Assembly (NCBI GenBank): GCA_025558095.1
Contig: JAIVFI010000026.1
Location: 248,001-312,000, forward strand
Reading direction: 5' to 3'
Origin: Hyaloraphidium curvatum
Lineage: Eukaryota > Monoblepharomycota > Hyaloraphidiomycetes > Hyaloraphidiales > Hyaloraphidiaceae
DNA: 64,000 bases
The translations under genes and the position numbers were made by a program. Position 1 is the stretch's first letter. The number at the start of each line of letters is the position of its first letter. Below, in pieces: positions 1 through 64,000 of this stretch. The notes below the pieces were generated by a model. That model saw only the letters and a list, made by a program, of their open reading frames with translations. It was not told the DNA's origin and did not search any database.

Positions 1-483
1 CGCGCTCTTGGATTGGCTACCCGGCGACTCCAAAGACCCCGCGCTCGGCCCAGACGGGGGCCACTACTACACCGCGGGCCTGCCGGCGCGGGTGGACCTG
101 CACCCGTACGTTTCCCCTCTATTCGCCGACCCCGCGAAGATCCGCATGCCGTGCAGGTCGGCACGGCCGAGCGGCTGCGCGACGAAGGCCTCGCGTTCGC
201 GCTGCGGACGGGTGCGAGGTGCGAGGTGTATGACGGAAAGGTGCACGGATGGCAGTGTGGAGCGCCGTACGGGGACGTGGGTGCCGAGAGGGCGGTGGAG
301 AACATCGCGTTGTTCCTGGGCAAGGCGGTGCGGGAAGGGTTGCAACCGGAGGAGCGGACGGGGTTCAGCTTCTGGTCGGGCGCGGAGTTTCGAACCGTGC
401 GGCACCTCTCGCGAACCGAGATCGAGGAGGCGCTGGAGCACGCGAAGGAGGAGGCAGGAATGCTCGGGAACGTCGCCCAATGA
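1..483 (+). CDS. alpha/beta-hydrolase fold-3 (HSL/steryl acetyl hydrolase-like) C-terminal part, frame-broken
   Basis: C-terminal part of an esterase/lipase of the hormone-sensitive-lipase type, entering from the left edge. Frame 2 reads HPYVSPLFADPAKIRMP, the conserved HSL block that precedes the strand carrying the catalytic Asp. From base 151 frame 1 continues with VQVGTAERLRDEG and then YDGKVHGWQ, whose His fits the catalytic histidine, and stops at 481-483. The frames meet at 148-151, where a few residues of the usual 'PPxLIQVG' link also seem to be missing. A GT-AG interval at 106-156 exists, but it is a multiple of three and would remove the conserved block, so an indel fits better than an intron. 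Family call is good; whether the locus is functional is open. Confidence 0.7.
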   Translation, partial: RALGLATRRLQRPRARPRRGPLLHRGPAGAGGPAPVRFPSIRRPREDPHAVQVGTAERLRDEGLAFALRTGARCEVYDGKVHGWQCGAPYGDVGAERAVENIALFLGKAVREGLQPEERTGFSFWSGAEFRTVRHLSRTEIEEALEHAKEEAGMLGNVAQ

Positions 484-513
484 AGACCACGCGCTTGCAC
501 ACATCCGCATCCC

Positions 514-2255
514 TCAAAGCTTCGGCTTCTCCCCCAGTCTGAACCAGTTCCTTCCCCCGTCCTTCCCGCCGTCGTTCCACGCCCACCCCTCCATCCCGAT
601 CGGCTCCACCTCCCCCCCCGTCAGCACCCCCACCGTTCCCGCATCCTTGCCGTCCACGCATGCGAGGAACCTCTTCCCGTCCAGCCGCCCGATCACCCAG
701 CCGCGTTCCGGGGCGCCGGAGCGGGAGTACTCGACGGTGTAGGTCTCGATGGTTGCGCGGGTGGGGGCGCGAGGCACGCTTTCGAGGAGGGGTGGGGGAG
801 CGGTGGGAGGGGGGTATTGGTAGGGGATGGGGTTGGACGAGGGGTACGGGCGGCGCGGGGTTTCGGTGGAGAAGAGGACGACGTGGTGCTTGGTGAGGAA
901 CTGTGAGGTCCATGAAAGACAGGGTCGATGGCGGATCAGTTGGCGCCATCGGAGTTCCCGCCCATGATGCCCCACCTCGCCGTTCCCGTGCACGAGCCCG
1001 ACCTTCCCCCTACCTTCCCGCAGCGCCCGCACCACCGCCACCGCCCCGTGCCCCGAGTAGTTGATCCCCCCGAAGAACGTGTTTCCCCCGCACAGGCTCA
1101 GCGGTCTGTCCGTCCCTCTGGGATCGATCCCCAGGTGGCGCGCCGAGATCTTGACCATGATCGGGAAGCACGAATACAGGTCGATCAGGTCGATGTCCTT
1201 GGTCCCCGACAGCCCGGCGGCGGCGACGGCGGCCTCGAAGGAGGCCTCCATGGCGAAGGAGCGGGAGTATGAGGAGCGCGCGAGGATGTCCGTGGAGTCG
1301 GAGGCGCCGGCGCCGCCGAGGACGTGCACCATCTTGGAGGCGGGTATGCCGAGGCGTTTCGCGGCGGAGGCCGAGGCGATGACGACGGCGAAGGATTGGT
1401 TGCAGGGGAGGATGGCGTTCATGAGCAGTGGGTCTGTTTTGGACGCGATCAGCGAGCAGCGCGGCGCACGGAGGTCGGCGACCGACATGGGTAGCAGATC
1501 ATGCGGTTGCTTGGCGAGATGGTCGAGATTTCGTCCGCGGTCTTGGCCCCGTCGCCATAGAACCACGCGCCCTCGTTGGTCTGCGCGATTTTGCTCAGCT
1601 CCGCGTACTGCACGTGCGATCCAGTCAGCCACTCAAGCCGCCTCGATCCCGCGACAAAGCAACCCACTATCTCGGCCGACTCCCTGTCGGCCTCCTTCTG
1701 CGTCTTGCCCTGCGCCGCACGCAGCGCCAGCTCGAACATCGGATAGATCTGCACCGGCTTGTCGAGCCCGTGGCGCTCGCACAGGTCCGACGCCATGCTG
1801 TACTTCCGCTCGCGGGAAGACCCGAGCGCCGTGCGCGCGGGGGCTGTCCACCCCGCCGGCGCGGTTCCGTTCTGCGCGGCCCACGCGTTGAGCGAGTACC
1901 ACGCCTCGCCGCCGGCGACAACTGCCACGTGCGACTCGCCGCGGGCGACGCGCCGCGCGGCCTCGTCGAGGTACCTCATCGGCGTGTTGCCGCCGATGTC
2001 GGCCGTGACAACCGTTTTGGGCTTGACTCCCAGGCGGCCGGACAGGTGCTCCGCGGGATTGCTGTAGAACCAGCTCGTGGTCATCATGCACGTGACGTCG
2101 TCGACCGCCGCGCGAAGGGCCGCCGGGTCGCCGCCCGAGTCGGCGAACGCGAGCTCGACGGCCTCGGCTGCGAGCGCCAGCGGCTCCCTCGCGTCCTCAA
2201 GCCGCCGCGACTTGTTGCGGACCTGCGCCACGCCGATGATGACGGGCGACTCCAT
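514..2255 (-). CDS. thiolase-like protein (SCP2-thiolase/acetyl-CoA acetyltransferase family), peroxisomal
   Basis: Model: complement(join(514..900, 976..1433, 1487..2255)), 537 aa. Introns are 53 nt (1434-1486) and 75 nt (901-975); splicing joins ICYP to YPLLMNAIL and GNGE to FLTKHH. The N-terminus MESPVIIGVAQVRNKS and the blocks MMTTSWFYSNPAEHL, NQSFAVVIAS and GGINYSGHGAVA fit the thiolase superfamily of acyl-CoA condensing/cleaving enzymes. At the usual nucleophile position the text reads IGGNTPMRYLDEAA, and I do not see the catalytic Cys of true thiolases, as in thiolase-like proteins. The protein ends GEKPKL; PKL is a PTS1-type tripeptide, so a peroxisomal location is likely. ATG 2255 is chosen because it starts the conserved strand. 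Upstream in-frame residues look non-coding. Confidence 0.85.
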
Positions 2256-2761
2256 GGCGTTGAAGACAGGGAGGTGCCTGTTGTGGGAGACGTGTGGCAA
2301 AGCGTGGCGGATTGCGAGCAGCAAGGGGAAGGGTAGCTTGACAGCTTTTGGCAAGGCTGATCGATCCTAGCAGCAGATCTACCTGCATCTTTCTTCACTT
2401 GGCAGCCGACCCACCAATGCACGACGCGTGGCGTCTTTCGGGGCGGCCGTAGCGGTCCATGCCTCAGCCTCCACTCCGTGGTCCTCCCTTCCGCGGGAGG
2501 GCCGCGGTGCGCCCAGCCCCCACCGCTCGCGACCACTTGGAACCCAACCGGGGGGCCTGTCCCATGGAAAGGATTTTGATGCGTAGCGATCCGTATGAGC
2601 ACGGAGCATGCAGCTCTCCGGTCCAAGTCCCGGTAGCTTGCGCTGTCGCGACGGGCCACAAAGCGTCGGTGCAGGCAATCAAGATGGTGCTCCGACCAAA
2701 GGTACCCGAAAGTTTGGGCGAGCATGGCAACGACCGACTCGCCGCTCTTGCGAAATGCGGC
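2256..2761. other. intergenic, thiolase upstream region
   Basis: Gap between the thiolase-like start and the 3' end of the next minus-strand reading frame. Long open frames exist on both strands but none shows conserved motifs. It probably holds the thiolase promoter; I recognise no specific element. Confidence 0.4.
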
Positions 2762-3394
2762 CTAGTCGGCCTTGTTCTTGGCCGTGGCGAGCGGCACGGG
2801 CGAAAAGCCAACGAAGTTCTCGACGGAGCCACGAATCGTCACTGCCGACGACGTGCGCGAACCACCTTTCCTCGCTCCCCCGCCGGCCAGCAGAGCAGCA
2901 TGCTCCCCCTCATCGGTGTTTTCTCTGTCCCTTCGCTCCCGCTGCACGACCGGGAAGCGGACGTCGAGGCCCGGCGGCGGCTCCGTGTCCTCCCCGGACA
3001 TGTGCAGCCGCCAGCCTGCGGGGCAAAACAGGTCCTTCGAGTCCCAGAAGGTCTTCCGCTCCAAGTTCAGCCTGCCCACGACGAAGGAGCCAATGGGCAA
3101 GTCTTTGCTGGGCAGCGCCGAGTCCCACAGCGGCAGGCGGCCGCCCCTGCCGGCGGCGATGAGCACGTCCTCTTCGGAAGGCCAGCGTTCTCCGGCCGCC
3201 ACGCACGGACGCAGCTCGAGGCACACGCGCGCCCGCGACGTGAGGCCAAGCGCGTCGCCAACGGCGTCGTACAGCCCTACGAGGTGCCGCGCGCGGGAGG
3301 GAGATACCGCGAACCAGTACCCGCGGGGCAGCACGCGGACGATGAAGCTGTCGCGCCACGAGTCCGGAGGTCCGTCGGCCGGTCCGTTTGGCAT
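2762..3394 (-). CDS. hypothetical protein
   Basis: Single open frame of 210 aa from ATG 3394; the frame stays open further upstream without another ATG, so an upstream exon is possible. Composition looks protein-like in the middle: SWRDSFIVRVLPRGYWF, GLYDAVGDALGL, and GSFVVGRLNLERKTFWDSK with evenly spaced hydrophobic and aromatic residues. The C-terminal third is Arg/Glu/Gly-rich and looks disordered. I recognise no family, signal peptide or membrane segment. The opposite-strand frame over the same bases is low-complexity and is taken as the shadow. It could also be one exon of a larger gene. Confidence 0.4.
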   Translation of the reverse strand: MPNGPADGPPDSWRDSFIVRVLPRGYWFAVSPSRARHLVGLYDAVGDALGLTSRARVCLELRPCVAAGERWPSEEDVLIAAGRGGRLPLWDSALPSKDLPIGSFVVGRLNLERKTFWDSKDLFCPAGWRLHMSGEDTEPPPGLDVRFPVVQRERRDRENTDEGEHAALLAGGGARKGGSRTSSAVTIRGSVENFVGFSPVPLATAKNKAD

Positions 3395-3766
3395 TTTGGC
3401 CGCTTGGCTGCGTTTTCCCTTGAACTTGGCGCTCAGTTGCCCTTGCCTCACCACACCGCCGTCTGCTACGCGTTTCGAGACCCTGCGGAAGAGCCCCGAA
3501 TGTGCTCTCTGGCTTTTTCCGCAGAAGACGGAAGGGAACGACCAGCCCAGGCCGAGACCGGGGAAGACGCGCCAGCCGAAAGACCTGCAGCCAGCACCAC
3601 GTCAGCGGTAGCGCCCGCAAGGCCTCCGTCCTTGCGCTACCTCTTGCCCTAGTCGGAAACCTCAGACGTTTTGGTTCTACCGGACTTTGAGGCCGACTTT
3701 GGCTCTGCGCTGTACCGCACAGCTTCGGACAGGGCTTCTGTTCCCTGGCCGTGGGGCCAGGTTGTC

Positions 3767-4228
3767 ATGTTTGCCCTGCCCAATGCCGTGCTGCAAACGT
3801 GGAAAGGACGGAGGGCACTTTCTCCTCGAAATGATGGTTCTTTTGCCGTTGACTGGAAGGAGCTGGAGACCCTTCTCCACAATCAGGGCACTCTGGTACT
3901 CTGGGACATGTACCTCACCGAGAGCTTCCTCGAGACGCACACCTTTTTCCTGAGACAAGGACTTTTTGTATTCCTGTACTACTGTGGTGTGTACTGCCAT
4001 TCCGTGCAGGGTCACCTTGAACCACCCCTAATCTCAGGGATGTCACTCCACGTCCGCATCAAGGCAAACGAGTTTGTTAAATTCGGCGTGATTGGGATGC
4101 TGGGCTACATGATCGGCGCTCTGGTTGGCCTAGAGTGGGCTCGAATGTGGAGATCTGAGGCTGCATTTGGGACGGTCGTTGCCAGCATCCTAGTGCACTT
4201 CGTGCGGATCTGGAACAAGGACGACTAG
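3767..4228 (+). CDS. hypothetical protein with two hydrophobic segments
   Basis: Open frame of 153 aa from ATG 3767 to TAG. The frame is open back to a stop at 3650-3652, and a 3' splice-like AG at 3651-3652 makes an upstream exon possible. Base composition is visibly less GC-rich than its neighbours. Two hydrophobic stretches, near residues 67-83 (QGLFVFLYYCGVYC) and 105-125 (FVKFGVIGMLGYMIGAL), could be membrane helices. The last residues are IWNKDD. No family recognised. The codon mix differs from adjacent genes, so this may be a transferred or relic sequence. Confidence 0.4.
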   Translation: MFALPNAVLQTWKGRRALSPRNDGSFAVDWKELETLLHNQGTLVLWDMYLTESFLETHTFFLRQGLFVFLYYCGVYCHSVQGHLEPPLISGMSLHVRIKANEFVKFGVIGMLGYMIGALVGLEWARMWRSEAAFGTVVASILVHFVRIWNKDD

Positions 4229-4547
4229 AGCTCGTGGCGACCACAACGAGATGCTTGCATGGACGCAGCCTGGAGTTCCAGTTCCGGGTCGTGAACACCA
4301 GTGGAGTCCAACGTCACCCACTCGTTGCTGCAGCCGCTTCCCTTGTCTTCCAGGGCGGGGGGTAACAGCACCCGAGCAGCGGGGCTTGCGCGCAAAACCT
4401 GACGGAAAAGGGCATCCGCAAGTGTACCCGCGACTGGCGGCCGGGTGAACCCCGTCGGGCGGCTATACGGGGGCGGGGACACGGACTGACGGCCCCATCA
4501 GGTTGGCCCGCACCAATCTCCTCCAATCGCGTCTTCCGTTCCCCGCC
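4229..4547. other. intergenic, upstream of AYR1-like gene
   Basis: No gene-like frame with conserved features. Presumed promoter of the reductase starting at 4548. Confidence 0.4.
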
Positions 4548-5591
4548 ATGTCCGCGCCCGTCGTGCTCATCACCGGCTGCTCCGACGGCGGCATCGGCTC
4601 CGGCCTGTGCCTCGCCTTCCGCCGGCGCGGGGCCAAGGTCTACGCGTCGGCCCGCCGCGTCGAGGCGATGGCCGCGCTGCCGCCCGACATCGAGCGCGTG
4701 GAGCTCGATGTCACCAAGCCAGAGTCGATCAAGACCGCCGTGAACGGCATAATTGCAAAGGAGGGGAGGATAGACGTGCTCGTGAACAACGTTGGCAACG
4801 AACCGCGTCGGACGATGGGACGGACTAACGGGCGCGTCGGCAGGCGGGCGGGGGCGGCCTCGCAGGCCCACTGGTGGAGGTCCCGCTCGATTCCATCAGG
4901 GAGCTCTTCGAGATGAACGTGTGGGGCCTCCTTGCCGTGACCCGTGGGTGGAGTCCGCCGGACCGGGGACCAAGGCCCGACCCTCGCGTTCGTGACCCTC
5001 CCAGAGGAAGTCGCGCCCCACATGGTGCGCGCCCGAAAGGGACAGATCGTCAACATGGGCTCCCTCGCCGGCGAGCTCGGCATCCCCTTCGCGGGCGCGT
5101 ACGGCATGTCCAAGTGCTGCGTCAAGTTCGCCTCGGATGCGCTGCGCAGCGAGCTCGCGCCCTTCGGCGTCGGCGTGACGCTGGTCAAGTTCGGGTTCGT
5201 GGAGAGCAACATCGGCAAGAACAGGGAGGTGCGGTTCGGGGACTTTTCCCGGGCCGTGCCGGGGACGCTGTGGAGGGACTGGCTGCCCAGGTTCGACGGC
5301 AAGGCGGCGGGCGGGGGGACGGACAAGCCCATGCCGCAGGAGCAGTTCTGCGACCTCGTTGTCGGGAGGCGTGGGTGGACGCGTTCGGCTCGCTCCATAT
5401 GCCCATCTGACCTTGCGCTCGCCCGGCCAGTGCTGCCCATCTCCCGCGCACCCCGCGACATCTGGGCCGCCCGCCCTTACATGCTGGTCTGGTTCGTCGG
5501 ACTGCTCCCCTGGTTCGTCCAGGACTTTGTGGCCAAGCGGATGTTCGGCCTGTCGGGCAAGGCAAAAGCGATCGAGGGTGCGTCTTCTTGA
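4548..5591 (+). CDS. short-chain dehydrogenase/reductase, AYR1-like (1-acyl-DHAP reductase family)
   Basis: Model: join(4548..4790, 4844..4943, 5005..5370, 5431..5591), 289 aa. Introns are 53, 61 and 60 nt; the first has a CTAAC branch motif at 4825. Splicing restores NNAGGGGLAGPLVE and VTQEVAPHMV. Classical SDR signature: cofactor loop TGCSDGGIG at residues 9-17, NNAG at 80-83, Ser134, Tyr147 and Lys151 in YGMSK. The TGCSxGGIG loop and the size fit the Ayr1 branch, which reduces 1-acyl-dihydroxyacetone phosphate with NADPH on lipid droplets and ER. A hydrophobic stretch near the C-terminus (MLVWFVGLLPWFV) would suit membrane association. 17-beta-hydroxysteroid dehydrogenase-like activity is an alternative. 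Confidence 0.85.
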
Positions 5592-5638
5592 GGGTCTCCG
5601 TCGTTGCCAAAAGTGCTATAGAGCCTTCATCCCCTGGA

Positions 5639-6717
5639 TCACCCGCACGTCGTGTTCATGGTCAGCGTCACCCCGCTTCCCTTGAGCACGCTCCACAACC
5701 CCGCGCCGACGGTGAACGCGGTCACCAGCGCCGTCCGCGCCACCCCCGCATCCAACACCGCCCCCGCGAACTTCGCCAGGAACCCTCCCGCCCCCCGTCC
5801 GTGCGCGGCAAGGATGTCAGCGTGCCGGGTCGCCAGCCCCCTTGCGCGGGCGCGCGGGCCGGGTGAGTCGGTGCCGGTCGGGTCGGCGGAGGCGGAGCGC
5901 GAGGCCAGGTCGCGGAGCAGGGATTCGGCCTGCGAGTGCAGGGAGAGGATGTGGCCGACCTGGGAGTTGCTGACGACGTAGTTGGCCACGTCGATTGCCG
6001 TGTACACGGCGGCGTAGAGCAGGGCCACGGAGGTGAACCCGACGACGCAGTTGCCGAAGGCGATCGAGGCGACGCCGATTCCCACGGCGAGGAGCGCGAG
6101 GATGGCGATGTGCGGGCCGGCGACCCCAGTGCGCAGGCGGGTGAGCCAGGTGGGCACGAGAAGGGTGTGCAGGAAGGCGTAGGGCTCCGGGACGAGGATG
6201 CGGGGATCGTTTGTGCAGGCTGGGGGGCCGTCCAGGACAAGGCTTCTGTAGCGGGCGTCGAGGTCGCGGAGGGCGAGGAGGACGGCGCGTCGGTGCAGGC
6301 GCAGGGAGAGGTGCAGCACGGCAGGGTTGGCGGGGATGTTGGCGGCAATGATGATGACCAGGCCGGCCTGGTTGGGCCCGAAGTAGAGCACACGAGGAGG
6401 ATCAGGGACCACGGGGTGGTCCACGACAGGCCGCCGTAGGCGACGGCGGGCATCCAGAAGAAGGCCGTGACGAGAAGCTGGGTTAAGACAAAGCGGGCCG
6501 TGCCTTCCGCAACGCGCAGCGCGGCGACGCGGCCCGGCAGCTTCCCTGCGCAGGCACTTCTCGCGTCCGCAACCGCATCGTCGGAGGGCGCGGGAGACAG
6601 CCCCGGCGGGGGCTGCAGGGGCGCCGGGACCAGCGCCAGCAGCTCGGGGGCAGAGAAAGGCGGGGCTGCAATCGTCTGAATTGCCACCGCCGTGCCCTCC
6701 GGCTTGTCCAGCTCCAT
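5639..6717 (-). pseudogene. degenerate copy of the CPC-motif multi-pass membrane protein
   Basis: Paralog of the intact gene at 8310-9836, in opposite orientation. It starts MELDKPEG (intact copy MEPDKPEA) and ends TMNTTCG identically. After DDAVADAR it jumps directly to SACAGKLPGR, so about 145 residues of the intact protein (near 59-204) are missing in frame, removing the first membrane segments and half of the Cys motif. A second lesion near 6389-6393, an extra TG relative to the intact copy, shifts the frame between SLILLV and VLYFGPNQ. The 3' two thirds still read well in the shifted frame (LHLSLRLHRRAVLLALRDL and onward). Two independent lesions make a pseudogene the simplest call. Confidence 0.8.
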
Positions 6718-7129
6718 TGTTGTGGGGGTGTTTGCTCTGGGACGAGGCCACGAGGCGTCCCGCGAGCCTCGCTGCCCGAACCGCACGTAGAACCGCAGTC
6801 AATATATTGGCGCCACTTTTATCGCCTTGCATAACGCGTGATCGGGCACCATCTACAGTATGGACCCCGCTTCCGCGGCCTGTCGGGCTTGGAGCACCCC
6901 AAGAGCCGACGGGCACAAGTCGAGCGTCGTTGGCATCGTACGCATCGGTGCTGCAGCTGACGTATAACGCGTCGTATGAATGTATTCACCTGAACTGAGC
7001 GCTGCTAGCGATGCCATGGCCACCGTGAGTTGCGTAATCCGTCGGGGGAAGGTGGCTGTGCGGGCGGCGAATCCACGGTCGGCCCGCCAAAGCGCCGTGC
7101 TCCGCGCTCCTTCCCAATCACACGCCACC
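6718..7129. other. intergenic between diverging copy and hydrolase
   Basis: Gap between the degenerate membrane-protein copy and the plus-strand hydrolase. Part of it is less GC-rich and resembles no gene. It may hold a bidirectional promoter. Confidence 0.35.
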
Positions 7130-8184
7130 ATGGCCTTTCTCGACCGCTTCCTGCAGTCCCCCGCGGCTTTCGTCCCCGGCCCGGTGCCCGGCGGCGAGCT
7201 GGTCGCCGTACCGACGCGGCATTCGGTGCTCCGCGTGTTTGACTCGGGCCCGCGGGACGTGGAGAAGACGGTGATCCTGTCGCCCGACACGCCTTGTAGG
7301 AGATCCCGCGCGAGCAGCCACGCTCTTTTCTCTGACGACGCGCCGGGACAGGTACCATCGAGCACCACCTCGATGCCCTCGTCCCCGCCCTCCTCGCACG
7401 CGGCTACCGCGTCATTTCCTTCGACATTCCCGGCTCCGGCTTCTCCACCGTCCGCTCCTCCTACGGCTACTCCTTCGACGACCTCGCCGACGTCATCGCC
7501 GACCTCGCCTCCGCCCTCCTCCCCCCCGGCCGCCGCGCCGCGCTGGCATTCACCTGCGCCTCCTCCTTCGCCGCGCTGCTCGCCGCCCGCCGCCGCCCGG
7601 ACCTGTTTTCGCACGTCGTCGTCGCGCAGGTGCCGGAGCTGGCCCAGTCGCAGGCCTGGGTGCGGAGGATGGATCCGTCGGGCACGATGGCGGCCGCGGT
7701 GTGGGGGCAGCTTGCCTTGTGGTGGAACAAGGAAAGGATCGCGAGGGGGTGGTTCGTGAGCGCGCTGCCGAGGGGGTCGGGGATGCTGCCGGACGTGACG
7801 GCCAAGAGCGTCGAGATGCTCAGGAAGGGGGGATCTTACTGTGGGTCCTCGTCTGCGAAGCTCCCGCCTGCATATGGATTGATGCGACTCTTGCGTCCCG
7901 TAGGCCTCGCGAGCATGTTCCAGTCCATCGTCGCCGCGGACGTCGCCGCCCTCGAGCCCCGCCTCGTGACTCCGCAGCCGGCGGGGCTGATGTGGGGCAA
8001 GCGCGACCGCACGCACAGCAAGTCGGACGGCGCGAGCGCGAAAAAGTACCTGCCGAACCTGGTCGCGCACGAGGAGGTCGAGTGCGCGCACTTTCCCGAC
8101 ATCGAGCTGCCGTCAAGGTTCGCGGACATGGTGGACAGGGTGATGCAGACCCCGCCGACCGCGGGAGCGGAGTCCAAACTATAG
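7130..8184 (+). CDS. alpha/beta-hydrolase with an apparent Cys nucleophile
   Basis: Model: join(7130..7295, 7352..7840, 7904..8184), 311 aa. The first intron (56 nt) is needed to restore SPDTPCTIEHHLDALV. The second (63 nt, GTGGGT...TAG) keeps frame and could be retained. Fold landmarks: SFDIPGSGFS near residues 78-87; elbow LAFTCASSFAALLAA, where Cys124 sits in the place of the usual Ser of G-x-S-x-G; MWGKRD with the likely acid; and AHFPDIELPSRF, which matches the H-F-P-x-x-E-x-P-x-x-F block with the catalytic His. Substrate unknown; family members include epoxide hydrolases, haloperoxidases and esterases. It lies between two inverted copies of a membrane-protein gene. Confidence 0.75.
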
Positions 8185-8309
8185 ATTCCGAACGATCACG
8201 CGTTTTGCACAGCAGGCTAATTGATGCCAATAGAATGGCTGCAGTGTTATCCGAGGTGCGGGCAGGGACTTCGAGGGGCGCCTCGTCCAGAAAACCACCC
8301 CCGGCCACC

Positions 8310-9836
8310 ATGGAGCCAGACAAGCCGGAGGCCTTTCCAAAGGAGACGCCGACGGTGGCATTTCCAACGATTGCAGCCCCGCCTTTCTCCGCCCCGGAGA
8401 TGCTCGCGCTGTTCCCGGCACCCCTGCGTCCCCCTCCCGGGCTTCTGTCTCCCGCGCCGCCCGACGACGCGCTCGCGGACGCCCGCGCGGCCGACCCCCT
8501 CACGCGGAGCGCGCTGCTCGACGCGCTGCGGCCGTGGCCGCTGCTGCACGCGGAGGTGCGCGCGCAGCAGCTGCTGCTCCCCGTCGCCGCGCGGTTCCCG
8601 CTGCTCTCGCTGGCCGCCAACGCGTGCGGCCTGGCGATGCTCGCGCCGCAGTGGGTCTTTGCCGATCGGCTGGGCCGTTTCTCTCCCGCGGAACTCGGAT
8701 TCGGCACCGCCGTCACCGCGGCGTTCGCGGTCTGGCTGCTCGGCGTCACCGTGTTCCTGCCCCTCAGGGTGTACCGCGCCCGTTTCGCACCCGCCGCCGA
8801 TCTCTCCGGGCATCCGTGGGCCGTCGTCGCGCGGTGGTCGCAGCTGTGCGCCTCGCTGCCCCACTCGCCCCTCCTGCGGCACGATCCTGCGGACGACCTT
8901 TGCCCGTGTGCAGCGGAGGCGTGCGCAGGCAAACTACCGGGCCGCGCCGCGGCGCTGCGCATGACGGAAGGCGTAGCGCGCATCGTCTTCACCCTCCTCC
9001 TCATCAACCCTTTCTACTGGATGCCCGCCGTTACTTACGGGCTCTACTCGTGGACCACCCCCTGGTCGCTCGCCCTCCTGGTCCTCTACTTTCTAACCAA
9101 CATCGTTACCCCGGTCATAGCCATCGCCGCCAGCATCCCCTCCAACCCCGCCGTGCTGCATCTCTCTCTGCGCCTGCACCGCCGCGCCGTGCTCATCACC
9201 ATGCGGGACCTCGCCGCGCGCTACCGGAGCCTGCTCCTCGACGGTCCCCGCGCCGCCCCGGACGACCGCCGCATCCTCGTCCCCGAGCCCTACGCCACGC
9301 TGCACACGCTCCTTGTTCCCACCTGGCTGAACCGCCTCCACACGGGCGTCGCCGGTCCGCATGTCGCGCTGGTCGCGGTCCTCGCCGTGGCCGTGGGCGT
9401 CGCTTCGATCGCCTTCGGCAACTGCGTCGTCGGCTTCACCCTCTTTGCCCTGCTCTACGCGGCCGTCTACACCGCGATCGACATGGCCAACTACGTCGTC
9501 AGCAACTCCCAGGTCGGCAACATACTCTCCCTCCACTCGCAGGCCGAATCCCTGCTCCGCGACCTGGCCTCGCGCTCCGCATCCGCCGACCCGACGGGCG
9601 ACTCCCCCTCCGCGGTGCCCCGCGCCCGCGCGCGGGAGCTGGCACGGGACCACGCCGGCATCCTCGCCGCGCACGCCCGTGGGGCGGGCGGGTTCCTGGC
9701 CAAGTTTGCGGGGGCGGTGGTCGATGCGGGGGTGGCGCGGACGGCGCTGGTCACCGTGTTCACCATTGCCGCCGGGCTGTGGAGCGTGCTGAGGGGGAGC
9801 GGGGTGAGGCTGACGATGAACACGACGTGCGGGTGA
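8310..9836 (+). CDS. multi-pass membrane protein, local family with CPC motif (intact copy)
   Basis: Uninterrupted 508-aa frame. ATG 8310 is chosen because the paralog at 5639-6717 starts at the same residue; the frame is open upstream. The N-terminus is Pro-rich with FSAPEMLALFPAP; several hydrophobic segments follow (around LLSLAANACGLAML, AAFAVWLLGVTVFL, TLLLINPFYWMPAV, ALLVLYFLTNIV, VALVAVLAVAVGVASIA, ALVTVFTIAAGLWSV). Between the first and second groups lies DLCPCAAEAC. The third family member (31791-33329) has DCPCALPSC at the same place and shares LHRRAV and the C-terminal GLW-LLRG-like end. Overall layout is roughly like gustatory-receptor-type or DUF multi-pass proteins, but I do not recognise the family. 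Confidence 0.75.
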   Translation: MEPDKPEAFPKETPTVAFPTIAAPPFSAPEMLALFPAPLRPPPGLLSPAPPDDALADARAADPLTRSALLDALRPWPLLHAEVRAQQLLLPVAARFPLLSLAANACGLAMLAPQWVFADRLGRFSPAELGFGTAVTAAFAVWLLGVTVFLPLRVYRARFAPAADLSGHPWAVVARWSQLCASLPHSPLLRHDPADDLCPCAAEACAGKLPGRAAALRMTEGVARIVFTLLLINPFYWMPAVTYGLYSWTTPWSLALLVLYFLTNIVTPVIAIAASIPSNPAVLHLSLRLHRRAVLITMRDLAARYRSLLLDGPRAAPDDRRILVPEPYATLHTLLVPTWLNRLHTGVAGPHVALVAVLAVAVGVASIAFGNCVVGFTLFALLYAAVYTAIDMANYVVSNSQVGNILSLHSQAESLLRDLASRSASADPTGDSPSAVPRARARELARDHAGILAAHARGAGGFLAKFAGAVVDAGVARTALVTVFTIAAGLWSVLRGSGVRLTMNTTCG

Positions 9837-9962
9837 CGGGGGGAAGGGCGGAACAGGGACGGTGCCGATCGGCATCCGGTCGAGGGAGGCTTGCTGCAGG
9901 TATCTTGCGGGGAAGTTCTTGTCTTGTCTCGGGACGGCAGCACGTGCATGCTTTCCGCGGTC

Positions 9963-10940
9963 CTACGTTGTCCCCGCCGCCGAAACGTCCACGAACCCCG
10001 CGAGCGCGTGCTGCTCGCACAGCCTCCCCGGCCCTCCCGGCGCCCCGTGGGTCGGCCGTCCGCCGCAACCCACGGCCTCGCACTTGCGCCGCGCCTTGGC
10101 CACCATCCCCGGCTCCCTGTGTGCCGCGCACCGGCCCCTCTCGGTGGATTTGCCCTCGTGCTGGTACCACCCGTACAGATTGCAGCCCGGGACGGCGCAC
10201 CGGTTCTGCGTGTCCACCTGGCCGGGCAAGCGGTGCTGCCCGCACCTCGTCGGGCGCACGGGGGCGGCCGGGTGCTCGGGGTCCTCGAAGAAGAAGCTCG
10301 CGCGCTTGGTACACCCTTCGGGGTGGCGGCACTCCTTGTCCCTCCGGGCATGGGTAGCGTCGACCTTGCGGGAGCGCGCCGCGCCGGGCGCCACGGCACC
10401 GACGGCCTCGGGCAGGCGGGCCTGGTCGCCCACGTCCAGTTGGCCGTCCGTTTTGTGCTCCCCGCAGAAGCGCGCCGGCGCCCCCACGTGCGCCCCGAAA
10501 ACGGGCATCTCCCTGCACCCCGGCGCCTCGCAGTGCCGCCGCACGATCGGCACCATCCCCGCCCTCCTGTGCCTTTCGCACACGCCCGACCTCCGCGGCT
10601 GCCCGGGGCGGACGTACCACCGCCCGTTCCTGCAACCTCCGGCGGCGCAGAGCTCGAGCATCGAGATCATCCCGGGCAGCTTGTGCAGCCCGCACCGCAC
10701 GCCGGCGCCCGTCGAGCCCTCGTGGTCGAAGGAGGCCTCGGTGGGGCAGCCCGGGGTGCGGCAGGGGTTGGCGACGGCCGACCGGCGGATCCGCACGCGC
10801 GCCGGGGGCGGGGAAGCGGGCGGCGGGGTCGAGGGGCCGGGGTCGGTTGGTGCGCCGGCGGGCTCGGACGGCATCTCGGGGCAGATTGGAGGGAATGGCG
10901 CGATGTTTGTTTGGAGCGTCTCGGAGTCCGCAGCTTGCAT
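9963..10940 (-). CDS. EsV-1-7 cysteine-repeat protein (six repeats)
   Basis: Intronless 325-aa frame. It contains six copies of a C-x4(5)-C-x(~17)-C-x2-H unit: CRTPGC...CGLH, CAAGGC...CERH, CEAPGC...CGEH, CRHPEGC...CGQH, CAVPGC...CAAH and CEAVGC...CEQH, each followed by a short basic or Gly-Met spacer such as PGMVAKARRK. This is the pattern of the EsV-1-7 domain, first named in a brown-algal virus and found in the Ectocarpus IMMEDIATE UPRIGHT protein and scattered across algae, oomycetes and large DNA viruses. The four ligand positions per unit suggest metal binding. The N-terminal 60 residues are Pro-rich and probably disordered. Function unknown; regulatory or DNA/protein binding is a guess. 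Confidence 0.8.
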   Translation of the reverse strand: MQAADSETLQTNIAPFPPICPEMPSEPAGAPTDPGPSTPPPASPPPARVRIRRSAVANPCRTPGCPTEASFDHEGSTGAGVRCGLHKLPGMISMLELCAAGGCRNGRWYVRPGQPRRSGVCERHRRAGMVPIVRRHCEAPGCREMPVFGAHVGAPARFCGEHKTDGQLDVGDQARLPEAVGAVAPGAARSRKVDATHARRDKECRHPEGCTKRASFFFEDPEHPAAPVRPTRCGQHRLPGQVDTQNRCAVPGCNLYGWYQHEGKSTERGRCAAHREPGMVAKARRKCEAVGCGGRPTHGAPGGPGRLCEQHALAGFVDVSAAGTT

Positions 10941-11236
10941 TCCGAGCGAGCTTTACGGCCGCCGGTCCGGCGATGCTGAACAGCAATGATGGATTCCGAG
11001 GGTTGAGCAACTCCTCCAACTCTTCTTTTGCCGCTTGGGCCGGATTTGCAGGGATGGATCGATGTCCGCGGAAGCGGCCACCCTCGGTGGTTTCCTCGCC
11101 ACATCGTGTCGCCCACCGGACCCCACCACCGCTTCCGACGTCCCGCGACCCTTCCGTTCGGGAACGCTCCTTGCGGCGCGTCTCGCGCAGCTCCCGAATC
11201 CGGCCCGCGAAGCGCCGCCCGCCCTCGCCCCCGACA

Positions 11237-11738
11237 ATGGCGGCCCCGAACCCGGCCGACCCCGAAGTGCGGAAGCACGGCGCGGCAATTAGCGAGGTCG
11301 GCCCGAACCGCCGCCCCCACTTTCCGTCTGTGTTTGCCGACGCTTCGACGCAGGTCGTCCCCAAGCTCCGCGCCATGGGCTGCGACGACATCCGCGCCTT
11401 CCGGATCGAGCCGCCCTTCTCGGCCGCGGACCACTCGCACCTCTTCGAAGCGTTCGGGTTCGTCGTCGCCGGCACGTGGACGGTCGAGAAGAAGGACGCC
11501 CCGGACGGGGGATGGAGCAGGGGCGTTGTGGTGGGCTTCCCCGTCCGTCCCCGTCGAACGAGGTTGCTCACACGGGGGCGACGCGCAGCAACCGGGGCAG
11601 TCGTACCACGTACCTTCCATGACGCTGCACAGGGAGACCGCGGGGCCGGAGGGCGTGGTGCTGTGCTCGGGGAAGCGGTGGCCCGAGGGCGTGCTCGGTG
11701 GGTCGCCGCCTCGCGTGGTCGGGGCCGACAAGAGCTGA
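11237..11738 (+). CDS. hypothetical protein
   Basis: Model: join(11237..11530, 11601..11738), 143 aa. Exon 1 reads MAAPNPADPEVRKHG and a well-composed block FRIEPPFSAADHSHLFEAFG ending ...GGWSRGVV. The open frame then turns to Arg-rich shadow, while another frame picks up SYHVPSMTLHRETAGPEG to a TGA at 11736. A 70-nt GT-AG intron with a GCTCAC branch-like motif joins them in phase. Three GTs at 11525, 11528 and 11531 are all in phase, so the exact 5' site is uncertain by two residues. No family, signal peptide or membrane segment recognised. Confidence 0.5.
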
Positions 11739-11975
11739 CGGAAAGTTCCAAAGAAAACATGGCCAAGGGCGTATTGCCGGCGCAGATGCCCCTGCTCTTC
11801 GGTAAAACGGTGGACAGCAGACTCTAGGAGACGGACGTGGCACGGCCGCACGGTACCGGGGACTCGTTTTGGACGGGTCTGCTGAAATCAGTGGTGTCGC
11901 GTTGGTGTGCGCCAGGGAGGTCCGCAGTTTAAGGCCTCTACGTGAAAATGTCTCTTTCGATTCCAGGCCAGCGCC

Positions 11976-12464
11976 TCAAAGCTTCGCCTTGGCAAAGTGG
12001 TTCTTGATCTTGGTCAGCAGCCCCTTGGTCACGTTCGCCATCACCGCGTGCTCCATCTTCTCCCTGTTCTCCGGCTCCGTCTCGAACTCCACGTCCCACG
12101 TCGCGTAGGTCCTGTCCCCGTCGGCGACCTCCCGGAGCCGCATGGTGCCGTGGTAATCGAACGTGCTCCCCGGGAACGCGCCGCGCTTCCGGTCCACCTC
12201 CTCCCACAGAATGTGGTACGTGAGCGTGCGCTCGCGGTCCGAGTGCGCCTCCAGGATCTCCCGCACGAGCTTGCCCGGGCCGGCGGGGATCACCCTGACC
12301 GTCGCGCCGACGCGGTTGTCCGCCCCGCCGTCCTCGATGTAGAACCCCTTGTACCCGAAGAATCCGAGCTGCCCCGTAAAGTCGCGCACGGCGGCCCAGA
12401 CCTGCGAGACGGGCGCGTCGACGACGGTGGACCAGTGCACGCGGCAGCGGACAAGGGAGGGCAT
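11976..12464 (-). CDS. START/polyketide-cyclase-like (SRPBCC) protein
   Basis: Single exon, 162 aa, starting MPSLVRCRVHWSTVVDAPVS. The SRPBCC helix-grip pattern is visible: an opening strand with the 'V-x-A-P-V-x-x-V-W-x-x-V-R-D-F' motif, then VGATVRVIPAG, REILEAHSDRERTLTYHI, central strands MRLREVADGDRTYATWDVEFE, and a closing amphipathic helix (ENREKMEHAVMANVTKGLL). The family binds hydrophobic ligands in a deep pocket (polyketide cyclase/dehydrase and lipid-transport group, PF10604-like). The frame is open far upstream, but that part lacks fold features; the chosen ATG directly precedes the first strand. Ligand unknown. Confidence 0.75.
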   Translation of the reverse strand: MPSLVRCRVHWSTVVDAPVSQVWAAVRDFTGQLGFFGYKGFYIEDGGADNRVGATVRVIPAGPGKLVREILEAHSDRERTLTYHILWEEVDRKRGAFPGSTFDYHGTMRLREVADGDRTYATWDVEFETEPENREKMEHAVMANVTKGLLTKIKNHFAKAKL

Positions 12465-13139
12465 TGCTGGGCGGGGAGGGCGGGATGAAGGGGGCGGTCT
12501 CGAGTGCGAGGACGTCCGTACCGGAACAAATGTTGCCGCGCGAGATGGTAGGAACTTGCTCAGGACCAGGTTGGAGGAAGAAGCGGAGTGTCTCCCGCGA
12601 GCAACCGACCGATCGGCACCGCGCACCGATCGAGCCCTCCTCTCCACTACCCGATTGCAATAACTCGGTGCGATGAGACACTTGCACTCTGAGCACTGCT
12701 TGCGAATGTCGCGAATCGCCGTCACGAGCGCCGCGGCGCGCATCCGGGAAACGAGGCTGCGCACCTGCCCGAGGAAAGCCGACAGCGCCGCGCCATGGAG
12801 GCGTCCCGAGACGTGCCGCAGCATGTACACGTCCACGATCTCTGCATGACCGCAGATGGCCGCGATAGCTCGCCGGAAATGAGCTCCAGCATTGCGGACG
12901 CGACGTCGTCAAAAGGGGTGAAAGGTGAAGGACGCGCTAACTCGCGATATACGGCACACTCCATTCAAGACCAACAGCACGAGAGAGCAGTCGGATTTTG
13001 CGCCACTAGCCCGTTGTAGAGCACGCCGTTTGCGCTCGGTCTAGTCCAATTTGGATTCCTTCCTCGTCTTTGAACGAACGAAATGAATATCGCTGCCACC
13101 GCACACATCGGAGGAAGTACCCGCACTACTCTCGCACCC
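12465..13139. other. intergenic with possible coding relic
   Basis: No confident gene. On the minus strand a frame around 12660-12900 encodes a plausible stretch (GHAEIVDVYMLRHVSG, then DIRKQCSECKCLIAPSYC) that runs into the START-like frame without a stop. It could be a relic or an alternative upstream exon. The remainder is AT-richer and featureless. Confidence 0.3.
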
Positions 13140-16100
13140 TCACCCGTTGATCGCGGCGGAGATCTTGTCTGAGGTATACGGCACGCTGATGTGCCTGAAT
13201 TCCTTGATGCCCTTGTCCGCGAGCGCGCTCTGCACGCACTGTTGCACTGCAGAGGTGACCGCGGGCGCCACGCAAAGCGGCGGCTCGCCGCTGGCCTTGG
13301 ACGAGAGCACGCCGCGGTGGAAGTTGCCCTGGAGCAACGTGACGTTGAACTCGCGGGGTGCGTTGGCCGCGATCGGGATCTTGTACTGGAAAACCAAATC
13401 GAGGTAAGCAGACGGATGGTTTGGAATTGACTCAACAACCCACCTCCCACGTCGTGCCCTTACCCCTGAGCTCCCCCGTGTCCTTGTCCATCCCGGCATC
13501 TTCCTGCAGCATGTATCCGAGGCCCATCGTGAGCGCCCCCTCCACCTGGCCAATATCGATGGCGGTGTTGAGGGACCTCGCGGCGTCGTACTCGACGTCG
13601 AAGCGGAGCAGCGTCGTCTCGCCCGTGAGCACGTCGACCTCGACCTCCGCGCCGCCAGCCACCCAAATGGAGTAGCTCGTTACGCCCCGCACCCCGTTGG
13701 TGTTGCCGACGGCCGAAAGGGGCACGCTCTTCATCTCCGCGGCCTTGATGACGGCCTTCCAGCCCGCCTCGGCCACGTCGGCAGGCGACGCGCTCTGGTC
13801 GCCCTCCTTGGCCGCGGCCGTGGCGCCGTCGATGATCTTGGCGACCTCCTCGGGGCCTCCCAGCGCTGCGATGATCTTGTCGACCAGGATCGTGCACCCG
13901 TCGATGACGGCCATCACCGCGCCTTCGGAGCCCATGCTGCCGCCCGTGAACATGTGGAACGGGATGATGCTCGTGTCGTTCCCGGTCGTGCGGATGCGGG
14001 AGAAAGGCACGTGCACGGTGCTCTTGGCCGACACTTTGGTCGCGATCGCCTGCAGCTGCATGGCGGCGCCCTGCTGGATCTTGGTCACGAGCCCCTGCCC
14101 CATCTCGGTGCCCGTGTAATGTATGACGACAGAGCCGTCGCCGTAGATGTTGACGAGGGCGTCGGACCGCAGCGGGGTGACGAAGTAACGGAAGGGCACG
14201 ACGGCGGCCCCGCGCTTGACCGCCTTGTGCTCCTTGTTGAACGCCTCGGTGGCCGCGATCCTGTCGCGCCATCCCTTGCCGTCCATCAGGTTCCCGTACA
14301 GCTTCGGCAGCGTGAACGCCGGGCCCTCCTCCACGCCCTCGGGAATGCTGATCCCGAGCGGTCCCTCGATCCCAAGCGGCAGCTTGAGCGTCTCGGCCGT
14401 GTACAGGTTCGCGTCCCGGATCTTCTGCGAGTGCACGCCGAGCTCGTGGGCCACGCGGTCGACTGCGACCTCTGTGAACCAGCACCCCTCGATCTCGCCC
14501 GGCCCCCGCATGGTGGTCCGCGAAGAGACGTTGGTGCGGGCCACGCGCACGTCGCAGCGGTAGTTGGCCACATCGTAGCACGTGAAGTGGGTCTTGATGA
14601 GCGTCGGCGCCTGGAAGAACGACAGGTCGAGCTTGTATCCCGCAAGGGCGGTGATCTTGAGGTCCGCGCCGAGGATCTTGCCGGTCTTGCCGTCGAACCA
14701 CACCTTGGCCTTCTCCAGGCACTCCTCCCTCCCTCCCTGCATCATGCTGTCCGTCCCGCGGTCCACCACCAGCTTGACGGGCCGCCGCAGGATCGACGCC
14801 GCGAGCGCGACGGTGACGGCCTGCTCCGTGCCCAGCTTGGCCCCGAAGCTGCCCCCCAGCCTCGTCTGCGTGGCCTGGATGTCCGACTCGGGCCTGTTGA
14901 GCACGTACGCGGCCGTCTTGCCGACCATGGTGATCATCTGGATCTGCGAGTGTATGACGATCTTGCCCGCCTCCTCGTAGGCCAGCGCCGACTGCGGCTC
15001 CAGGTACCAGTGCAGCTGCGTCGCCATCTCGGTCGCGTACTCGACGCTCCTCACGTCCCCGCCCGCCGCCGACAGGGCGTCCACGTCGCCGCGCGCCATG
15101 GCCTTGGCCGCGAACATGCCGAGGTCCGTGGCCTCCTTGGGCGCGGCCTCGACGTCGGGGAAGCCGACAAAGACCTTGGAGCGGTCGTCCGGGGTCCACG
15201 CGACGGCGTTCTTCGCGATCCATTTGGCGATGGCGTTGGCCCGCGCCTGCGTCTCGGCGCACACGAGGCCGATCGGCTCGCCGACCCAGTTGATGCGGCC
15301 GTCCTTGGCCCAGATCGGGACCAGCGGCAGGGGCAGGCCGATGACGGCGGCGCCCTGCGGGATGTCGAGGTTGAACCTTCCGAGCGCGGCGACGGAATCG
15401 TAAGTGAGGAAGGTCACGAAGCCCGGCTGCTTGGAGGCCCGGATCTTGGCGTGGTCGACCTCGAAGCTGCCCTGCGGGATCGGGCTGTTGACGAAGGCCG
15501 CAAACACCGCGCCGGCGGGGGCGGGCACGTCCGTGGTGTACTGCGCGGTGCCGCAGGTGTGGTGGATGCCGTCCGCGCGCGGGATCGCGCGGCCGACGGG
15601 GCCGAACGAGGCCGCGTCGGGGGCCGTGGGCTCGGCGCCGGGGCGCGGCATGTCGGCGGGTCTGACGAAGGAGATGGTGGATTTCGGCACGGGCCTCTGC
15701 GGGCCGATGGCGGCCTTGGCGAGGGCGGCGGCGTCCTTCGCGACGTCGGTGAAGGCCTTGAGGGTGAAGGCTTTCACGAGCGCCGCGCGGTGCGAGTTCT
15801 TGTAGCTGCCTTCGATCTTGACCGCTGCGGCCGCGACCTGGGCCGCCCACTCCGCCGTCGGGTTCCCGAGCGCGCCGTCGGCGTCGGTCGGCGGCGACAC
15901 GGGCTTGCCCTTGACGCCGTCAAAGGTGACGACCTGCGGGGCGTTGCGCCCGGGCACGTCCGTGACGCCGACGTTGCCGAACGCGGCCGTCGCGGACGCG
16001 ATCTTGCCGTCCTCGAGCTCGAAGAAGAAGGACGAGTTGACGATGGCGTGGGCGTTGACGCAGCGGATGGCCGTGCGGTGGTTGATGAGCCGGTGCGAGC

Positions 16101-17462
16101 CCTTGCCAACCTCGAACGAGACCGAGGTGAGGACATTGTACTCGAGGGGCGCTGTCGGCGAGGCGACGTAGGTCGACAGTGGCTCGGACTTCTCGGCCGC
16201 CTTCCCGTCGGTGCCGATGTGGGTGAAGTGGGCGACGGCGCCCAGCGCGACGAGGGGGGTGACGGTGTCGCTGCACGCCGAGCAATGAGCCCTTGCGAAC
16301 AAGCGCCGGGAACGATCTTCTGGCATACCTGGCGAACCCATTCTCCTTGGCCATGGTGATGTTGCCAGCAATGCTGGCCACGTGGCGCACCTGCTCGTTG
16401 GCGACCTTGTTGAGCGTGCGCGCGAGCGCGCTGAGCACCTGGCGCTGGCTCTTTTCGGCCTCGTCTGCGCTGCCCTCGGCTGGCGCGGCGTCGTGCAGCT
16501 TCTTGATGAGCTCCGAGATGCTGAGCGTGGGCCCGAAGGAGACCTTGAGGCCGCCATCTTCCTTGGACGCGCTGAACGTCTTGAAGTCAGGGATCCCGCT
16601 GATGTCTGCGACCGCCAGGGCGGTGGGCAGGTCGTCCTTGTAGACCCCTGCCGAGGTCTGCGAGCACACCACGCGCACGAAGTCCTGCGCCCGGCCCGCC
16701 GACTTGGCCAGCAGCTCAAACAGCTGCGCCGGGGTCGACACGCGGTGGTACGTGAGCGTGGACGACTTGAAGGTGGCCCCGGCGTCCGCCGGGGCGTCGC
16801 CGCGGAACTCGGCGGGGAAGGCCTTCTCGACGACCGACTGCACGTAGGCGCCCAGCGGCACGGGGTTCTCGAGCACCTTGTCTTCGGCGCCGTCGCAGAT
16901 GGCGATCGCGTCGCGCACGTCCGAGTCAGAGGCGAACGAGAGCGCGGATCTACGAAATCGCGTCAGATGACACACAATCAGGGGCCCGCGAGGCAACCCA
17001 CGCGACGATGGGGCGGTATCCCGTGCAGCGGCACAGGTTCCCGTCCAGCCTGTCCTCGATGTCGGCCATCTTGGCCCCGGGGTCCTCGAGGAACACGCCC
17101 GACACCTGAACGGTCCACCCGGGCGTGCAGAAGCCGCACTGCGACGCGTTGAGGTCGGCCATCCGGCGCTGCAGCGGCGACGGCTCGCGCGGGGAGCCGA
17201 GGCCCTCGACGGTGACGACCGAACAGCGGTGCAGCGTGGCGACCTTGCGGAGGCACGCGTTGGCGGTGACGCTCACGACGCGGCCGCCGTCGGCGTCCCA
17301 TCTGCTGAGCAGCACGGTGCACGCGCCGCAGCCGCCCTCGCCGCAGCCGACCTTCGTGCCGGTCAGCCCGGCCGTCTCGCGGAGGAACGCCGAGAGCGAC
17401 ACGGACGGGTCGGCGGAGGGCAGCTTGACCACCTTGCCGTTGACAGCGAACACGAGCGCCAT
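13140..17462 (-). CDS. molybdo-flavoenzyme, xanthine dehydrogenase/aldehyde oxidase family (aldehyde-oxidase-like)
   Basis: Model: complement(join(13140..13385, 13444..16270, 16329..16949, 17002..17462)), 1384 aa, full length for the family. Introns are 58, 58 and 52 nt. Domains in order: plant-type [2Fe-2S] with Cys40/45/48 (GCGEGGCGAC); second [2Fe-2S] with QCGFC and GNLCRCTGYRPI; FAD domain with the VVCSQTSAGVYKDD loop; Moco domains with GGSFGAK, MRGPGE, GTEMGQG and the catalytic Glu1337 in ASGEPPL. Bovine XDH has Glu after GGGFGGK; here that position is Leu (GAKLGTE), and the FAD loop resembles plant aldehyde oxidases, so aldehyde oxidation seems more likely than purine oxidation. Cytosolic or peroxisomal; no clear PTS1 (ends AAING). 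Confidence 0.9.
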
Positions 17463-17932
17463 TTCAGCGGGCCGCGGTGGGCGGCGCCGGGGTGGCGCGG
17501 AGAGACGGGAGAGGTGGCAAGGAGGCCGGCGACGGCGGTGTTGGAGGGTGGCGAGGAGGGGAGACAAAGGAGTTTGGAAGATTCGGTGGAAGGGACGGGC
17601 GGCTTACGTCACAAGCTGGGTTTGGATTCTCCCGCGGCGACGATCCTTCGGTAAATCATGCTCATCAGGAGGCCTCTGCCTTTGCTGACCTCTCTTAAAC
17701 GCGATGGCCGCTGCCGAAGAGCGTGGTTGGGTCCCTCGTCGCACGCCATACGCTCGAACCAGACAGAGATCTTGCCGGTCCGGGACCTGGCACCGCGACC
17801 GATCGCCCGACGTCCGATGAGATAATGAATGGATGATGACAAGACAGAGTATGAGTTACATAAGAATGTGTCAGCTGCACGCAAGCCCCGCGCGCGATGT
17901 GCTGCACAATCCCGCAACGCAAAGCCTCCGCA
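17463..17932. other. intergenic between oxidase start and U1 end
   Basis: Includes the presumed promoter of the molybdo-flavoenzyme and the 3' region of the first ubiquitin-like gene. No gene-like frame recognised. Confidence 0.4.
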
Positions 17933-19431
17933 TCAACCGCGCCTGGCCCGCTTCGGGCGCGAAGCAGATCCTCCAGCTCCCCTACCGACGGCATCCGCTT
18001 CTTCCGCCTTGTCCTGGACGCGCTTGCTCCTCCTAGGTCCTGCCGCGCCGTCCTCCTCGCCGGCGCCTTCCCCGAGATCGGCCAGCGCCGCCTCGGCCTC
18101 GGCGAGCATCCTGAGCGCCTCCTCGCGCTTCCTGAGCGCGGCGGCCCGAGCCGTTCCTCCCAACATGGCGACGCGGGCCTTCTCCAGGAGGAGCGAGACG
18201 GGGTCGGCCTCGCTGAGCTCAAAGGAGTGCTTGGTGCCGCCGCAGAAGACCTCCAGGATCCCGTGGTGAGGCACCCCGGCGGGCTCGTATCCGCGCATGC
18301 CCGAGGATTCGTGCATCATACCCCCGCGGAGTCGCAGGATGAGGTGCAAGACGCAACTTTGCTGAATGCTGTAGTCTCCAATCGTAACGCCGTCTTCCAG
18401 CTGCTGCCCGTCGAATACGAGGCGCTGCTGGTCAGGCGGAATGCCCTCTTTCTCTTGGATCTTTGTCTGAGCGGGAAGGAAGCTAGTCGGCTCCCCATGA
18501 ACACAAAATGCTGATATGGCGAACACACCTTCAGGTCTTTGATCGTGTCCATGGACTCGACTTTCAAGAGGATGATTTTGCCCGTCAGTGTTTTGACCAA
18601 GATCTCCATGCTCTTGCTCGCAAGGGTCTCGGTCGTGCCGCGGGACTGCGGCCGGAGCACAAGGCGCAAAGTCGAGTTCTGCTGAACGTTGTAGTCGGCG
18701 AGCGTGCGTTGGTCCTCGAGCTGCTTGCCCCCGAAGCACAGGAGCTGCTGATCGGGCATAATGCCCTCTTCGTCCTGGATGAGGCTCTGGTGGAAGGTGA
18801 GTCGTCATCGGTTGGGAATGAAGTTGGCCATACCTTGACCCGTCCAATCGTATCGCTGGTCCAGGGGCGGATCTTCACCACCTTGCCGTTAAGGCTCCTG
18901 ACGAGGAGATTGATTTGCTGCGGGCTAGTACGGACACCCTGCGGGGGCTCGTGATGCAAAATCTCCTCAAGCTCAATCTCCAGAGGGGAGTCCATCGCGG
19001 CGGCAACGTCGAGGAAGTCCTGGGACACGTCCGAGACGAAAAGCCGATGCGCTTTGGCAGTCAGGCTTCGCACAATGTGCGTAGCTCCTTTGCCGTCCTC
19101 GACGACCTTGAGGGAGCGGAACTCAATTCAGATCCCGCCAGAGCAAGGCCTCCGAGCGACCCACCTCCAGCTTCCCGCCGCAGCGGTCCGGGTACAGTAT
19201 CTCCCCATCCCGAGCCTTCAGGTACGTCCCAAGCGGCTTGCCCGGGTCGAGCAGCAGGAATTTGGTGTAGATCCTAAGTGGTTGCCGGCCGCAGACGGCG
19301 ACCTCGGGGTGCGCCTTGCGGAAGGCCTCGACGGCCGATGCCGCCACATCCTCGACCGCGGCCGGGCGGCGGACATCCGTGGTCACGGGCTTGCGCCGCC
19401 CGCAGCGGACCACGAGCTTCGCGGCTCCCAT
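17933..19431 (-). CDS. tandem ubiquitin-like family protein U1 (two Ubl folds)
   Basis: Model: complement(join(17933..18466, 18529..18786, 18834..19106, 19165..19431)), 443 aa; introns 58, 47 and 62 nt. Order: N-terminal domain (KLVVRCG...[15 protein letters not shown]); DFLD helix region; first Ubl ([15 protein letters not shown]...[24 protein letters not shown], ending LVLRPQSRG without diglycine); second, near-canonical Ubl ([19 protein letters not shown]...[19 protein letters not shown], ending LRLRGG); then [15 protein letters not shown], a Lys/Glu-rich helix ([18 protein letters not shown]) and a basic tail RPKRARRG resembling a nuclear signal. Introns fall before the 'IQ-x-x-EGI' strand in both Ubl folds. 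Paralogous to U2 and U3. Role unknown; a ubiquitin-like modifier precursor or a UBL-domain scaffold. Confidence 0.8.
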
Positions 19432-19747
19432 CGTGGGCAGAGAGCTCGGTTCTGACTGCTGTCTCAACTGGGACGATGGGCCCTTCTCAGCAGGCCGAGC
19501 TCCTGATGGCAAATCAATCGCGATTGAAACCAGCAATCCATCAAAATGAATCAGTCAACGTGATGAAGCTACATGAGAAGATCATCTGAACTTGAGAAAG
19601 AAGTAAGACCGAGTTGTACCGAGCCGAAGTCCGTGCCGATCGACCACCGCGTCCGAGCCCTCCCAAAGTCCTACCATCATCCGCGCCTGGCCCGCTTCTT
19701 TCGCGACGAGGATCCTCCAGCTTCGCGGCCGCCCGCCTCGGCCTTCT

Positions 19748-21246
19748 CTACCTTCTCCCGGATGCGCTCGCTCCTCCGCGGCCCCTCGATGCCCTCCTCG
19801 TCGGTGCCTCCTTCCTCCAGACCCGCAAGGGCGGCCCGGCTTCGGCGAGCATCTTCAGGGCCTCCTCACGCTTCTTGAGGGCAGCGCTCCGTACGACTGT
19901 GCGGTCATCTCCCCTCACGGCATCCCGAGCCTTCTTCAGGAGAAGCGAAACCGGATCGGCCTCGCTGATCTCCAACTGGTGCTTTGTGCCGTAGCAGTCG
20001 ATCTCCAGCTTTGCGCTAGGGGCAGGTCCGACGGGCTCGTAGCCGCGCATGCCCGAGGACTCGTGCATCATACCGAGCCGCAAAACGAGGTGCAGCGTGG
20101 ATTCGTTCTTGATCTGGGAATCGGCGAGCAAGCAATCATCTTTGAGCTGCACGCCGTTGAAGATAAGGCGCTGCTGATCTACGGGGATGCCCTCGACCTT
20201 CTGGATTAGAATCTGGTGGCGAATGAGGGTCCGTCACGGGAAACGGTACGCGGACGGAACCTTGGCTTCACGGGCGGTGGCCTTGGATGAAGGGCAGATC
20301 GTGATTGTCTTTCCGGTAAGGGTCTTCACGAAGAGTTGGATCTCGCCCTTGTCGACGTGGAGAACGGTCGATGTGGTGAGGCCGCACTCGCTCAATGTCT
20401 TGTTCGAGATTCCGTGGAATGAAAGCTCCCCCTTCTCCGAATCCGAAGCCTTGAACAAGATGTTTTGAAATGAGCCCCCTTTGGCCGCTTCAATCAGAGT
20501 TGATTTCGACGAAGTAAAGCAGCAACTTGCCATTCAGCTCCTCCACCAGCCTGGCCACCTCGCTGACCAGTAAGTTCGCTGAAACAGTGAGCTTCTCCGT
20601 CCGGCCACCTGTGGAATCAAGTTGAGGAGTGAGCAAACTCTCGCTTTTGCATCCCGGCAGACACTCACGAGGGAACTCGACAGTCACGGAGAAGGCATCT
20701 TCCTCGGAGATCTTCCCCCTGATCACGTCGCAGACCCGCCGTCGGCAATCTGCCTCCCTCTCGACGACGTGGATTTGCTCCAGCTTCAGCTCCAGTGGAG
20801 CGCCCAGAACCGCGGCGGCGTCAAGGAAATCCTGGGTCAAATTTGAAACCAACATCGCGTTCCCCGTGTCGAGCACGCTCCGGATGATATGGTAGGCACC
20901 CTTAGCGTCCGAAATGAGCTTGAACGAGGCTCCCGCCGTGAGTCGTGGCGCGGACACGCCCTCGGACGCGTCCCACCTTCAGTTCTCCTCGAGAATGGTC
21001 CGGGAACTCCATTCCACCCTCCTGCGCCGTCATGTACGTCCCCAACGGCTTTGCAGGGTCGAGGAGCAGGAACTTGGCCGACAGTTGGGGCAGGAGGGGC
21101 TCTTGGAAAAGCACGCCGGGATTCGCGTTTCGGAAGGCCTCCACGGCGGACGCGGCCACGTCGGCGACCGGCGACGTGCCCACGATATCAACAGAGACGG
21201 GCGGGAGCGCCCCGCACTTGACCAGGAGCTTCACGGCGCCCGTCAT
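19748..21246 (-). CDS. tandem ubiquitin-like family protein U2 (diglycine lost, one GC-AG intron)
   Basis: Model: complement(join(19748..20212, 20261..20478, 20531..20608, 20669..20918, 20977..21246)), 426 aa; introns 48, 52, 60 and 58 nt. The 52-nt intron starts GCAAGT, a typical GC-AG donor, at the same place as a GT donor in U3. N-terminal domain (KLLVKCGA...[15 protein letters not shown]), DFLD region, divergent first Ubl ([15 protein letters not shown]...[16 protein letters not shown]), second Ubl ([15 protein letters not shown]...[16 protein letters not shown]) ending LVLRLG. The RG of LRLRGG is missing before [13 protein letters not shown]. After LKMLAEAG the frame departs from U1/U3, but the -1 frame still encodes an acidic helix and basic KKRARRG-type tail ending near 19677, so a recent one-base indel is likely. 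Confidence 0.75.
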
Positions 21247-21376
21247 TGTGGACCGCGGGGCTCGATGGAGTTGGTGGGACGCGTGCCCCGGCCCCCAATC
21301 GAACGCCGACTTCGCACGGCCAAAGATTTCAAAGTACAAAGGAAAGAGCCCGATCTGCATCCAAAAAAAATCCTCC

Positions 21377-22935
21377 TTAAGACCTCCTCGCCCGCTTCCT
21401 GGGCTCGGCATCGCGATCCCGCCCTCCGTCGCCCGCCCCGACCTTGACGCTCTTCTCCCGGATCCGCTTGCTCCTCCGCACCCCGTCGCTCTTGGCCTCC
21501 TCCTCGATCTCCGCGAGAGCCTCCTCCGCGGCCTTGAGCATCGCCAACGCCTCCTCGCGCTTCTTGAGGGCCTCCTCGCGCGCGACGCCCCGGGCCGCTT
21601 CCTCGGCGCGCTTGATGACGAGCGAAACCGGGTCGTCCAGGCCGAACTTGAAGCTCCGGACCACGCCATCGCCGATCTCGATCTCCAGGGTTCCCTTGGG
21701 CGCCGAACCCGAGGGCTGGTAGCCGCGCATGCCGGAGGAGACGTGGAGCATCCCGCCCCGGAGGCGCAGGACTAGGTGGATGGTGGATTCGATGCGCACG
21801 TCGTAATCCGCGAGCGCGCGTCCATCCTCGAACTGCCTGCCAGCGAAGATGAGGCGCTGCTGGTCGGAAGGGATGCCTTCCTTGTCCAGGATCTTGGTCT
21901 GTGCAATCAAACGGCAGCCAATACTCAGGACGCATGACTGAGTCGATCACGGCCAGCCGCTTCTTACCTTCAGCTCGTCGATTGTAAGGGACGGTCTGGC
22001 TTCAATCGTAATCGTCTTTCCGGTCAAGGTCTTGACGAAGATCTGGTAGTTCTGCAACGTGTCCACTCGCACAATAGTGGAGGCCGAGATTCCGGCATCC
22101 CCCAAAGTCGAGCTACCGTAATGCATTCTGTCGGTCAGTTCCGGCCCGTCGAACCAAATGGCGCTGGGGAATTGACCTTCATTCCGATCAGTGAGGCACG
22201 AAGTGAAAGCGAGTGCACCAACTCACCACTTAGGTTCTCAACGAGAGCGTAGACGTCCTTGAGCAGAAGGTTCGGAGACACCAGCAGAATCCGCTCCTCG
22301 GACCACGAGGGTCTCCTTCCGTAGCCCACGTCCTCGCCGAGGGTGACGCGTAGCGGGAAGGAGTCCGCCAGCACGAGCTTCTTCTTGATATCGGTGCACT
22401 GCCGCCTGATTCTGACGCTCCGGGGCTCAGGCTGCGTGCGTGGAACGTTGGGAATGTCGTAAACCTTCTCGAGCCGAAGCTCAAGGGGCATTCCAAGCGC
22501 GACAGAGGCATTCATGAGCCCGGCCGAGATGTTCTCCACAATAATGTTGTGCCAGTCGCGGTCCAAGAGCATTACCAGGTGTACGCTGTCGCCGTCTCCC
22601 GTGACCAGCTTGAAAATGTCAAAAGCAGGCAAGCTCCGCGATTAAGGGACGCCCACCTTGAGCGAACCAGAGAAGCCACCAGCCAGCTTGTCGATGGGCA
22701 CCGTTGGGCTTCCGCCCGCCGCGTAGAAGTACGAACCCAGCGGCTTGATGGGGTCGAGGTAGAGGAACGGGGCGTGCACGGCCGTGGGCGGATCCCGAAG
22801 AGCGATGCCGGGGAATGCGCGGCGGAAGGCCTGGACGGCGGCTTCCACCACCTCCTTCGCCGAACCTCGTTTTCCAATAGGAAAGGTGAACTTCGGCTCC
22901 CCATCGAGCAGCAACTGCAGCTTCGTGGCCGCCAT
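21377..22935 (-). CDS. tandem ubiquitin-like family protein U3 (two Ubl folds)
   Basis: Model: complement(join(21377..21898, 21968..22176, 22227..22608, 22657..22935)), 463 aa; introns 69, 50 and 48 nt. It repeats the U1/U2 plan: N-terminal domain ([14 protein letters not shown]...[14 protein letters not shown]), middle region with more residues than U1, divergent first Ubl ([18 protein letters not shown]...[16 protein letters not shown]), canonical second Ubl ([20 protein letters not shown]...[19 protein letters not shown]) ending LRLRGG, then [15 protein letters not shown], a long coiled-coil-like helix ([20 protein letters not shown]) and a Lys/Arg tail EPRKRARRS. The splice acceptor after the N-terminal domain is TTCAAG or CTCAAG in all three paralogs, which supports these models. 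Confidence 0.8.
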
Positions 22936-23050
22936 CGTTGCCAGCAACCGATGACTTGCCCGTCGGCGGTGGATAATCCCTTGATCCCCCATCGCCTTGC
23001 CAACTCCGCAAATCGGCTCGGCCGGCGCGCCCGGCGCTCGGCGGACCGCG

Positions 23051-24796
23051 ATGCGCTCGCGCAGCGCCCGCGCCATGTTTCTCTGCGCGGCGCTCTGGGC
23101 GGCGGCGGCCGTCGGCGACTGCGCGCAGTTTGCGGTGCCCGCTGCGCTCCACCCGATTCGGGACGCCGCCGGCGACGCCGGCTGCGACGCGCTGGACCTG
23201 ATCGTCGACGTGGTGACCGTCACGCGCACGACAACCGTGTGGCCGTCGCCGTTGCCCGCCAGCAGGCCCGCCCGGCCGACCGAGGCATCGGCCTGGTGGC
23301 CCCTGTTTGGCGGCCGACCTGTCAACCCGGAAGCGGGCGAATCTGAGCACCACGAGACCATCGATGGCCCTGATGAGCTCTATGAGGACGATTCCGAACA
23401 GGACTGGGCCGGCGACGCGCTACTGTCGGCATCTGTTAATGGCTCGGCCGACCACCACCTCCTCGAACGGACATGGTGAGTTGCTCGCCTTTTTTCGACG
23501 CGATTTGCCTGAATTCTCATTGTTCGACTCCCCTGCAGGTGCAAGCGCACCAATGGCTGCGGAATAGTCTGCGACGCTTCCGGCTACCGCCGCCGGCGCC
23601 GCACGAACGGCGGCGGCACGTGCTGCAGCCAGCGCACCAGCTCCACCACGATCACCAGCACCTCCGAGATCCGCACCACATCCACCGAGGTCACCGTGAT
23701 CACCTTCACTTCTACCTCGGTCGAGGTAACCTTCGAGGTCCAGGTCACCCTGACCACGGGCCTGGACCAGCCGACGGGCTCCATCTGCGTGCCCGTGACG
23801 GACGTGTACACGCCGGGGACCACGACCTTCACCGACTGCCCGACACCCGGGACGCAGACCATGTGCCTGGTGCAGGCCACGCAGACGTCGGTCTCGGACA
23901 GCTGCAGCGTGGCTGCTACGGTGTCGTCCTGCTGGAATCCCCGTTCCAGCGGCGACGGGCCCGTGTTCTTTACCACGACGACCTTGACGTCGGTGACGGC
24001 AACGGTCACGACGGTGGTTTCCCAGACCAACTCGGCCGTCGTCACCGTTACGGTTGGTTGATGGGGACATTGTCTCGTTTGGTTGCTGACCACCTTGGCT
24101 TGATCCAGTGCACTCCCACGACGCGAACCAACACCGCCACCATATCCGCCACGCCTCGCACATCCACATCCGTCACCACCCGGACGGATCTTACCGTGTG
24201 TTTTGCCCTTGCTTCCCCCATCATTGATCGTTTGACGTTCGCTCCATCACCAGTCGACGACTCTGATCTCCACGAGCACCGGGCCGACCTCCACCTCCCA
24301 GAGCTCGTCAACTTCCGTTAGCCAGACGAGCTCGACGTCCCAGAGCTCCACCACCAGCATCTCCCAGACCTCCTCGACCTCGGTCACCCCGAGCACCTCG
24401 ACCTCGCAGACCTCGAGCACCAGCCAGTCTGCGACCAGCTCCACCTCGCAGACATCCTCGACCTCCGTCACCCCGACGAGCTCCACCACCCAGAGCTCGA
24501 GCACCAGCGTTTCGCAGACCAGCTCGACCCCGCAGACGTCGACCAGCTCGACCCCGCAGACGTCGACGACCAGCCTCTCCGCAACGAGCTCGGCGTCCGC
24601 GACGCGGACCACGAGCAGCCTCTCCGCGACGGCCTCGCAGACCGCCACGACGAGCTCAGCGTCGCAGACGAGCAGCACCTCGGCGAGCGAGACCAGCTCG
24701 ACGTCCGCGACGAGCTCCACGTCGGAGAGCAGGACGAGCTCGACGTCCCTGACGAGCTCGACGTCTGTGACGCGGAGCTCCACGACGACGACGTGA
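23051..24796 (+). CDS. secreted or surface Ser/Thr-rich mucin-like protein
   Basis: Model: join(23051..23475, 23539..24052, 24109..24195, 24254..24796), 522 aa; introns 63 (GTGAGT donor), 56 and 58 nt. The N-terminus MRSRSARAMFLCAALWAAAAVGDCAQ is a good signal peptide. A Cys-containing region follows (KRTNGCGIVCDASGY, GTCCSQ, SICVPV, TDCPTPGTQTMCL), framed by Thr/Val repeats. The last 181 residues are almost only Ser/Thr with Gln, Ala and Pro (for example SSTSVSQTSSTSQSS), suggesting heavy O-glycosylation. No GPI tail or membrane helix is seen at the end, so it is probably secreted or wall-bound. U3 is transcribed divergently 115 bp upstream. Confidence 0.75.
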
Positions 24797-26188
24797 TCGG
24801 AGCGGACAGGGATAGGGCGGTGCGGCGTTGGATGCGGGCAGGCGCTGAGGGGAGCGCAGATCGAGAGGACCACGCCTTGGGTATGTAGTGGACTTTACAT
24901 CTTGATATCGTGCTATGTCGAGTGGAGCTCCGCGCCGTTGTCGTTGTTGCCCGCCTCTTCTCCCGTCTTGATATCGTGCTACTGTCGAGCACTCGCAGCT
25001 TCCGAGAGCGACGACGGCGCTCTCGGCCGGGGCACGGGAACCTGAGGCTTCCTGCCGCCGCCGATTCCTGAGGTGTTGACCGGGGTCCGCTCCAGGAGCC
25101 GCGGCGGGTTGGCCGCCCGAGGTGCTGGGGTTGCGATCGGAGCTGAGCGGGCCCACAAGTTGAGACTCCGTCGGGACGATCCACACCAGCGACTCACTCT
25201 GATGAATCACCTCTTTCTCCTGCGCTCCGAGCACGCCAGCGCCGCGGCGGTCGCGTGGGCGCAGCACGGCGCCCTTGGTTCGAAGCAAAGCGGGCAATGA
25301 ACATGCTTCAGAGTCACTTTTCCGGAGCCCGAAACCTCCCACGCGATGACCACGCCGTCCGCTGCGCAATCGTTCCCGGGACGCGCGGCACGTTCAAGGT
25401 CGCCAAGCTCGACCCCGGCAGGGAAGCGCGATCGATCTCCACGGCGTCGGGGACGGCGTAGGGAGCCAGGCCGATTGCACGCTCACTGCTTCCGGGCGCG
25501 CAGAAGATCGAGAGCACCCAGGATTCGGGAAAGAGTGGCACGGCGCGGAGCGGCGAGCGGGAGGCGGCGGGGCTTCTGGCGCGCGATGAGCCGGTTCGGG
25601 CGCCGAGGGACGGCAGCAGAGTTTGGGCATCGCATGGAGGCGCGCTGCGAGGTAGGCCGTCCGGAGCCGGTCCGGTGACGAGCCTCTTGCCGGGAGGTGG
25701 GGTGCCCGGGGCCGAGTCATCGTTCACCGCGGCGCTGCGGGCCTCGTCGGACGACATCTCGACCCGGCCCGCGTCAGAATGCCTCTGCTTCCGCCCGTGC
25801 GGCCACGAAGAAGATATGAGCGCGTCGGGAGGGGCAGCGGATCGGGGTTGCGGCTCGGAGAGCTGGGTCGCTGCTGACTTCCGCGGCGCGGTGGCGCCTG
25901 ACGTGTCGCCGAAGCGGGAGCTTTCGCCCGATTTTGAGGTTGATTCCATGATTCACTGCGTGCACCAGAATTGGTCTCGGATTGGGAAGGGTCTCAAATG
26001 GGACCGTCGCGGTGGAAGAGACCCTGATCGGACGACAACAAAGCAGGCAGGCAGGAAGAAGTGACGTGCTATCAATGATTTATCTGTCGCATACAGCGAG
26101 ATGGAGACTGACTAGCTAGCTAGATGGGTGACTTTGCTGCTCACGCGAGCTTCGAGAGAGACTCCGGATCGAACTCACGCCTTCGCCT
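24797..26188. other. long intergenic region
   Basis: 1.4 kb without a gene I can support. A minus-strand frame of 211 codons (25314-25949) is Ser/Pro/Arg-rich without motifs and looks like chance in GC-rich DNA. It contains a short direct repeat (see 24900-24981). Confidence 0.4.
24900..24981. repeat. 16-bp direct repeat pair
   Basis: TCTTGATATCGTGCTA occurs at 24900-24915 and again at 24966-24981, both followed within a few bases by TGTCGAG. The repeats are 66 bp apart in an otherwise gene-free region. Possible regulatory duplication or small tandem-duplication scar. Confidence 0.6.
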
Positions 26189-27500
26189 TCAGGCCTTGGT
26201 CGGAGTGGTGCAGTCCGGCCCTCCCCACCCGACGGTGCAGACGCACTTCCCCTCCACGCACTTTCCCGTGGCCCAATAGACGCCTTCGCCGCACCCGGGG
26301 GGGCAGACCTTGACCGGGGGCGGGGGCGGGGGGAAGACGACGGGGATCAGGACGACGCGGAACCACTGAACGGTAAGCCGGTCAGCGTCTGGAGAAGGCG
26401 GAGAGCGAAAAGCAAACCTTGTGCGGCTTGACGAGGAAAACGAAGATGTCGCCGTTGGGGCAGATGTAGACGTAAGCGCCGAGCTCCTTGAGGTACGGCA
26501 GCTCGATGATCTGCGGGGCGATCACGGTCAGCGCGAAGTCGGACACGATTGCCAGGCGGACCACCCCACCTTCTGCTCCTTCCCGTGCTCGAAATACCAA
26601 AAGCCATCCTCCTCCTTGGTGGAATTGTCGTCATGCTGGTAAAGCGGCAGCTCGCAGGTGGCAGGCAGGCAGGGCGGGGGCACGCCGGCGGTCTGCGTGG
26701 CGGTGGCGGTGACGACGGCGGTCTGGGTCACGTAAACGACGTCGGTCTTCTTGGGTGGGGGAGGGGCCTTGCCGTCGCGGCGGAGGTAATCTGCGGGGGA
26801 GTAGGCGCTAAGCCTGAGAAGGAAGGAGGAAGGAAAGAGACCCACGGTGGTCGTCCTTCTTGGCGGGCGGCTCGGGGATCGGGCAGACTTCGATGAGATC
26901 AATCAGGAGCCACTGCGCGGAAGGAGGGCAGGATCAGCCTGCGGTCGCGAGGGGGCAGCTGCGAGCGTCGCCACCTCGTGGAGCTTCTTGTTGAAGACAA
27001 GATAGACGCCGTCGCACTTGTAGATGAAACCGAATCCGGGGTAGTAAGGGAGCTCGATGATCTGGTGCGACGGCGGGAAAAGTCAGATCTGGCGCAGACA
27101 GCGTGCCGGCGCGGAGACCCACCACCTCCTTGTCCTTCTTCCCGTCGGACGGCAGGATCCAGTAGCCCTTGCCGTCGCCCTTCTTGCCGTCCTTGTGCTC
27201 GCCGTGCTTCCAGATCGGGATGCTGCAGTTCCATTTGAAGGGCACCGAGGTCGGCAGCAGGGTGGAGGTGGCCGTAACAGTGGCTTTCGCGGTCGAGGTG
27301 ACAACGACGGTCTTGGTGACGGGGACCTTCTTGTAGCCGTCGTCGTGGTGCTTGGGCGGGTGGCCGTCGTCCTTCTTGGGTGGGTGCGGGGGCTCCGGCG
27401 GGTGGTCTTCCTTCTTGTCGGCCGGGTAGGCGACGGCGAGGGCGAGGAGGGCGGCGAGGGCGGCGAACAGCAGCGCGAGGCGGGCGGCGAGGCGGGCCAT
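26189..27500 (-). CDS. secreted paralog S1, duplicated module plus EGF-like tail
   Basis: Model: complement(join(26189..26365, 26418..26510, 26570..26790, 26846..26912, 26975..27061, 27126..27500)), 339 aa; introns 52, 59, 55, 62 and 64 nt. Signal peptide MARLAARLALLFAALAALLALAVAYP, then a Lys/His/Pro-rich linker and a Thr/Val segment (VTKTVVVTSTAKATVTATST). Two copies of a module follow: 'Cys strand, Gly/Lys/Asp turn, IIELPYY...YKCDGVYLVF, WLLIDLIEVCP' and 'CELPLYQ...IIELPYL...YICPNGDIFVFLVKPHK, WFRVVLIPVVFPP'. The C-terminus has an EGF-like Cys pattern (CPPGCGEG, GKCVEGKCVCTVGWGGPDC). Its paralog S2 (52322-53814) shares every intron but one. Extracellular; function unknown. Confidence 0.8.
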
Positions 27501-27824
27501 CGTGCGGTCGTTGGTCGTGCGAGTGATGGAGGGGCGGGGCGTCGCTGTGCGGATCGCTTCTTATACCCGTGGCACGAATCCGTCGCGCCGCGTGGTGCTG
27601 GTGCGACGGACCCGTGCGGCAGCGCCTGGGTGCGGCACCCCAACTCCGCCGTGCTACCGATGCCTCTTTGGCTCTCTTGGATCGACTTTAGGCTGTAATC
27701 AATGCCTGATGGTGCGGCATCCGCTCAATAGAGGCCCCGAGATTCGAAGTCTGTTTGTGCTCGGCGAGCCCGGCCCCTCATGCCTCTCCGCCCTGTCCCT
27801 GTCGGCCGCCACGCAACGGCCGCG
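27501..27824. other. divergent intergenic region, S1 / AIM18-like
   Basis: Separates two divergently transcribed genes and presumably holds both promoters. No specific element recognised. The in-frame ATG at 27780 could extend the AIM18-like protein. Confidence 0.4.
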
Positions 27825-28850
27825 ATGATGCGAGCCTTCCGGCGGCCCGCCATCCCGCATTTCCGCACGGTGCCCTCTGCGCCCGCGGGCCGCGCGCGCC
27901 CTGCCGCCCGCGCGTTCTCCACCGCCGCGTCCGCTCGGCCCGCCCTCCGCGGCTTCGCGCTCGCCGGCGTCGTCGGCCTCGCGGCGCTCGCCTTCTTCCC
28001 GCAAAAGGCGCGCGCCGAGGCGCCGGAGAGGCGGAGGCCCGCGCTGCCCGCCCCCGCGGACTATGCAGAGATCGGGGCGCGCCTCGGCTCGGACGTGGAG
28101 CGCGAGTACGGCAAGAAGGTGCCCGACACCTGGGCATACTACGTCGGTGGGAACACCGGGCTGCAATATGGTCGGCGACATCATCTGACGTCGAAGGCCG
28201 CGTTTGCAGTGGAAAAGACGACGAACCGGCCGATCCCGGTGTCGCTGACCACCCCCGACGGGGAGCGCTTCTCGCTGGTCGGCTACGGCGCCAAACGCGT
28301 GACTTTCCTCGCAGTGGCCGTCTATGCCTTTGCCATCTACGCGTCCGAGGACTCGCTGCGTGGTTGGAAGGAGCTCTCGCGTGTCGAGGGCCCGGAATCG
28401 GTCGACGATGCCGCGGTGCGCGGTCTGCTTGCCGGCGAGGTCGCCGTCCGGATAGGTGGGCCACTTCTTGCCCGTTCTGTCTCCTCATCTCACCACCGCG
28501 CGTTCCAAGAACCCGTCCGGAGCACCACCGGCTCGCACCTCTTTGGCGCCCTCCAGCGACACCTCCTCCCCACCTTCCCCTCTCCCCTCCCCCCCGCGAT
28601 CCAATCCGCCCTCTCCCAGTTTTCCTCCCTGTTCCCCCGCCTGCTCCCGGAGGGCTCGGAGCTGGTGATGGCCGCGCGCGGCGGGGAGCTCCGGATGTCG
28701 GTGGACGGGCGGGCGGTGGGGAGCGTCAAGAGCGAGGAGGTGGCGGACGGGGTGATGTGGGGGTATTTGAAGCGGGAGGGGGCCAACGTGAAGGATGCGA
28801 GGGAGTCGATGGGGGACGTGGTGGCGTGGATCGCGGGGAGGGCGAAGTGA
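27825..28850 (+). CDS. chalcone-isomerase-like protein, AIM18 type, mitochondrial
   Basis: Model: join(27825..28146, 28210..28455, 28510..28850), 302 aa. Both introns (63 and 54 nt) keep the frame open, so they rest on conservation and splice signals (CTGACG branch, GCAG acceptor; GTGGGC donor). Splicing gives YVVEKTTNRPIPVSL and VRIEPVRSTTGSHL. The N-terminus is Arg/Ala-rich with a following hydrophobic helix (GFALAGVVGLAALAFFP), as expected for a mitochondrial membrane protein. The core LVGYGAKRVTFLAVAVYAFAIYAS is the chalcone-isomerase-like strand, and MWGYLKREGANVKDARESM lies in the C-terminal half. Fungal Aim18/Aim46 and plant FAPs bind fatty acid or heme and lack chalcone isomerase activity. 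Confidence 0.8.
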   Translation: MMRAFRRPAIPHFRTVPSAPAGRARPAARAFSTAASARPALRGFALAGVVGLAALAFFPQKARAEAPERRRPALPAPADYAEIGARLGSDVEREYGKKVPDTWAYYVGGNTGLQYGRRHHLTSKAAFAVEKTTNRPIPVSLTTPDGERFSLVGYGAKRVTFLAVAVYAFAIYASEDSLRGWKELSRVEGPESVDDAAVRGLLAGEVAVRIGGPLLARSVSSSHHRAFQEPVRSTTGSHLFGALQRHLLPTFPSPLPPAIQSALSQFSSLFPRLLPEGSELVMAARGGELRMSVDGRAVGSVKSEEVADGVMWGYLKREGANVKDARESMGDVVAWIAGRAK

Positions 28851-28995
28851 GGCGAGCCCGTCGCGGCCCAGGATCTTCAACACGATCTCGTGGCAATTTC
28901 GTTGGCCGACCGAGGTACCGTCCCATTGGCGCGCTTCAAACCCTTCCGATCCTCATAGGAACAAGATCGACATCTAAACTACAAAGCACACAAGT

Positions 28996-31449
28996 CTATG
29001 ACGAAAGCCTCTTGCCGGCCCTGGACCGGTCCCCGTCGGCCTGCTTGGCGAACGAGACCGAGGGCGAGGTCGACCGCTTGGGCTTGGGCGTCGGCGGGAC
29101 GAGGGCCTCGGCGACGGCCTGCGGGGACGCGGCGCGCTTCCTCCTGTCGATCTGACAGACGGGGCACAGTCAGCTTCCTCCACAACCAGAAGCGTCGCCT
29201 CGACTCACCCTCGCACGCGCCTTCTTGAGCAGCTCCTCCCTTGACAGCAACCTCGCCGCCCCTTCTTCCTCCTCCTCCAACCCCGGTGCGTCCCAATCCT
29301 CCCTCGTCACCGAAGGCGTCTCGAACGGCACCCAACCGCCCCTCTTCTCCCCCTCGCCCTGCTTCTCCCTCGCCGGCGTCGCCGCCCTCGACCCCTTGCT
29401 GCTGACCCTCCCCATCGCCTCCTCCGCATGCCCTTCCTCCGCGGCCCCGGTCCGGGGCGGCGACGACCCGATCCCGAAGAACGCCGAGCTCCTCCTCCTC
29501 CCCCTCGGATGCCCCCCTTCCCCGCCCTCGGCCGCCGACGACGTCCCCGGCCTGCTTCCCCCCCTCCCGTACCCCGCCGTCCCCGGCCTGCTCCCCACCC
29601 CACCCGCGCCGGGCGCGGGCGGCACCGGCGCCCCAATCAACCTCTCCTTGAGCGCCAGCAGCTCCAGCGCCTTCTCCTCCGCGAAGCGGAGCACGTCCAT
29701 CGCTGCCTCTGGGGTGGAAGCGAGCTGCAGCGCCGCGGGGGGGACGAACCGCACGCGCGCGGGGACGATGGGGGGGAGGGAGGAGAGCTTGGTGCAGAGG
29801 GCGCGGCAGGCGGAGAGGAAGGAGGAGAGGGAGTCGCGGTGCAGGGAGAGCTGGGATTGGAGGTGCTCGGTACGGGAGGTGGTGGATGCGAGTGCGCGCT
29901 GCGGGACGGTGAGTCGGCATGCGTTCGGGGCGGCAGGCTGTCGGGCTGAACCAACCTGAAGGCGATCGCGGCGTTCGTCCTCGCCCTCCTGCTTGATCCG
30001 CCTCTTCTTGTCGGCCTCGTCGATCTCGGCGCGCATGGCGGCGAGCTTGGCGCGGTGGCCCGCAGCCTGCATCCCCAGCTCGTTGACGTAGCCGAACAGG
30101 CTGTACCCACGGTGCTCCAGCTGCACGAACCGCGCGACGAGCTGCTTCGGGTCGCCGAGATCGCCTTGCCCGCTGGCACCGGCGTCCTCCCACGCGGCCA
30201 CCATCTCCTTCAGCTCGTCGAGTGCCTCGGTGTAGACCTCGACCGTCTCGCGCGGCGTGCGGGCGACCAGCATGGCCGGGATAGACCCGCTCGCGCGCTC
30301 CAGCTCCCTGCGCTCCCGCTCCAGCTCGACCTTCTTCTCGCTGCGCTCGCGCAGCTTCTCGGCCAGGAAGCTCCTCAGCTCCTCGTCGGCCTCCCTGCGC
30401 CTCCTGTTCTCCCTCGCCTCCCTCTCGAACGCCTCCCTCTCCCTCGCCTGCACCTCCCTCAGCCTCAGCAGCTGCACCTGGCTCGCGTCCCTCGCGGCGT
30501 TGGCCGCGTTGGTCGCCTGCACCAGCTCCCCCGAGCGCCGCTTGATCTCCCCCGCCTCGCGCTCGAGCCGCCTCCACGCCTGGGTGTAGGCCACGAGCTC
30601 GTGCCGCACCGAGGTGACCTGCTCGCGCAGGCGGCGGCCGGCGATGAGGAGCTCGTTGTATTTTTCCGTGGCTTTGTCGAGGCGGGATTCGGCGGAGCGG
30701 AGCTGCGAGGCCAGGGCCTGGGATTCGGAGGTGAGGGAGTGGGTGCCCGAGGCGAGCTGGCGGAGCTGGGCCATGCGGGACTGCAGCGAGGAGATGGATT
30801 GGTTGGTCTCGTTGACCGAGGACGTCAGGGTGCTGATTTTGGAGGTGTAGGACGCTGGAAACCGTGGTCAGCTCTGACCGAATCTGAAGTTGGTTCGTCT
30901 GCGGCCGCCCACCGATTTCCCGCTTGACGGTCTCGAAATCCGCCGGCCGGCTTTTGACCTTCATCTTGGTCAGCACCTCGACCTGCCGCTCCAGCTCGGC
31001 GTTCTCGTCCCGCATGGTAGCGATGGCCGACTTTTGCTTGGCGATGGTCTGCGTCGCCGAATCGGCGTACGAGCGCCGCTCGGCTTCCAGGACCTTGTAG
31101 GCCCGCTGGAGGCGCCGGAGCTCTTGCTCCACTGTCCAACAAAAACAAAAAAGGGCGAGAAGTTGCCGTTGGGCGACAGCGTGCCGGGGCTCCGAGTTAG
31201 GCATGGGTTGTTCCCGGGAGAGCTCGGCCGGCACGCACCAGCGCCTCCCCGTCCTTCGACCTCCTCCCCATGCTCCTCCTCGTCAATCCGGTCCACATCC
31301 CTCTCCCGCTCCCGGTAGAGCTCCCTCGCCGCGCTCAGGGCGGTGTCGTCCTTGCTCCTCCTCTCCTTTTTCGGCGACGGCGGCTCGGAGCCCGGCGCCG
31401 AGACCGTGCCCCGCGCCCGGGAAAACAGGGCATGGAGCGCGTTTGGCAT
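28996..31449 (-). CDS. outer dynein arm docking complex coiled-coil protein (ODAD1/CCDC114-CCDC63-like)
   Basis: Model: complement(join(28996..29151, 29209..29898, 29956..30854, 30913..31131, 31239..31449)), 724 aa; introns 57, 57, 58 and 107 nt. Nearly the whole protein is heptad-type coiled coil. Diagnostic blocks of the docking-complex DC2 group are visible: LRRLQRAYKVLEAERRSYAD with ATQTIAKQKSAIATMRDENA at the start, and LVARFVQLEHRGYSLFGYVN in the middle. The tail is Ser/Pro/Arg-rich and ends AGKRLSS. The role in other organisms is to anchor outer dynein arms to doublet microtubules. Its presence argues that the organism makes motile flagella at some stage or did so recently. Confidence 0.8.
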
Positions 31450-31790
31450 TCAGTATCTGCGGTCCGTGAGCGGCTTATGGTGGCCCGGTTGCTCAAAACG
31501 TTGGGGCGGGGTCCACCGCCGTTTCTGACGCGAGCTGCCGGATGACCCTTGCAAGCAAAGCGAACCCCGATCGCGCCGGGGATCCAAGGAGCCGGGCGCC
31601 TTTAAGACATCTCAAGAGCCCATGGAACCGGCTCGAGCATCGGTCGGTGGGCCACTGGGCCGGAATTGTGTGCGCTTCTGTCCACGTCCCACCGCGGACG
31701 CGGGGAAGGGAATCTCCGCTGCCGGCGTCGAACCTTCTTCCATTCCGGGTGGGCTACAACAACCAGCAACCACGGTGCCGAGCAGAGAAG
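31450..31790. other. divergent intergenic region
   Basis: Lies between the docking-protein gene (minus) and the membrane-family gene (plus). No gene-like frame with conserved features. Confidence 0.4.
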
Positions 31791-33329
31791 ATGGCGGAAA
31801 AGCTTTTCACGCCGCGCGAGTGGATTGCTTTGTTCCCGGCGCAGCCCCCCGACGACGGGGACGCGACGTTCCTCGGAGATGCTCCGCCCGACCCCGCCGC
31901 GGCTTTGCGCGCCGCCGAGCCCCTGACTTTCGATGTGCTTCTTTCTGCGGTGCCTGATCCTCTGCTCCGGTGGCAGATGCGTGCAGCGTGGTCGCTGGAG
32001 CCGCTATCGGTTCGCATTCTGTTGCGGTACGGAGCGCTCTTCTCACTGGCTCTGGTACTTTGCGGCTCCGTCTGGACATTGAACACGGGTGTCTATGGCG
32101 GGCCACAGATCACCGCGGCGTTTACGGGGTACTCCGGCGTTGCGGCGCTCACGATGGCGCTGTTCGTGGCAACGCGCTTCCGCGAGGACGGCTGGGCCGC
32201 GCTCTACCGCCCATTCCGCAGGCCTGTAGCCACGACGGCACCCGCCGCCGCGCCTTTGGATGTGAGCACCCACCCCTTTGCCGGCCTCGCACGCTGGTGC
32301 CAGCTTGTCGGGCTTTCTCCAGCATTTTCGGGCTATGCCGACCTGCTTTCCGCTCCCGAAGCCGGCCGCCTCGTCGAGCACCGCGATGGTGACCGCGATT
32401 GCCCGTGCGCGCTCCCATCGTGCATGGGTGGCGCCCCGGGCTCGATAGGGCTTCACCGGATCGCGGCGACCGCAATGTACTTCGCCGTGGAGCTGGTCGA
32501 ATGGCTTCTGCTCGTGTGGTCTCCCGTTGTTGTGCTCTCATCGAGAACCTGGACTTCGCGTTGGGCAGCGCCCACCGCTGCCGTCTACCGTGGGTCGGCG
32601 CTCGCGCCTAGCGCTTTTGCGCCCGTCACTGATCTTGTGCCCGCACCAGTATTCGTAGTTGTTGTTCATTCGGTGCCGACTGCCGTGGGAATCACGACGA
32701 CCGCCGTGCCAGCCCTCACCCTTGCCAGGAAGTTGCACCGCCGCGCAGTAAAGCTCGCCCTGCAAGACCTCCTCTCCCGGTGCTCCTCCCCCACCCCGTT
32801 GGCCGATCCCAGCCCCGACGAACCGTATGTCCAGCTGCATCTTGCTCTCGCCGCCACCTACGTTACGCAGCTCCGCTTCGTCTCCAACGGCCAGGCTGTG
32901 GTCCTCACCGCCGGAGCCGCCATCGTCGTTGCCGCCGCCGCCAACGCCGCTGTTGGGCAATGTATTCCCGCCTACCTAGTCCTAATGGCGTGCTACCTCA
33001 CCCTTGGGCCTTCGTGGCACATGTCCTTCGTGGCGGTCTGGAACAGCAGCATCGCCTCGGTTACGGACCTCTACCTCGGGGCGCGGACCGCTCTCGCCCT
33101 CCTCGGACCCCGGTCTGCGCACCCCGAGACCGTTGAGCGGCACATGCACGTGCTCGAGCTGCTTGCCGATGGCATGACCGCGCGCCGGGGGAGATTCCTC
33201 GGGTTCGCGGTCGGACTGGGAACCGTGCGGACCTACCTGGCAACGCTCTTCACTGTCGCGCTTGGGCTGTGGACGCTGTTGCGCGGGGCGGGGATTGCGT
33301 TCGTGCCGGATTCGGTGTGCCCGGGATAG
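31791..33329 (+). CDS. multi-pass membrane protein, third CPC-motif family member
   Basis: Intronless, 512 aa from ATG 31791 (MAEKLFTPREWIALFPAQPP). Same plan as the gene at 8310-9836: Pro-rich start with an acidic residue run, paired hydrophobic helices (ILLRYGALFSLALVLCG, GVAALTMALFVATRF), the Cys motif DCPCALPSC, further helices, LHRRAVKLALQDLLSR, helices around VVLTAGAAIVVAAAANAA, and the terminal TLFTVALGLWTLLRGAGI. Sequence identity to the 8310 copy is low outside these blocks, so the duplication is older than that of the inverted pair. Function unknown; receptor- or transporter-like topology. Confidence 0.7.
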   Translation: MAEKLFTPREWIALFPAQPPDDGDATFLGDAPPDPAAALRAAEPLTFDVLLSAVPDPLLRWQMRAAWSLEPLSVRILLRYGALFSLALVLCGSVWTLNTGVYGGPQITAAFTGYSGVAALTMALFVATRFREDGWAALYRPFRRPVATTAPAAAPLDVSTHPFAGLARWCQLVGLSPAFSGYADLLSAPEAGRLVEHRDGDRDCPCALPSCMGGAPGSIGLHRIAATAMYFAVELVEWLLLVWSPVVVLSSRTWTSRWAAPTAAVYRGSALAPSAFAPVTDLVPAPVFVVVVHSVPTAVGITTTAVPALTLARKLHRRAVKLALQDLLSRCSSPTPLADPSPDEPYVQLHLALAATYVTQLRFVSNGQAVVLTAGAAIVVAAAANAAVGQCIPAYLVLMACYLTLGPSWHMSFVAVWNSSIASVTDLYLGARTALALLGPRSAHPETVERHMHVLELLADGMTARRGRFLGFAVGLGTVRTYLATLFTVALGLWTLLRGAGIAFVPDSVCPG

Positions 33330-33487
33330 CAGCGGGAAGCGACTCGTGATGAGGTGCCGAGACGTATGGGCAACCATCTCTTGGATGGCTAGCTCCTCAT
33401 TACACACTCTTTCAACTACAACAAACACCATGCAATGAGCACCTTCTTGTGACTTTGGGCATTTACTGTGACAATATCAGCTACGGG

Positions 33488-34374
33488 TTAGGTCAACAGG
33501 AGACCGCGGAATCGATTCGCACCTTCCTGCGCTGTGTATCCGCCGTCGATCACCAGCTCAGAGCCAGTTATGAAGGAGGACTCGTCCGATGCCAGGAACA
33601 CCACGGCCTCGGCGACGTCCTCGGGCTCGCCGTGTCTCCCTAAGGGCACCGTCGAGGCGATCAGGCCCGCCAGGTCCGGGGCGGCGCCGGTGTCGGGACC
33701 GAACTGGTAGACCGAGGACATGGCACGGGATGTGTCGGCGGGGTGGCCATTTCTTGCCAGAGCACTGGAGCGCGCTGACCTTTGTAAGCCCGCGCACTCC
33801 GAACTTGCTCGCGATGTAGCTTGTGATCGGATCCGGCGTCCCGATAATGCCGCCGTCCGAGCACATGTTGACCACGCTCCTGTACTCCGCGGAAGTGCTG
33901 CGCAGCATGAGCGGGATGGCGTGCCTCGTCCCGAGGAACACGCCGGACAGGTTGACTTTCTGCACGGCCTCGAACGCCGAGAGTTCCTCCTCCGGGATGA
34001 ACCCCTCGTCGAAAAACACGCCGGCGTTGTTGACCTGCACGTCCAGGCGGCCGAATTCGCGCTCGATCGTCTCCATGCAGGACTTCCAATGCGTCTCGTT
34101 TGTCACGTCCAATGGAATCGCGATGGCCTTGCCACCCCGACCGGCCTTCCTCGCTTTCCGCCTCCACCTCGGCGGCCACGCCCTCCAACGCGTCCATCCT
34201 GCCCGGCAGATCCGCGACGGCCACGGTGGCGCCCTCGCTCGCCATCCGCAGCTCGCACGCGCGGCCGATGCCGCGGCCTGCCGCGCCGCTGACCAGGCAC
34301 ACACGCGGCGTGCCGTCGCGGTTGACGAGGCGACGCCCGGTCGCGAAGCCGCGGAATCGAACGGCTCCGCTCAT
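33488..34374 (-). pseudogene. disrupted short-chain dehydrogenase
   Basis: SDR features are present but broken. First segment (from ATG 34374): MSGAVRFRGFATGRR, VCLVSGAAGRGIGRACE, DALEGVAAEVEAESEE. Then near 34150 the frame shifts by one; no splice pair of normal size explains it. Second segment: [35 protein letters not shown] and SYIASKFGV with the Y-x3-K pair, up to GVRGLTK. A 76-nt GT-AG interval (33704-33779) joins in phase to [15 protein letters not shown] and the normal SDR ending ([16 protein letters not shown]). About 30 residues that usually lie between K-x(7) and this point (the 'IRVN-x-V-x-PG' strand) are absent. Two lesions favour a pseudogene; an assembly error is the alternative. 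Confidence 0.65.
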
Positions 34375-34774
34375 CGTGCGGTGGTGGCCGTGCGATAGGC
34401 TGCGTCGCCGAGATTGCCTTCGCGGCGCGCGGGAGACGGTGCCATGCGCGATCGGGGTCGATCGCAGACACTCCGCCGTGGGCCGCCTCCGCTCATCCGT
34501 GGCAAGCAGCAGCATCGTGGCCTGGAGTCAATGAAAGTTCAAGAATTAGGCTGAGCGCGACGTGTTTTTCGTCCGGGCCCGCCGCCCCTCGAGCCCGACT
34601 TAGGACTTGGGCGGGACTATTGACGAAATTCTCTTACGCAACCACATTGCGAACACAGATCCTATCTTCGGTCCCCTCCTAAACCGTGTGACGAATGTTT
34701 TACGCCTACTGCAGTGACAAAGGGTGAGATGGTGCTCGATGTCGAACTGCGATGTTTCCCCACCTCCCGGCCAA
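34375..34774. other. intergenic
   Basis: AT-richer stretch between the disrupted SDR and the end of the four-helix membrane protein. No gene recognised. Confidence 0.4.
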
Positions 34775-35300
34775 TCAAAGCATGCAGCCGATGGCGTAGG
34801 TCATGGCGTATGTTTCGACCAGGTTCCCGAGCCAGAAGAACAGCAGCATCCTCCCACTCAGCGGGTATGTCGTGTAGTCGAGGAAAATGCCGTGGGCCGA
34901 GGTGAGCGCCCACACGCCGACGCCGTAGCTTGCTGTCTCGGCCGGAGTCCACGCGCGGACGGCGGCCTGGCCGTACGTGGCAAACGCCAGAATGGTGAAG
35001 AGCGCGGCGCCGACGATGGAGGAGCCGAAGGGCTGTACGGGACGGCGGTCGCGGTCGTTGATCAGCGCGCGATACCGGCGGCGGGAGCGCCCGGAAACCC
35101 ACGAAGTACCCCATGCGCGGGTCGCTGAGCGGGCGGAACGGCGGCCCGCCCATCTCCTTCTCGATGCCGAGCAGCGGCTTGAGCAGGACGACCTTGGTCG
35201 CGATTGCCGCGGCGACGTTGGCGCCGGCGCCCGCGAGCACGGCGAGGGCGACGGACTTGTGCGGCAGCGCGGAGAGCGCGGAGGGGATGCTGAAGGCCAT
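34775..35300 (-). CDS. small four-helix membrane protein
   Basis: Model: complement(join(34775..35032, 35103..35300)), 151 aa; one intron of 70 nt (GTGGGT...CAG) that converts a shadow frame into a protein with four hydrophobic helices: SVALAVLAGAGANVAAAIAT, SSIVGAALFTILAFATYGQ, YGVGVWALTSAHGIFL and MLLFFWLGNLVETYAMTYAI. The loop after the first helix is charged (GIEKEMGGPPFRPLSDPRM). The length and four-helix plan resemble DUF1761-type or other small fungal membrane proteins, but I cannot name the family. The next minus-strand gene, at 35523-36394, is also a small membrane protein and could be functionally linked. Confidence 0.65.
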
Positions 35301-35522
35301 ATTCGGGCGCGATGCGGTCGGAAGGGACGGGGGAAGTGAGTGCGGGCGACAGCGGCGGGACCGGGGTCCCCTGGTGGCGGGCGGTGTCATTGCGACGCAA
35401 TGGCGGCATTTCCATGAGCTTCCGCGCCGGACATGGAGCGTGGACGTCGGTCGCGCGTCGCTCCCAGCTATTGATGGGGCGTGCCTTCTTGTCTCTCGGC
35501 GCACTGCGAGGCGCGGATGTGA

Positions 35523-36394
35523 CTACTCCTCCTTCCCCTTCCCATTTTCCCTCGCCTTTTCCGCAAACACCGCAACCATCGCCGCCATCGCCGCCGGCAC
35601 GAAAACGAGCCACGTCGCGCCGACGAATATCAGCTTTGGAAACACCGCGGCCAAGAAGTAGGACGGCGAGACGGCCCCGTTCAGGATCAGCGACCAGCGC
35701 ATGACCCTGTATGCGAGGGAGGAGGAGGGGCCGGATGCGGGGAGGGAGAGGCCGGCAAATAGGGTGGAGAGGCCTTGGACGAAGTATCCGGCACCCTGAG
35801 CGACCGGATCACGGTGATGAGCCTGCCAACAAAAGAGGGGCGGCGAGGCTCACGTCAATGGCGGGGAGGGGGTATCCCGAAGCCATAGACCAAGGAAACA
35901 GGTTCTTTGCGGCTTCGCCGGAGCCGAGAATGCCGCCTTGGGAAGCTCCCTGGATGGTTTCCGGGCATCAGCTGCCCGTCCCCACGCCGGCCCTAGCCGA
36001 ACGTTGCCACTGACCCCCGGAATGACGCTCAGCGTCTCCGCGGAGTAGACCAGCGTCGTTATCGCCGAGTAGACCCCCGCAAACCCCACCGCCAGGTGGC
36101 TCAGATGTCGCTTCCTGGGGTCCGCGAGGCCGTAATGGAGCGCCACCGTCGACGCCAGGAACGACGGCGACAGCAGCCACGAGGGGAGGTACATGAACAT
36201 CTCGTCTGCCGGGGCCTTGACGAGGCCGAGCCCGGCGGCGGCTGCGGGGATCCGGTGAGATTCCGCGCGCCGCGGCGGACGCAGGGAGAGCGCGCACGGA
36301 GGCTCAGGGCGAAGCCGGCGGCGCCGACTGCGGACAGCGACGAGGCGTAGAGGCCGAGGCGATACACGGAGAGCAAGTCCACGCCCTCAGACAT
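35523..36394 (-). CDS. multi-pass membrane protein
   Basis: Model: complement(join(35523..35795, 35855..35949 extended to 35854, 36015..36241, 36298..36394)), that is exons 36394-36298, 36241-36015, 35949-35854 and 35795-35523, 230 aa. Introns are 56, 65 and 58 nt. The third could also end early at 35823 (31 nt), but the longer choice restores both frame and size. Helices: LGLYASSLSAVGAAGFALSL, YLPSWLLSPSFLASTVALHYG, HLAVGFAGVYSAITTLVYSA, GYFVQGLSTLFAGLSL, WSLILNGAVSPSYFLAAVFP and FVGATWLVFVPAAMAAMVAV, then a Lys-rich tail (KARENGKGKEE) of the kind seen on ER proteins, with KGKEE at the very end. Family not recognised. Confidence 0.6.
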
Positions 36395-36671
36395 CGTGTT
36401 TGTTGGTGTGAAGTGTGGAGTTGAAGGTGAGTCAGGCGCATGGTTACGTTGTTGGTCCCTCGACACTCCCGCGTTTCCCCGACAAAAGGCTCGCCCATCT
36501 TGGACGACAAGCACTAAACGAAGGGGCAGAATGACAATCAATGGGTCTCGAACGATACCACAGTTGGTTTAGATTGGGCCTTGTAGTTGCGGCCATACCA
36601 ATCCCTTGCCGTCAGCGGAGGGACGCGTGACCGCGGCCGTCCCCCACCGGTCACTCGCTCCGCGCGCCGCG

Positions 36672-38625
36672 ATGGAGGCGCTGCACGCCCTCGGCGTGGC
36701 GCTCCTTGCGCTGTTGGTGTATACCGTCTGGCTGGCGGTTCGGTTCCGCGGGCGTGCGGCATTCAGCGCCGACCTGCCGCGCGAAGTGCCGCAAATGCGC
36801 GACGGCAACCTGCCGATCTTCGGCACCATCTTCCGGGTGGCCGCTGTTCGCTCGCTGCTCTACGACGAGATCCTGCGGTGGTCCGAGGAGCTCGGCCCGG
36901 TGTTCCGCGTGACGGGCTACGTGCCGTTCGTGGCGTTCATGGACGCGCTCGTCGCCGTGCACCCAAAGGACGTCGAGCACGTGCTGCGGGACCCCTACGT
37001 CTTCGAGAAAGGCGACGGCTTCCGCGAGGCCTTCGGCACTCTCTTCGGCGCAGGCATCTTCGCCGCGGACGGAAACCACTGGCGCGTGCTCCGCAAGACC
37101 GCCTCCAACATCTTCTCCGTGCGGAGCTTCCGCGACGCCTACACCCCCGCCTTCGCCGCCGACGCCGCCGTGCTCCGCGGCCACCTCGCCCGCGCGGCCG
37201 CCCGCGGCAAACAGGACCCGCAGGCCTGCGTGGACGTGCAGGACCTCCTCCTGCGGTCGACCATGGACTCGTTCGTCCGCATCTCGATGGGCGCCGACGT
37301 GGGCAACCTCGCCGGCGAGGGCACCTTCGATGCCAGCGGGCGCTACGTGCTGCCCGACGTCCCCTTTTCCAAGGCTCTCGACGGGATGAACACGGTGTGC
37401 CGGGCGAGGATGGACCAACCCTTCTGGAAGGTGACGGAGCACCTGGATGGCACGCGGAGGAAGCTCCGCGAGTGGAACGCCGTGCTGGACGACTTTACGG
37501 GGCGGATCATTGCCGAGAAGCGGGCGCGGCGGGCAAAGGGCGAGGTCGGCAGGAACGACCTCCTCGATTGTGGGTTTCACCGCGCGGATGGACGCGACCT
37601 TCATCTCACTAGTTCACCTCGCAGTCTACCTGGACCACAAGCAGGAAGACGGCTCGGAGCTCCCCGACCACGTCCTGCGCGACGCCGCGCGGAACATGAT
37701 CCTCGCCGGCCGAGGTGAGCACGGTCCTGCCTTCGAGCCGCCGCCCGGCTTCAACTCCTCGGTTCCAGACACCACCGCGCAGACCCTCGCCTGGCTCGTG
37801 TACGAGCTCGACCTCCACCCCGGCTGCGCCGACCTCGCTCGCAAGGAGATGGACGCCGTCCTGGGGCCGGACAGGGACCGTCTCCCGGGCTACGCCGAGA
37901 TACCGGAGCTCCGGTACTGCATGGCCGTGTTCCTCGAGACCCTCAGGCTGCACTCGAACGTGCCCGCCAACATCAAGTTGGTCCCTTGCCGCCTCGCCTG
38001 CGCACTAGGAATCCGCTGACTCATCCCCCCCAAAAACGCAGGTTCGTCGCCAAGGACTCGGTCCTCCCCGCCACCGGCGCCCCCGTCAAGGCCGGGCAGG
38101 CCGTCATCCTCTCGTCGTACGCCATGGGCCGCTCGGAATTGGTCTGGGGCGCGGACCGTTTGGAGTTCAAGCCCGAGAGGTGGCTCGACGAAAAGGGCGG
38201 GCTGAAGAGGGAGGACAGCTACAAGTACCCGGCGTTCAACGCGGGGCCGAGAATCGTGGGTCATCGTCCGGCCTTCCGCACGGGGCGGCCCGGCTCACGC
38301 GCCCCTCCTTCCGCAGTGCCTCGGGATGGACATGGCCAAGTGCTTCCCGTCCCCGCCGCCCGACCTTCCTTGCCTGACCCGACCCCGCCCCCTTGCCCGC
38401 AGACAGGAAGCCATGGTCCTCATGTGCGCCATGCTCCGGCGCTTCCGCCTCGAGGTGGTCCGCGAGGACGACCCGGCCAAGTGGGGCGACTTTGCCGCGC
38501 GCAGGGGGCGGTACGACATCCGTGGGTGCTCGGCGCGCGCTGCGGGACGGGAGGGAGGCTGATCCTGAGAAGAGGTGACGCTGGCGCTGAGGAAGGCGCT
38601 GGACGTGAGGGTGGTGGAGGTGTGA
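36672..38625 (+). CDS. cytochrome P450, CYP86/CYP63-like (fatty-acid omega-hydroxylase type)
   Basis: Model: join(36672..37569, 37625..37714, 37769..37976, 38042..38255, 38317..38339, 38403..38521, 38573..38625), 534 aa; six introns of 51-65 nt, including a 23-nt exon that carries the heme Cys. Landmarks: N-terminal anchor ALGVALLALLVYTVWLAV; GAGIFAADGNHWRVLRKTAS with SVRSFRD, typical of the CYP86 clan; I-helix LAGRDTTAQT (Asp330); ExxR Glu386/Arg389 in ETLRLHS; FKPERW; heme loop FNAGPRICLG with Cys471. All phases agree. CYP86-like enzymes mostly hydroxylate fatty acids or alkanes at the ER using a P450 reductase. The peroxisomal phytanoyl-CoA dioxygenase lies next door in convergent orientation. 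Confidence 0.9.
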
Positions 38626-38775
38626 TACGGGCGGGAGCGGGACGGGGTTTTGGCGGTTCGGGTGCGATCTCTGAGTCTCTGCTTTCGTAAGTTGGAATGC
38701 CCTGGAGGTGGTCGACGATGAACAGACAACTTCAATTGATTGATTTACGACACACTCTGCCCCTCCCTGGAGCGT

Positions 38776-40152
38776 CTAGAGCTTCGCCTTGTCCTCTTCC
38801 GCCCCCTCGCGCTTGAACCACTTGAACCCGCCGTTGACGGGGTCGATCGCCTTGGTGGGGAAGACGGAGTCCCAGTTGCCGATGCTGCCTCGACGTTAGC
38901 GCATGCTTTTCGTGCGGGCCGCGGAAGGAGGCTCACTTTGGCGAGTGGATCGAGTAGCCCAGCAGGCTCCTCATCCGCGGCGACATCTTGAGCACGTCGA
39001 GCGGGTTCACCGTCATGAAGTAGCTTATCCCCCCATGGGGCACCCCGTCAGCCTTCCTTCATCCGCACGCAGCACGGTGGAGACCCACTTCTCGTTGGTC
39101 CGGATGTACGGCTCGCAGTACTGCGCCGTGATGCACATCCGCGGCTGGTCGGAGGTCAGATTGGGACCGGCACCGTGCCACACAGTGCCGAGGTACACGA
39201 TCACGTCGCCGGGGTTCATGAGCGCGCGGACGTAGCCGCTGTCGGGGTCGGCTGGGAACGGCGGGTCAGTGGAAACGTGGCGGAGGAGGGTCGGCGAGGC
39301 GTACGGAGGCGCTCGGGGTCCCATTTGTGCGAGCGGGGGTAGAGGTACGTCGCGCCTGGCAAGACCATGAGCGAAGCGGGGCGGGAAGAGCGGGCAGGAC
39401 GCACCGTTCTCCTCCGTGAACTCGTCGATGGCCCACAAGGTGGCGCACGTGAAGGCCTGGTGCGGCATCGGCACGCGGATGAAGCCGTCGTCGTGGTGGA
39501 TAGGCTGGCGCTTCTCGCCCGGGTGCACCCTGGAGATTGGGGGTTAGGGCGACGGAGCCGCAGCCCGCGGCCGGTGAAGCCCACTCGATGGTCTGGCAGA
39601 AGAGGAGGAGGAAGTTGGGGAGGAGGATGTGGTCGAGGAGCTCCATGACGCGCGGGTGCTCAACGAGCTGGTCGAAAATGACGTGCTGGGGGGCAAAGGG
39701 GTCAGCACCGGCGACATTCCGGTTGAGGACGGCCCACCTTGCCGGGCAGCCCCATGATCCGGATCGTCTTTGTCCCCTCGAACCCGTTCCGCCCGAACCG
39801 CTGGTTCTGCATCGCGTGGACGGCCTCCTTGATCTTCCGCACCGTGTCCTTGTCCAGCACGTTACGGAGGATCACGTAGCCCTCCTCCTTGAGGTGGGTC
39901 AAATCCGCGACGATGCGCGGGTCGACCTTCCGGGAGGCGATGTTTTCCTCGGCCTCGAAGAAGGGCATGACCGTGGCGTTCTTCTGGTCGTTCAGGCTGC
40001 CAATTGCGGCAGTCAGAACGGTGCTCTTCCCGGTGGAGGGGAGGGCGGACGCACTATGTTGCGATGTACTTCTTCTGGCCCTCCTGCGACACCGCGGCGT
40101 CCGCGGCCACGGGCGCCGTGGGCAGCGAGGGCGTCGCGGACGTCGGCGCCAT
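38776..40152 (-). CDS. phytanoyl-CoA dioxygenase (PhyH) family protein, peroxisomal
   Basis: Model: complement(join(38776..38884, 38937..39023, 39089..39251, 39305..39355, 39405..39529, 39585..39685, 39738..39996, 40055..40152)), 330 aa, eight exons; introns 49-65 nt, several with CTAAC or CTGAC branches. Fe(II)/2-oxoglutarate dioxygenase features: QPIHHDDGF with the H-x-D metal ligands near 164-167, distal His237 in TVWHGAG and Arg249 in SDQPRMCI for 2-oxoglutarate. ILRNVLDKDTVRKIKE is the typical opening. The protein ends EEDKAKL; AKL is a strong PTS1, so a peroxisomal location is likely. Substrate may be a branched acyl-CoA, but many fungal PhyH proteins act on other small molecules. Confidence 0.9.
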
Positions 40153-40468
40153 GTTGCGGCCGGGGGCGGGAGGTCGGGCGCGGAGTGGGGGAGCGTGGGA
40201 GACGGGTGGCGCGCCCACCCGCGGTGGCAACCCCGCGCGGGACGACCCGCCTCTCGTCTACCAAGGAACGATGGGAATCCCGTCAATTGATTCGAATCCC
40301 GGGACTGCTTAGCTCCTTAGCTTCTGGAGATAGCTTGGAGCGGCTACGACGCTGGTGAACGAAGCAGTGATGCAGACGCGGCCCCCAGCTATCGGAGACA
40401 CGGAAGCGGGATGAGTCAGTTCGAGTCACCAACCTCACCTCCCTAAAACACTCAGAAGCAAAGCAAGG
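40153..40468. other. divergent intergenic region, PhyH / macro-SirTM
   Basis: Shared upstream region of two diverging genes. No element recognised. Confidence 0.4.
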
Positions 40469-42415
40469 ATGCCCGTTGCTACAGACACATCTCCTCCCTC
40501 GGACCGCATCCCCGTCGAGACCTACTGGCCGACGGTTGGGGCGTTCGCCGCGGCGAGCGGGTCGCCGCCCGAGGAGTCCGCCTCCGCGCTCCCGCTCTCC
40601 GCCCTCGTCGAGCGCGCCGCCTCGCTGCTCGCCGCCAATCAGCACTCGACGCTGCCGGCGGTCAGCGACAAGACAAAGCTGCGCGGGTCCATCGACGCCC
40701 TTCTTACTGTGCGGCACGCCGAGGAGCTCGAGGCCGGCACAGAAGCCGCCGAGGCGGTGGACGCCCTGCTCGCCGCCGACGCGCAGAAGCTCAGGAAAGA
40801 AGGCCGCCTGGTGGACGTGTCTTCGCTCAAGCCGATGGATGGCGAGCCGCGGCTCTTCCTGCACAAGGGCGATATCACGCTTCTGTCGGACCTCGGTCAC
40901 CCCGCCCCCTCCCTCGGCATAGTCAACGCCGCCAACCATGACCTCATCGGCTGCCACCGGCTCGACCACCCGTGCATCGACAACCAGATCCACCTCGCCG
41001 CCGGGCCCCTCCTGCGGGACGCCTGCGCCGCGTACTCGAAAAAGTTCCGCGGATCCCACGGCGAGCCCGCGGGGACCGCCGTGGTCACCCCTTCCTTCTC
41101 CCTGCGTCATCGAGGCATCACTCACGTGCTGCACACCGTCGGGCCCAAGGTCTCGGGGACGATCAGGCCGCACGACCCCGAGAGGCTCGAGGGGTGCTAC
41201 CGTTCCCTGCTCGACGCCTCCCGCGAGGCCGGGATCAGGAACCTGGCCATCTGCGCCGTATCGACGGGTGTGTTTGGCTACCCGGTCAAGCCCGCCGCGG
41301 AGGTGGCTGCAAGGGCGGTGCGGGGCTGGCTCGCCGAGAACGCCTCGGAGCTCCCCGCGGGCGTGCTCGAGCGGATCGTGATCGATTGCTTCTCCAAGTC
41401 CGACACGGAGCACTACGCCACCGCGTTCGGCGTGCCGGTGCCGGAGGAGCCCGCGCCGCCCCCGGAGCTCGCCGCCGAAAACCCGCACTTCTACACCACC
41501 CCTCCGCACGGCTTGCTCCCCGACTCGCTCGACCGCGCGGCGGCGATCCTCAAGGACGCCGACGCGGTGATCATCTCCGCCGGCGCCGGCCTTTCCGCCT
41601 CGGCCGGGCTGGACTACCTCGACGGCGCGCTGTTCAAGGCCAAGTTCCCGTGGATGCACTCGCACGGCCTCCGCAAGATGTACGATTTCATTGGCTGGGA
41701 TGACTGGCCCGATGACGGGAGAGCCATGTGGGCGTACCTGCTCTCGCAGATCGCCCTGGAGGCGTCGTGGCCAGCCTCCAAGGCGTACCGCCTCGCCCGC
41801 GAGATCGCCGCCGGCTCCCCGGCCCCGGAATCGTCCGGCCGGCCGTACTTTGTCTTCACCACCAACACCGACGGCTTCTTCGCCCTGAACGGCTACCCCC
41901 CCGAGCTCCTCTGCGAGGCGCAGGGCCTGCTCTCCCGCTTGCAGTGCGCCCTCCCGTGCCGCCACGACGCCGTCTGGCCGGCCGCCGTCTTCTCCGCCGC
42001 CCTGGCGGACGTCGACCCCTCCACGGGCGAGATCCGCGACCCCGCGCTGGTTCCCAAGTGCAAGTTCTGCGGCGGCGCGTGCAGGCCCAACATCAACGAC
42101 GGCGACGCGTGGCTCGGGGAGGCGTACCTCCGTCCCCGCGCCGCGTTCGCTTCTTTTGTCCGCAACCAGCGTTCCGCGGGGGCCAAGGTGGCGATCCTCG
42201 AGCTGGGGATGGGGTTCAACTCGCCCGCGGTGGCGAGGCTGCCGATGGAGGCTATCTGCGCCGCGTGGGGACAGAAGGGATGGTGCCGGATGGTGAGGGT
42301 CAACCAGGAGAGGTGGGAGGTGCCGCGGCCGCTGGCGGAGGCGGGGAGCGTGGGGATCGGGGCGGATGCGGGGGAGGCGCTGCGGGAGCTGCACGGCAGG
42401 GTGTTTCGGGCCTAG
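40469..42415 (+). CDS. zinc-macrodomain fused to SirTM-class sirtuin
   Basis: Intronless, 648 aa. Residues ~130-320 form a macrodomain of the zinc-binding type: GDITLLSDLG, VNAANHDLIGCHRLDHPCID with IH following (Cys/His ligands), HTVGPKVSG and STGVFGYPV. Residues ~360-640 are a sirtuin: VIISAGAGLSASAGLDY for NAD, FTTNTDGFF in place of TQNID, LLCEAQGLL where the usual catalytic His is Gln, and zinc cysteines CALPC and CKFCGGAC. The His-to-Gln change is the hallmark of SirTM, which transfers ADP-ribose instead of deacetylating. The macrodomain would remove ADP-ribose, so writer and eraser lie in one chain. Bacterial versions are separate operon genes; fungal fusions are known. The bacterial lipoyl carrier partner is not seen here. 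Confidence 0.88.
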   Translation: MPVATDTSPPSDRIPVETYWPTVGAFAAASGSPPEESASALPLSALVERAASLLAANQHSTLPAVSDKTKLRGSIDALLTVRHAEELEAGTEAAEAVDALLAADAQKLRKEGRLVDVSSLKPMDGEPRLFLHKGDITLLSDLGHPAPSLGIVNAANHDLIGCHRLDHPCIDNQIHLAAGPLLRDACAAYSKKFRGSHGEPAGTAVVTPSFSLRHRGITHVLHTVGPKVSGTIRPHDPERLEGCYRSLLDASREAGIRNLAICAVSTGVFGYPVKPAAEVAARAVRGWLAENASELPAGVLERIVIDCFSKSDTEHYATAFGVPVPEEPAPPPELAAENPHFYTTPPHGLLPDSLDRAAAILKDADAVIISAGAGLSASAGLDYLDGALFKAKFPWMHSHGLRKMYDFIGWDDWPDDGRAMWAYLLSQIALEASWPASKAYRLAREIAAGSPAPESSGRPYFVFTTNTDGFFALNGYPPELLCEAQGLLSRLQCALPCRHDAVWPAAVFSAALADVDPSTGEIRDPALVPKCKFCGGACRPNINDGDAWLGEAYLRPRAAFASFVRNQRSAGAKVAILELGMGFNSPAVARLPMEAICAAWGQKGWCRMVRVNQERWEVPRPLAEAGSVGIGADAGEALRELHGRVFRA

Positions 42416-42960
42416 GCGGCCACAACGGTGGAGGACGTCAAAAAACGTGTTCGCTTGGTGTGCGTTCGATGGTGGAAAAAGGGAAAAGATACAGCACCAC
42501 GTATTCCCGTGTGGTCTCCCACCACAGTACTGACGTGGCTCATACCAGCTTAACTTCAGTGGTCTGACGAGAACTGGTGCTTTCTGGTAGATATGGCCGT
42601 ATCTGAACACCAATGATGCCCGGAGCAATATAACGCCGACGGGCAAAAGGACGACTAGCCTTGGACGCGGCGCGGCCTTGGGAGGCACCGATCCCCCGGC
42701 GGCGCCACGCCGCCACTCCGCCGCACCTTGCCGACTCCCCGTGGGCCATCGCCACTGCCAAACGGCAGCGGCTGTCTATGTTCCTTCCTCCCGACTTGGC
42801 GGCGCCCAATTTGCCAGTCGGACCCTCCTCCCGCGTCGGTGACTCCTTCCCCGCCGGAACCCACTCCTCCGCCGAATCATTCCCATCCCCGGGCGAGTTC
42901 TCCTTCCCCGTCGGCCTCCTCGGTTCCCCGCGCCCGCCGTCGGCCGAGCGGTGCCGCACG
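42416..42960. other. upstream region of adenosine deaminase
   Basis: The deaminase frame is open back to 42661 without conserved residues. That part is Ser/Pro-rich and may be an N-terminal extension or 5' UTR. No other gene recognised. Confidence 0.4.
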
Positions 42961-44082
42961 ATGCCCATCTCGGATTACATCCTGTCCGTGCCCAAGGTCG
43001 AGCTGCACGTCCACCTGGAGGGCTCGATGCCCCCCGAGACGATGCTCGCCCTCGCGGCGCGCCACGGGATACAGCTGCCCGCCGACGACGTCCCGGGGCT
43101 GCGGAAATGGCTCGACTTCCGGGACATGCCGCACTTTGTCGCCATCTACTTCACCATCTCAAAGTGCCTGCAGACGCCCGACGACATCGAGCTGCTGGGC
43201 CGGGACTTTCTGAAGCAGCAGGCCAGGCAGAACATCTGGTACAGCGAGGTCACCTTCACGCCCTACACGCACTGGCACCAGAAGCGGATACCCTTTGCGG
43301 AGCAGCTGGAGGCGCTCAACCGCGCGCGCCGCTGGGCCGAGACGGAGCTCGGCGTGACGATGAGGTTTATTTTTGACATCAGCAGGGAGGTCAGCCCCGA
43401 CAAGGGCCTGTGGACGGCCGACGCCGTCGTAAGGCACTTCCGGGACCCGGACTCCGGCATCGTGGCGCTCGGATTAGGGGGATACGAGCCCGCCCACCCC
43501 GCGCACAAGTTTGGCGAGGCCTTTGCCCGCGCCCAGGCTGCCGGCGTGCCCATCGTGCTTCATGCAGGCGAGCACGGCGGCCCCGAGAGCATCCGCGCCG
43601 CTCTCGCCTTGGGCTCGCTGCGGATCGGCCACGGGGTCCGGGCCGCGGAGGACGAGGAGCTTGTGGCGGAGCTCGTGCGGCGGAGGGTGCCGCTCGAGAT
43701 CAGCCCGACGAGCAACATCCGCCTGAAGGTCGTCGGGAGCCTGCAGGAGCACCCGGTGCAGAAGCTCATCGAGGCCGGGGTGGCGGTGACCATCAACAGC
43801 GACGACGCGGCCATGTTCAACACGAGCCTCACGCAGGAGTTTCTGCAGTGCGCCGAGGCGTTCGGCTGGGACATGGACCAGGTGGATGCGCTGATCCTCA
43901 ACGCGGCCCAGGCGGTCCTTCTGCCGCCGGACGAGAGGGACGCGCTTGTGAGCAGAATTCGATCGGGGCTGAGGCAGAGGGATCCACAGGACTGGGATCA
44001 GGCGGGGACGGTCGTGCGGAAGACGGGACACAAGCCGGCTGACGAGGTTACGGGCACGGGCGCGGCGTCCGTTCCTGCGTAG
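42961..44082 (+). CDS. adenosine deaminase family (adenosine/adenine/AMP-type deaminase)
   Basis: Intronless, 373 aa from ATG 42961 (MPISDYILSVPKVELHVHLEG). Metal and catalytic residues are all visible: His16 and His18 in HVHLEG, His201 and Glu204 in LHAGEHGG, His224 in RIGHG and Asp281-Asp282 in NSDDAAMF. EISPTSNIRLKVV is the usual family block. The enzyme hydrolyses an amino-purine to release ammonia (adenosine to inosine, or adenine to hypoxanthine in the fungal Aah1 branch). The start directly precedes the conserved strand. The frame extends about 100 codons upstream with low-complexity Ser/Pro text, so a longer form cannot be excluded. C-terminal 30 residues look disordered. Confidence 0.88.
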   Translation: MPISDYILSVPKVELHVHLEGSMPPETMLALAARHGIQLPADDVPGLRKWLDFRDMPHFVAIYFTISKCLQTPDDIELLGRDFLKQQARQNIWYSEVTFTPYTHWHQKRIPFAEQLEALNRARRWAETELGVTMRFIFDISREVSPDKGLWTADAVVRHFRDPDSGIVALGLGGYEPAHPAHKFGEAFARAQAAGVPIVLHAGEHGGPESIRAALALGSLRIGHGVRAAEDEELVAELVRRRVPLEISPTSNIRLKVVGSLQEHPVQKLIEAGVAVTINSDDAAMFNTSLTQEFLQCAEAFGWDMDQVDALILNAAQAVLLPPDERDALVSRIRSGLRQRDPQDWDQAGTVVRKTGHKPADEVTGTGAASVPA

Positions 44083-44154
44083 CGCGAGGTACCGTAAGTG
44101 TACAAATGCAATGTAAACTTCCAAGATCTCTGCTCGACGCGAATTCGCGAGCAT

Positions 44155-45384
44155 TCACTCGCTCAGATCATCAAGGGCCGGTGATCTCCGCTTAGAGCCC
44201 TTGATCTGCGGTCTCTTGCAGCTCGCGGACCTCGTGGTCCCGTTGAGGGTGTTGGTTATCGGCCCCAAATCGGTGCAGTGACGCCCCTGATGCTGCGAAA
44301 CCGAGGCCGCGTAGCTCGACCTCGTGGCCTGGACCAGCACCGCGCTCCCCATCATCAGGTACCAATCGACAAACACGAGCAGCGCGCCCTCCTTCGACGG
44401 CGTGCCGCGGAACGTGTGGAGGCCCCCCATGAGCGTTAGCTTGGTGTTTGTGAGCACCGCCCGGTCGGGGAAGGCGGCGAGCATTCCCAGGCCGACTTCG
44501 GGGTCGTCCGCGGCGACAAAGAGCTTCGCCATCTCGGGGAGCTTGGCGTCCTTCATGGCGCGCCTGATGTACCCGGGCAGAACGCTCAATGCAAATGCGG
44601 GATCGGCGAACCAATTCCACTTTGCCCCCGCGCCAAAGTCCCCCGCAGCCACCTCCCCCGCACCGGTCCGGATGTGCACGGCCGCGTACTCGGCCCCGCC
44701 CGGGGACAGCTGCTGCAGCACCGCTGCCATCCGATCCAGAACCGGCTGCCCGGGCCTCAGCAGGTACTCGGAGATGCACGCCTCGTCCACCTTGGAAACA
44801 TCCAGGCCGCGTTCGGCCATCCGCGCCCGCAGCGCCGCGTCCCACAGCTTCATGGCGGGCTTGCGGTACCCGTCCACCACGTTCACGCTCCACAAGGGGT
44901 CCGAGTGGTTCAGCGCCTCGAACTCGAGCGGGCTCGGGTACTTGCCCGTGTCCTCCGAGAGCTCGGGCAGGACGAAGCCGGGGCGCCAATCGATCCCGCC
45001 GGGCTCCATGAACTCCCCCGACTCTCCGGCCAGGAGGAGGACGAACACGCGATCGTATGCCAGGGCCATGCCGAACGCGTGCGCCAGGTCCAGGTTCAGG
45101 TTGCCCCACCCTCCGACCTGGGTCAGCACGAGGAGGTTGGCCGCGGGGTTGGTCCTGTTGGCGCGATGGAGCGCCTCGTAGGCCGGGAACGACAGCGTCC
45201 GGTTGAGGCACTGCGGGGCATGGAACCGCGGCGGGAGCTCCGCGAGGTGCGGCCGGCCGACGGGGGTGAGGAGCAGCGAGAGGACCGGCAGGCACACGAG
45301 GAACAGTGCGCCCGCGGACGGCAGCCATGACGGCGCGGGGCCGCGGCCGCCGCCGGGGTGGTCCTCCTCGAATTCGTCGGCCAT
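44155..45384 (-). CDS. type II membrane glycosyltransferase, fucosyltransferase-like
   Basis: Intronless, 409 aa. A short acidic cytoplasmic N-terminus (MADEFEEDHPGG) is followed by one membrane anchor (AGALFLVCLPVLSLLLTP), the layout of Golgi glycosyltransferases. QVGGWGNLNLDLAHAFGMAL and AAVHIRTGAGE (an H-x-R-x-G motif) resemble the GDP-fucose binding region of the GT23/GT37/O-FucT superfamily; VDWYLMMGSAVLVQATRSSY fits the C-terminal 'D-x-L/x-S' acceptor-side block. Likely Golgi fucosyl transfer to a glycan or protein. An NRT sequon-like stretch is also present in the lumen domain (LNRTLSF, HRANRT). Family level is moderate; the exact GT class needs a profile search. Confidence 0.65.
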   Translation of the reverse strand: MADEFEEDHPGGGRGPAPSWLPSAGALFLVCLPVLSLLLTPVGRPHLAELPPRFHAPQCLNRTLSFPAYEALHRANRTNPAANLLVLTQVGGWGNLNLDLAHAFGMALAYDRVFVLLLAGESGEFMEPGGIDWRPGFVLPELSEDTGKYPSPLEFEALNHSDPLWSVNVVDGYRKPAMKLWDAALRARMAERGLDVSKVDEACISEYLLRPGQPVLDRMAAVLQQLSPGGAEYAAVHIRTGAGEVAAGDFGAGAKWNWFADPAFALSVLPGYIRRAMKDAKLPEMAKLFVAADDPEVGLGMLAAFPDRAVLTNTKLTLMGGLHTFRGTPSKEGALLVFVDWYLMMGSAVLVQATRSSYAASVSQHQGRHCTDLGPITNTLNGTTRSASCKRPQIKGSKRRSPALDDLSE

Positions 45385-45782
45385 GCTGCCGGCGGCAGGA
45401 TGGGCGCGGCGGTCCGTGCTCTCCTTCGGGGGTGGAGGAGGCTGACGGCGGCAACAGGGCTCCCGAGGCGCGGGGAATGCCGGCCCACCGAGGCGGCGGC
45501 GGCGCAGCGGCGAGCCCGCCGAGCTGCGAGAACGTTTTCGCCGCCGACCTTTGGAGCCGCTGGGGAATGAGGGCCGAGGGGGGTCGCCACGGGAGCGGGA
45601 ACTTTCGGCTGGGGCTGGTGAACTGTGACCCGCGATTGTCAACGGTTCGTTCCCCTACACGCGCGACGGTTCCTTCCGAATCACATATGAATGCATAAGT
45701 TAGTTTCGGGGTCGCTGGCTACCTGCATTGACGTGGTCCGATCGCCCGTCGCAGGCGCCCTTCCGTCGGCTCCGTGGACGCC
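45385..45782. other. intergenic
   Basis: Upstream region of the glycosyltransferase and 3' flank of the Skp1/BTB-like gene. No gene recognised. Confidence 0.4.
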
Positions 45783-47200
45783 TCACCAAACCCCCTCGTC
45801 CTCGCTGTCCACGTAGTCCTCCTCCTCCGCCTCCTCCCGCTCCGCATCCTCCCGCAGCATCTCGTCGTACTCCCCCTCCCACACCCCCTCGTCCGGGCTC
45901 TCATGCCCGTCCCACTTCCCCCGCATCACCTTCTCCCACACCCTCTTGCCCAGCCTGACGCTCTTGAGCGCCGCCGCGCCCATGTCCGCGTTGCGCTGGC
46001 ACTCCTCCGCCACCTCGAGCACCTTCTCCGCGGGCATCCGCGCCCCGCAGACCGCGCACGCGGGGTGGTAAGGCGAGTCCGTGAGCCACAGGCCGGGGAT
46101 GTGCACTGCGGGGGCGGCGCAGAGGAACCAGGGCACAAATGCGCGGGGGTCGATCGGCGGAAGGACGACGGAGAGGAAGGCGGCGAGGGGGCGGTGCAGG
46201 CCGATGCCGGCGGCGTAGAGGCCGGCGTTCGTGGTGCGGGAGGGGTCCGAGTGCTCGGCGTACCAGACGGGCAGGTCCGCGGCCTCGCAGGCGGCGCGGA
46301 GGCCGCGAATGGAGGCCAGGTCGTCCTCGTCGTAGGCGGAGACGGCAAAGAGCTCGACGACGGGGCCCGCGGGGAGCAGGGGGCCCTTGTCGAGGTCCGG
46401 GTACCTGCCGTTGACCTTGACGAGGCTGGCGACCACCATCTCGCGGCTCGTTCCAAGGGCAAGCAGCGGGCCGCGGCACTCGAGCGGGAAGCGGAAAAAG
46501 GGCCGCCTGCGCACGTCGGTCGAAGACAGGCGGTACGGGTCGACCAGCTTCCCCGAGATCCTTTCCGTCTCGGCCATCCGGCCGTCGATCATCTCCGAGA
46601 GGCGCTCCGACAGGCCGTTGTCCGAGCCCTCCGACGACCGATCCGAGTCCTCCCCGCTCTCCGGGCCCGTGCACATGCGCAGGGCCACCAGGAGGTCGAC
46701 GGCGGTCTGCGCGGCATCCGCAGCCTTGTACTTGAGCTTCTTGCCGCGCTCGGAGCGCACCTCGTCCAGCACCTTGTGCCTTGCGGGCGACATGCGCGCC
46801 ACAACGTCGCCGTGGGCGGCCGTTTCCGCGGCACCGTACCCGCCGCCCAGCATGCGCCGGAAGAAGGCGTCAATCGGCCGCGCCGCATAGCGCCGGCGAC
46901 TCCCAGAACAGCCCCCTCGCTCACGAGGTCGGCCATCTCGGCCGCCGACCCGCAGGCGTCCACCACGCCGCGCGCCGCCTCGGCCGTGCAGCCGGCCCCC
47001 ATGAATTTGGCGAGGCGGGGCGCGAAGCGCGGCGCGACGTGGCGGAACTTAAATTCCGGCTCGGCGGAGAGCGCGGCCGGGTCGAGGTCCAGCGCGCTCC
47101 GCACGGGGCCGGCGCTGAAGGCGCGCGCGGCATCCAGCGGGACGCGGAAGACGCTGCCGTCCTTGGCTCGGAACGCGACGGAGGGCGCGCCGGCCGCCAT
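45783..47200 (-). CDS. Skp1/BTB-like local family protein, frame-broken copy
   Basis: Paralog of the intact gene at 55377-56723. The N-terminus MAAGAPSVAFRAKDGSVFRV is almost identical between the two and resembles the first strands of Skp1/BTB folds (S-x-D-G-x-x-F-x-V, then A-x-x-F-S-x-G-x-V). The frame from ATG 47200 runs to VLGVAGAM; near 46880-46890 the homologous text moves to another frame (AARPIDAFFRRMLGGGYG) and then runs to TCA 45783. No intron of usual form fits, so a one-base indel is likely. The C-terminal half has PFFRFPLECRGPLLAL and FVPWFLCAAP, matched in the paralog, CAVCGARM, and an acidic end. Function unknown; pseudogene or sequencing error both possible. Confidence 0.65.
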
Positions 47201-47405
47201 TTCCGTTTGCGGTTTGAGAATAGAGAGACTGGGGCGGTGGTCCCACTTGGAATCGTTGGAATCGCCCACGAGGCGGATAGTCCCCTACTTTTCGAGTTGA
47301 AGCTTCCTCATTGTCACAGCAAGCAGAAGTGCGAAAACGGAATTGCGGCTAGGCGAGGTCATGTTCACCATTTCGGTCATAGACTTAGCATAGCATACGT
47401 TGGAG

Positions 47406-48509
47406 CTAGCGCGTCATCCCTTCAAGCAGGCCCATGATCCTGTCCAGCTTCGGGACACCCGGGGCCGCCGGCAACTTGACCTCGACGAACTCTCTCCCCT
47501 GGAACAGGTCGTCCGAACGCTCCGTCCGCTCGAACACCTCGTCGATCGCCGTCCCGTTGTGCGTCCCGTCGCCGTTGTCGGCAAACAGCCGGGTGATAAA
47601 GACGACCAGGTCCTTCTCCGTCTTGTCGCACCGGTACGCGACGCAGCGGTTCCGTCCCGAGATCTGGGGGATGCCGGGTGGCATGAACACGAAGCTCAGC
47701 TTCTCCCCCTCGATCCCGTACTTGTCGCCGAAGCCGACCAGCAGGTCCTCCCCGAACCACGGCAAGTCCCGCCGCCGCGGCCGCCCGTCGCAGTCGTGGG
47801 ATGGCGTGCCCGGGAGGAAGGTCGCGAACTCGGCGAACATCCACGCCTCGTATTCCCGCTTCTTGCGCGCCTCTTCGGCCTGCCGGGCCGCTTCCGCAGC
47901 CTCCTTGGCCTCTTCGGACACCTCCTTCCCGCGCGCCTGCAGGCACTCGGGCTTGTGCTTGGCCCAATCCGCCCTCTGGCACGCCTTGGAGCAGTAGACC
48001 GCCCTCTTGCACGCGGAGCACCTGTGGAATTCCTCCCCGGACTCCTTCTGCTTCGTCCCGCACCCGTCGCAGTCCCTGCCCTGCTCCTTGTTGAGCTGCT
48101 TCTGCGTCATCCCGATGTTTGGCGCCATCATCTCGTAGGCGGGGCTGCCCTCGGGCGGGTCCTTGTACACCCTGGCCTCGTCCAGTTCCGCGGTGATGGA
48201 CTTGAGGTGCGGCCCGAAGAGCAGCCTGAGATTCTCCGGGGTATCGAGCCCGTGCGCGACCAGCTTGGCCAGCAGCGGGGTGACCCCCCTGCAGACGCGC
48301 CAGTTGGTGGGCGCCGCCCAGCCCGCGAGCGCCTTGGGGTCGCCGATGCGCGCGAGGAGCTTCTTCACTTTGTGCAGGTCGGCCTGGGCGCCGGCATATT
48401 CGATGGCGGCCACGGGAGGGATGCCCGCCTCCCGGTCGTCCTTGATGCGGGGGTCCGGCGGGGGGGCGGGCCCGAAGTGGCCCTTGAAGTGGAGGCCCGG
48501 GCGGGGCAT
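47406..48509 (-). CDS. MYND-type zinc finger protein
   Basis: Intronless, 367 aa. The centre carries a complete MYND finger: CDGCGTKQKE, HRCSACKRAVYCSKACQ, then WAKHKPEC, with the C-x2-C...C-x2-C...C-x3-C...H-x3-C spacing. MYND fingers bind Pro-rich peptides in co-repressors and methyltransferases. The N-terminal part (IEYAGAQADLHKVKKLLARI, VTPLLAKLVAHGLDTPENL) looks like one or two ankyrin-type helical pairs. After the finger a charged helix (EEAKEAAEAARQAEEARKK) precedes a C-terminal domain I do not recognise (LVVFITRLFADNGDGT). No SET domain seen. Probably a protein-interaction factor. Confidence 0.8.
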   Translation of the reverse strand: MPRPGLHFKGHFGPAPPPDPRIKDDREAGIPPVAAIEYAGAQADLHKVKKLLARIGDPKALAGWAAPTNWRVCRGVTPLLAKLVAHGLDTPENLRLLFGPHLKSITAELDEARVYKDPPEGSPAYEMMAPNIGMTQKQLNKEQGRDCDGCGTKQKESGEEFHRCSACKRAVYCSKACQRADWAKHKPECLQARGKEVSEEAKEAAEAARQAEEARKKREYEAWMFAEFATFLPGTPSHDCDGRPRRRDLPWFGEDLLVGFGDKYGIEGEKLSFVFMPPGIPQISGRNRCVAYRCDKTEKDLVVFITRLFADNGDGTHNGTAIDEVFERTERSDDLFQGREFVEVKLPAAPGVPKLDRIMGLLEGMTR

Positions 48510-48958
48510 TTCGGTCGCGAGGGAACTACGCGCGGCGCAGGCCGTTTGGTGGGGGCCTAAATGCGCGATGCGGAGCGGGGGTGGGGCAAGTCGGCCGGAA
48601 GCCCGAGCGGGCGACGATCCCCTGGACGAAACTAGACGCTAAATGGACCTTACCGACATCATCGTGCACTTCTTCAGCTCGGAATCGTTCTCCCAATTAC
48701 GGTAAGGGACCGCGCTTCTCGGCCTCCGCATCACCCCCGCGTGATCTGACCGGCATGTGTCTCGATGGCCTTGGATGGAAGTGGATGCAGTCTCGGCCAA
48801 ACCAACACTGTTTTGCACTTTTCCAGGTCCGAATCACTGTCTTGAATGCGGTAAGCGACCGTGCTGGGGGTCCGCGGTTCTAATGGAGCGCTGGCGGGCA
48901 CAAGTCGAACCAAGCCAACCTGTCAACCCATACACCGATCGAACCAGCGCCCGAGACA
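48510..48958. other. intergenic with imperfect repeat
   Basis: No gene recognised. Contains an ungapped imperfect direct repeat of 52 bp (see 48665-48865). Confidence 0.4.
48665..48865. repeat. imperfect 52-bp direct repeat
   Basis: Copies at 48665-48716 and 48814-48865 start TGCACTT and share CGGTAAGNGACCGNGCT. I count about 38 of 52 matching bases without gaps. The 149-bp spacing suggests an old tandem duplication or paired regulatory sequence in an intergenic region. Confidence 0.5.
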
Positions 48959-50203
48959 TCAAATCCTCGGCTTCCCGTACACGTGCCGGGGCACCGCCGC
49001 CCCCCGATGGTACGTCGGGCATATCTTCTTGCTCACCATCCACGCCTCGTCGAACGCAGCAACCACTTCCTCCGGCAGCCTCCCCGCCTCGCACGCGTCC
49101 AGGTTCTCTCCGGCGTACTTGAGCGACGACGCGCCGATGATGATGGCGTCGCCCTCGGCACCCGAGAGGAGGGAGTGGTGCAGGAGCCAGCGGTGCGCGG
49201 CGGCGATGGGGGTGATGCCGGCGGCGGCGCAGGCGCGGGTGACGATCGAGACGGCCTGGAAGTACGTGTCGTTCCAGTACCTGCCGTCAAGGCGGTTATC
49301 AGTGGTGCTTAAAGGCGAGGAGGGAGCCGAACCTCTGCCGGTAGTTTGCCCCTTGCGTGTGACTCGGATCGAACCGGCCCTCGGCTGGCACCTCCTCGAA
49401 CTTGTAGTTCCCAGAAAGCAGACCACCGGCACCGACATTGTAGGCGTAGAACTTCATCCCGAGCTTGCGGAGGCACGGGAGGAGCTCCGGTTCCACGTCG
49501 CGCGTGATCCCGTTGTACATCCCTCCGAAACAATGAGCCCAGGAGTCCAAAGCGGACAGCAGCGGCGGCAACGCACCCTGGTACACCGTCGGCGTCACCC
49601 ACCCGTTGTTCCTGCAGATCTGGAAGATCTCCATGACCTCGAACGCGGCGTAGTTCGACACCCCGAACTCCTCGTACAGCCCCTCCCTGTGCAGCTCGTT
49701 CATGGCCCTGCACGTGTCTTCCAAGGGCACCGATCGATCGGGGGCATGCAGGTAGAGTATGTGCACCCTGTCCGCCTTCAGCGCCGCGAGGGAGCGCTGA
49801 AAGATGGCCTTGAGCCGCTCGGGGGCGTGGTCCCCGGGCTTGGTGGGCGCGACCTTGGTCGCGATGCGGAATCGGCGGTCGTTGGAGGCGCCGATTTCGC
49901 CGAGGACCTGCTCGGTGTTGCCGCCGCAGTCTGCGCGGGTCCGTCATGTTTCGCCGCGGGAAGCACGAGCAGAGGTCCCGAGGCCCACAGTTCCGCGCGG
50001 TGTCGACCTCGTTGTGCCCGCGGGAAGAAAACAGGTCCAGGATGGCGTTGATGGTCGGCCTGTCCGAGATGCGGCCGCCGACGCCGACCCCCTGCCGACG
50101 GGACGCGTCCGAAGTGGCAATGAGCCCCGGATCACGCGGAGATCCCGCGTCGCGTACTGACAAAGGTCATCGTGCCGAAAACAACGCGCGGACGGGACGC
50201 CAT
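48959..50203 (-). CDS. aldo/keto reductase, AKR7 (aflatoxin-aldehyde reductase-like) family
   Basis: Model: complement(join(48959..49280, 49333..49522, 49577..49930, 49989..50091, 50162..50203)), 336 aa; introns 52, 54, 58 and 70 nt. The first exon is only 14 codons (MASRPRVVFGTMTF). The AKR catalytic tetrad is complete: Asp44, Tyr49, Lys74 and His110 (NEVDTARNY, RIATKV, LYLHAPD). VYQGMYNGITRDVEPELLP and FYAYNVGAGGLLSGNY are AKR7 blocks; the C-terminus has RYWNDTYFQA. Reduces aldehydes such as succinic semialdehyde or dialdehydes with NADPH; cytosolic. In other AKR7 proteins the loop reads YNPLAGGLL, while here Pro-Leu is Val-Gly. All junctions keep phase and several introns have branch motifs. 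Confidence 0.9.
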
Positions 50204-50350
50204 CGTGGACAGATGCGTGTGAACCGTGTTGCCAGATGGAAGCGGAGTTCGGGCTGTGCGGCCCATCCTCCCCCGAATCTCACGCCCCAGTTTCGCATTT
50301 CGGCACCTTGCCCCAGACAGATGTCGCGGTACGGCGGGTCGCCTAAACGG

Positions 50351-51873
50351 CTAGTCCCAAACAGGCTCCTCCTCCTCGTCCTCCCCCCGCAGCGCCCCCA
50401 ACGCCCTCTCCGCCCTCGCCCTCCACCTTGCCGCCTCCCTCCTCGCCGCCTCCGCCTCCCTCTCCAGCTCCGCTTCCCTCGCCTCCCGCTCGCGCTGACG
50501 CGCCTCGAGCTGAGCAATCCTCTGCCTCGCGCGGTTCAGCTCGATGGAACGGCTCTGCAGCGCCGCTCCCACATCTCGGCATCTGGCTCCGGATCGGGCT
50601 GCGCCGGCGGGGGGGAGGGGGACTCGCGCTTGATGAGCACGGGGTCACGGGGGGGGGAGGAGAGCGGCGTTTCGAAGGGGTCGTCGGGCGGGGGAGACGG
50701 CGCCTCCTGCGGAGGCAGCGGAGGCGTCGGCGCCGACAACGGCGCCCCGCCGTCGTCGAAGGGCATCTCGCGGATTTCCTGGACCTCCAGCTTGACCGGA
50801 ACCTCCGGGTCGAAGGATGCGGGTGAGACGAAGTAGCCCTCCACGTCCGCGCGTTTGGGACCCCGTCCCCAGATGTCCCTGGCGTCCACGTCCACCCGCG
50901 GCTGGTGCCGGTTCAGCAGCGTCAGCACCTTCTCCTGCCGCCTCGAGGCTGCAAAGTAGTACGCCGTCCTCCCGCACGGGTCGGTTTTGTTGGCGTCCAC
51001 CGCGAACCCGGCGTCGTCCCTCCGGAGCTGCAAGAGGGCATGCACCGCCGCGACGTTGCCGTATGCCGCGGCGTACATGAGCCCGGTGGCCCCTCTCACA
51101 TCCCCCGCATCGAGATCGACGGAGCCGAGCGCGGCGATGCGGCGGATCTCGTCCACGTCGTCGGAGAAGCACGCCTTGCGGAGGGCGGCGGGGGTGTCGA
51201 GACGCGGGTCGCCGGGGGGGAGGTCGTCGGGGGGCCAGGGGCCGCCCTGGAAGGACCACACGAGGTCGTCCTCCGGGGCGTTGAGGGCGGGCCGGCCGGG
51301 TTCGGGATCGTTGTCGCCGCCGGGGGACGCCAGCTTGCCCTGGAGGAGAGCCTGGCCGCCCAGCTTGAGATGCAGCATCGCCACCGAAGACGGCATGGGC
51401 CAGGAGAGGGGGTCGGCGTTGACGGTGAAATCCAGAGCAGGGTGGAAGGGCAGGTCCGCGACGTCCTTCCTCCGCGTGAAGGCGGCTGCCCCGCCCGGCC
51501 GGTCCACAATCGCCGCCATCACAGTCGCGTGCTCGAAAATGAGCGCGTAGTCTGCCGCCGTCTTGTAGCGGGCGTTCCGCTTCCCCGGGTCCGCCCCGGC
51601 CCGCAGCAGCAGCCGTGCCGCGTCGACGCTCCCCGCGATTGCCGCGAGCATCAGCGGCGTGAGCTGCGCGGCGTCCTCGGCGTCGACTTCGATGCCGGGC
51701 TGCGCCAGGAGGACCGCCACGCACTCGGTGTGCCCCAGCTGCGCGGCCCAGCCGAGGGCGCTCACTTTGCGCGAGTTGACGTCGAGCTGCGGATTGGAGA
51801 GCAGCAGCACGCGGAGGCGCGGGGCATCGCCCGTCGTGACCGCATTATATAACGCGACCTCTGCGGCGTCCAT
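50351..51873 (-). CDS. ankyrin-repeat protein with C-terminal coiled coil
   Basis: Model: complement(join(50351..50598, 50649..51873)), 490 aa. Exon 1 gives ankyrin repeats in two blocks: near the start (LDVNSRKVSALGWAAQLGHT, LTPLMLAAIAGSVDAARLLL, YKTAADYALIFEHA) and in the middle (GATGLMYAAAYGNVAAVHAL, CGRTAYYFAASRRQEKV). A Pro/Ser-rich linker follows. The unspliced frame would stop near 50536. A 50-nt GT-AG intron (50599-50648, pyrimidine-rich end) instead leads to a well-formed coiled coil (SIELNRARQRIAQLEARQRE) and an acidic end EEEEPVWD. I prefer the spliced form because the coiled coil is too regular for chance. Interaction scaffold; partner unknown. Confidence 0.75.
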
Positions 51874-52321
51874 CTCGGGCCCCGGGGCGGGGACACCGAT
51901 GTTGTTTGGATCGCCGCAGCAGAGGGGCCGCGAGTCCCGCAGTTTGCCCTCTATTTGGACCAGTTGAATACCACATGGAACGCGGCGTGCTGACCTCTGT
52001 GTTCGGCACGGCTGTCCGTGGCATCGTAAAGCTCGCACCACGGGCCAGAACCGAGCATCCAAGTGACGTACCATGGGAGCCTGTTCGCAACGCGTTCGTC
52101 GCAGACGCGTCGCGCCCCTTCAAAGGCCTCTTCAACGTGTTCCAGGCCTCGCGATGCTCTTGTTTGCCATGGAGGCGCAGAAGCGCACCGCGTTGCACGG
52201 ATGTCGCGCGACGTGCGCCTCCCCGCCCGGTTTTGGCGAGATTTGTCAGGGAGGCGTCGCCGCACCAGAACCTCAGCACCGACCCCCTCGCTGAACCCCG
52301 ACTTCAGCACCTGCCGCCGCC
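51874..52321. other. divergent intergenic region
   Basis: Between the ankyrin gene (minus) and secreted gene S2 (plus). No gene recognised; presumed promoters. Confidence 0.4.
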
Positions 52322-53814
52322 ATGCACCGCAGCTCACGCGTTCTGCTGCTGCTCGCGGCGCTCGCCGCCCTGCTGGCGGTCGCCCTCGCGTCGCCCCTCG
52401 AGCCCCGCGACGGCAAAGCGCCTCCCCCGCCCCCGCCCCCGCCGCCCAAGAAGCACGACGGCTACGACCACGCCAAGAAGGTCACCAAGACCGTCTACGT
52501 CACCGTCAACGCGACCAGGACCGCTACGGCCACGCTCATCCCCACCGCGGTTCGTGCGCCCTTGGGGGACGCCCCACGCCTCCGTGACCTACCCACCCCT
52601 CCTCAGGTGCCATTTGCGTTCAAGTGCAAGCTTCCGGTGTATGTTGACGACGGCAAGAAGGACGGCGGGCATTTCGAGTACGATGACGACCACAAGAAGG
52701 GCGAGGTGGGCGTGCGCCTCCCGGCCGTGTGGCTTCTCTGACAGTTTCCTTCCCCCCCTCCCGTCGTTCCCCTGCCCACAGATCGTCAAGCTCGAGTACC
52801 TGGGACACCTCGGCGGCTACGTCTACAAGTGCGACGGCGTCTTCCTCGTCTTTGTCGTCAAGCTCAAGGCCGTGGGTCGAGTGCGCACCCTTCCGTCGTC
52901 GACCGCGGCTCATCTCCCCTCCCCGTTTTAGTGGTTCCTGATCGACATCATCGAGATCTGCCCCGAGCCGCCCGCCCCGAAGAAGACCTCGGCCCCCGAG
53001 CCGCCAAAGAAGACGTCGGCGCCTCAGCCTCCGACGTCCAAGAAGCGTGCGTCCCCCCTCCCTCTCCACCGCAGCACCGCGGCTGACCTTTTCCCCTCAT
53101 CGTAGACTACGCCCGCGACGGCAAGGATCACCCCCGGCCGCCCAAGAAGGAGCACAACCCCCACCCCGCCAAGAAGGACCCGGAACCGAAGAAGCAGCAC
53201 GCCGTCACCGCCACCGTCACCCAGACTGCCGTCCGCACCGTCACCGTCAAGCCGCCCTGCGTGCCCGCGACGTGCGAGCTGCCGGACTACGAACACGGCG
53301 ACGGCAAGAAGGGAGAGGATGGGTACTTCTTCTTCGAGGACGGCAAGGACCGCAAGGTGGGCTCTCTGACGGCGCGATGGCGATGGACTCGGAGCTGATG
53401 GCGATCGCCTGCGCAGGTTGTCGAGCTCATCTACGTGAAGCTGGTCGACGGCTACATCTACAAGTGCGGCACCGAGATCTACATCTTCCTGGTCAAGCCG
53501 CACAAGGTGCCGCTTCCGCCGGCCCCGATCGTCCCGCGCGGAACTGACTTCTCTGCTTTCCGCCCCGCTAGTGGTATAAGATCACGCTCATCTCGCTCAT
53601 CTTCCCGCCTCCCCCGCTCACTTCGAAGCCGCTGCCTCCGACGACAAAGCCTGCTCCCCCGCTGACTTCGAAGCCCCTCCCCCCGCTGACTTCGAAGCCC
53701 CTTCCCCCGGCTCCCACGACCACCGCGGCCCCGCCTACCAGCAAGCCCTACCCCCCCAAGCCACCGGCGAAGACCACTACCGCCGCTCCTCCTCACATAA
53801 AGGGCGGCTACTGA
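52322..53814 (+). CDS. secreted paralog S2, duplicated module plus Pro/Thr-rich tail
   Basis: Model: join(52322..52549, 52607..52705, 52782..52871, 52932..53046, 53106..53356, 53417..53506, 53572..53814), 371 aa; introns 57, 76, 60, 59, 60 and 65 nt. Signal peptide MHRSSRVLLLLAALAALLAVALAS, then Pro/Lys linker and Thr/Val segment (VTKTVYVTVNATRTATATL). Two module copies as in S1: FKCKLPVYVDD...IVKLEYLGHLGGYVYKC...WFLIDIIEICP, and CELPDYEHG...VVELIYVKLVDGYIYKC...LVKPHK, WYKITLISLIF. The tail is repeats of LTSKPLPP and Thr/Ala/Pro, unlike the EGF-like tail of S1. Five introns match S1 in position and phase; the first (PTA|VPF) is absent from S1. Extracellular, unknown function. Confidence 0.82.
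53608..53715 (+). repeat. LTSKPLPP-coding short tandem repeat
   Basis: Within the last exon of S2, the unit (C)TGACTTCGAAGCCNCT plus Pro codons occurs three times in a row or nearly so, encoding LTSKPLPP-like octapeptides interrupted once by TTKPAPP. Such repeats usually vary in copy number between strains. Confidence 0.6.
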
Positions 53815-54252
53815 TCGCTGATCGGCTATTGATCAGGAGGGTGCTTTGGAGAGTTGAGACTTGATTGAAACTTGATGCTGCATTCCATGTCTTTCACCAT
53901 GTATCGTCTTGAACACGTCCATATTCATACTCCCTTCAGTTCGAGCCCGATCACGGTCCGGTCGGATGCGGTGTCGTCTGCGTGGGGCAGAGACCCGGAG
54001 GGCAGGACGTGCCCCCGGCGAGGGTCCATCAGATCGTCAGACATTGCATCGAGCATGTTCCATGGTCATCGCGGAGACATCTTCGGCCGATCTCGGTAGA
54101 ATCACGTGGGCGGGTGCGGCCGCCCGATCCTCATCGCCGGCAAAACCTCTCGAATCCGTGCTTGCGCCGCTCCAATCGCCGTCCCCGGGAGCTTGCGTGC
54201 CTCCTGCTCCCTCGGTCTCCCTGTTTCCCCGACTTCCCGCCCGAACCCCGCG
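53815..54252. other. intergenic
   Basis: 3' flank of S2 and upstream region of the SDR at 54253. The SDR frame is open upstream to 54106 without conserved residues. No other gene seen. Confidence 0.4.
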
Positions 54253-55264
54253 ATGCCCGACTTCCCGAAGAAGTGGACGGCCGCGGATCTCCCGAACCTC
54301 GCCGGCCGTCGCGTCGTTGTGACGGGCGCCAACTCGGGCCTGGGACTCGGCACCGCCACCGAGCTCGCCCGCAAAGGAGCGGCGGTGTGGCTTGCGTGCC
54401 GCAGCGTCGAGAAGGGGGAGGAGGCAGCCAAAAAGATCAGGGAGCAGGTGCCCGGGGCCGACGTCCGGGTGGCGCCGCCGCTGGACCTCGGGGACCTCGA
54501 GAGCGTGAAGAGGTTCGCCGAGGCGGTGGGGAAGGAGTGGGGGAAGCTCGATGTGCTCTGCAACAACGCCGGCGGTGGGTGGAACGGCTGTCGGGAGGAA
54601 GGCCGCACTGATCCGAGTCTTCCGCCCAGTCATGGCCATTCCGGAGAGGAAGCTGACCAAGGAAGGCTTCGAGATGCAGTTCGGCACGAACCACCTCGGC
54701 CATTTTGCCCTCACCGCCCACCTCTGGCCGTACCTGAAGGCCGCCGACGCGCCCCGCGTCGTGAACGTCTCCTCCATGATGGCGAACTACTCGCCCCGCT
54801 TCGACTTCTCCAACCTTCCCGACTGGAAATCCGGCTACGGCGCCCAGGTCGCCTACTCGTACTCCAAGCTCGCCAACCTCCTCTTCTCGCACGAGCTCCA
54901 GCGCCGCGCCGACGCCGCCGAGGGCGGCCGATCCAAGGTCACCGTCGTCTCGGCGCACCCGGGCTACACCTCGACCAACCTGCAGTTCACCGGACCCGAG
55001 GCCACCTCGGGCTTCAAGCGCTACGTGATGGGGGCCATGAACGGGCTGTTTGCCCAGGACGTGTCGATGGGTATCCTGCCGCAGCTGCTTGCGTGCGCGG
55101 CCAAGGAGGCGCCGAGGGACGGGTACGTCGGACCCGCGGGGCTGACGGGGATGGGAGGGTACCCTGGGATCGTGACGGAGCCGAAGCTCGCCGCGGACAC
55201 GGGGATGGCGAAGGAGCTGTGGGAGAAGAGCGAGCAGTGGACCAAGACCAAGTTCGACTTTTGA
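54253..55264 (+). CDS. short-chain dehydrogenase, retinol dehydrogenase/WWOX-like subfamily
   Basis: Model: join(54253..54574, 54630..55264), 318 aa; one 55-nt intron (GTGGGT, CACTGATCC branch) that restores NNAGVMAIPERKLTKEGFE. Cofactor loop TGANSGLGLGTA, LACRSVEKGEEA, LDLGDLESVKRF and NNAG, then MQFGTNHLGHFALT, VNVSSMMA and AYSYSKLANLL with the catalytic Tyr-Lys pair, and VSAHPGYTSTNL. This order is typical of the retinol dehydrogenase 11-14/protochlorophyllide-reductase-like SDRs, which in fungi act on many lipid or aromatic carbonyls. NADP preference is suggested by the Arg after LAC. Starts at the ATG closest to the first helix. No PTS1 (ends KFDF). Confidence 0.88.
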
Positions 55265-55376
55265 TTCCGATGTAGATGCTCGTGATTTAGCTCCAGAGCT
55301 TGGGAGCTGCGCCTCGAGAAAGGGCGGGACAAGCGCCCCAAGCCTTCGAAAAATCCGTGACCACGCCCAGCACGAA

Positions 55377-56723
55377 ATGGCCGCCGGCGAGCCCTCCGTC
55401 GCGTTCCGCGCCAAAGACGGCAGCGTTTTCCGCGTCCCGCTGGCGGCGGCGCGCGCCTTCAGCGCGGGGCCGGTGCGGAGTGCGCTGGACTTTGATCCGG
55501 CCGCCCTTTCCGCCGAGCCCGAGTTTGAGCTCCGCCACGCCGGCGGCGCGGTGGCGCGGAAGCTGGCGGGCTTTATTACTCACGGCCTTGCGGATATCGG
55601 CGCCGAGCTGCTTGCAGCAATGTGTTCTTCGTCGGCGGGCGAGACTTTGGAGCTCTTCCGCGAAGCCGATTTTCTGGACTGCCCCGCGCTCGCAGACGCC
55701 TCCGCCCGAGCACTGTTTGAGTCGGCGCTGCAGGGTGATGCCGCCGCACAGAGGGCCCTCCTCGAGCCGGACGTCGCGGCCGCCCTGTCCCCCCAGCAGG
55801 TCGCGCTGGTCGCGGACATGGCGCGGGCCGCGCAGCCCGACGTAGGCAGCGCGGCCGCCGCCACGGAAATCGCCGTGCAGATGGTCGCCACCATGCGCTG
55901 CATGGAGCTCGACGCCGCCGTGCAGCGCCGGCGCCTGCTGGAGCAGTTCGAGGGCCGCACGAGGTTCCTGCACAAGCTGCACCCGCCGGTCGACGACCTG
56001 CAGCGCACATGGCGGCCCCACGGCCGCTCCCTGGACGTCAGGGAGCACCCCTTCTTCCGGTTCCCGGTCGGATGCCGGGAATCCATCCTCGCGCTGGATC
56101 TAGGGCATGGGTCGATAGAGGTCCGGACCGTGCAGGTCGACGGCCGTTTCCCGGACCCCCTGGCGGAGGAGAAGGACATGCCTGCCGAGCCCATCTCCCT
56201 CCTCTTCATCGCCTCTTCCTGCGAAAGCGACAGGGACCTGGAGCCTGTCCGCGAGCTGCGCCGCATCGCCGCCGGCGCGGGCGTCGCGCACTGGTACCAC
56301 GAGGACCGCGGCGGCAGGCACCGGTTCGACGAATTGGACGACCATATCCTCCAGATGGACAGCGTTGGCGTCCTGGGGGTCGCCTTCCCCGCCCCCGAGC
56401 CGCGCGCATTCGTGCCCTGGCTGCTCCGCACGGCGCCCGGCTGCAGCGCCGACCTGCTGACGACCTACATCTCGCAGGCGCCGTTCCTTTCCGTCTGCGG
56501 GGCAGGGATGGATCCCGAGCAGGCGTGTGCGGCGGCGGACGCGTTGGAAGGGGAACGGCTGCACAGGTACGGGCAGGAGGCCGACACCGTCCGGCTCGGG
56601 AGGAGGGTGTGGGACCGAGTAGGGTACGACGCGACCCCAGATCAGTGGGCGACAACGTGGGACACGATGAACGGGTGGATTAAGGAAGAGGAAGAGGAGC
56701 TGGCGGAAGGGATGTGGATCTAA
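55377..56723 (+). CDS. Skp1/BTB-like local family protein (intact copy)
   Basis: Intronless, 448 aa, beginning MAAGEPSVAFRAKDGSVFRV. The first ~120 residues resemble a Skp1/BTB fold: opening strands, RHAGGAVARKLAGFITHGL, and later LELFREADFLDCPALADASA, which fits the 'L-A-A-D-F-L-x-x-x-x-L' helix pair of BTB/Skp1. A second domain holds HPFFRFPVGCRESILALDLG, SIEVRTVQVDGRFPDPL, FVPWLLRTAPGCSADLL and an acidic tail EEEEELAEGMWI. The paralog at 45783-47200 matches both domains but has a frame break. A role as an adaptor in protein turnover is a guess from the fold only. Confidence 0.7.
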   Translation: MAAGEPSVAFRAKDGSVFRVPLAAARAFSAGPVRSALDFDPAALSAEPEFELRHAGGAVARKLAGFITHGLADIGAELLAAMCSSSAGETLELFREADFLDCPALADASARALFESALQGDAAAQRALLEPDVAAALSPQQVALVADMARAAQPDVGSAAAATEIAVQMVATMRCMELDAAVQRRRLLEQFEGRTRFLHKLHPPVDDLQRTWRPHGRSLDVREHPFFRFPVGCRESILALDLGHGSIEVRTVQVDGRFPDPLAEEKDMPAEPISLLFIASSCESDRDLEPVRELRRIAAGAGVAHWYHEDRGGRHRFDELDDHILQMDSVGVLGVAFPAPEPRAFVPWLLRTAPGCSADLLTTYISQAPFLSVCGAGMDPEQACAAADALEGERLHRYGQEADTVRLGRRVWDRVGYDATPDQWATTWDTMNGWIKEEEEELAEGMWI

Positions 56724-56779
56724 ACGGGCCGGGCAAGTTGTAGAGTTGACCGCTGTAAATTTGCCAAGTGTTCTAATCG

Positions 56780-57751
56780 TCATCTTGGGGAATAGGTCCC
56801 ATCCTCACTACCGGATGACGTTGCCCTTCTTTTTCCGGACGCCCCCGCCCGGCGCCTCTTGATCGAAGATGGCTTCGAGGCCCCCGGGCCCGCTCTTGGT
56901 GCACGCTCCTCACTGCCCCGCCGGGGCTTTTTCGCCTCCTTCCGCCGAACGTCCTGGTCGATCTCCTCCTGCAGGAGTTGCAGATAGCCCTCCGTCACCT
57001 CCTCGTCGAGTCCCAAGCGGACGACCGCAGCGGCCGCCTCCTCGTTGCCCCGGTCGGCGGCCTTGTGGTACCACAGGAGAGCCCGGGGCAGGTCCACGGC
57101 ACCGTAGCTCCCGCTCTCGAAGTAGCGCCCGCGGTCAAGCAGGGCCTCGGAGTGACGCCGGGTCCCGGCCGTGCTGGAGAACACCGACACCAGCGCCCGC
57201 TTCACTTCGTCGTCGGTCCGGCCTTCCGGCGCGAGCTGGGCTTCTGGTTGTGTCCGTGTTGCTGCGTTGCTGTAGTGAACCGTCGGTTCCCCTGGCTCTT
57301 TCGGTAGCCCGACTCCGCTGTCGTACCGAATCGCGAGCAGGAGGCCATCGGCCGTGTCCTGCTGCGCCGCCAGGTGTTGGTCCTGCTCCGCGAGGCTGTA
57401 CCAGTGCACGGCCGCTGCCTCATGCTGCTGGGCCGCCCCCACGTTCGGAAACCAGTAGCCCGCGCCCTGGAACCTGGCGAGCCAGGCCTGGGCTTCGGCG
57501 CTCCCCAGCTCCGCGGCCCGGCTCAGGCAGCCCGCGGCACCGGCAATGTCGAAGGCGGCGCCGCCCTCCCCCGCGAGCTGCCTCACGCCGAGCTCGCACA
57601 GCGCGTCGGCGTCATTGTAGTATGCGCGCTGCCAGAGTATCTCGATGGGCAGGCCGCCGAGCCTGCGCGGGCCGGCGCTCAGGGCGAGGGTCCGCAGGGC
57701 GTTGGCGGCCTGGGTCGGGGCCGCGGACGGCGGGAGAAAGTTCGCGTTCAT
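56780..57751 (-). CDS. Sel1-repeat (TPR-like) protein
   Basis: Intronless, 323 aa from ATG 57751; the frame is open upstream but lacks features. Sel1-type repeats are visible: ALCELGVRQLAGEGGAAFDI with AGCLSRAAELGSAEAQAWLA, then the diverged AAAVHWYSLAEQDQHLAA and ALLDRGRYFESGSYGAVDLP with ALLWYHKAADRGNEEAAAAV, the usual 'A-x-x-W-Y-x-x-A-A-x-x-G-x-x-x-A' ending. The C-terminal 60 residues are basic and Ser-rich (KEAKKPRRG, IKRRRAGASGKRR) and could be a nuclear signal. N-terminal ANALRTLALSAGPRRLGGLP with IEILWQRAYY is loosely F-box-like, but I do not insist. Scaffold role. Confidence 0.75.
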   Translation of the reverse strand: MNANFLPPSAAPTQAANALRTLALSAGPRRLGGLPIEILWQRAYYNDADALCELGVRQLAGEGGAAFDIAGAAGCLSRAAELGSAEAQAWLARFQGAGYWFPNVGAAQQHEAAAVHWYSLAEQDQHLAAQQDTADGLLLAIRYDSGVGLPKEPGEPTVHYSNAATRTQPEAQLAPEGRTDDEVKRALVSVFSSTAGTRRHSEALLDRGRYFESGSYGAVDLPRALLWYHKAADRGNEEAAAAVVRLGLDEEVTEGYLQLLQEEIDQDVRRKEAKKPRRGSEERAPRAGPGASKPSSIKRRRAGASGKRRATSSGSEDGTYSPR

Positions 57752-58354
57752 CGTTCGGGGCGGCGGCCATGGCGGAGCGCGTGCTTGGCGGGCCGGGTTA
57801 TGTCTTCGGGCGGGATCGGGGCTTTGGTGGGAGGGTGGGGGCTCGGCGTGTGGCTGTGTGGCGAAGCAACCGAACCCCCGACAAGCACCGACAACGACCG
57901 ACCGGGCCGCTCTGTCGGAACCGAAGCCGCTAAATGGCGGCGACGACGCGAACCGAAGACAAAGGGCTCGCATGGCATCGTCCAGGACGTCTGCAGACTG
58001 CATGTCCGTAGCGAATGTCCGTTTGGAATGCGAACGGTTTTCGTGGCCGAGCGCGCGCCTCCTCGCAGTTGGCTGAACGTGATGCTCACGAGAGTGTGAA
58101 CGTGGCAATGAAGTGAGCCACCGTAGTAGTCGTTCGAAGAGCCAAGGGGGCCCGTACCCCCCGCACCCTTCTCGCCCTCGCAATATTACAAACCGCGAGG
58201 TCCGCGACCGTATTGCCATATGTGCCAAACCGCGAGTGAAATTAAAACAGAGAGGTACATAATCATTCCAATTGTCAGCCTTGCTCCCCAGGCGCAAGCA
58301 ACCGCGCACTTCCAACTTTCCACAAAGCTCCCGAAGACGCAAGCAGCCAGGCGG
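57752..58354. other. intergenic
   Basis: About 600 bp, AT-richer towards 58200-58300. No gene supported. Confidence 0.4.
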
Positions 58355-59297
58355 CTACGAATTCGAATCCCCCTTGTAGCCCTGCAGCAACCGCAGCACC
58401 ACATTGTCCGCATCCGCCCCCGCATACGAGTCCTCCCCGATCCAGTACCGCAAATCCGTCCATTCCGTGCCCTGGACGTCGGCCAGCACCGGTCCGAACC
58501 CGCGGCCGTCGAACGCGGGCGGCGACGCATGCGGCGCAGCGGGCAGGGCCACATTGCTGCCCTGCAGCGGGGAGGGGTACCCCACGGGGTTGGCCGGAAT
58601 CTCCGGCTCCGGGGACCAGAGCCCCTTCCCGTGTCGGCGGGCGCATCCTCCGTCCCCCTGCAGGCTCCAGACGACGGCATCCGCCCCCAGGCGCGCCCGG
58701 ACGACCTCGGCCTCGCGCTCGCGCTGCACTTCCATGAGCCCCTTTATCGTGCTCCGCGCGCGCTGGATGATGGCGATCTTGGTGTTGGGCTCGCCGGGTG
58801 CCGGCGGCGGCAGCACGGCCTCGAGCAGCTCGATCTCTGCTTTGAGGGCGTCCCGCTTGAGCTTCTCTGCGTCCTGCGGGGTGCGGGTGAGCGGCTGTGC
58901 CTGCCGGGAGCGGCACGGGTTGGAGGACCTTTTTCTGGATGCGCGGGCCGGGTTTGGGCGGGCGACCGGGCCGCGTCCTGGGCGGCGCCCGTGCCTGGAC
59001 CTGCGCTTTGGGGTCCGGATAAAGGGGCGGGTCCGGTCCCGGGCGGTGCGGTCCCGGGCCGGGTAGCGCGGCCGGCGGCGCGGGGCCGGGCGCGTCGGCG
59101 GCGGGATGGCCGTAATCATCCGGCAGCACAGGCGGCGCTGGCCTGGCGCCGCCCTTTGCCAGCACGCGCGAGAAGGCGCGCGAGACGGCGGCGGGGCCCG
59201 AGGCGGGGCCGGCCTGCAGCGCGGCGTCGTCCGCGTCCCCGAGCACTTCCCGCAGCCACGCGCGCGGCGGCGACGGCGTCCGCGACGGCCCGTCCAT
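58355..59297 (-). CDS. helix-loop-helix-like putative transcription factor
   Basis: Model: complement(join(58355..58873, 58929..59297)), 295 aa; one 55-nt intron with a GCTCACC branch motif. Splicing joins GPRIQKK to DAEKLKRDALKAEIELLEAV, giving a basic stretch, a first helix, a Pro-rich loop (LPPPAPGEP) and a second helix NTKIAIIQRARSTIKGLMEV running into a leucine-zipper-like extension QREREAEVVRARLGADAVVW. This is the bHLH layout, including the N-T-K-I-x-I-I start of helix 2. The classic E-x-x-R DNA contacts are not obvious, so it may be a degenerate or atypical bHLH. The N-terminus is Pro-rich, and the C-terminus contains ADVQGTEWTDLRYWIGEDSY. Confidence 0.65.
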
Positions 59298-60308
59298 CGA
59301 GGTGGGCCTGGAAGTGGCCAACTCGTGGTTGGCTGAAACCACCGACCCGGAAGCTCCTTGTCGCGTGACTCAAAAAAAAACCCGACTCCACATGAATATG
59401 AGCGAGAGAGCAATGTGCTATTCTTGCACAGGCCGGGCGATTAGCCGGATGACCCGCTTGGAGGATTCGTGAGTCGCGCCGGAATTCTCGCCAGGGAGTG
59501 CCGTTGAGATCCGCCCCCGTCCCATGCACACGTCCCATGCACGTGGCGATCTCGCCAACAGGAGTGCGTCAGCAGCACGGAGGCGGGTAGCTGCTACCGC
59601 AAGGATGGTTTGGGAACCTGTTGGCTCGCGCAGCCGGTGCGACAGAGGCCGCCACGCTTCCGGCCGAAGCGCAAGATTCGGCAGCCCGGCGGGACATGCT
59701 CGGCGGTGCCGACAATGGGATGGCCCGGCTCGACGGATGGCTCTCTGGAAGATGGCATCCGCCGGCCGGGCAGGCACCGCGACCGTGCTGCGCATGGTGG
59801 AAAACGGTACGTATGCATCCAGTGATCGGAGTTGCAGGTGGCGGGGCAGTCCCGATGCGATCGCGTGCGAATGCCTCTTCCTCGGCAGAGGGCCGATTGG
59901 CAAGAGGGTCGATGGTCAAACAAGCAGCTTTGGCAACTGAACAACAGATGGTATCCGCTTTTTGGGCGCGACCATCGTGTCCGTTCAAGTCAGCACGGAC
60001 CCATGTCGTCGATGACTGGACCCCGGTTGGTCCCTCCGCGACCCGTAACTCTTGGAATCGTCCCGCCAGGCCCTTGGCAGAGCAAAATCCGCCCGTGCCC
60101 GCGATCCCGGGCCGACAAGCACTTCTCTTCCTCGGTGCGTTCTCCGGAGGCGCCCGCGATTCGCGCGCAACGTGCGCGGGACCCGCCGTGGGACATCGCT
60201 GACCAGGCACTCTATCGCCAAAATCAAATCCTGGCTCCAAAGGTTGTCAACCGTGCCCTCAGCACCTTGCATCCCCTGGCAACAGTGCACACCACGACGT
60301 CCGCGACC
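59298..60308. other. gene-poor 1-kb gap
   Basis: Open frames occur on both strands but all are Arg/Pro/Cys-biased without motifs, and several are shadows of the MFS gene extended past its end. I see no gene, repeat or RNA here that I can support. Base composition is somewhat closer to even than in the genes around it. Confidence 0.4.
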
Positions 60309-61757
60309 TCAGACCGTGCCCTCAATATCCTCCATCCGTCCCGCGACGCCCACAGCCAGGCTCCCCGCCCCTTCAAAGTCCCCGAACTGGTCCAGCTCCT
60401 CCAGCAAGCCCACCGCAAACAGCCCCGCCCTCTCCCCATCTCCCACGTCCGACATCAGCGCCACCGCCTCCTCCTCGGACGCGCCACCACGCTTCTCCCC
60501 CCGGAAGCGGTCCCACAGGAACCTCCCGTCCGGCGACACCCACGCCCACGCCAGCGCCGCGCAGGCGAGCGCCGCCATCCCCACCGCCCCCGCGCCCAAC
60601 CACGCCGCGCGCTCGTACGCGAGCGTCCCCAGCGCCGTCCCGGCGAACGTGCCGAGGTACGCGAGCACCATGTACACAGCGTTTGCGCGGGACTTGTGCC
60701 CCGGCAGCGCCGAAAACACGCGGAGCTGGTTGCCGACCTGCTGCAGCTGCCTCCCCAGGTCCGTCAAAAAGGCACAGGCGAAGAGGGCGGCGAGGTGCCG
60801 CGTGCCCGAGGCCAGCGCGACGGTCCATGCAAGGAACTGCGCGGTGATACCCAGTGCAACGAGTTTGTGCGGGGGAAAGGGGAGGATGCCGGCCAAGGGG
60901 GCGGCGAGGATGCCGCCCATCCCCGCCAGGCCGAGGAGGCCGATGGTCGACACCGGGAGGCCGTATGCGGGGGATCCCATGAGGTACACCGAAGTGGTCC
61001 AGTACGAGGCCATCGAGAGGAAGCAAAAGAAGGCGATAGCGGCGGATTGCTGCAGCACGGCGCGGGTGCCGGCCAGCTTCAGGCTGGAGAGGATGAGGCG
61101 CGGGTAGCGCACAACGCTGCCCTCCTCCGCCGGCGGGATCTCGGGGAAGAAGAGGATCAGCAGCGCGAGCACGGCCACCTGGGTTGCCACGGCTACGCCG
61201 AACGAGGTGCGCCACCCCAGCGCGTCCGCGACGAGGCCCGAGACCACCCGCCCGTAGAGCACGCCGACCTGCGTGCAGCCGACCGTCAGCCCGACGTCGA
61301 CCGACATCCGGTTCGAGAGGTCCGCGACGGTGGGCACGACGATCTGGGGCAGCACGGTGAAGAGGCCGAGGAGGAAGTGGAAGGCCTGGAGGGCGGCCAT
61401 GCCCTGTGCCAGCGCGCAGAGGGCTGTGAGCACCGAGCATAGCGACGTCAGGATGAGAACCAGCGGCCGCCTGGGGATCACATCGCCGAGCGGCGTGATC
61501 AGGAGGAGCCCCAAGCAGTATCCCGCCTGCGCCAGCGCGACGAGCGACGACGCCGCGGTCTTTGTCGCTCCGAACTGCTCGACATAGTCGTTCAGCAGCG
61601 GCTGCGAGATGTACAGGTTCGACACGCCGACGAGGCTCGCGACGCCGAACAGCAGCACGAGCGGCCGCGGGATGCCGCCCCCTCGCGCGAGCCGCGGAAC
61701 GGTGCGGCCGACGATGGGCAGCCAGTGGGAGAGGAACGTGCCGTCGGGCGCGGCCAT
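60309..61757 (-). CDS. major facilitator superfamily transporter, YnfM-like
   Basis: Intronless, 482 aa. About 12 membrane helices in two halves. Opening LLFGVASLVGVSNLYISQPL with NDYVEQFGATKTAASSLVAL is the 'NLYYSQPLLP' start of the bacterial YnfM/YfcJ-type MFS group. Motif A appears as ITPLGDVIPRRPLVLI; further blocks are VADLSNRMSVDVGLTVGCTQ, ADALGWRTSFGVAVA and HKSRANAVYMVLAYLGTFAG. The C-terminal 60 residues are hydrophilic and acidic. Substrate unknown, possibly drug or metabolite efflux. The single exon and bacterial-type motif order could reflect transfer from bacteria. An upstream in-frame ATG exists, but ATG 61757 precedes the first recognisable residues. Confidence 0.85.
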   Translation of the reverse strand: MAAPDGTFLSHWLPIVGRTVPRLARGGGIPRPLVLLFGVASLVGVSNLYISQPLLNDYVEQFGATKTAASSLVALAQAGYCLGLLLITPLGDVIPRRPLVLILTSLCSVLTALCALAQGMAALQAFHFLLGLFTVLPQIVVPTVADLSNRMSVDVGLTVGCTQVGVLYGRVVSGLVADALGWRTSFGVAVATQVAVLALLILFFPEIPPAEEGSVVRYPRLILSSLKLAGTRAVLQQSAAIAFFCFLSMASYWTTSVYLMGSPAYGLPVSTIGLLGLAGMGGILAAPLAGILPFPPHKLVALGITAQFLAWTVALASGTRHLAALFACAFLTDLGRQLQQVGNQLRVFSALPGHKSRANAVYMVLAYLGTFAGTALGTLAYERAAWLGAGAVGMAALACAALAWAWVSPDGRFLWDRFRGEKRGGASEEEAVALMSDVGDGERAGLFAVGLLEELDQFGDFEGAGSLAVGVAGRMEDIEGTV

Positions 61758-62198
61758 CGGGGCATCGCTCGCGGCCTGCCGCAGAAAAGGGAAGGAGGAG
61801 GAGGGCGCTATCGTTTCTGAGCGCCTGGAAGGGGCAGCACTTGCGCCATCGATCGTGAACGGTGCTGAGTGCCATTGCATGGCGGCGGCCGCCCCGATGT
61901 AACGGCCGATCCGAGCTGGACGGACCCTGAAAGCCAAGCCTCGCGATGCAACGCGAGCACTAATTTTGGATGTCAAGGGCGAGTTCTGTCGAGATCCCGA
62001 ACCGGATTCATCGCAGAGTCGACATGACGGTGCAACACGTCATTGATTGTAGTGCATCTACTCGGACATCCTCAAAAGCCATTCCTACAGAGAAACGTGC
62101 TGCCACCTCCATCAGATTCTGATACTTGACAGTCAGTGGCTTCACAATATGTGTAGCACAACGGGACGATGCCACATATTGGCGTCTTGCACTCATCC
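61758..62198. other. intergenic
   Basis: Between the MFS start and the 3' end of the next minus-strand SDR. AT-richer part near 62000-62150. No gene recognised. Confidence 0.4.
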
Positions 62199-62924
62199 TC
62201 ACCAAGACTCGCCGAAGGGCCTGATTACCACGTCGAACGCCCACGCGGACCTGGGCTGATGCGCGACCCGGAAACATTCCTCGGCAATGTCCACCGGCTT
62301 GCAGAAGTACTCGTCGGGCTTGTCCGCAAGCCACTTGCTCCGGATGGGCTCCATGTCGATCGCAGCGTCGATGACGACGTACGCGGCGTGCACGCCTTTC
62401 GGGCCCGAAGTGCGGGCGATGGCTTCCAGCAGGATGCGCTGGGCAGCCTTCGTGGGGGCGTACGCGGCGAAGCTGGGCTTGCCCCGGTACGCGGAGGTGT
62501 TGCCGGTGGCCATGAACACGCCTCCCCCGGCGGCGATCATGTCGGGGACGGTGAGCTGCGACAGCTTGAGGAGCGCCGACGCGTTGACCCTGAAGTTGCG
62601 CTCGAAGTCATCGATCTTGGCGTCGAGGAAGGATCCCATTGAGGCCGCCTGGACTGCATTGTGCAGCACGACCGAGATGGGGCCGAGCCGAGTCTTGACT
62701 TGGGCCACCGTTGCCTCAAGCTGGGCGAAGTCGGCCACGTCGCAGGGGAACGGGACCAGGGCTCCCGACGGGTCCTCGGCGGCATAGGCATTCAGCCTTT
62801 TCGCGTCCCTTGCCAGCATGGCTACGCGGTAACCGCCGGCAGCAAAGCGCTTGGCGAGCGCGATTCCGGTGCCGCTGCCGATGCCGGTGATGAGGGCGAC
62901 CTTTTGCGTAGCTGGGGACGCCAT
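62199..62924 (-). CDS. short-chain dehydrogenase, atypical (glucose/ribitol-type)
   Basis: Intronless, 241 aa from ATG 62924 (MASPATQKVALITGIGSGTG). Cofactor loop ITGIGSGTGIALAKRFA, with Gly-x-Gly-x-x-x-Gly changed to G-I-G-S-G-T-G; VAMLARDAKRL; CDVADFAQLEATVAQV; HNAVQAAS in place of NNAG; RVNASALLKLSQL; ATGNTSAYRG where the catalytic Ser region sits; and FAAYAPTKAAQ with Tyr-x3-Lys. The usual 'N-N-A-G' Asn is shifted and the 'PG' after the sixth strand is missing (YVVIDAAIDM), as in the fungal and bacterial DUF-like SDRs of unknown substrate. Ends FGESW. Lies divergently from the GST at 63161. Confidence 0.8.
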   Translation of the reverse strand: MASPATQKVALITGIGSGTGIALAKRFAAGGYRVAMLARDAKRLNAYAAEDPSGALVPFPCDVADFAQLEATVAQVKTRLGPISVVLHNAVQAASMGSFLDAKIDDFERNFRVNASALLKLSQLTVPDMIAAGGGVFMATGNTSAYRGKPSFAAYAPTKAAQRILLEAIARTSGPKGVHAAYVVIDAAIDMEPIRSKWLADKPDEYFCKPVDIAEECFRVAHQPRSAWAFDVVIRPFGESW

Positions 62925-63160
62925 CGGTTCTGGTCGGCCGTGCAGCAAAGTATCTCTCCCCGCCAAGTCTTTCGAGGCGGAGCTGCGCGGACGGAAGAAA
63001 CGTCGTTGACGCCGGGACGGAAGTAATGTTGTAGTAGTTTGGTGGGTGGTTTGGGACGCAGCGGCGAAACCGCGGCTTTGCCGAGCCGCCGTTTTGAGAG
63101 AGAGTATTCACAGGGAAGAAGGAAGACCGCCGCCGCCGCGCCTCCCTACGTACCGCAGAC

Positions 63161-64000
63161 ATGGGGACCGCGGACCGGATCGCGGTGTATGCGTCGCAGC
63201 TCTCCTCCGCGGGCAATGCCGGCAATGCGCTGCTCCACCTTGCTCCGGTTGCCGGGGGCACGGGCAAGCCCAAGGTGGGGCGCTCCCGGCCTCCGCTGTA
63301 TGGCGCGTGAAACGAGCGACGGCGCAGCTCCTGGACGCCCAGAACGCCCCAAACCCTCGCCTCGTGCGTCGGTTCATCTACGAAAAGGGCATCGCGGACG
63401 AAGTCGAGGTGGTCAACGTGGACCTGATGGGAATGGAGAACCGAAGGGAGCCTTAGTACGCTTCCGCGTCCCGCGCGGGGAGCATCGACGCTGATCTGCG
63501 GCCGCAGCTTGAGCAAGAACCCCGCGGGCATGCTCCCGGCCCTCGAGCTCCCCGACGGCACCGTGGTCGCCGAATCCACCGTCATCTGCGAACTCCTTCA
63601 CGACCTGTTTCCCGACCGCGGCCCCGACATGCTCGGCGCGACCCCCGCCGAACGTGCCGTCACCCACATGTGGCTGCGGCGGATCGACCACAGGGTCGGC
63701 GAGCCGCTCACGCACGCGTTCAAGTTCGGCGCGGCGGCAAAGTTCTTCGCGCCGCGAATGAAGATCTATCCCGAGGGCGTGCCATCGTACAAGGCCATGG
63801 CCACGGACGGGATTGCGTGGTTCGAGGAGCAGATGGCCAAGGGTGGGAAGCCCTACCTGCAGGGCGACAGGATGATGCTTTCGGACCTGTGAGCGCTACG
63901 TTCCCGTTCCGTTGTGCGGGGTTTGATCCACGGCGCAGGGTCCTCTACAACCTCCTGTCCGCCAAAAACACGGTGGCGCCCGAGCACAAGGCGCTCCAGG
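63161..64000 (+). CDS. glutathione S-transferase, 3' end cut by window
   Basis: Model: join(63161..63274, 63328..63455, 63508..63888, 63939..>64000); introns 53, 52 and 50 nt, each phase-consistent. GST fold: DAQNAPNPRLVRRFIYEKGI is the first strand and helix with the 'S/N-x-x-x-x-R' type G-site; ENRREPYLSKNPAGMLPALE has the conserved cis-Pro before LPALE; GTVVAESTVICELLHDLFPD is the Ser/Glu glutathione site. The C-terminal helical domain follows (HMWLRRIDHRVGEPLTHAFK, AMATDGIAWFEEQM, LQGDRMMLSDL). The last exon continues beyond the window. Fungal GST of the URE2p/omega-like type; detoxification. The first exon (38 codons) is the weakest part of the model. Confidence 0.82.

Follow-up and report, generated by a model that had tools for sequence, protein, structure and literature searches.

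Tandem genes for ubiquitin-derived proteins with a conserved peptide behind the diglycine in Hyaloraphidium curvatum

In ubiquitin genes, the sequence behind the diglycine (GG) that closes a ubiquitin unit normally encodes a further ubiquitin unit, a ribosomal protein or only a short tail. Among the ubiquitin-like (Ubl) proteins, the ISG15 precursor also bears a tail that is cleaved, while integral Ubl domains generally lose the GG. For algae, a study of ubiquitin fusions reports partners that include hypothetical proteins as well as integral membrane proteins; it describes fusions of the latter kind as especially frequent in the genomes of fungi ('63 of the 88 species examined'; PMC6332867). 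The genes described here encode Ubl domains that mostly retain the GG and continue directly into a peptide of a different kind.

The window (the whole stretch of DNA analysed; 64,000 nucleotides) comes from Hyaloraphidium curvatum: our model of the gene U3 and the deposited protein P0020 are identical (463/463 aa). As a preliminary description of the sequence had stated, the region 17933–22935 contains three head-to-tail paralogs; they are spliced genes on the minus strand, U1, U2 and U3, and fill the region (Table 1). The deposited U1 model (P0122) leaves the ubiquitin frame, its acceptor of intron 2 being placed 2 nt further, as judged from the P0122 sequence. The deposited U2 model (P0123; 426 aa) has 3 residues fewer than ours at intron 3 and the same end. 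Outside the array, two diverged family copies, C42 and C8, were found in the same genome. The reading frames of U1, U3 and C42 are open, and C8 carries an in-frame stop, lacks part of its second Ubl domain (Ubl2) and has lost H68, V70 and L71. The architecture consists of an orphan N-terminal domain with one or two Ubl domains, then Ubl2, then a 13-residue block, and finally a hairpin, a helix and a coiled coil (modelled in U3). A KRARR-type tail had been ascribed to all three paralogs. U1 and U3 do have basic ends; in U2 a frame shift within the coiled coil leads to the end GGASASGRR, and the KRARR-like end sits in another frame.

Table 1 Coordinates of the array genes and their features in the window
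Feature	Position	Strand	Structure	Remark
U1 gene	19431..17933	-	4 exons: 19431-19165, 19106-18834, 18786-18529, 18466-17933; 443 aa	both Ubl domains in frame
U1 first exon, N-terminal domain	19165..19431	-		motif present; no Pfam family reaches its cut-off and the PDB has no relative
U1 diglycine closing Ubl2 (LRLRGG)	18320..18325	-		sequence and gene model
U1 post-GG block	18281..18319	-		directly after LRLRGG
U2 gene	21246..19748	-	5 exons, one GC-AG intron; 429 aa	damaged GG tail, coiled-coil frame shift
U2 first exon, N-terminal domain	20977..21246	-		exon model
U2 block	20033..20071	-		preceded by LVLRLG, GG not intact
U3 gene	22935..21377	-	4 exons: 22935-22657, 22608-22227, 22176-21968, 21898-21377; 463 aa	identical to deposited P0020
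U3 first exon, N-terminal domain	22657..22935	-		exon model
U3 post-GG block	21713..21751	-		after LRLRGG

On sequence grounds, Ubl2 is a descendant of a ubiquitin unit. Its identities to ubiquitin over the aligned residues are 54/76 in U1, 58/75 in U3, 46/73 in U2, 43/72 in C42 and 40/72 in C8. A phase-0 intron lies after residue 27 of Ubl2 in all four modelled genes (U1, U2, U3 and C42), and true ubiquitin genes of this genome have this phase-0 intron as well, namely in units of C43 and C4 and in the first unit of C1 (not in C10). The nearness of Ubl2 to real ubiquitin and the LRLRGG endings of U1 and U3, both noted before, were confirmed, with U2 departing from them by its tail, in which part of the RGG is lost. 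The GG and R72-L73-R74 are retained in four of the five copies (U1, U3, C42 and C8), and in these same four an in-frame extension follows the GG immediately. Ubiquitin's binding patch is likewise kept; R42 and either I or V at position 44 are present in all five copies. K63 has been lost in every copy and K48 in four of them; none of the five Ubl2 domains is the near-invariant ubiquitin moiety that characterizes ubiquitin precursors. A Ubl without a GG end, as in integral proteins of the Rad23/ubiquilin type, was found in U2 alone. For Ubl2, pN was below pS in 5/5 pairs compared.

The preliminary description had assigned two Ubl folds to each paralog. Pfam gives two ubiquitin matches in U1, one (Ubl2) in U2, one (Ubl2) in U3 and a single Ubl in C42. 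In U3 the first Ubl (Ubl1) is supported by the AlphaFold2 model and a structural alignment: residues 172–335 align with linear di-ubiquitin at an rmsd of 8.5 over 150 residues, in a model whose mean pLDDT is only 54. The assignment therefore stands for U1 and U3, with the qualification that the first Ubl of U1 scores 215 locally to ubiquitin versus 19 and 36 to Ubl1 of U2 and U3; by these scores, it is a second ubiquitin-derived unit and not the counterpart of that domain.

The N-terminal motif K-F-L-L-L-D-P-x-K-P-L-G-x-Y, previously reported as common to the paralogs, was found in the first exons. A profile check had been proposed for this domain and for the block, and no Pfam family above the cut-off covers either; for the domain, Pfam at E up to 1 or 10 and a PDB sequence search gave weak matches below the cut-off only. 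A protein search with whole U3 was dominated by ubiquitin (7144 hits, 120 of them among the matches listed). When the N-terminal core and the post-GG pieces were used, in a search requiring shared 5-residue words, four hits were obtained among 271 candidates, all four from H. curvatum; by these searches, H. curvatum is the sole species with relatives of the N-terminal domain. In a search of its genome, the C42 domain matched itself alone (E up to 10), and C42 was not among the matches of the U2 domain, so that the kinship of the C42 domain is based on the motif and the four-gene alignment. Kinship with the effector header Ubls was considered after literature matches and dropped, Pfam listing no such family. 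Since AlphaFold2 modelled this part of U3 poorly (residues 45–153 and most of 1–27 under pLDDT 50), no fold is claimed for it. Among the papers listed by full-text literature searches there was nothing on the domain or the block.

The block M[ML]H[EV]SSGMRGY[EQ]P is present in all three array genes, as had been described. In the four-gene alignment it is the most conserved of 502 13-column segments, in a tie for rank 1 with segments that overlap it and include the GG. Between U1 and C42, its 13 codons show a pN of 0.063 and a pS of 0.82, that is, one replacement with the silent sites near saturation, whereas pN outside the block is 0.318 in Ubl2, 0.515 in the N-terminal domain and 0.542 in the tail. 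By this comparison the block looks purified by selection. Within the array, its pS is also low (0.25–0.37 vs 0.58–0.74 in Ubl2), and part of the sameness there may be due to gene conversion; the case for conservation is therefore made with C42. The block region falls below pLDDT 50 both in U3 (336–357) and in a rotifer protein with a similar peptide (residues 99–110, where the ubiquitin domain itself reaches a pLDDT of about 96), a low confidence that is not proof of disorder. The block had been thought to resemble a maturation or recognition site, and it does look like one, being under the strongest constraint in the family, beginning at the presumed scissile bond and being modelled with low confidence. 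This does not extend to a role in cleavage alone, because U2 keeps the block unchanged with no intact GG; ordinary deubiquitinases are not known to need such a motif.

Our preferred reading, to which we give an even chance, is that these genes form a small family of ubiquitin-derived precursors that are cut after the GG. A deubiquitinase would make the cut, and the N-terminal product would be a tandem-Ubl tag. Since R42, R72 and the GG are kept, ubiquitin E1 could still activate this tag; since K63 and, in most copies, K48 are missing and a further domain sits on its N-terminus, the tag would end chains. The C-terminal product would be a coiled-coil protein, perhaps nuclear given its basic end, and the block would lie exposed and flexible just beyond the cut, where the processing enzyme or a partner of the freed tail would read it. 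Besides the U2 block that lacks an intact GG, the observations against such a precursor include the deposited U1 model, in which the ubiquitin frame is not kept, and C8, which combines its stop with the loss of H68, V70 and L71.

The preliminary description had named either a precursor cut after the GG or a fixed scaffold; both are live readings, and U2 prevents all three copies from fitting one of them. In the scaffold, which we consider possible but doubtful, the protein would stay whole, Ubl2 would bind ubiquitin receptors through its hydrophobic patch, the block would be a docking peptide and the GG would be a relic of the ubiquitin origin. U2 suits this well, retaining the block, the patch and the N-terminal domain with a damaged GG; a peptide that is conserved and exposed may equally well serve for docking as for cleavage, and the basic residues at which U1 and U3 end would suggest one nuclear protein. 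What argues against the scaffold is that the GG and the R72–R74 tail persist in four of the five copies, though the Ubl2 domains of those four have only 40–58 ubiquitin identities, whereas a loss of the GG is the general case in integral Ubl domains.

Proteins with a ubiquitin domain from bdelloid rotifers and other sources (P0124–P0188) have a similar block behind their GG. The hits with a named organism among these MxHxTSGR proteins were rotifers. The earlier view that the architecture is new is borne out to the extent that no Pfam family over the cut-off covers the N-terminal domain or the block and that the literature searches listed nothing on them; a post-GG peptide of this kind is not peculiar to it. 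All 65 proteins found with the block variants list PF00240, the scored query having held no ubiquitin except the GG; this query was composed by hand, in part by guesswork, and the matches were selected for resemblance, and as it held both block and GG, their conservation in the rotifer set is partly built in. K48 is kept in 30/64 and K63 in 36/64 of this set, which counts against the precursor reading. Two patterns run against viral contigs gave 0 matches each. In bacterial and archaeal genomes 21 stretches were obtained, none (0/21) with ubiquitin-like sequence in the 20 preceding residues and several with stop codons; they were rejected as relatives and taken as chance or antisense.

Convergence or chance, which bears on this wider likeness only, is in our view rather unlikely. 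It draws on the choice of the query and its matches, on the failure of the default rotifer block profile (best family member not significant, at rank 559 of 2031 reading frames) and on flanking domains that do not align (hhalign of the N-termini: probability 0.2%). The relaxed profile can be cited on both sides, as its E values are 2.3 to 35 and yet it places all five copies within the top 55 of 2031 (ranks 2, 16, 32, 34 and 55). Against convergence, U1 and P0187/P0188 share 8 of 13 block residues in register after the GG, which 0 of 200000 permutations equalled (U1 and the rotifer P0124 share 4 of 13), and when the tails are compared by hhalign, only the block aligns, starting at the first column of each (P 0.008, probability 5%). 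From these comparisons, a common origin of the H. curvatum and rotifer-type blocks is likely rather than proven. More tentatively, and with the balance leaning against it, M-x-H-x-[ST]-S-G might mark the junction in a scattered, so far undescribed class of precursors, where a dedicated protease or transfer enzyme would recognise it. The class would be common to H. curvatum, as an early-branching fungus, to bdelloid rotifers and to further organisms, and in H. curvatum it would release chain-terminating tags with N-terminal cargo.

The family might also be debris specific to this lineage, in which an orphan gene captured a ubiquitin gene and the duplicated copies are now decaying with no defined function. 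This would accord with the damage to U2 (GG and frame) and C8 and with the finding of N-terminal domain relatives in H. curvatum only, and is nevertheless improbable given the open frames of U1, U3 and C42, a pN below pS for Ubl2 in every pair compared and the single replacement in the U1/C42 block.

In H. curvatum the conservation of the junction peptide equals or exceeds that of the ubiquitin fold, and very distant organisms have a look-alike in the same position. Should the block steer processing, the ubiquitin system would possess a maturation signal coded in sequence; the released tag, if real, would be a natural chain terminator.

Among the known systems, the algal ubiquitin fusions show how diverse and under-annotated such fusions are, and the passages of PMC6332867 covered here describe no post-GG block or N-terminal domain of this kind. 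ISG15 and FAT10 share two tandem Ubl domains, the second ending in LRLRGG (in U1 by Pfam, in U3 by AlphaFold2 and structural alignment), and ISG15 was among the Foldseek matches of the U3 model (5chw, E 6.3e-10); this likeness is a fold match at 22% identity, whereas the H. curvatum family is fungal and has an orphan N-terminal domain, a long tail and a Ubl2 near ubiquitin itself. With the ubiquitin precursors (polyubiquitin, ubiquitin-S27a and ubiquitin-L40), the family shares a fold ending in LRLRGG, the in-frame extension and the intron after residue 27. Genes for all three are present in the same genome (S27a and L40 recognised by eye), and the family departs from them in its diverged Ubl2 with lost lysines, in its extra N-terminal domains and in tails that are neither ribosomal nor ubiquitin by Pfam. 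In the rotifer-type proteins, SG is followed by R instead of the M of H. curvatum, DF mostly stands in place of its GY, and many of the ends are acidic; like the H. curvatum family, they carry a ubiquitin-like Ubl ending in GG with MxHx[ST]SG following at once, and the longer ones have an N-terminal domain too.

The spliced models of three paralogous ubiquitin-like genes, U1, U2 and U3, agree with the head-to-tail array proposed in the preliminary description, and the N-terminal motif it had assigned to all three genes is likewise found: each first exon encodes an N-terminal domain (N-domain) with F-L-x-L-D-P-x-K-P-L-G-x-Y. U3 and U2 lie 130 bp apart, and U1 starts 316 bp past the U2 stop codon. 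The spliced U3 model is identical along its whole length (463 residues) to a deposited protein of Hyaloraphidium curvatum (Monoblepharomycota), the species of the window. The deposited U1 protein, P0122 (276 aa), matches the first two exons of our U1 model; its sequence suggests that the third exon is then joined at an acceptor lying 2 nt downstream of ours, and the remainder of the protein is out of the ubiquitin frame. P0122 is probably a gene-model error and hides a two-ubiquitin protein. The acceptor of the present model is preferred because both ubiquitin-like domains (Ubl1 and Ubl2), the 13-residue peptide that follows Ubl2 (the block) and the tail are then read as in the paralogs.

Features in the window and ubiquitin-related loci on other contigs of the assembly
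Feature	Location	Strand	Remark
U3, U2, U1 (in this order)	window 17933-22935	minus	three spliced genes, head-to-tail; gene modelling
Two-ubiquitin protein probably hidden by P0122	window 17933-19431		
Xanthine dehydrogenase/oxidase-like reading frames	window 13432-17463	minus	neighbour of the array; by eye
Ser/Thr-rich low-complexity reading frames, cell-wall-protein-like	window 23513-24796	plus	beside the array; by eye
5S ribosomal RNA gene	window 42486-42604	minus	Rfam RF00001, 107.1 bits
Polyubiquitin gene, twice as an inverted pair	C43:318000-327000 (L017)	plus, about 319.8-321.0 kb; minus, about 324.1-325.4 kb	same units in both, judged from those reading frames that were listed
Multi-unit polyubiquitin	C1:1057754-1058500 (L019)		after GG an acidic stretch, then a Cys-rich segment (AN1-like by eye), VEEAADAKK...CCFADCKQRYVKIIGDCRYC
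Diverged Ubl reading frames	C23 (L014); C34 (L016)		ending LRLKGG-L-stop and LALRGG-R-stop, respectively; one residue past GG, without the block

When the part following the diglycine (GG) that ends Ubl2 was used as the query against the assembly, five matches were obtained, and together with the U2 N-domain search they revealed two further copies, on contigs C42 and C8. Since this search scores the best candidates only, the family comprises at least five copies. The C42 copy (352 aa, 3 exons) has one Ubl, intact GG and block and, like U1 and U3, an open reading frame; its N-domain kinship is recognised through the motif and alignment only, as its N-domain used as a query matches itself alone and the U2 N-domain query does not list it. 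The C8 copy retains intact GG and block and matches the U2 N-domain (E 1.5e-5), and carries an in-frame TGA within the N-domain and a shortened Ubl2. One weak match to the U2 N-domain was found on contig C22 (E 0.09). No relative of the N-domain was found among the Pfam families above the cut-off or the PDB sequences.

The block ranks first of 502 13-column windows in the alignment of U1, U2, U3 and C42 (mean pairwise identity 0.85, median 0.22), tied with overlapping windows that include GG and followed by a 12-residue ubiquitin stretch (0.82). Between U1 and C42, the Nei-Gojobori pN and pS of the block are 0.063 and 0.82, whereas Ubl2, N-domain and tail show pN values of 0.318, 0.515 and 0.542, respectively; between U3 and C42, they are 0.195 and 0.98, all block figures being rough, as they come from 13 codons. 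Within the array, equally roughly, block pN is 0 to 0.13; pS is 0.25 to 0.37 in the block and 0.58 to 0.74 in Ubl2, and the low block pS may reflect gene conversion. In the AlphaFold2 model of U3 (mean pLDDT 54), the block is at low confidence, and a hairpin and a helix leading into a long helix are predicted downstream of it.

We regard it as an even question whether the family is a precursor cut after GG. In such a case, a deubiquitinase would cut there, with the block as the far side of the cut; the N-terminal product would be an N-domain-Ubl1-Ubl2-GG tag, for which extension at K48, K63 or the N-terminus would be impossible, and the C-terminal product would be the coiled-coil tail, with a basic end in U1 and U3. 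A fixed scaffold, in which the protein is left whole, is a possible but rather doubtful alternative: in U2, Ubl2 ends in LVLRLG and the block follows directly without an intact GG, which is the main difficulty for cleavage. U2, damaged in two places, may be decaying. Its coiled coil contains a frame shift, and its KRARR-like end sits in a different frame, so that the KRARR-type tail described earlier holds for U1 and U3 and not for U2. Alternatively, the block may have a second role, as a docking peptide of the protein when left uncut. That the whole family is debris, decaying without a defined function, seems improbable, the block being conserved as above.

As for the Ubl domains of the putative precursor, a phase-0 intron after residue 27 is present in ubiquitin units on C43 and C4 and in the first unit on C1, and is absent from the other units on C43 and C1 and from the gene on C10. 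Because Ubl2 of U1, U2, U3 and C42 (4/4 modelled) is split at the identical codon boundary, it most likely derives from an intron-bearing ubiquitin unit. Ubl1 of U1, split at the same boundary, is by its sequence a second such unit; its local score is 215 against ubiquitin and 19 and 36 against Ubl1 of U2 and U3, respectively, which score 71 with each other. Two Ubl folds per gene, as previously described, are found in U1 and, from the model that makes Ubl1 the first member of a di-ubiquitin-like pair, in U3; Pfam recognises Ubl1 in neither U2 nor U3. In Ubl2, R42, I or V at 44, and R72 are kept in all five copies, and L8, H68, V or I at 70, GG, K6 and K11 in four, while K63 is lost in five and K48 in four with differing replacements; these copies share ancestry, so the events are not independent, and the test was picked after the sequences were seen.

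Searches on the N-domain and the block, as proposed in the preliminary description, gave divided results: N-domain relatives came from H. curvatum only, as did all matches to N-domain and block pieces in the protein search, and post-GG look-alikes occurred in rotifer and other proteins. The latter emerged from a second protein search with partly conjectural block variants, including only GG of ubiquitin. All 65 matches contain PF00240, and M-x-H-x-T-S-G-R directly follows GG in 64 (TSS in the remaining one); block and GG conservation is inflated here because the query held both, while ubiquitin presence is not. The named organisms are the bdelloid rotifers Rotaria, Adineta and Didymodactylos. 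K48 is kept in 30/64 and K63 in 36/64 of these Ubl2 domains; therefore, lysine loss is no rule in this set. In the AlphaFold2 model of a rotifer protein (43 sequences), the block is again at low confidence: pLDDT rises to about 96 within ubiquitin and is below 50 at residues 99-110.

This likeness across phyla could be due to chance, which we consider unlikely and which bears on the cross-phylum link only. In the default form, the rotifer-based block profile places the five copies at rank 559 or worse of 2031 reading frames, two being unreported; in the relaxed form, they rank 2, 16, 32, 34 and 55 (E 2.3 to 35). The H. curvatum and rotifer-set N-termini do not align, and alignment of the tails is confined to the block (P 0.008; probability 5% by hhalign). 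Against chance, P0187 and P0188 (E 0.2 and 6), reading RGG-MYHETSGREGFEP and RGG-MYHETSGRQGFEP, are each identical to the U1 block at 8/13 positions, and none of 200000 permuted U1 blocks did as well. Ubiquitin in these two proteins is divided, ahead of the GG-ending half, by an insert of about 90 residues that looks helical. The rotifer protein P0124 shares 4/13 identities with the U1 block, a match equalled by 873 of 200000 permutations.

A full-text literature search found no description of the N-domain or the block and, among the papers covered, no occurrence of any of six block strings. Ubiquitin fusions as a class are known to be diverse (PMC6332867).
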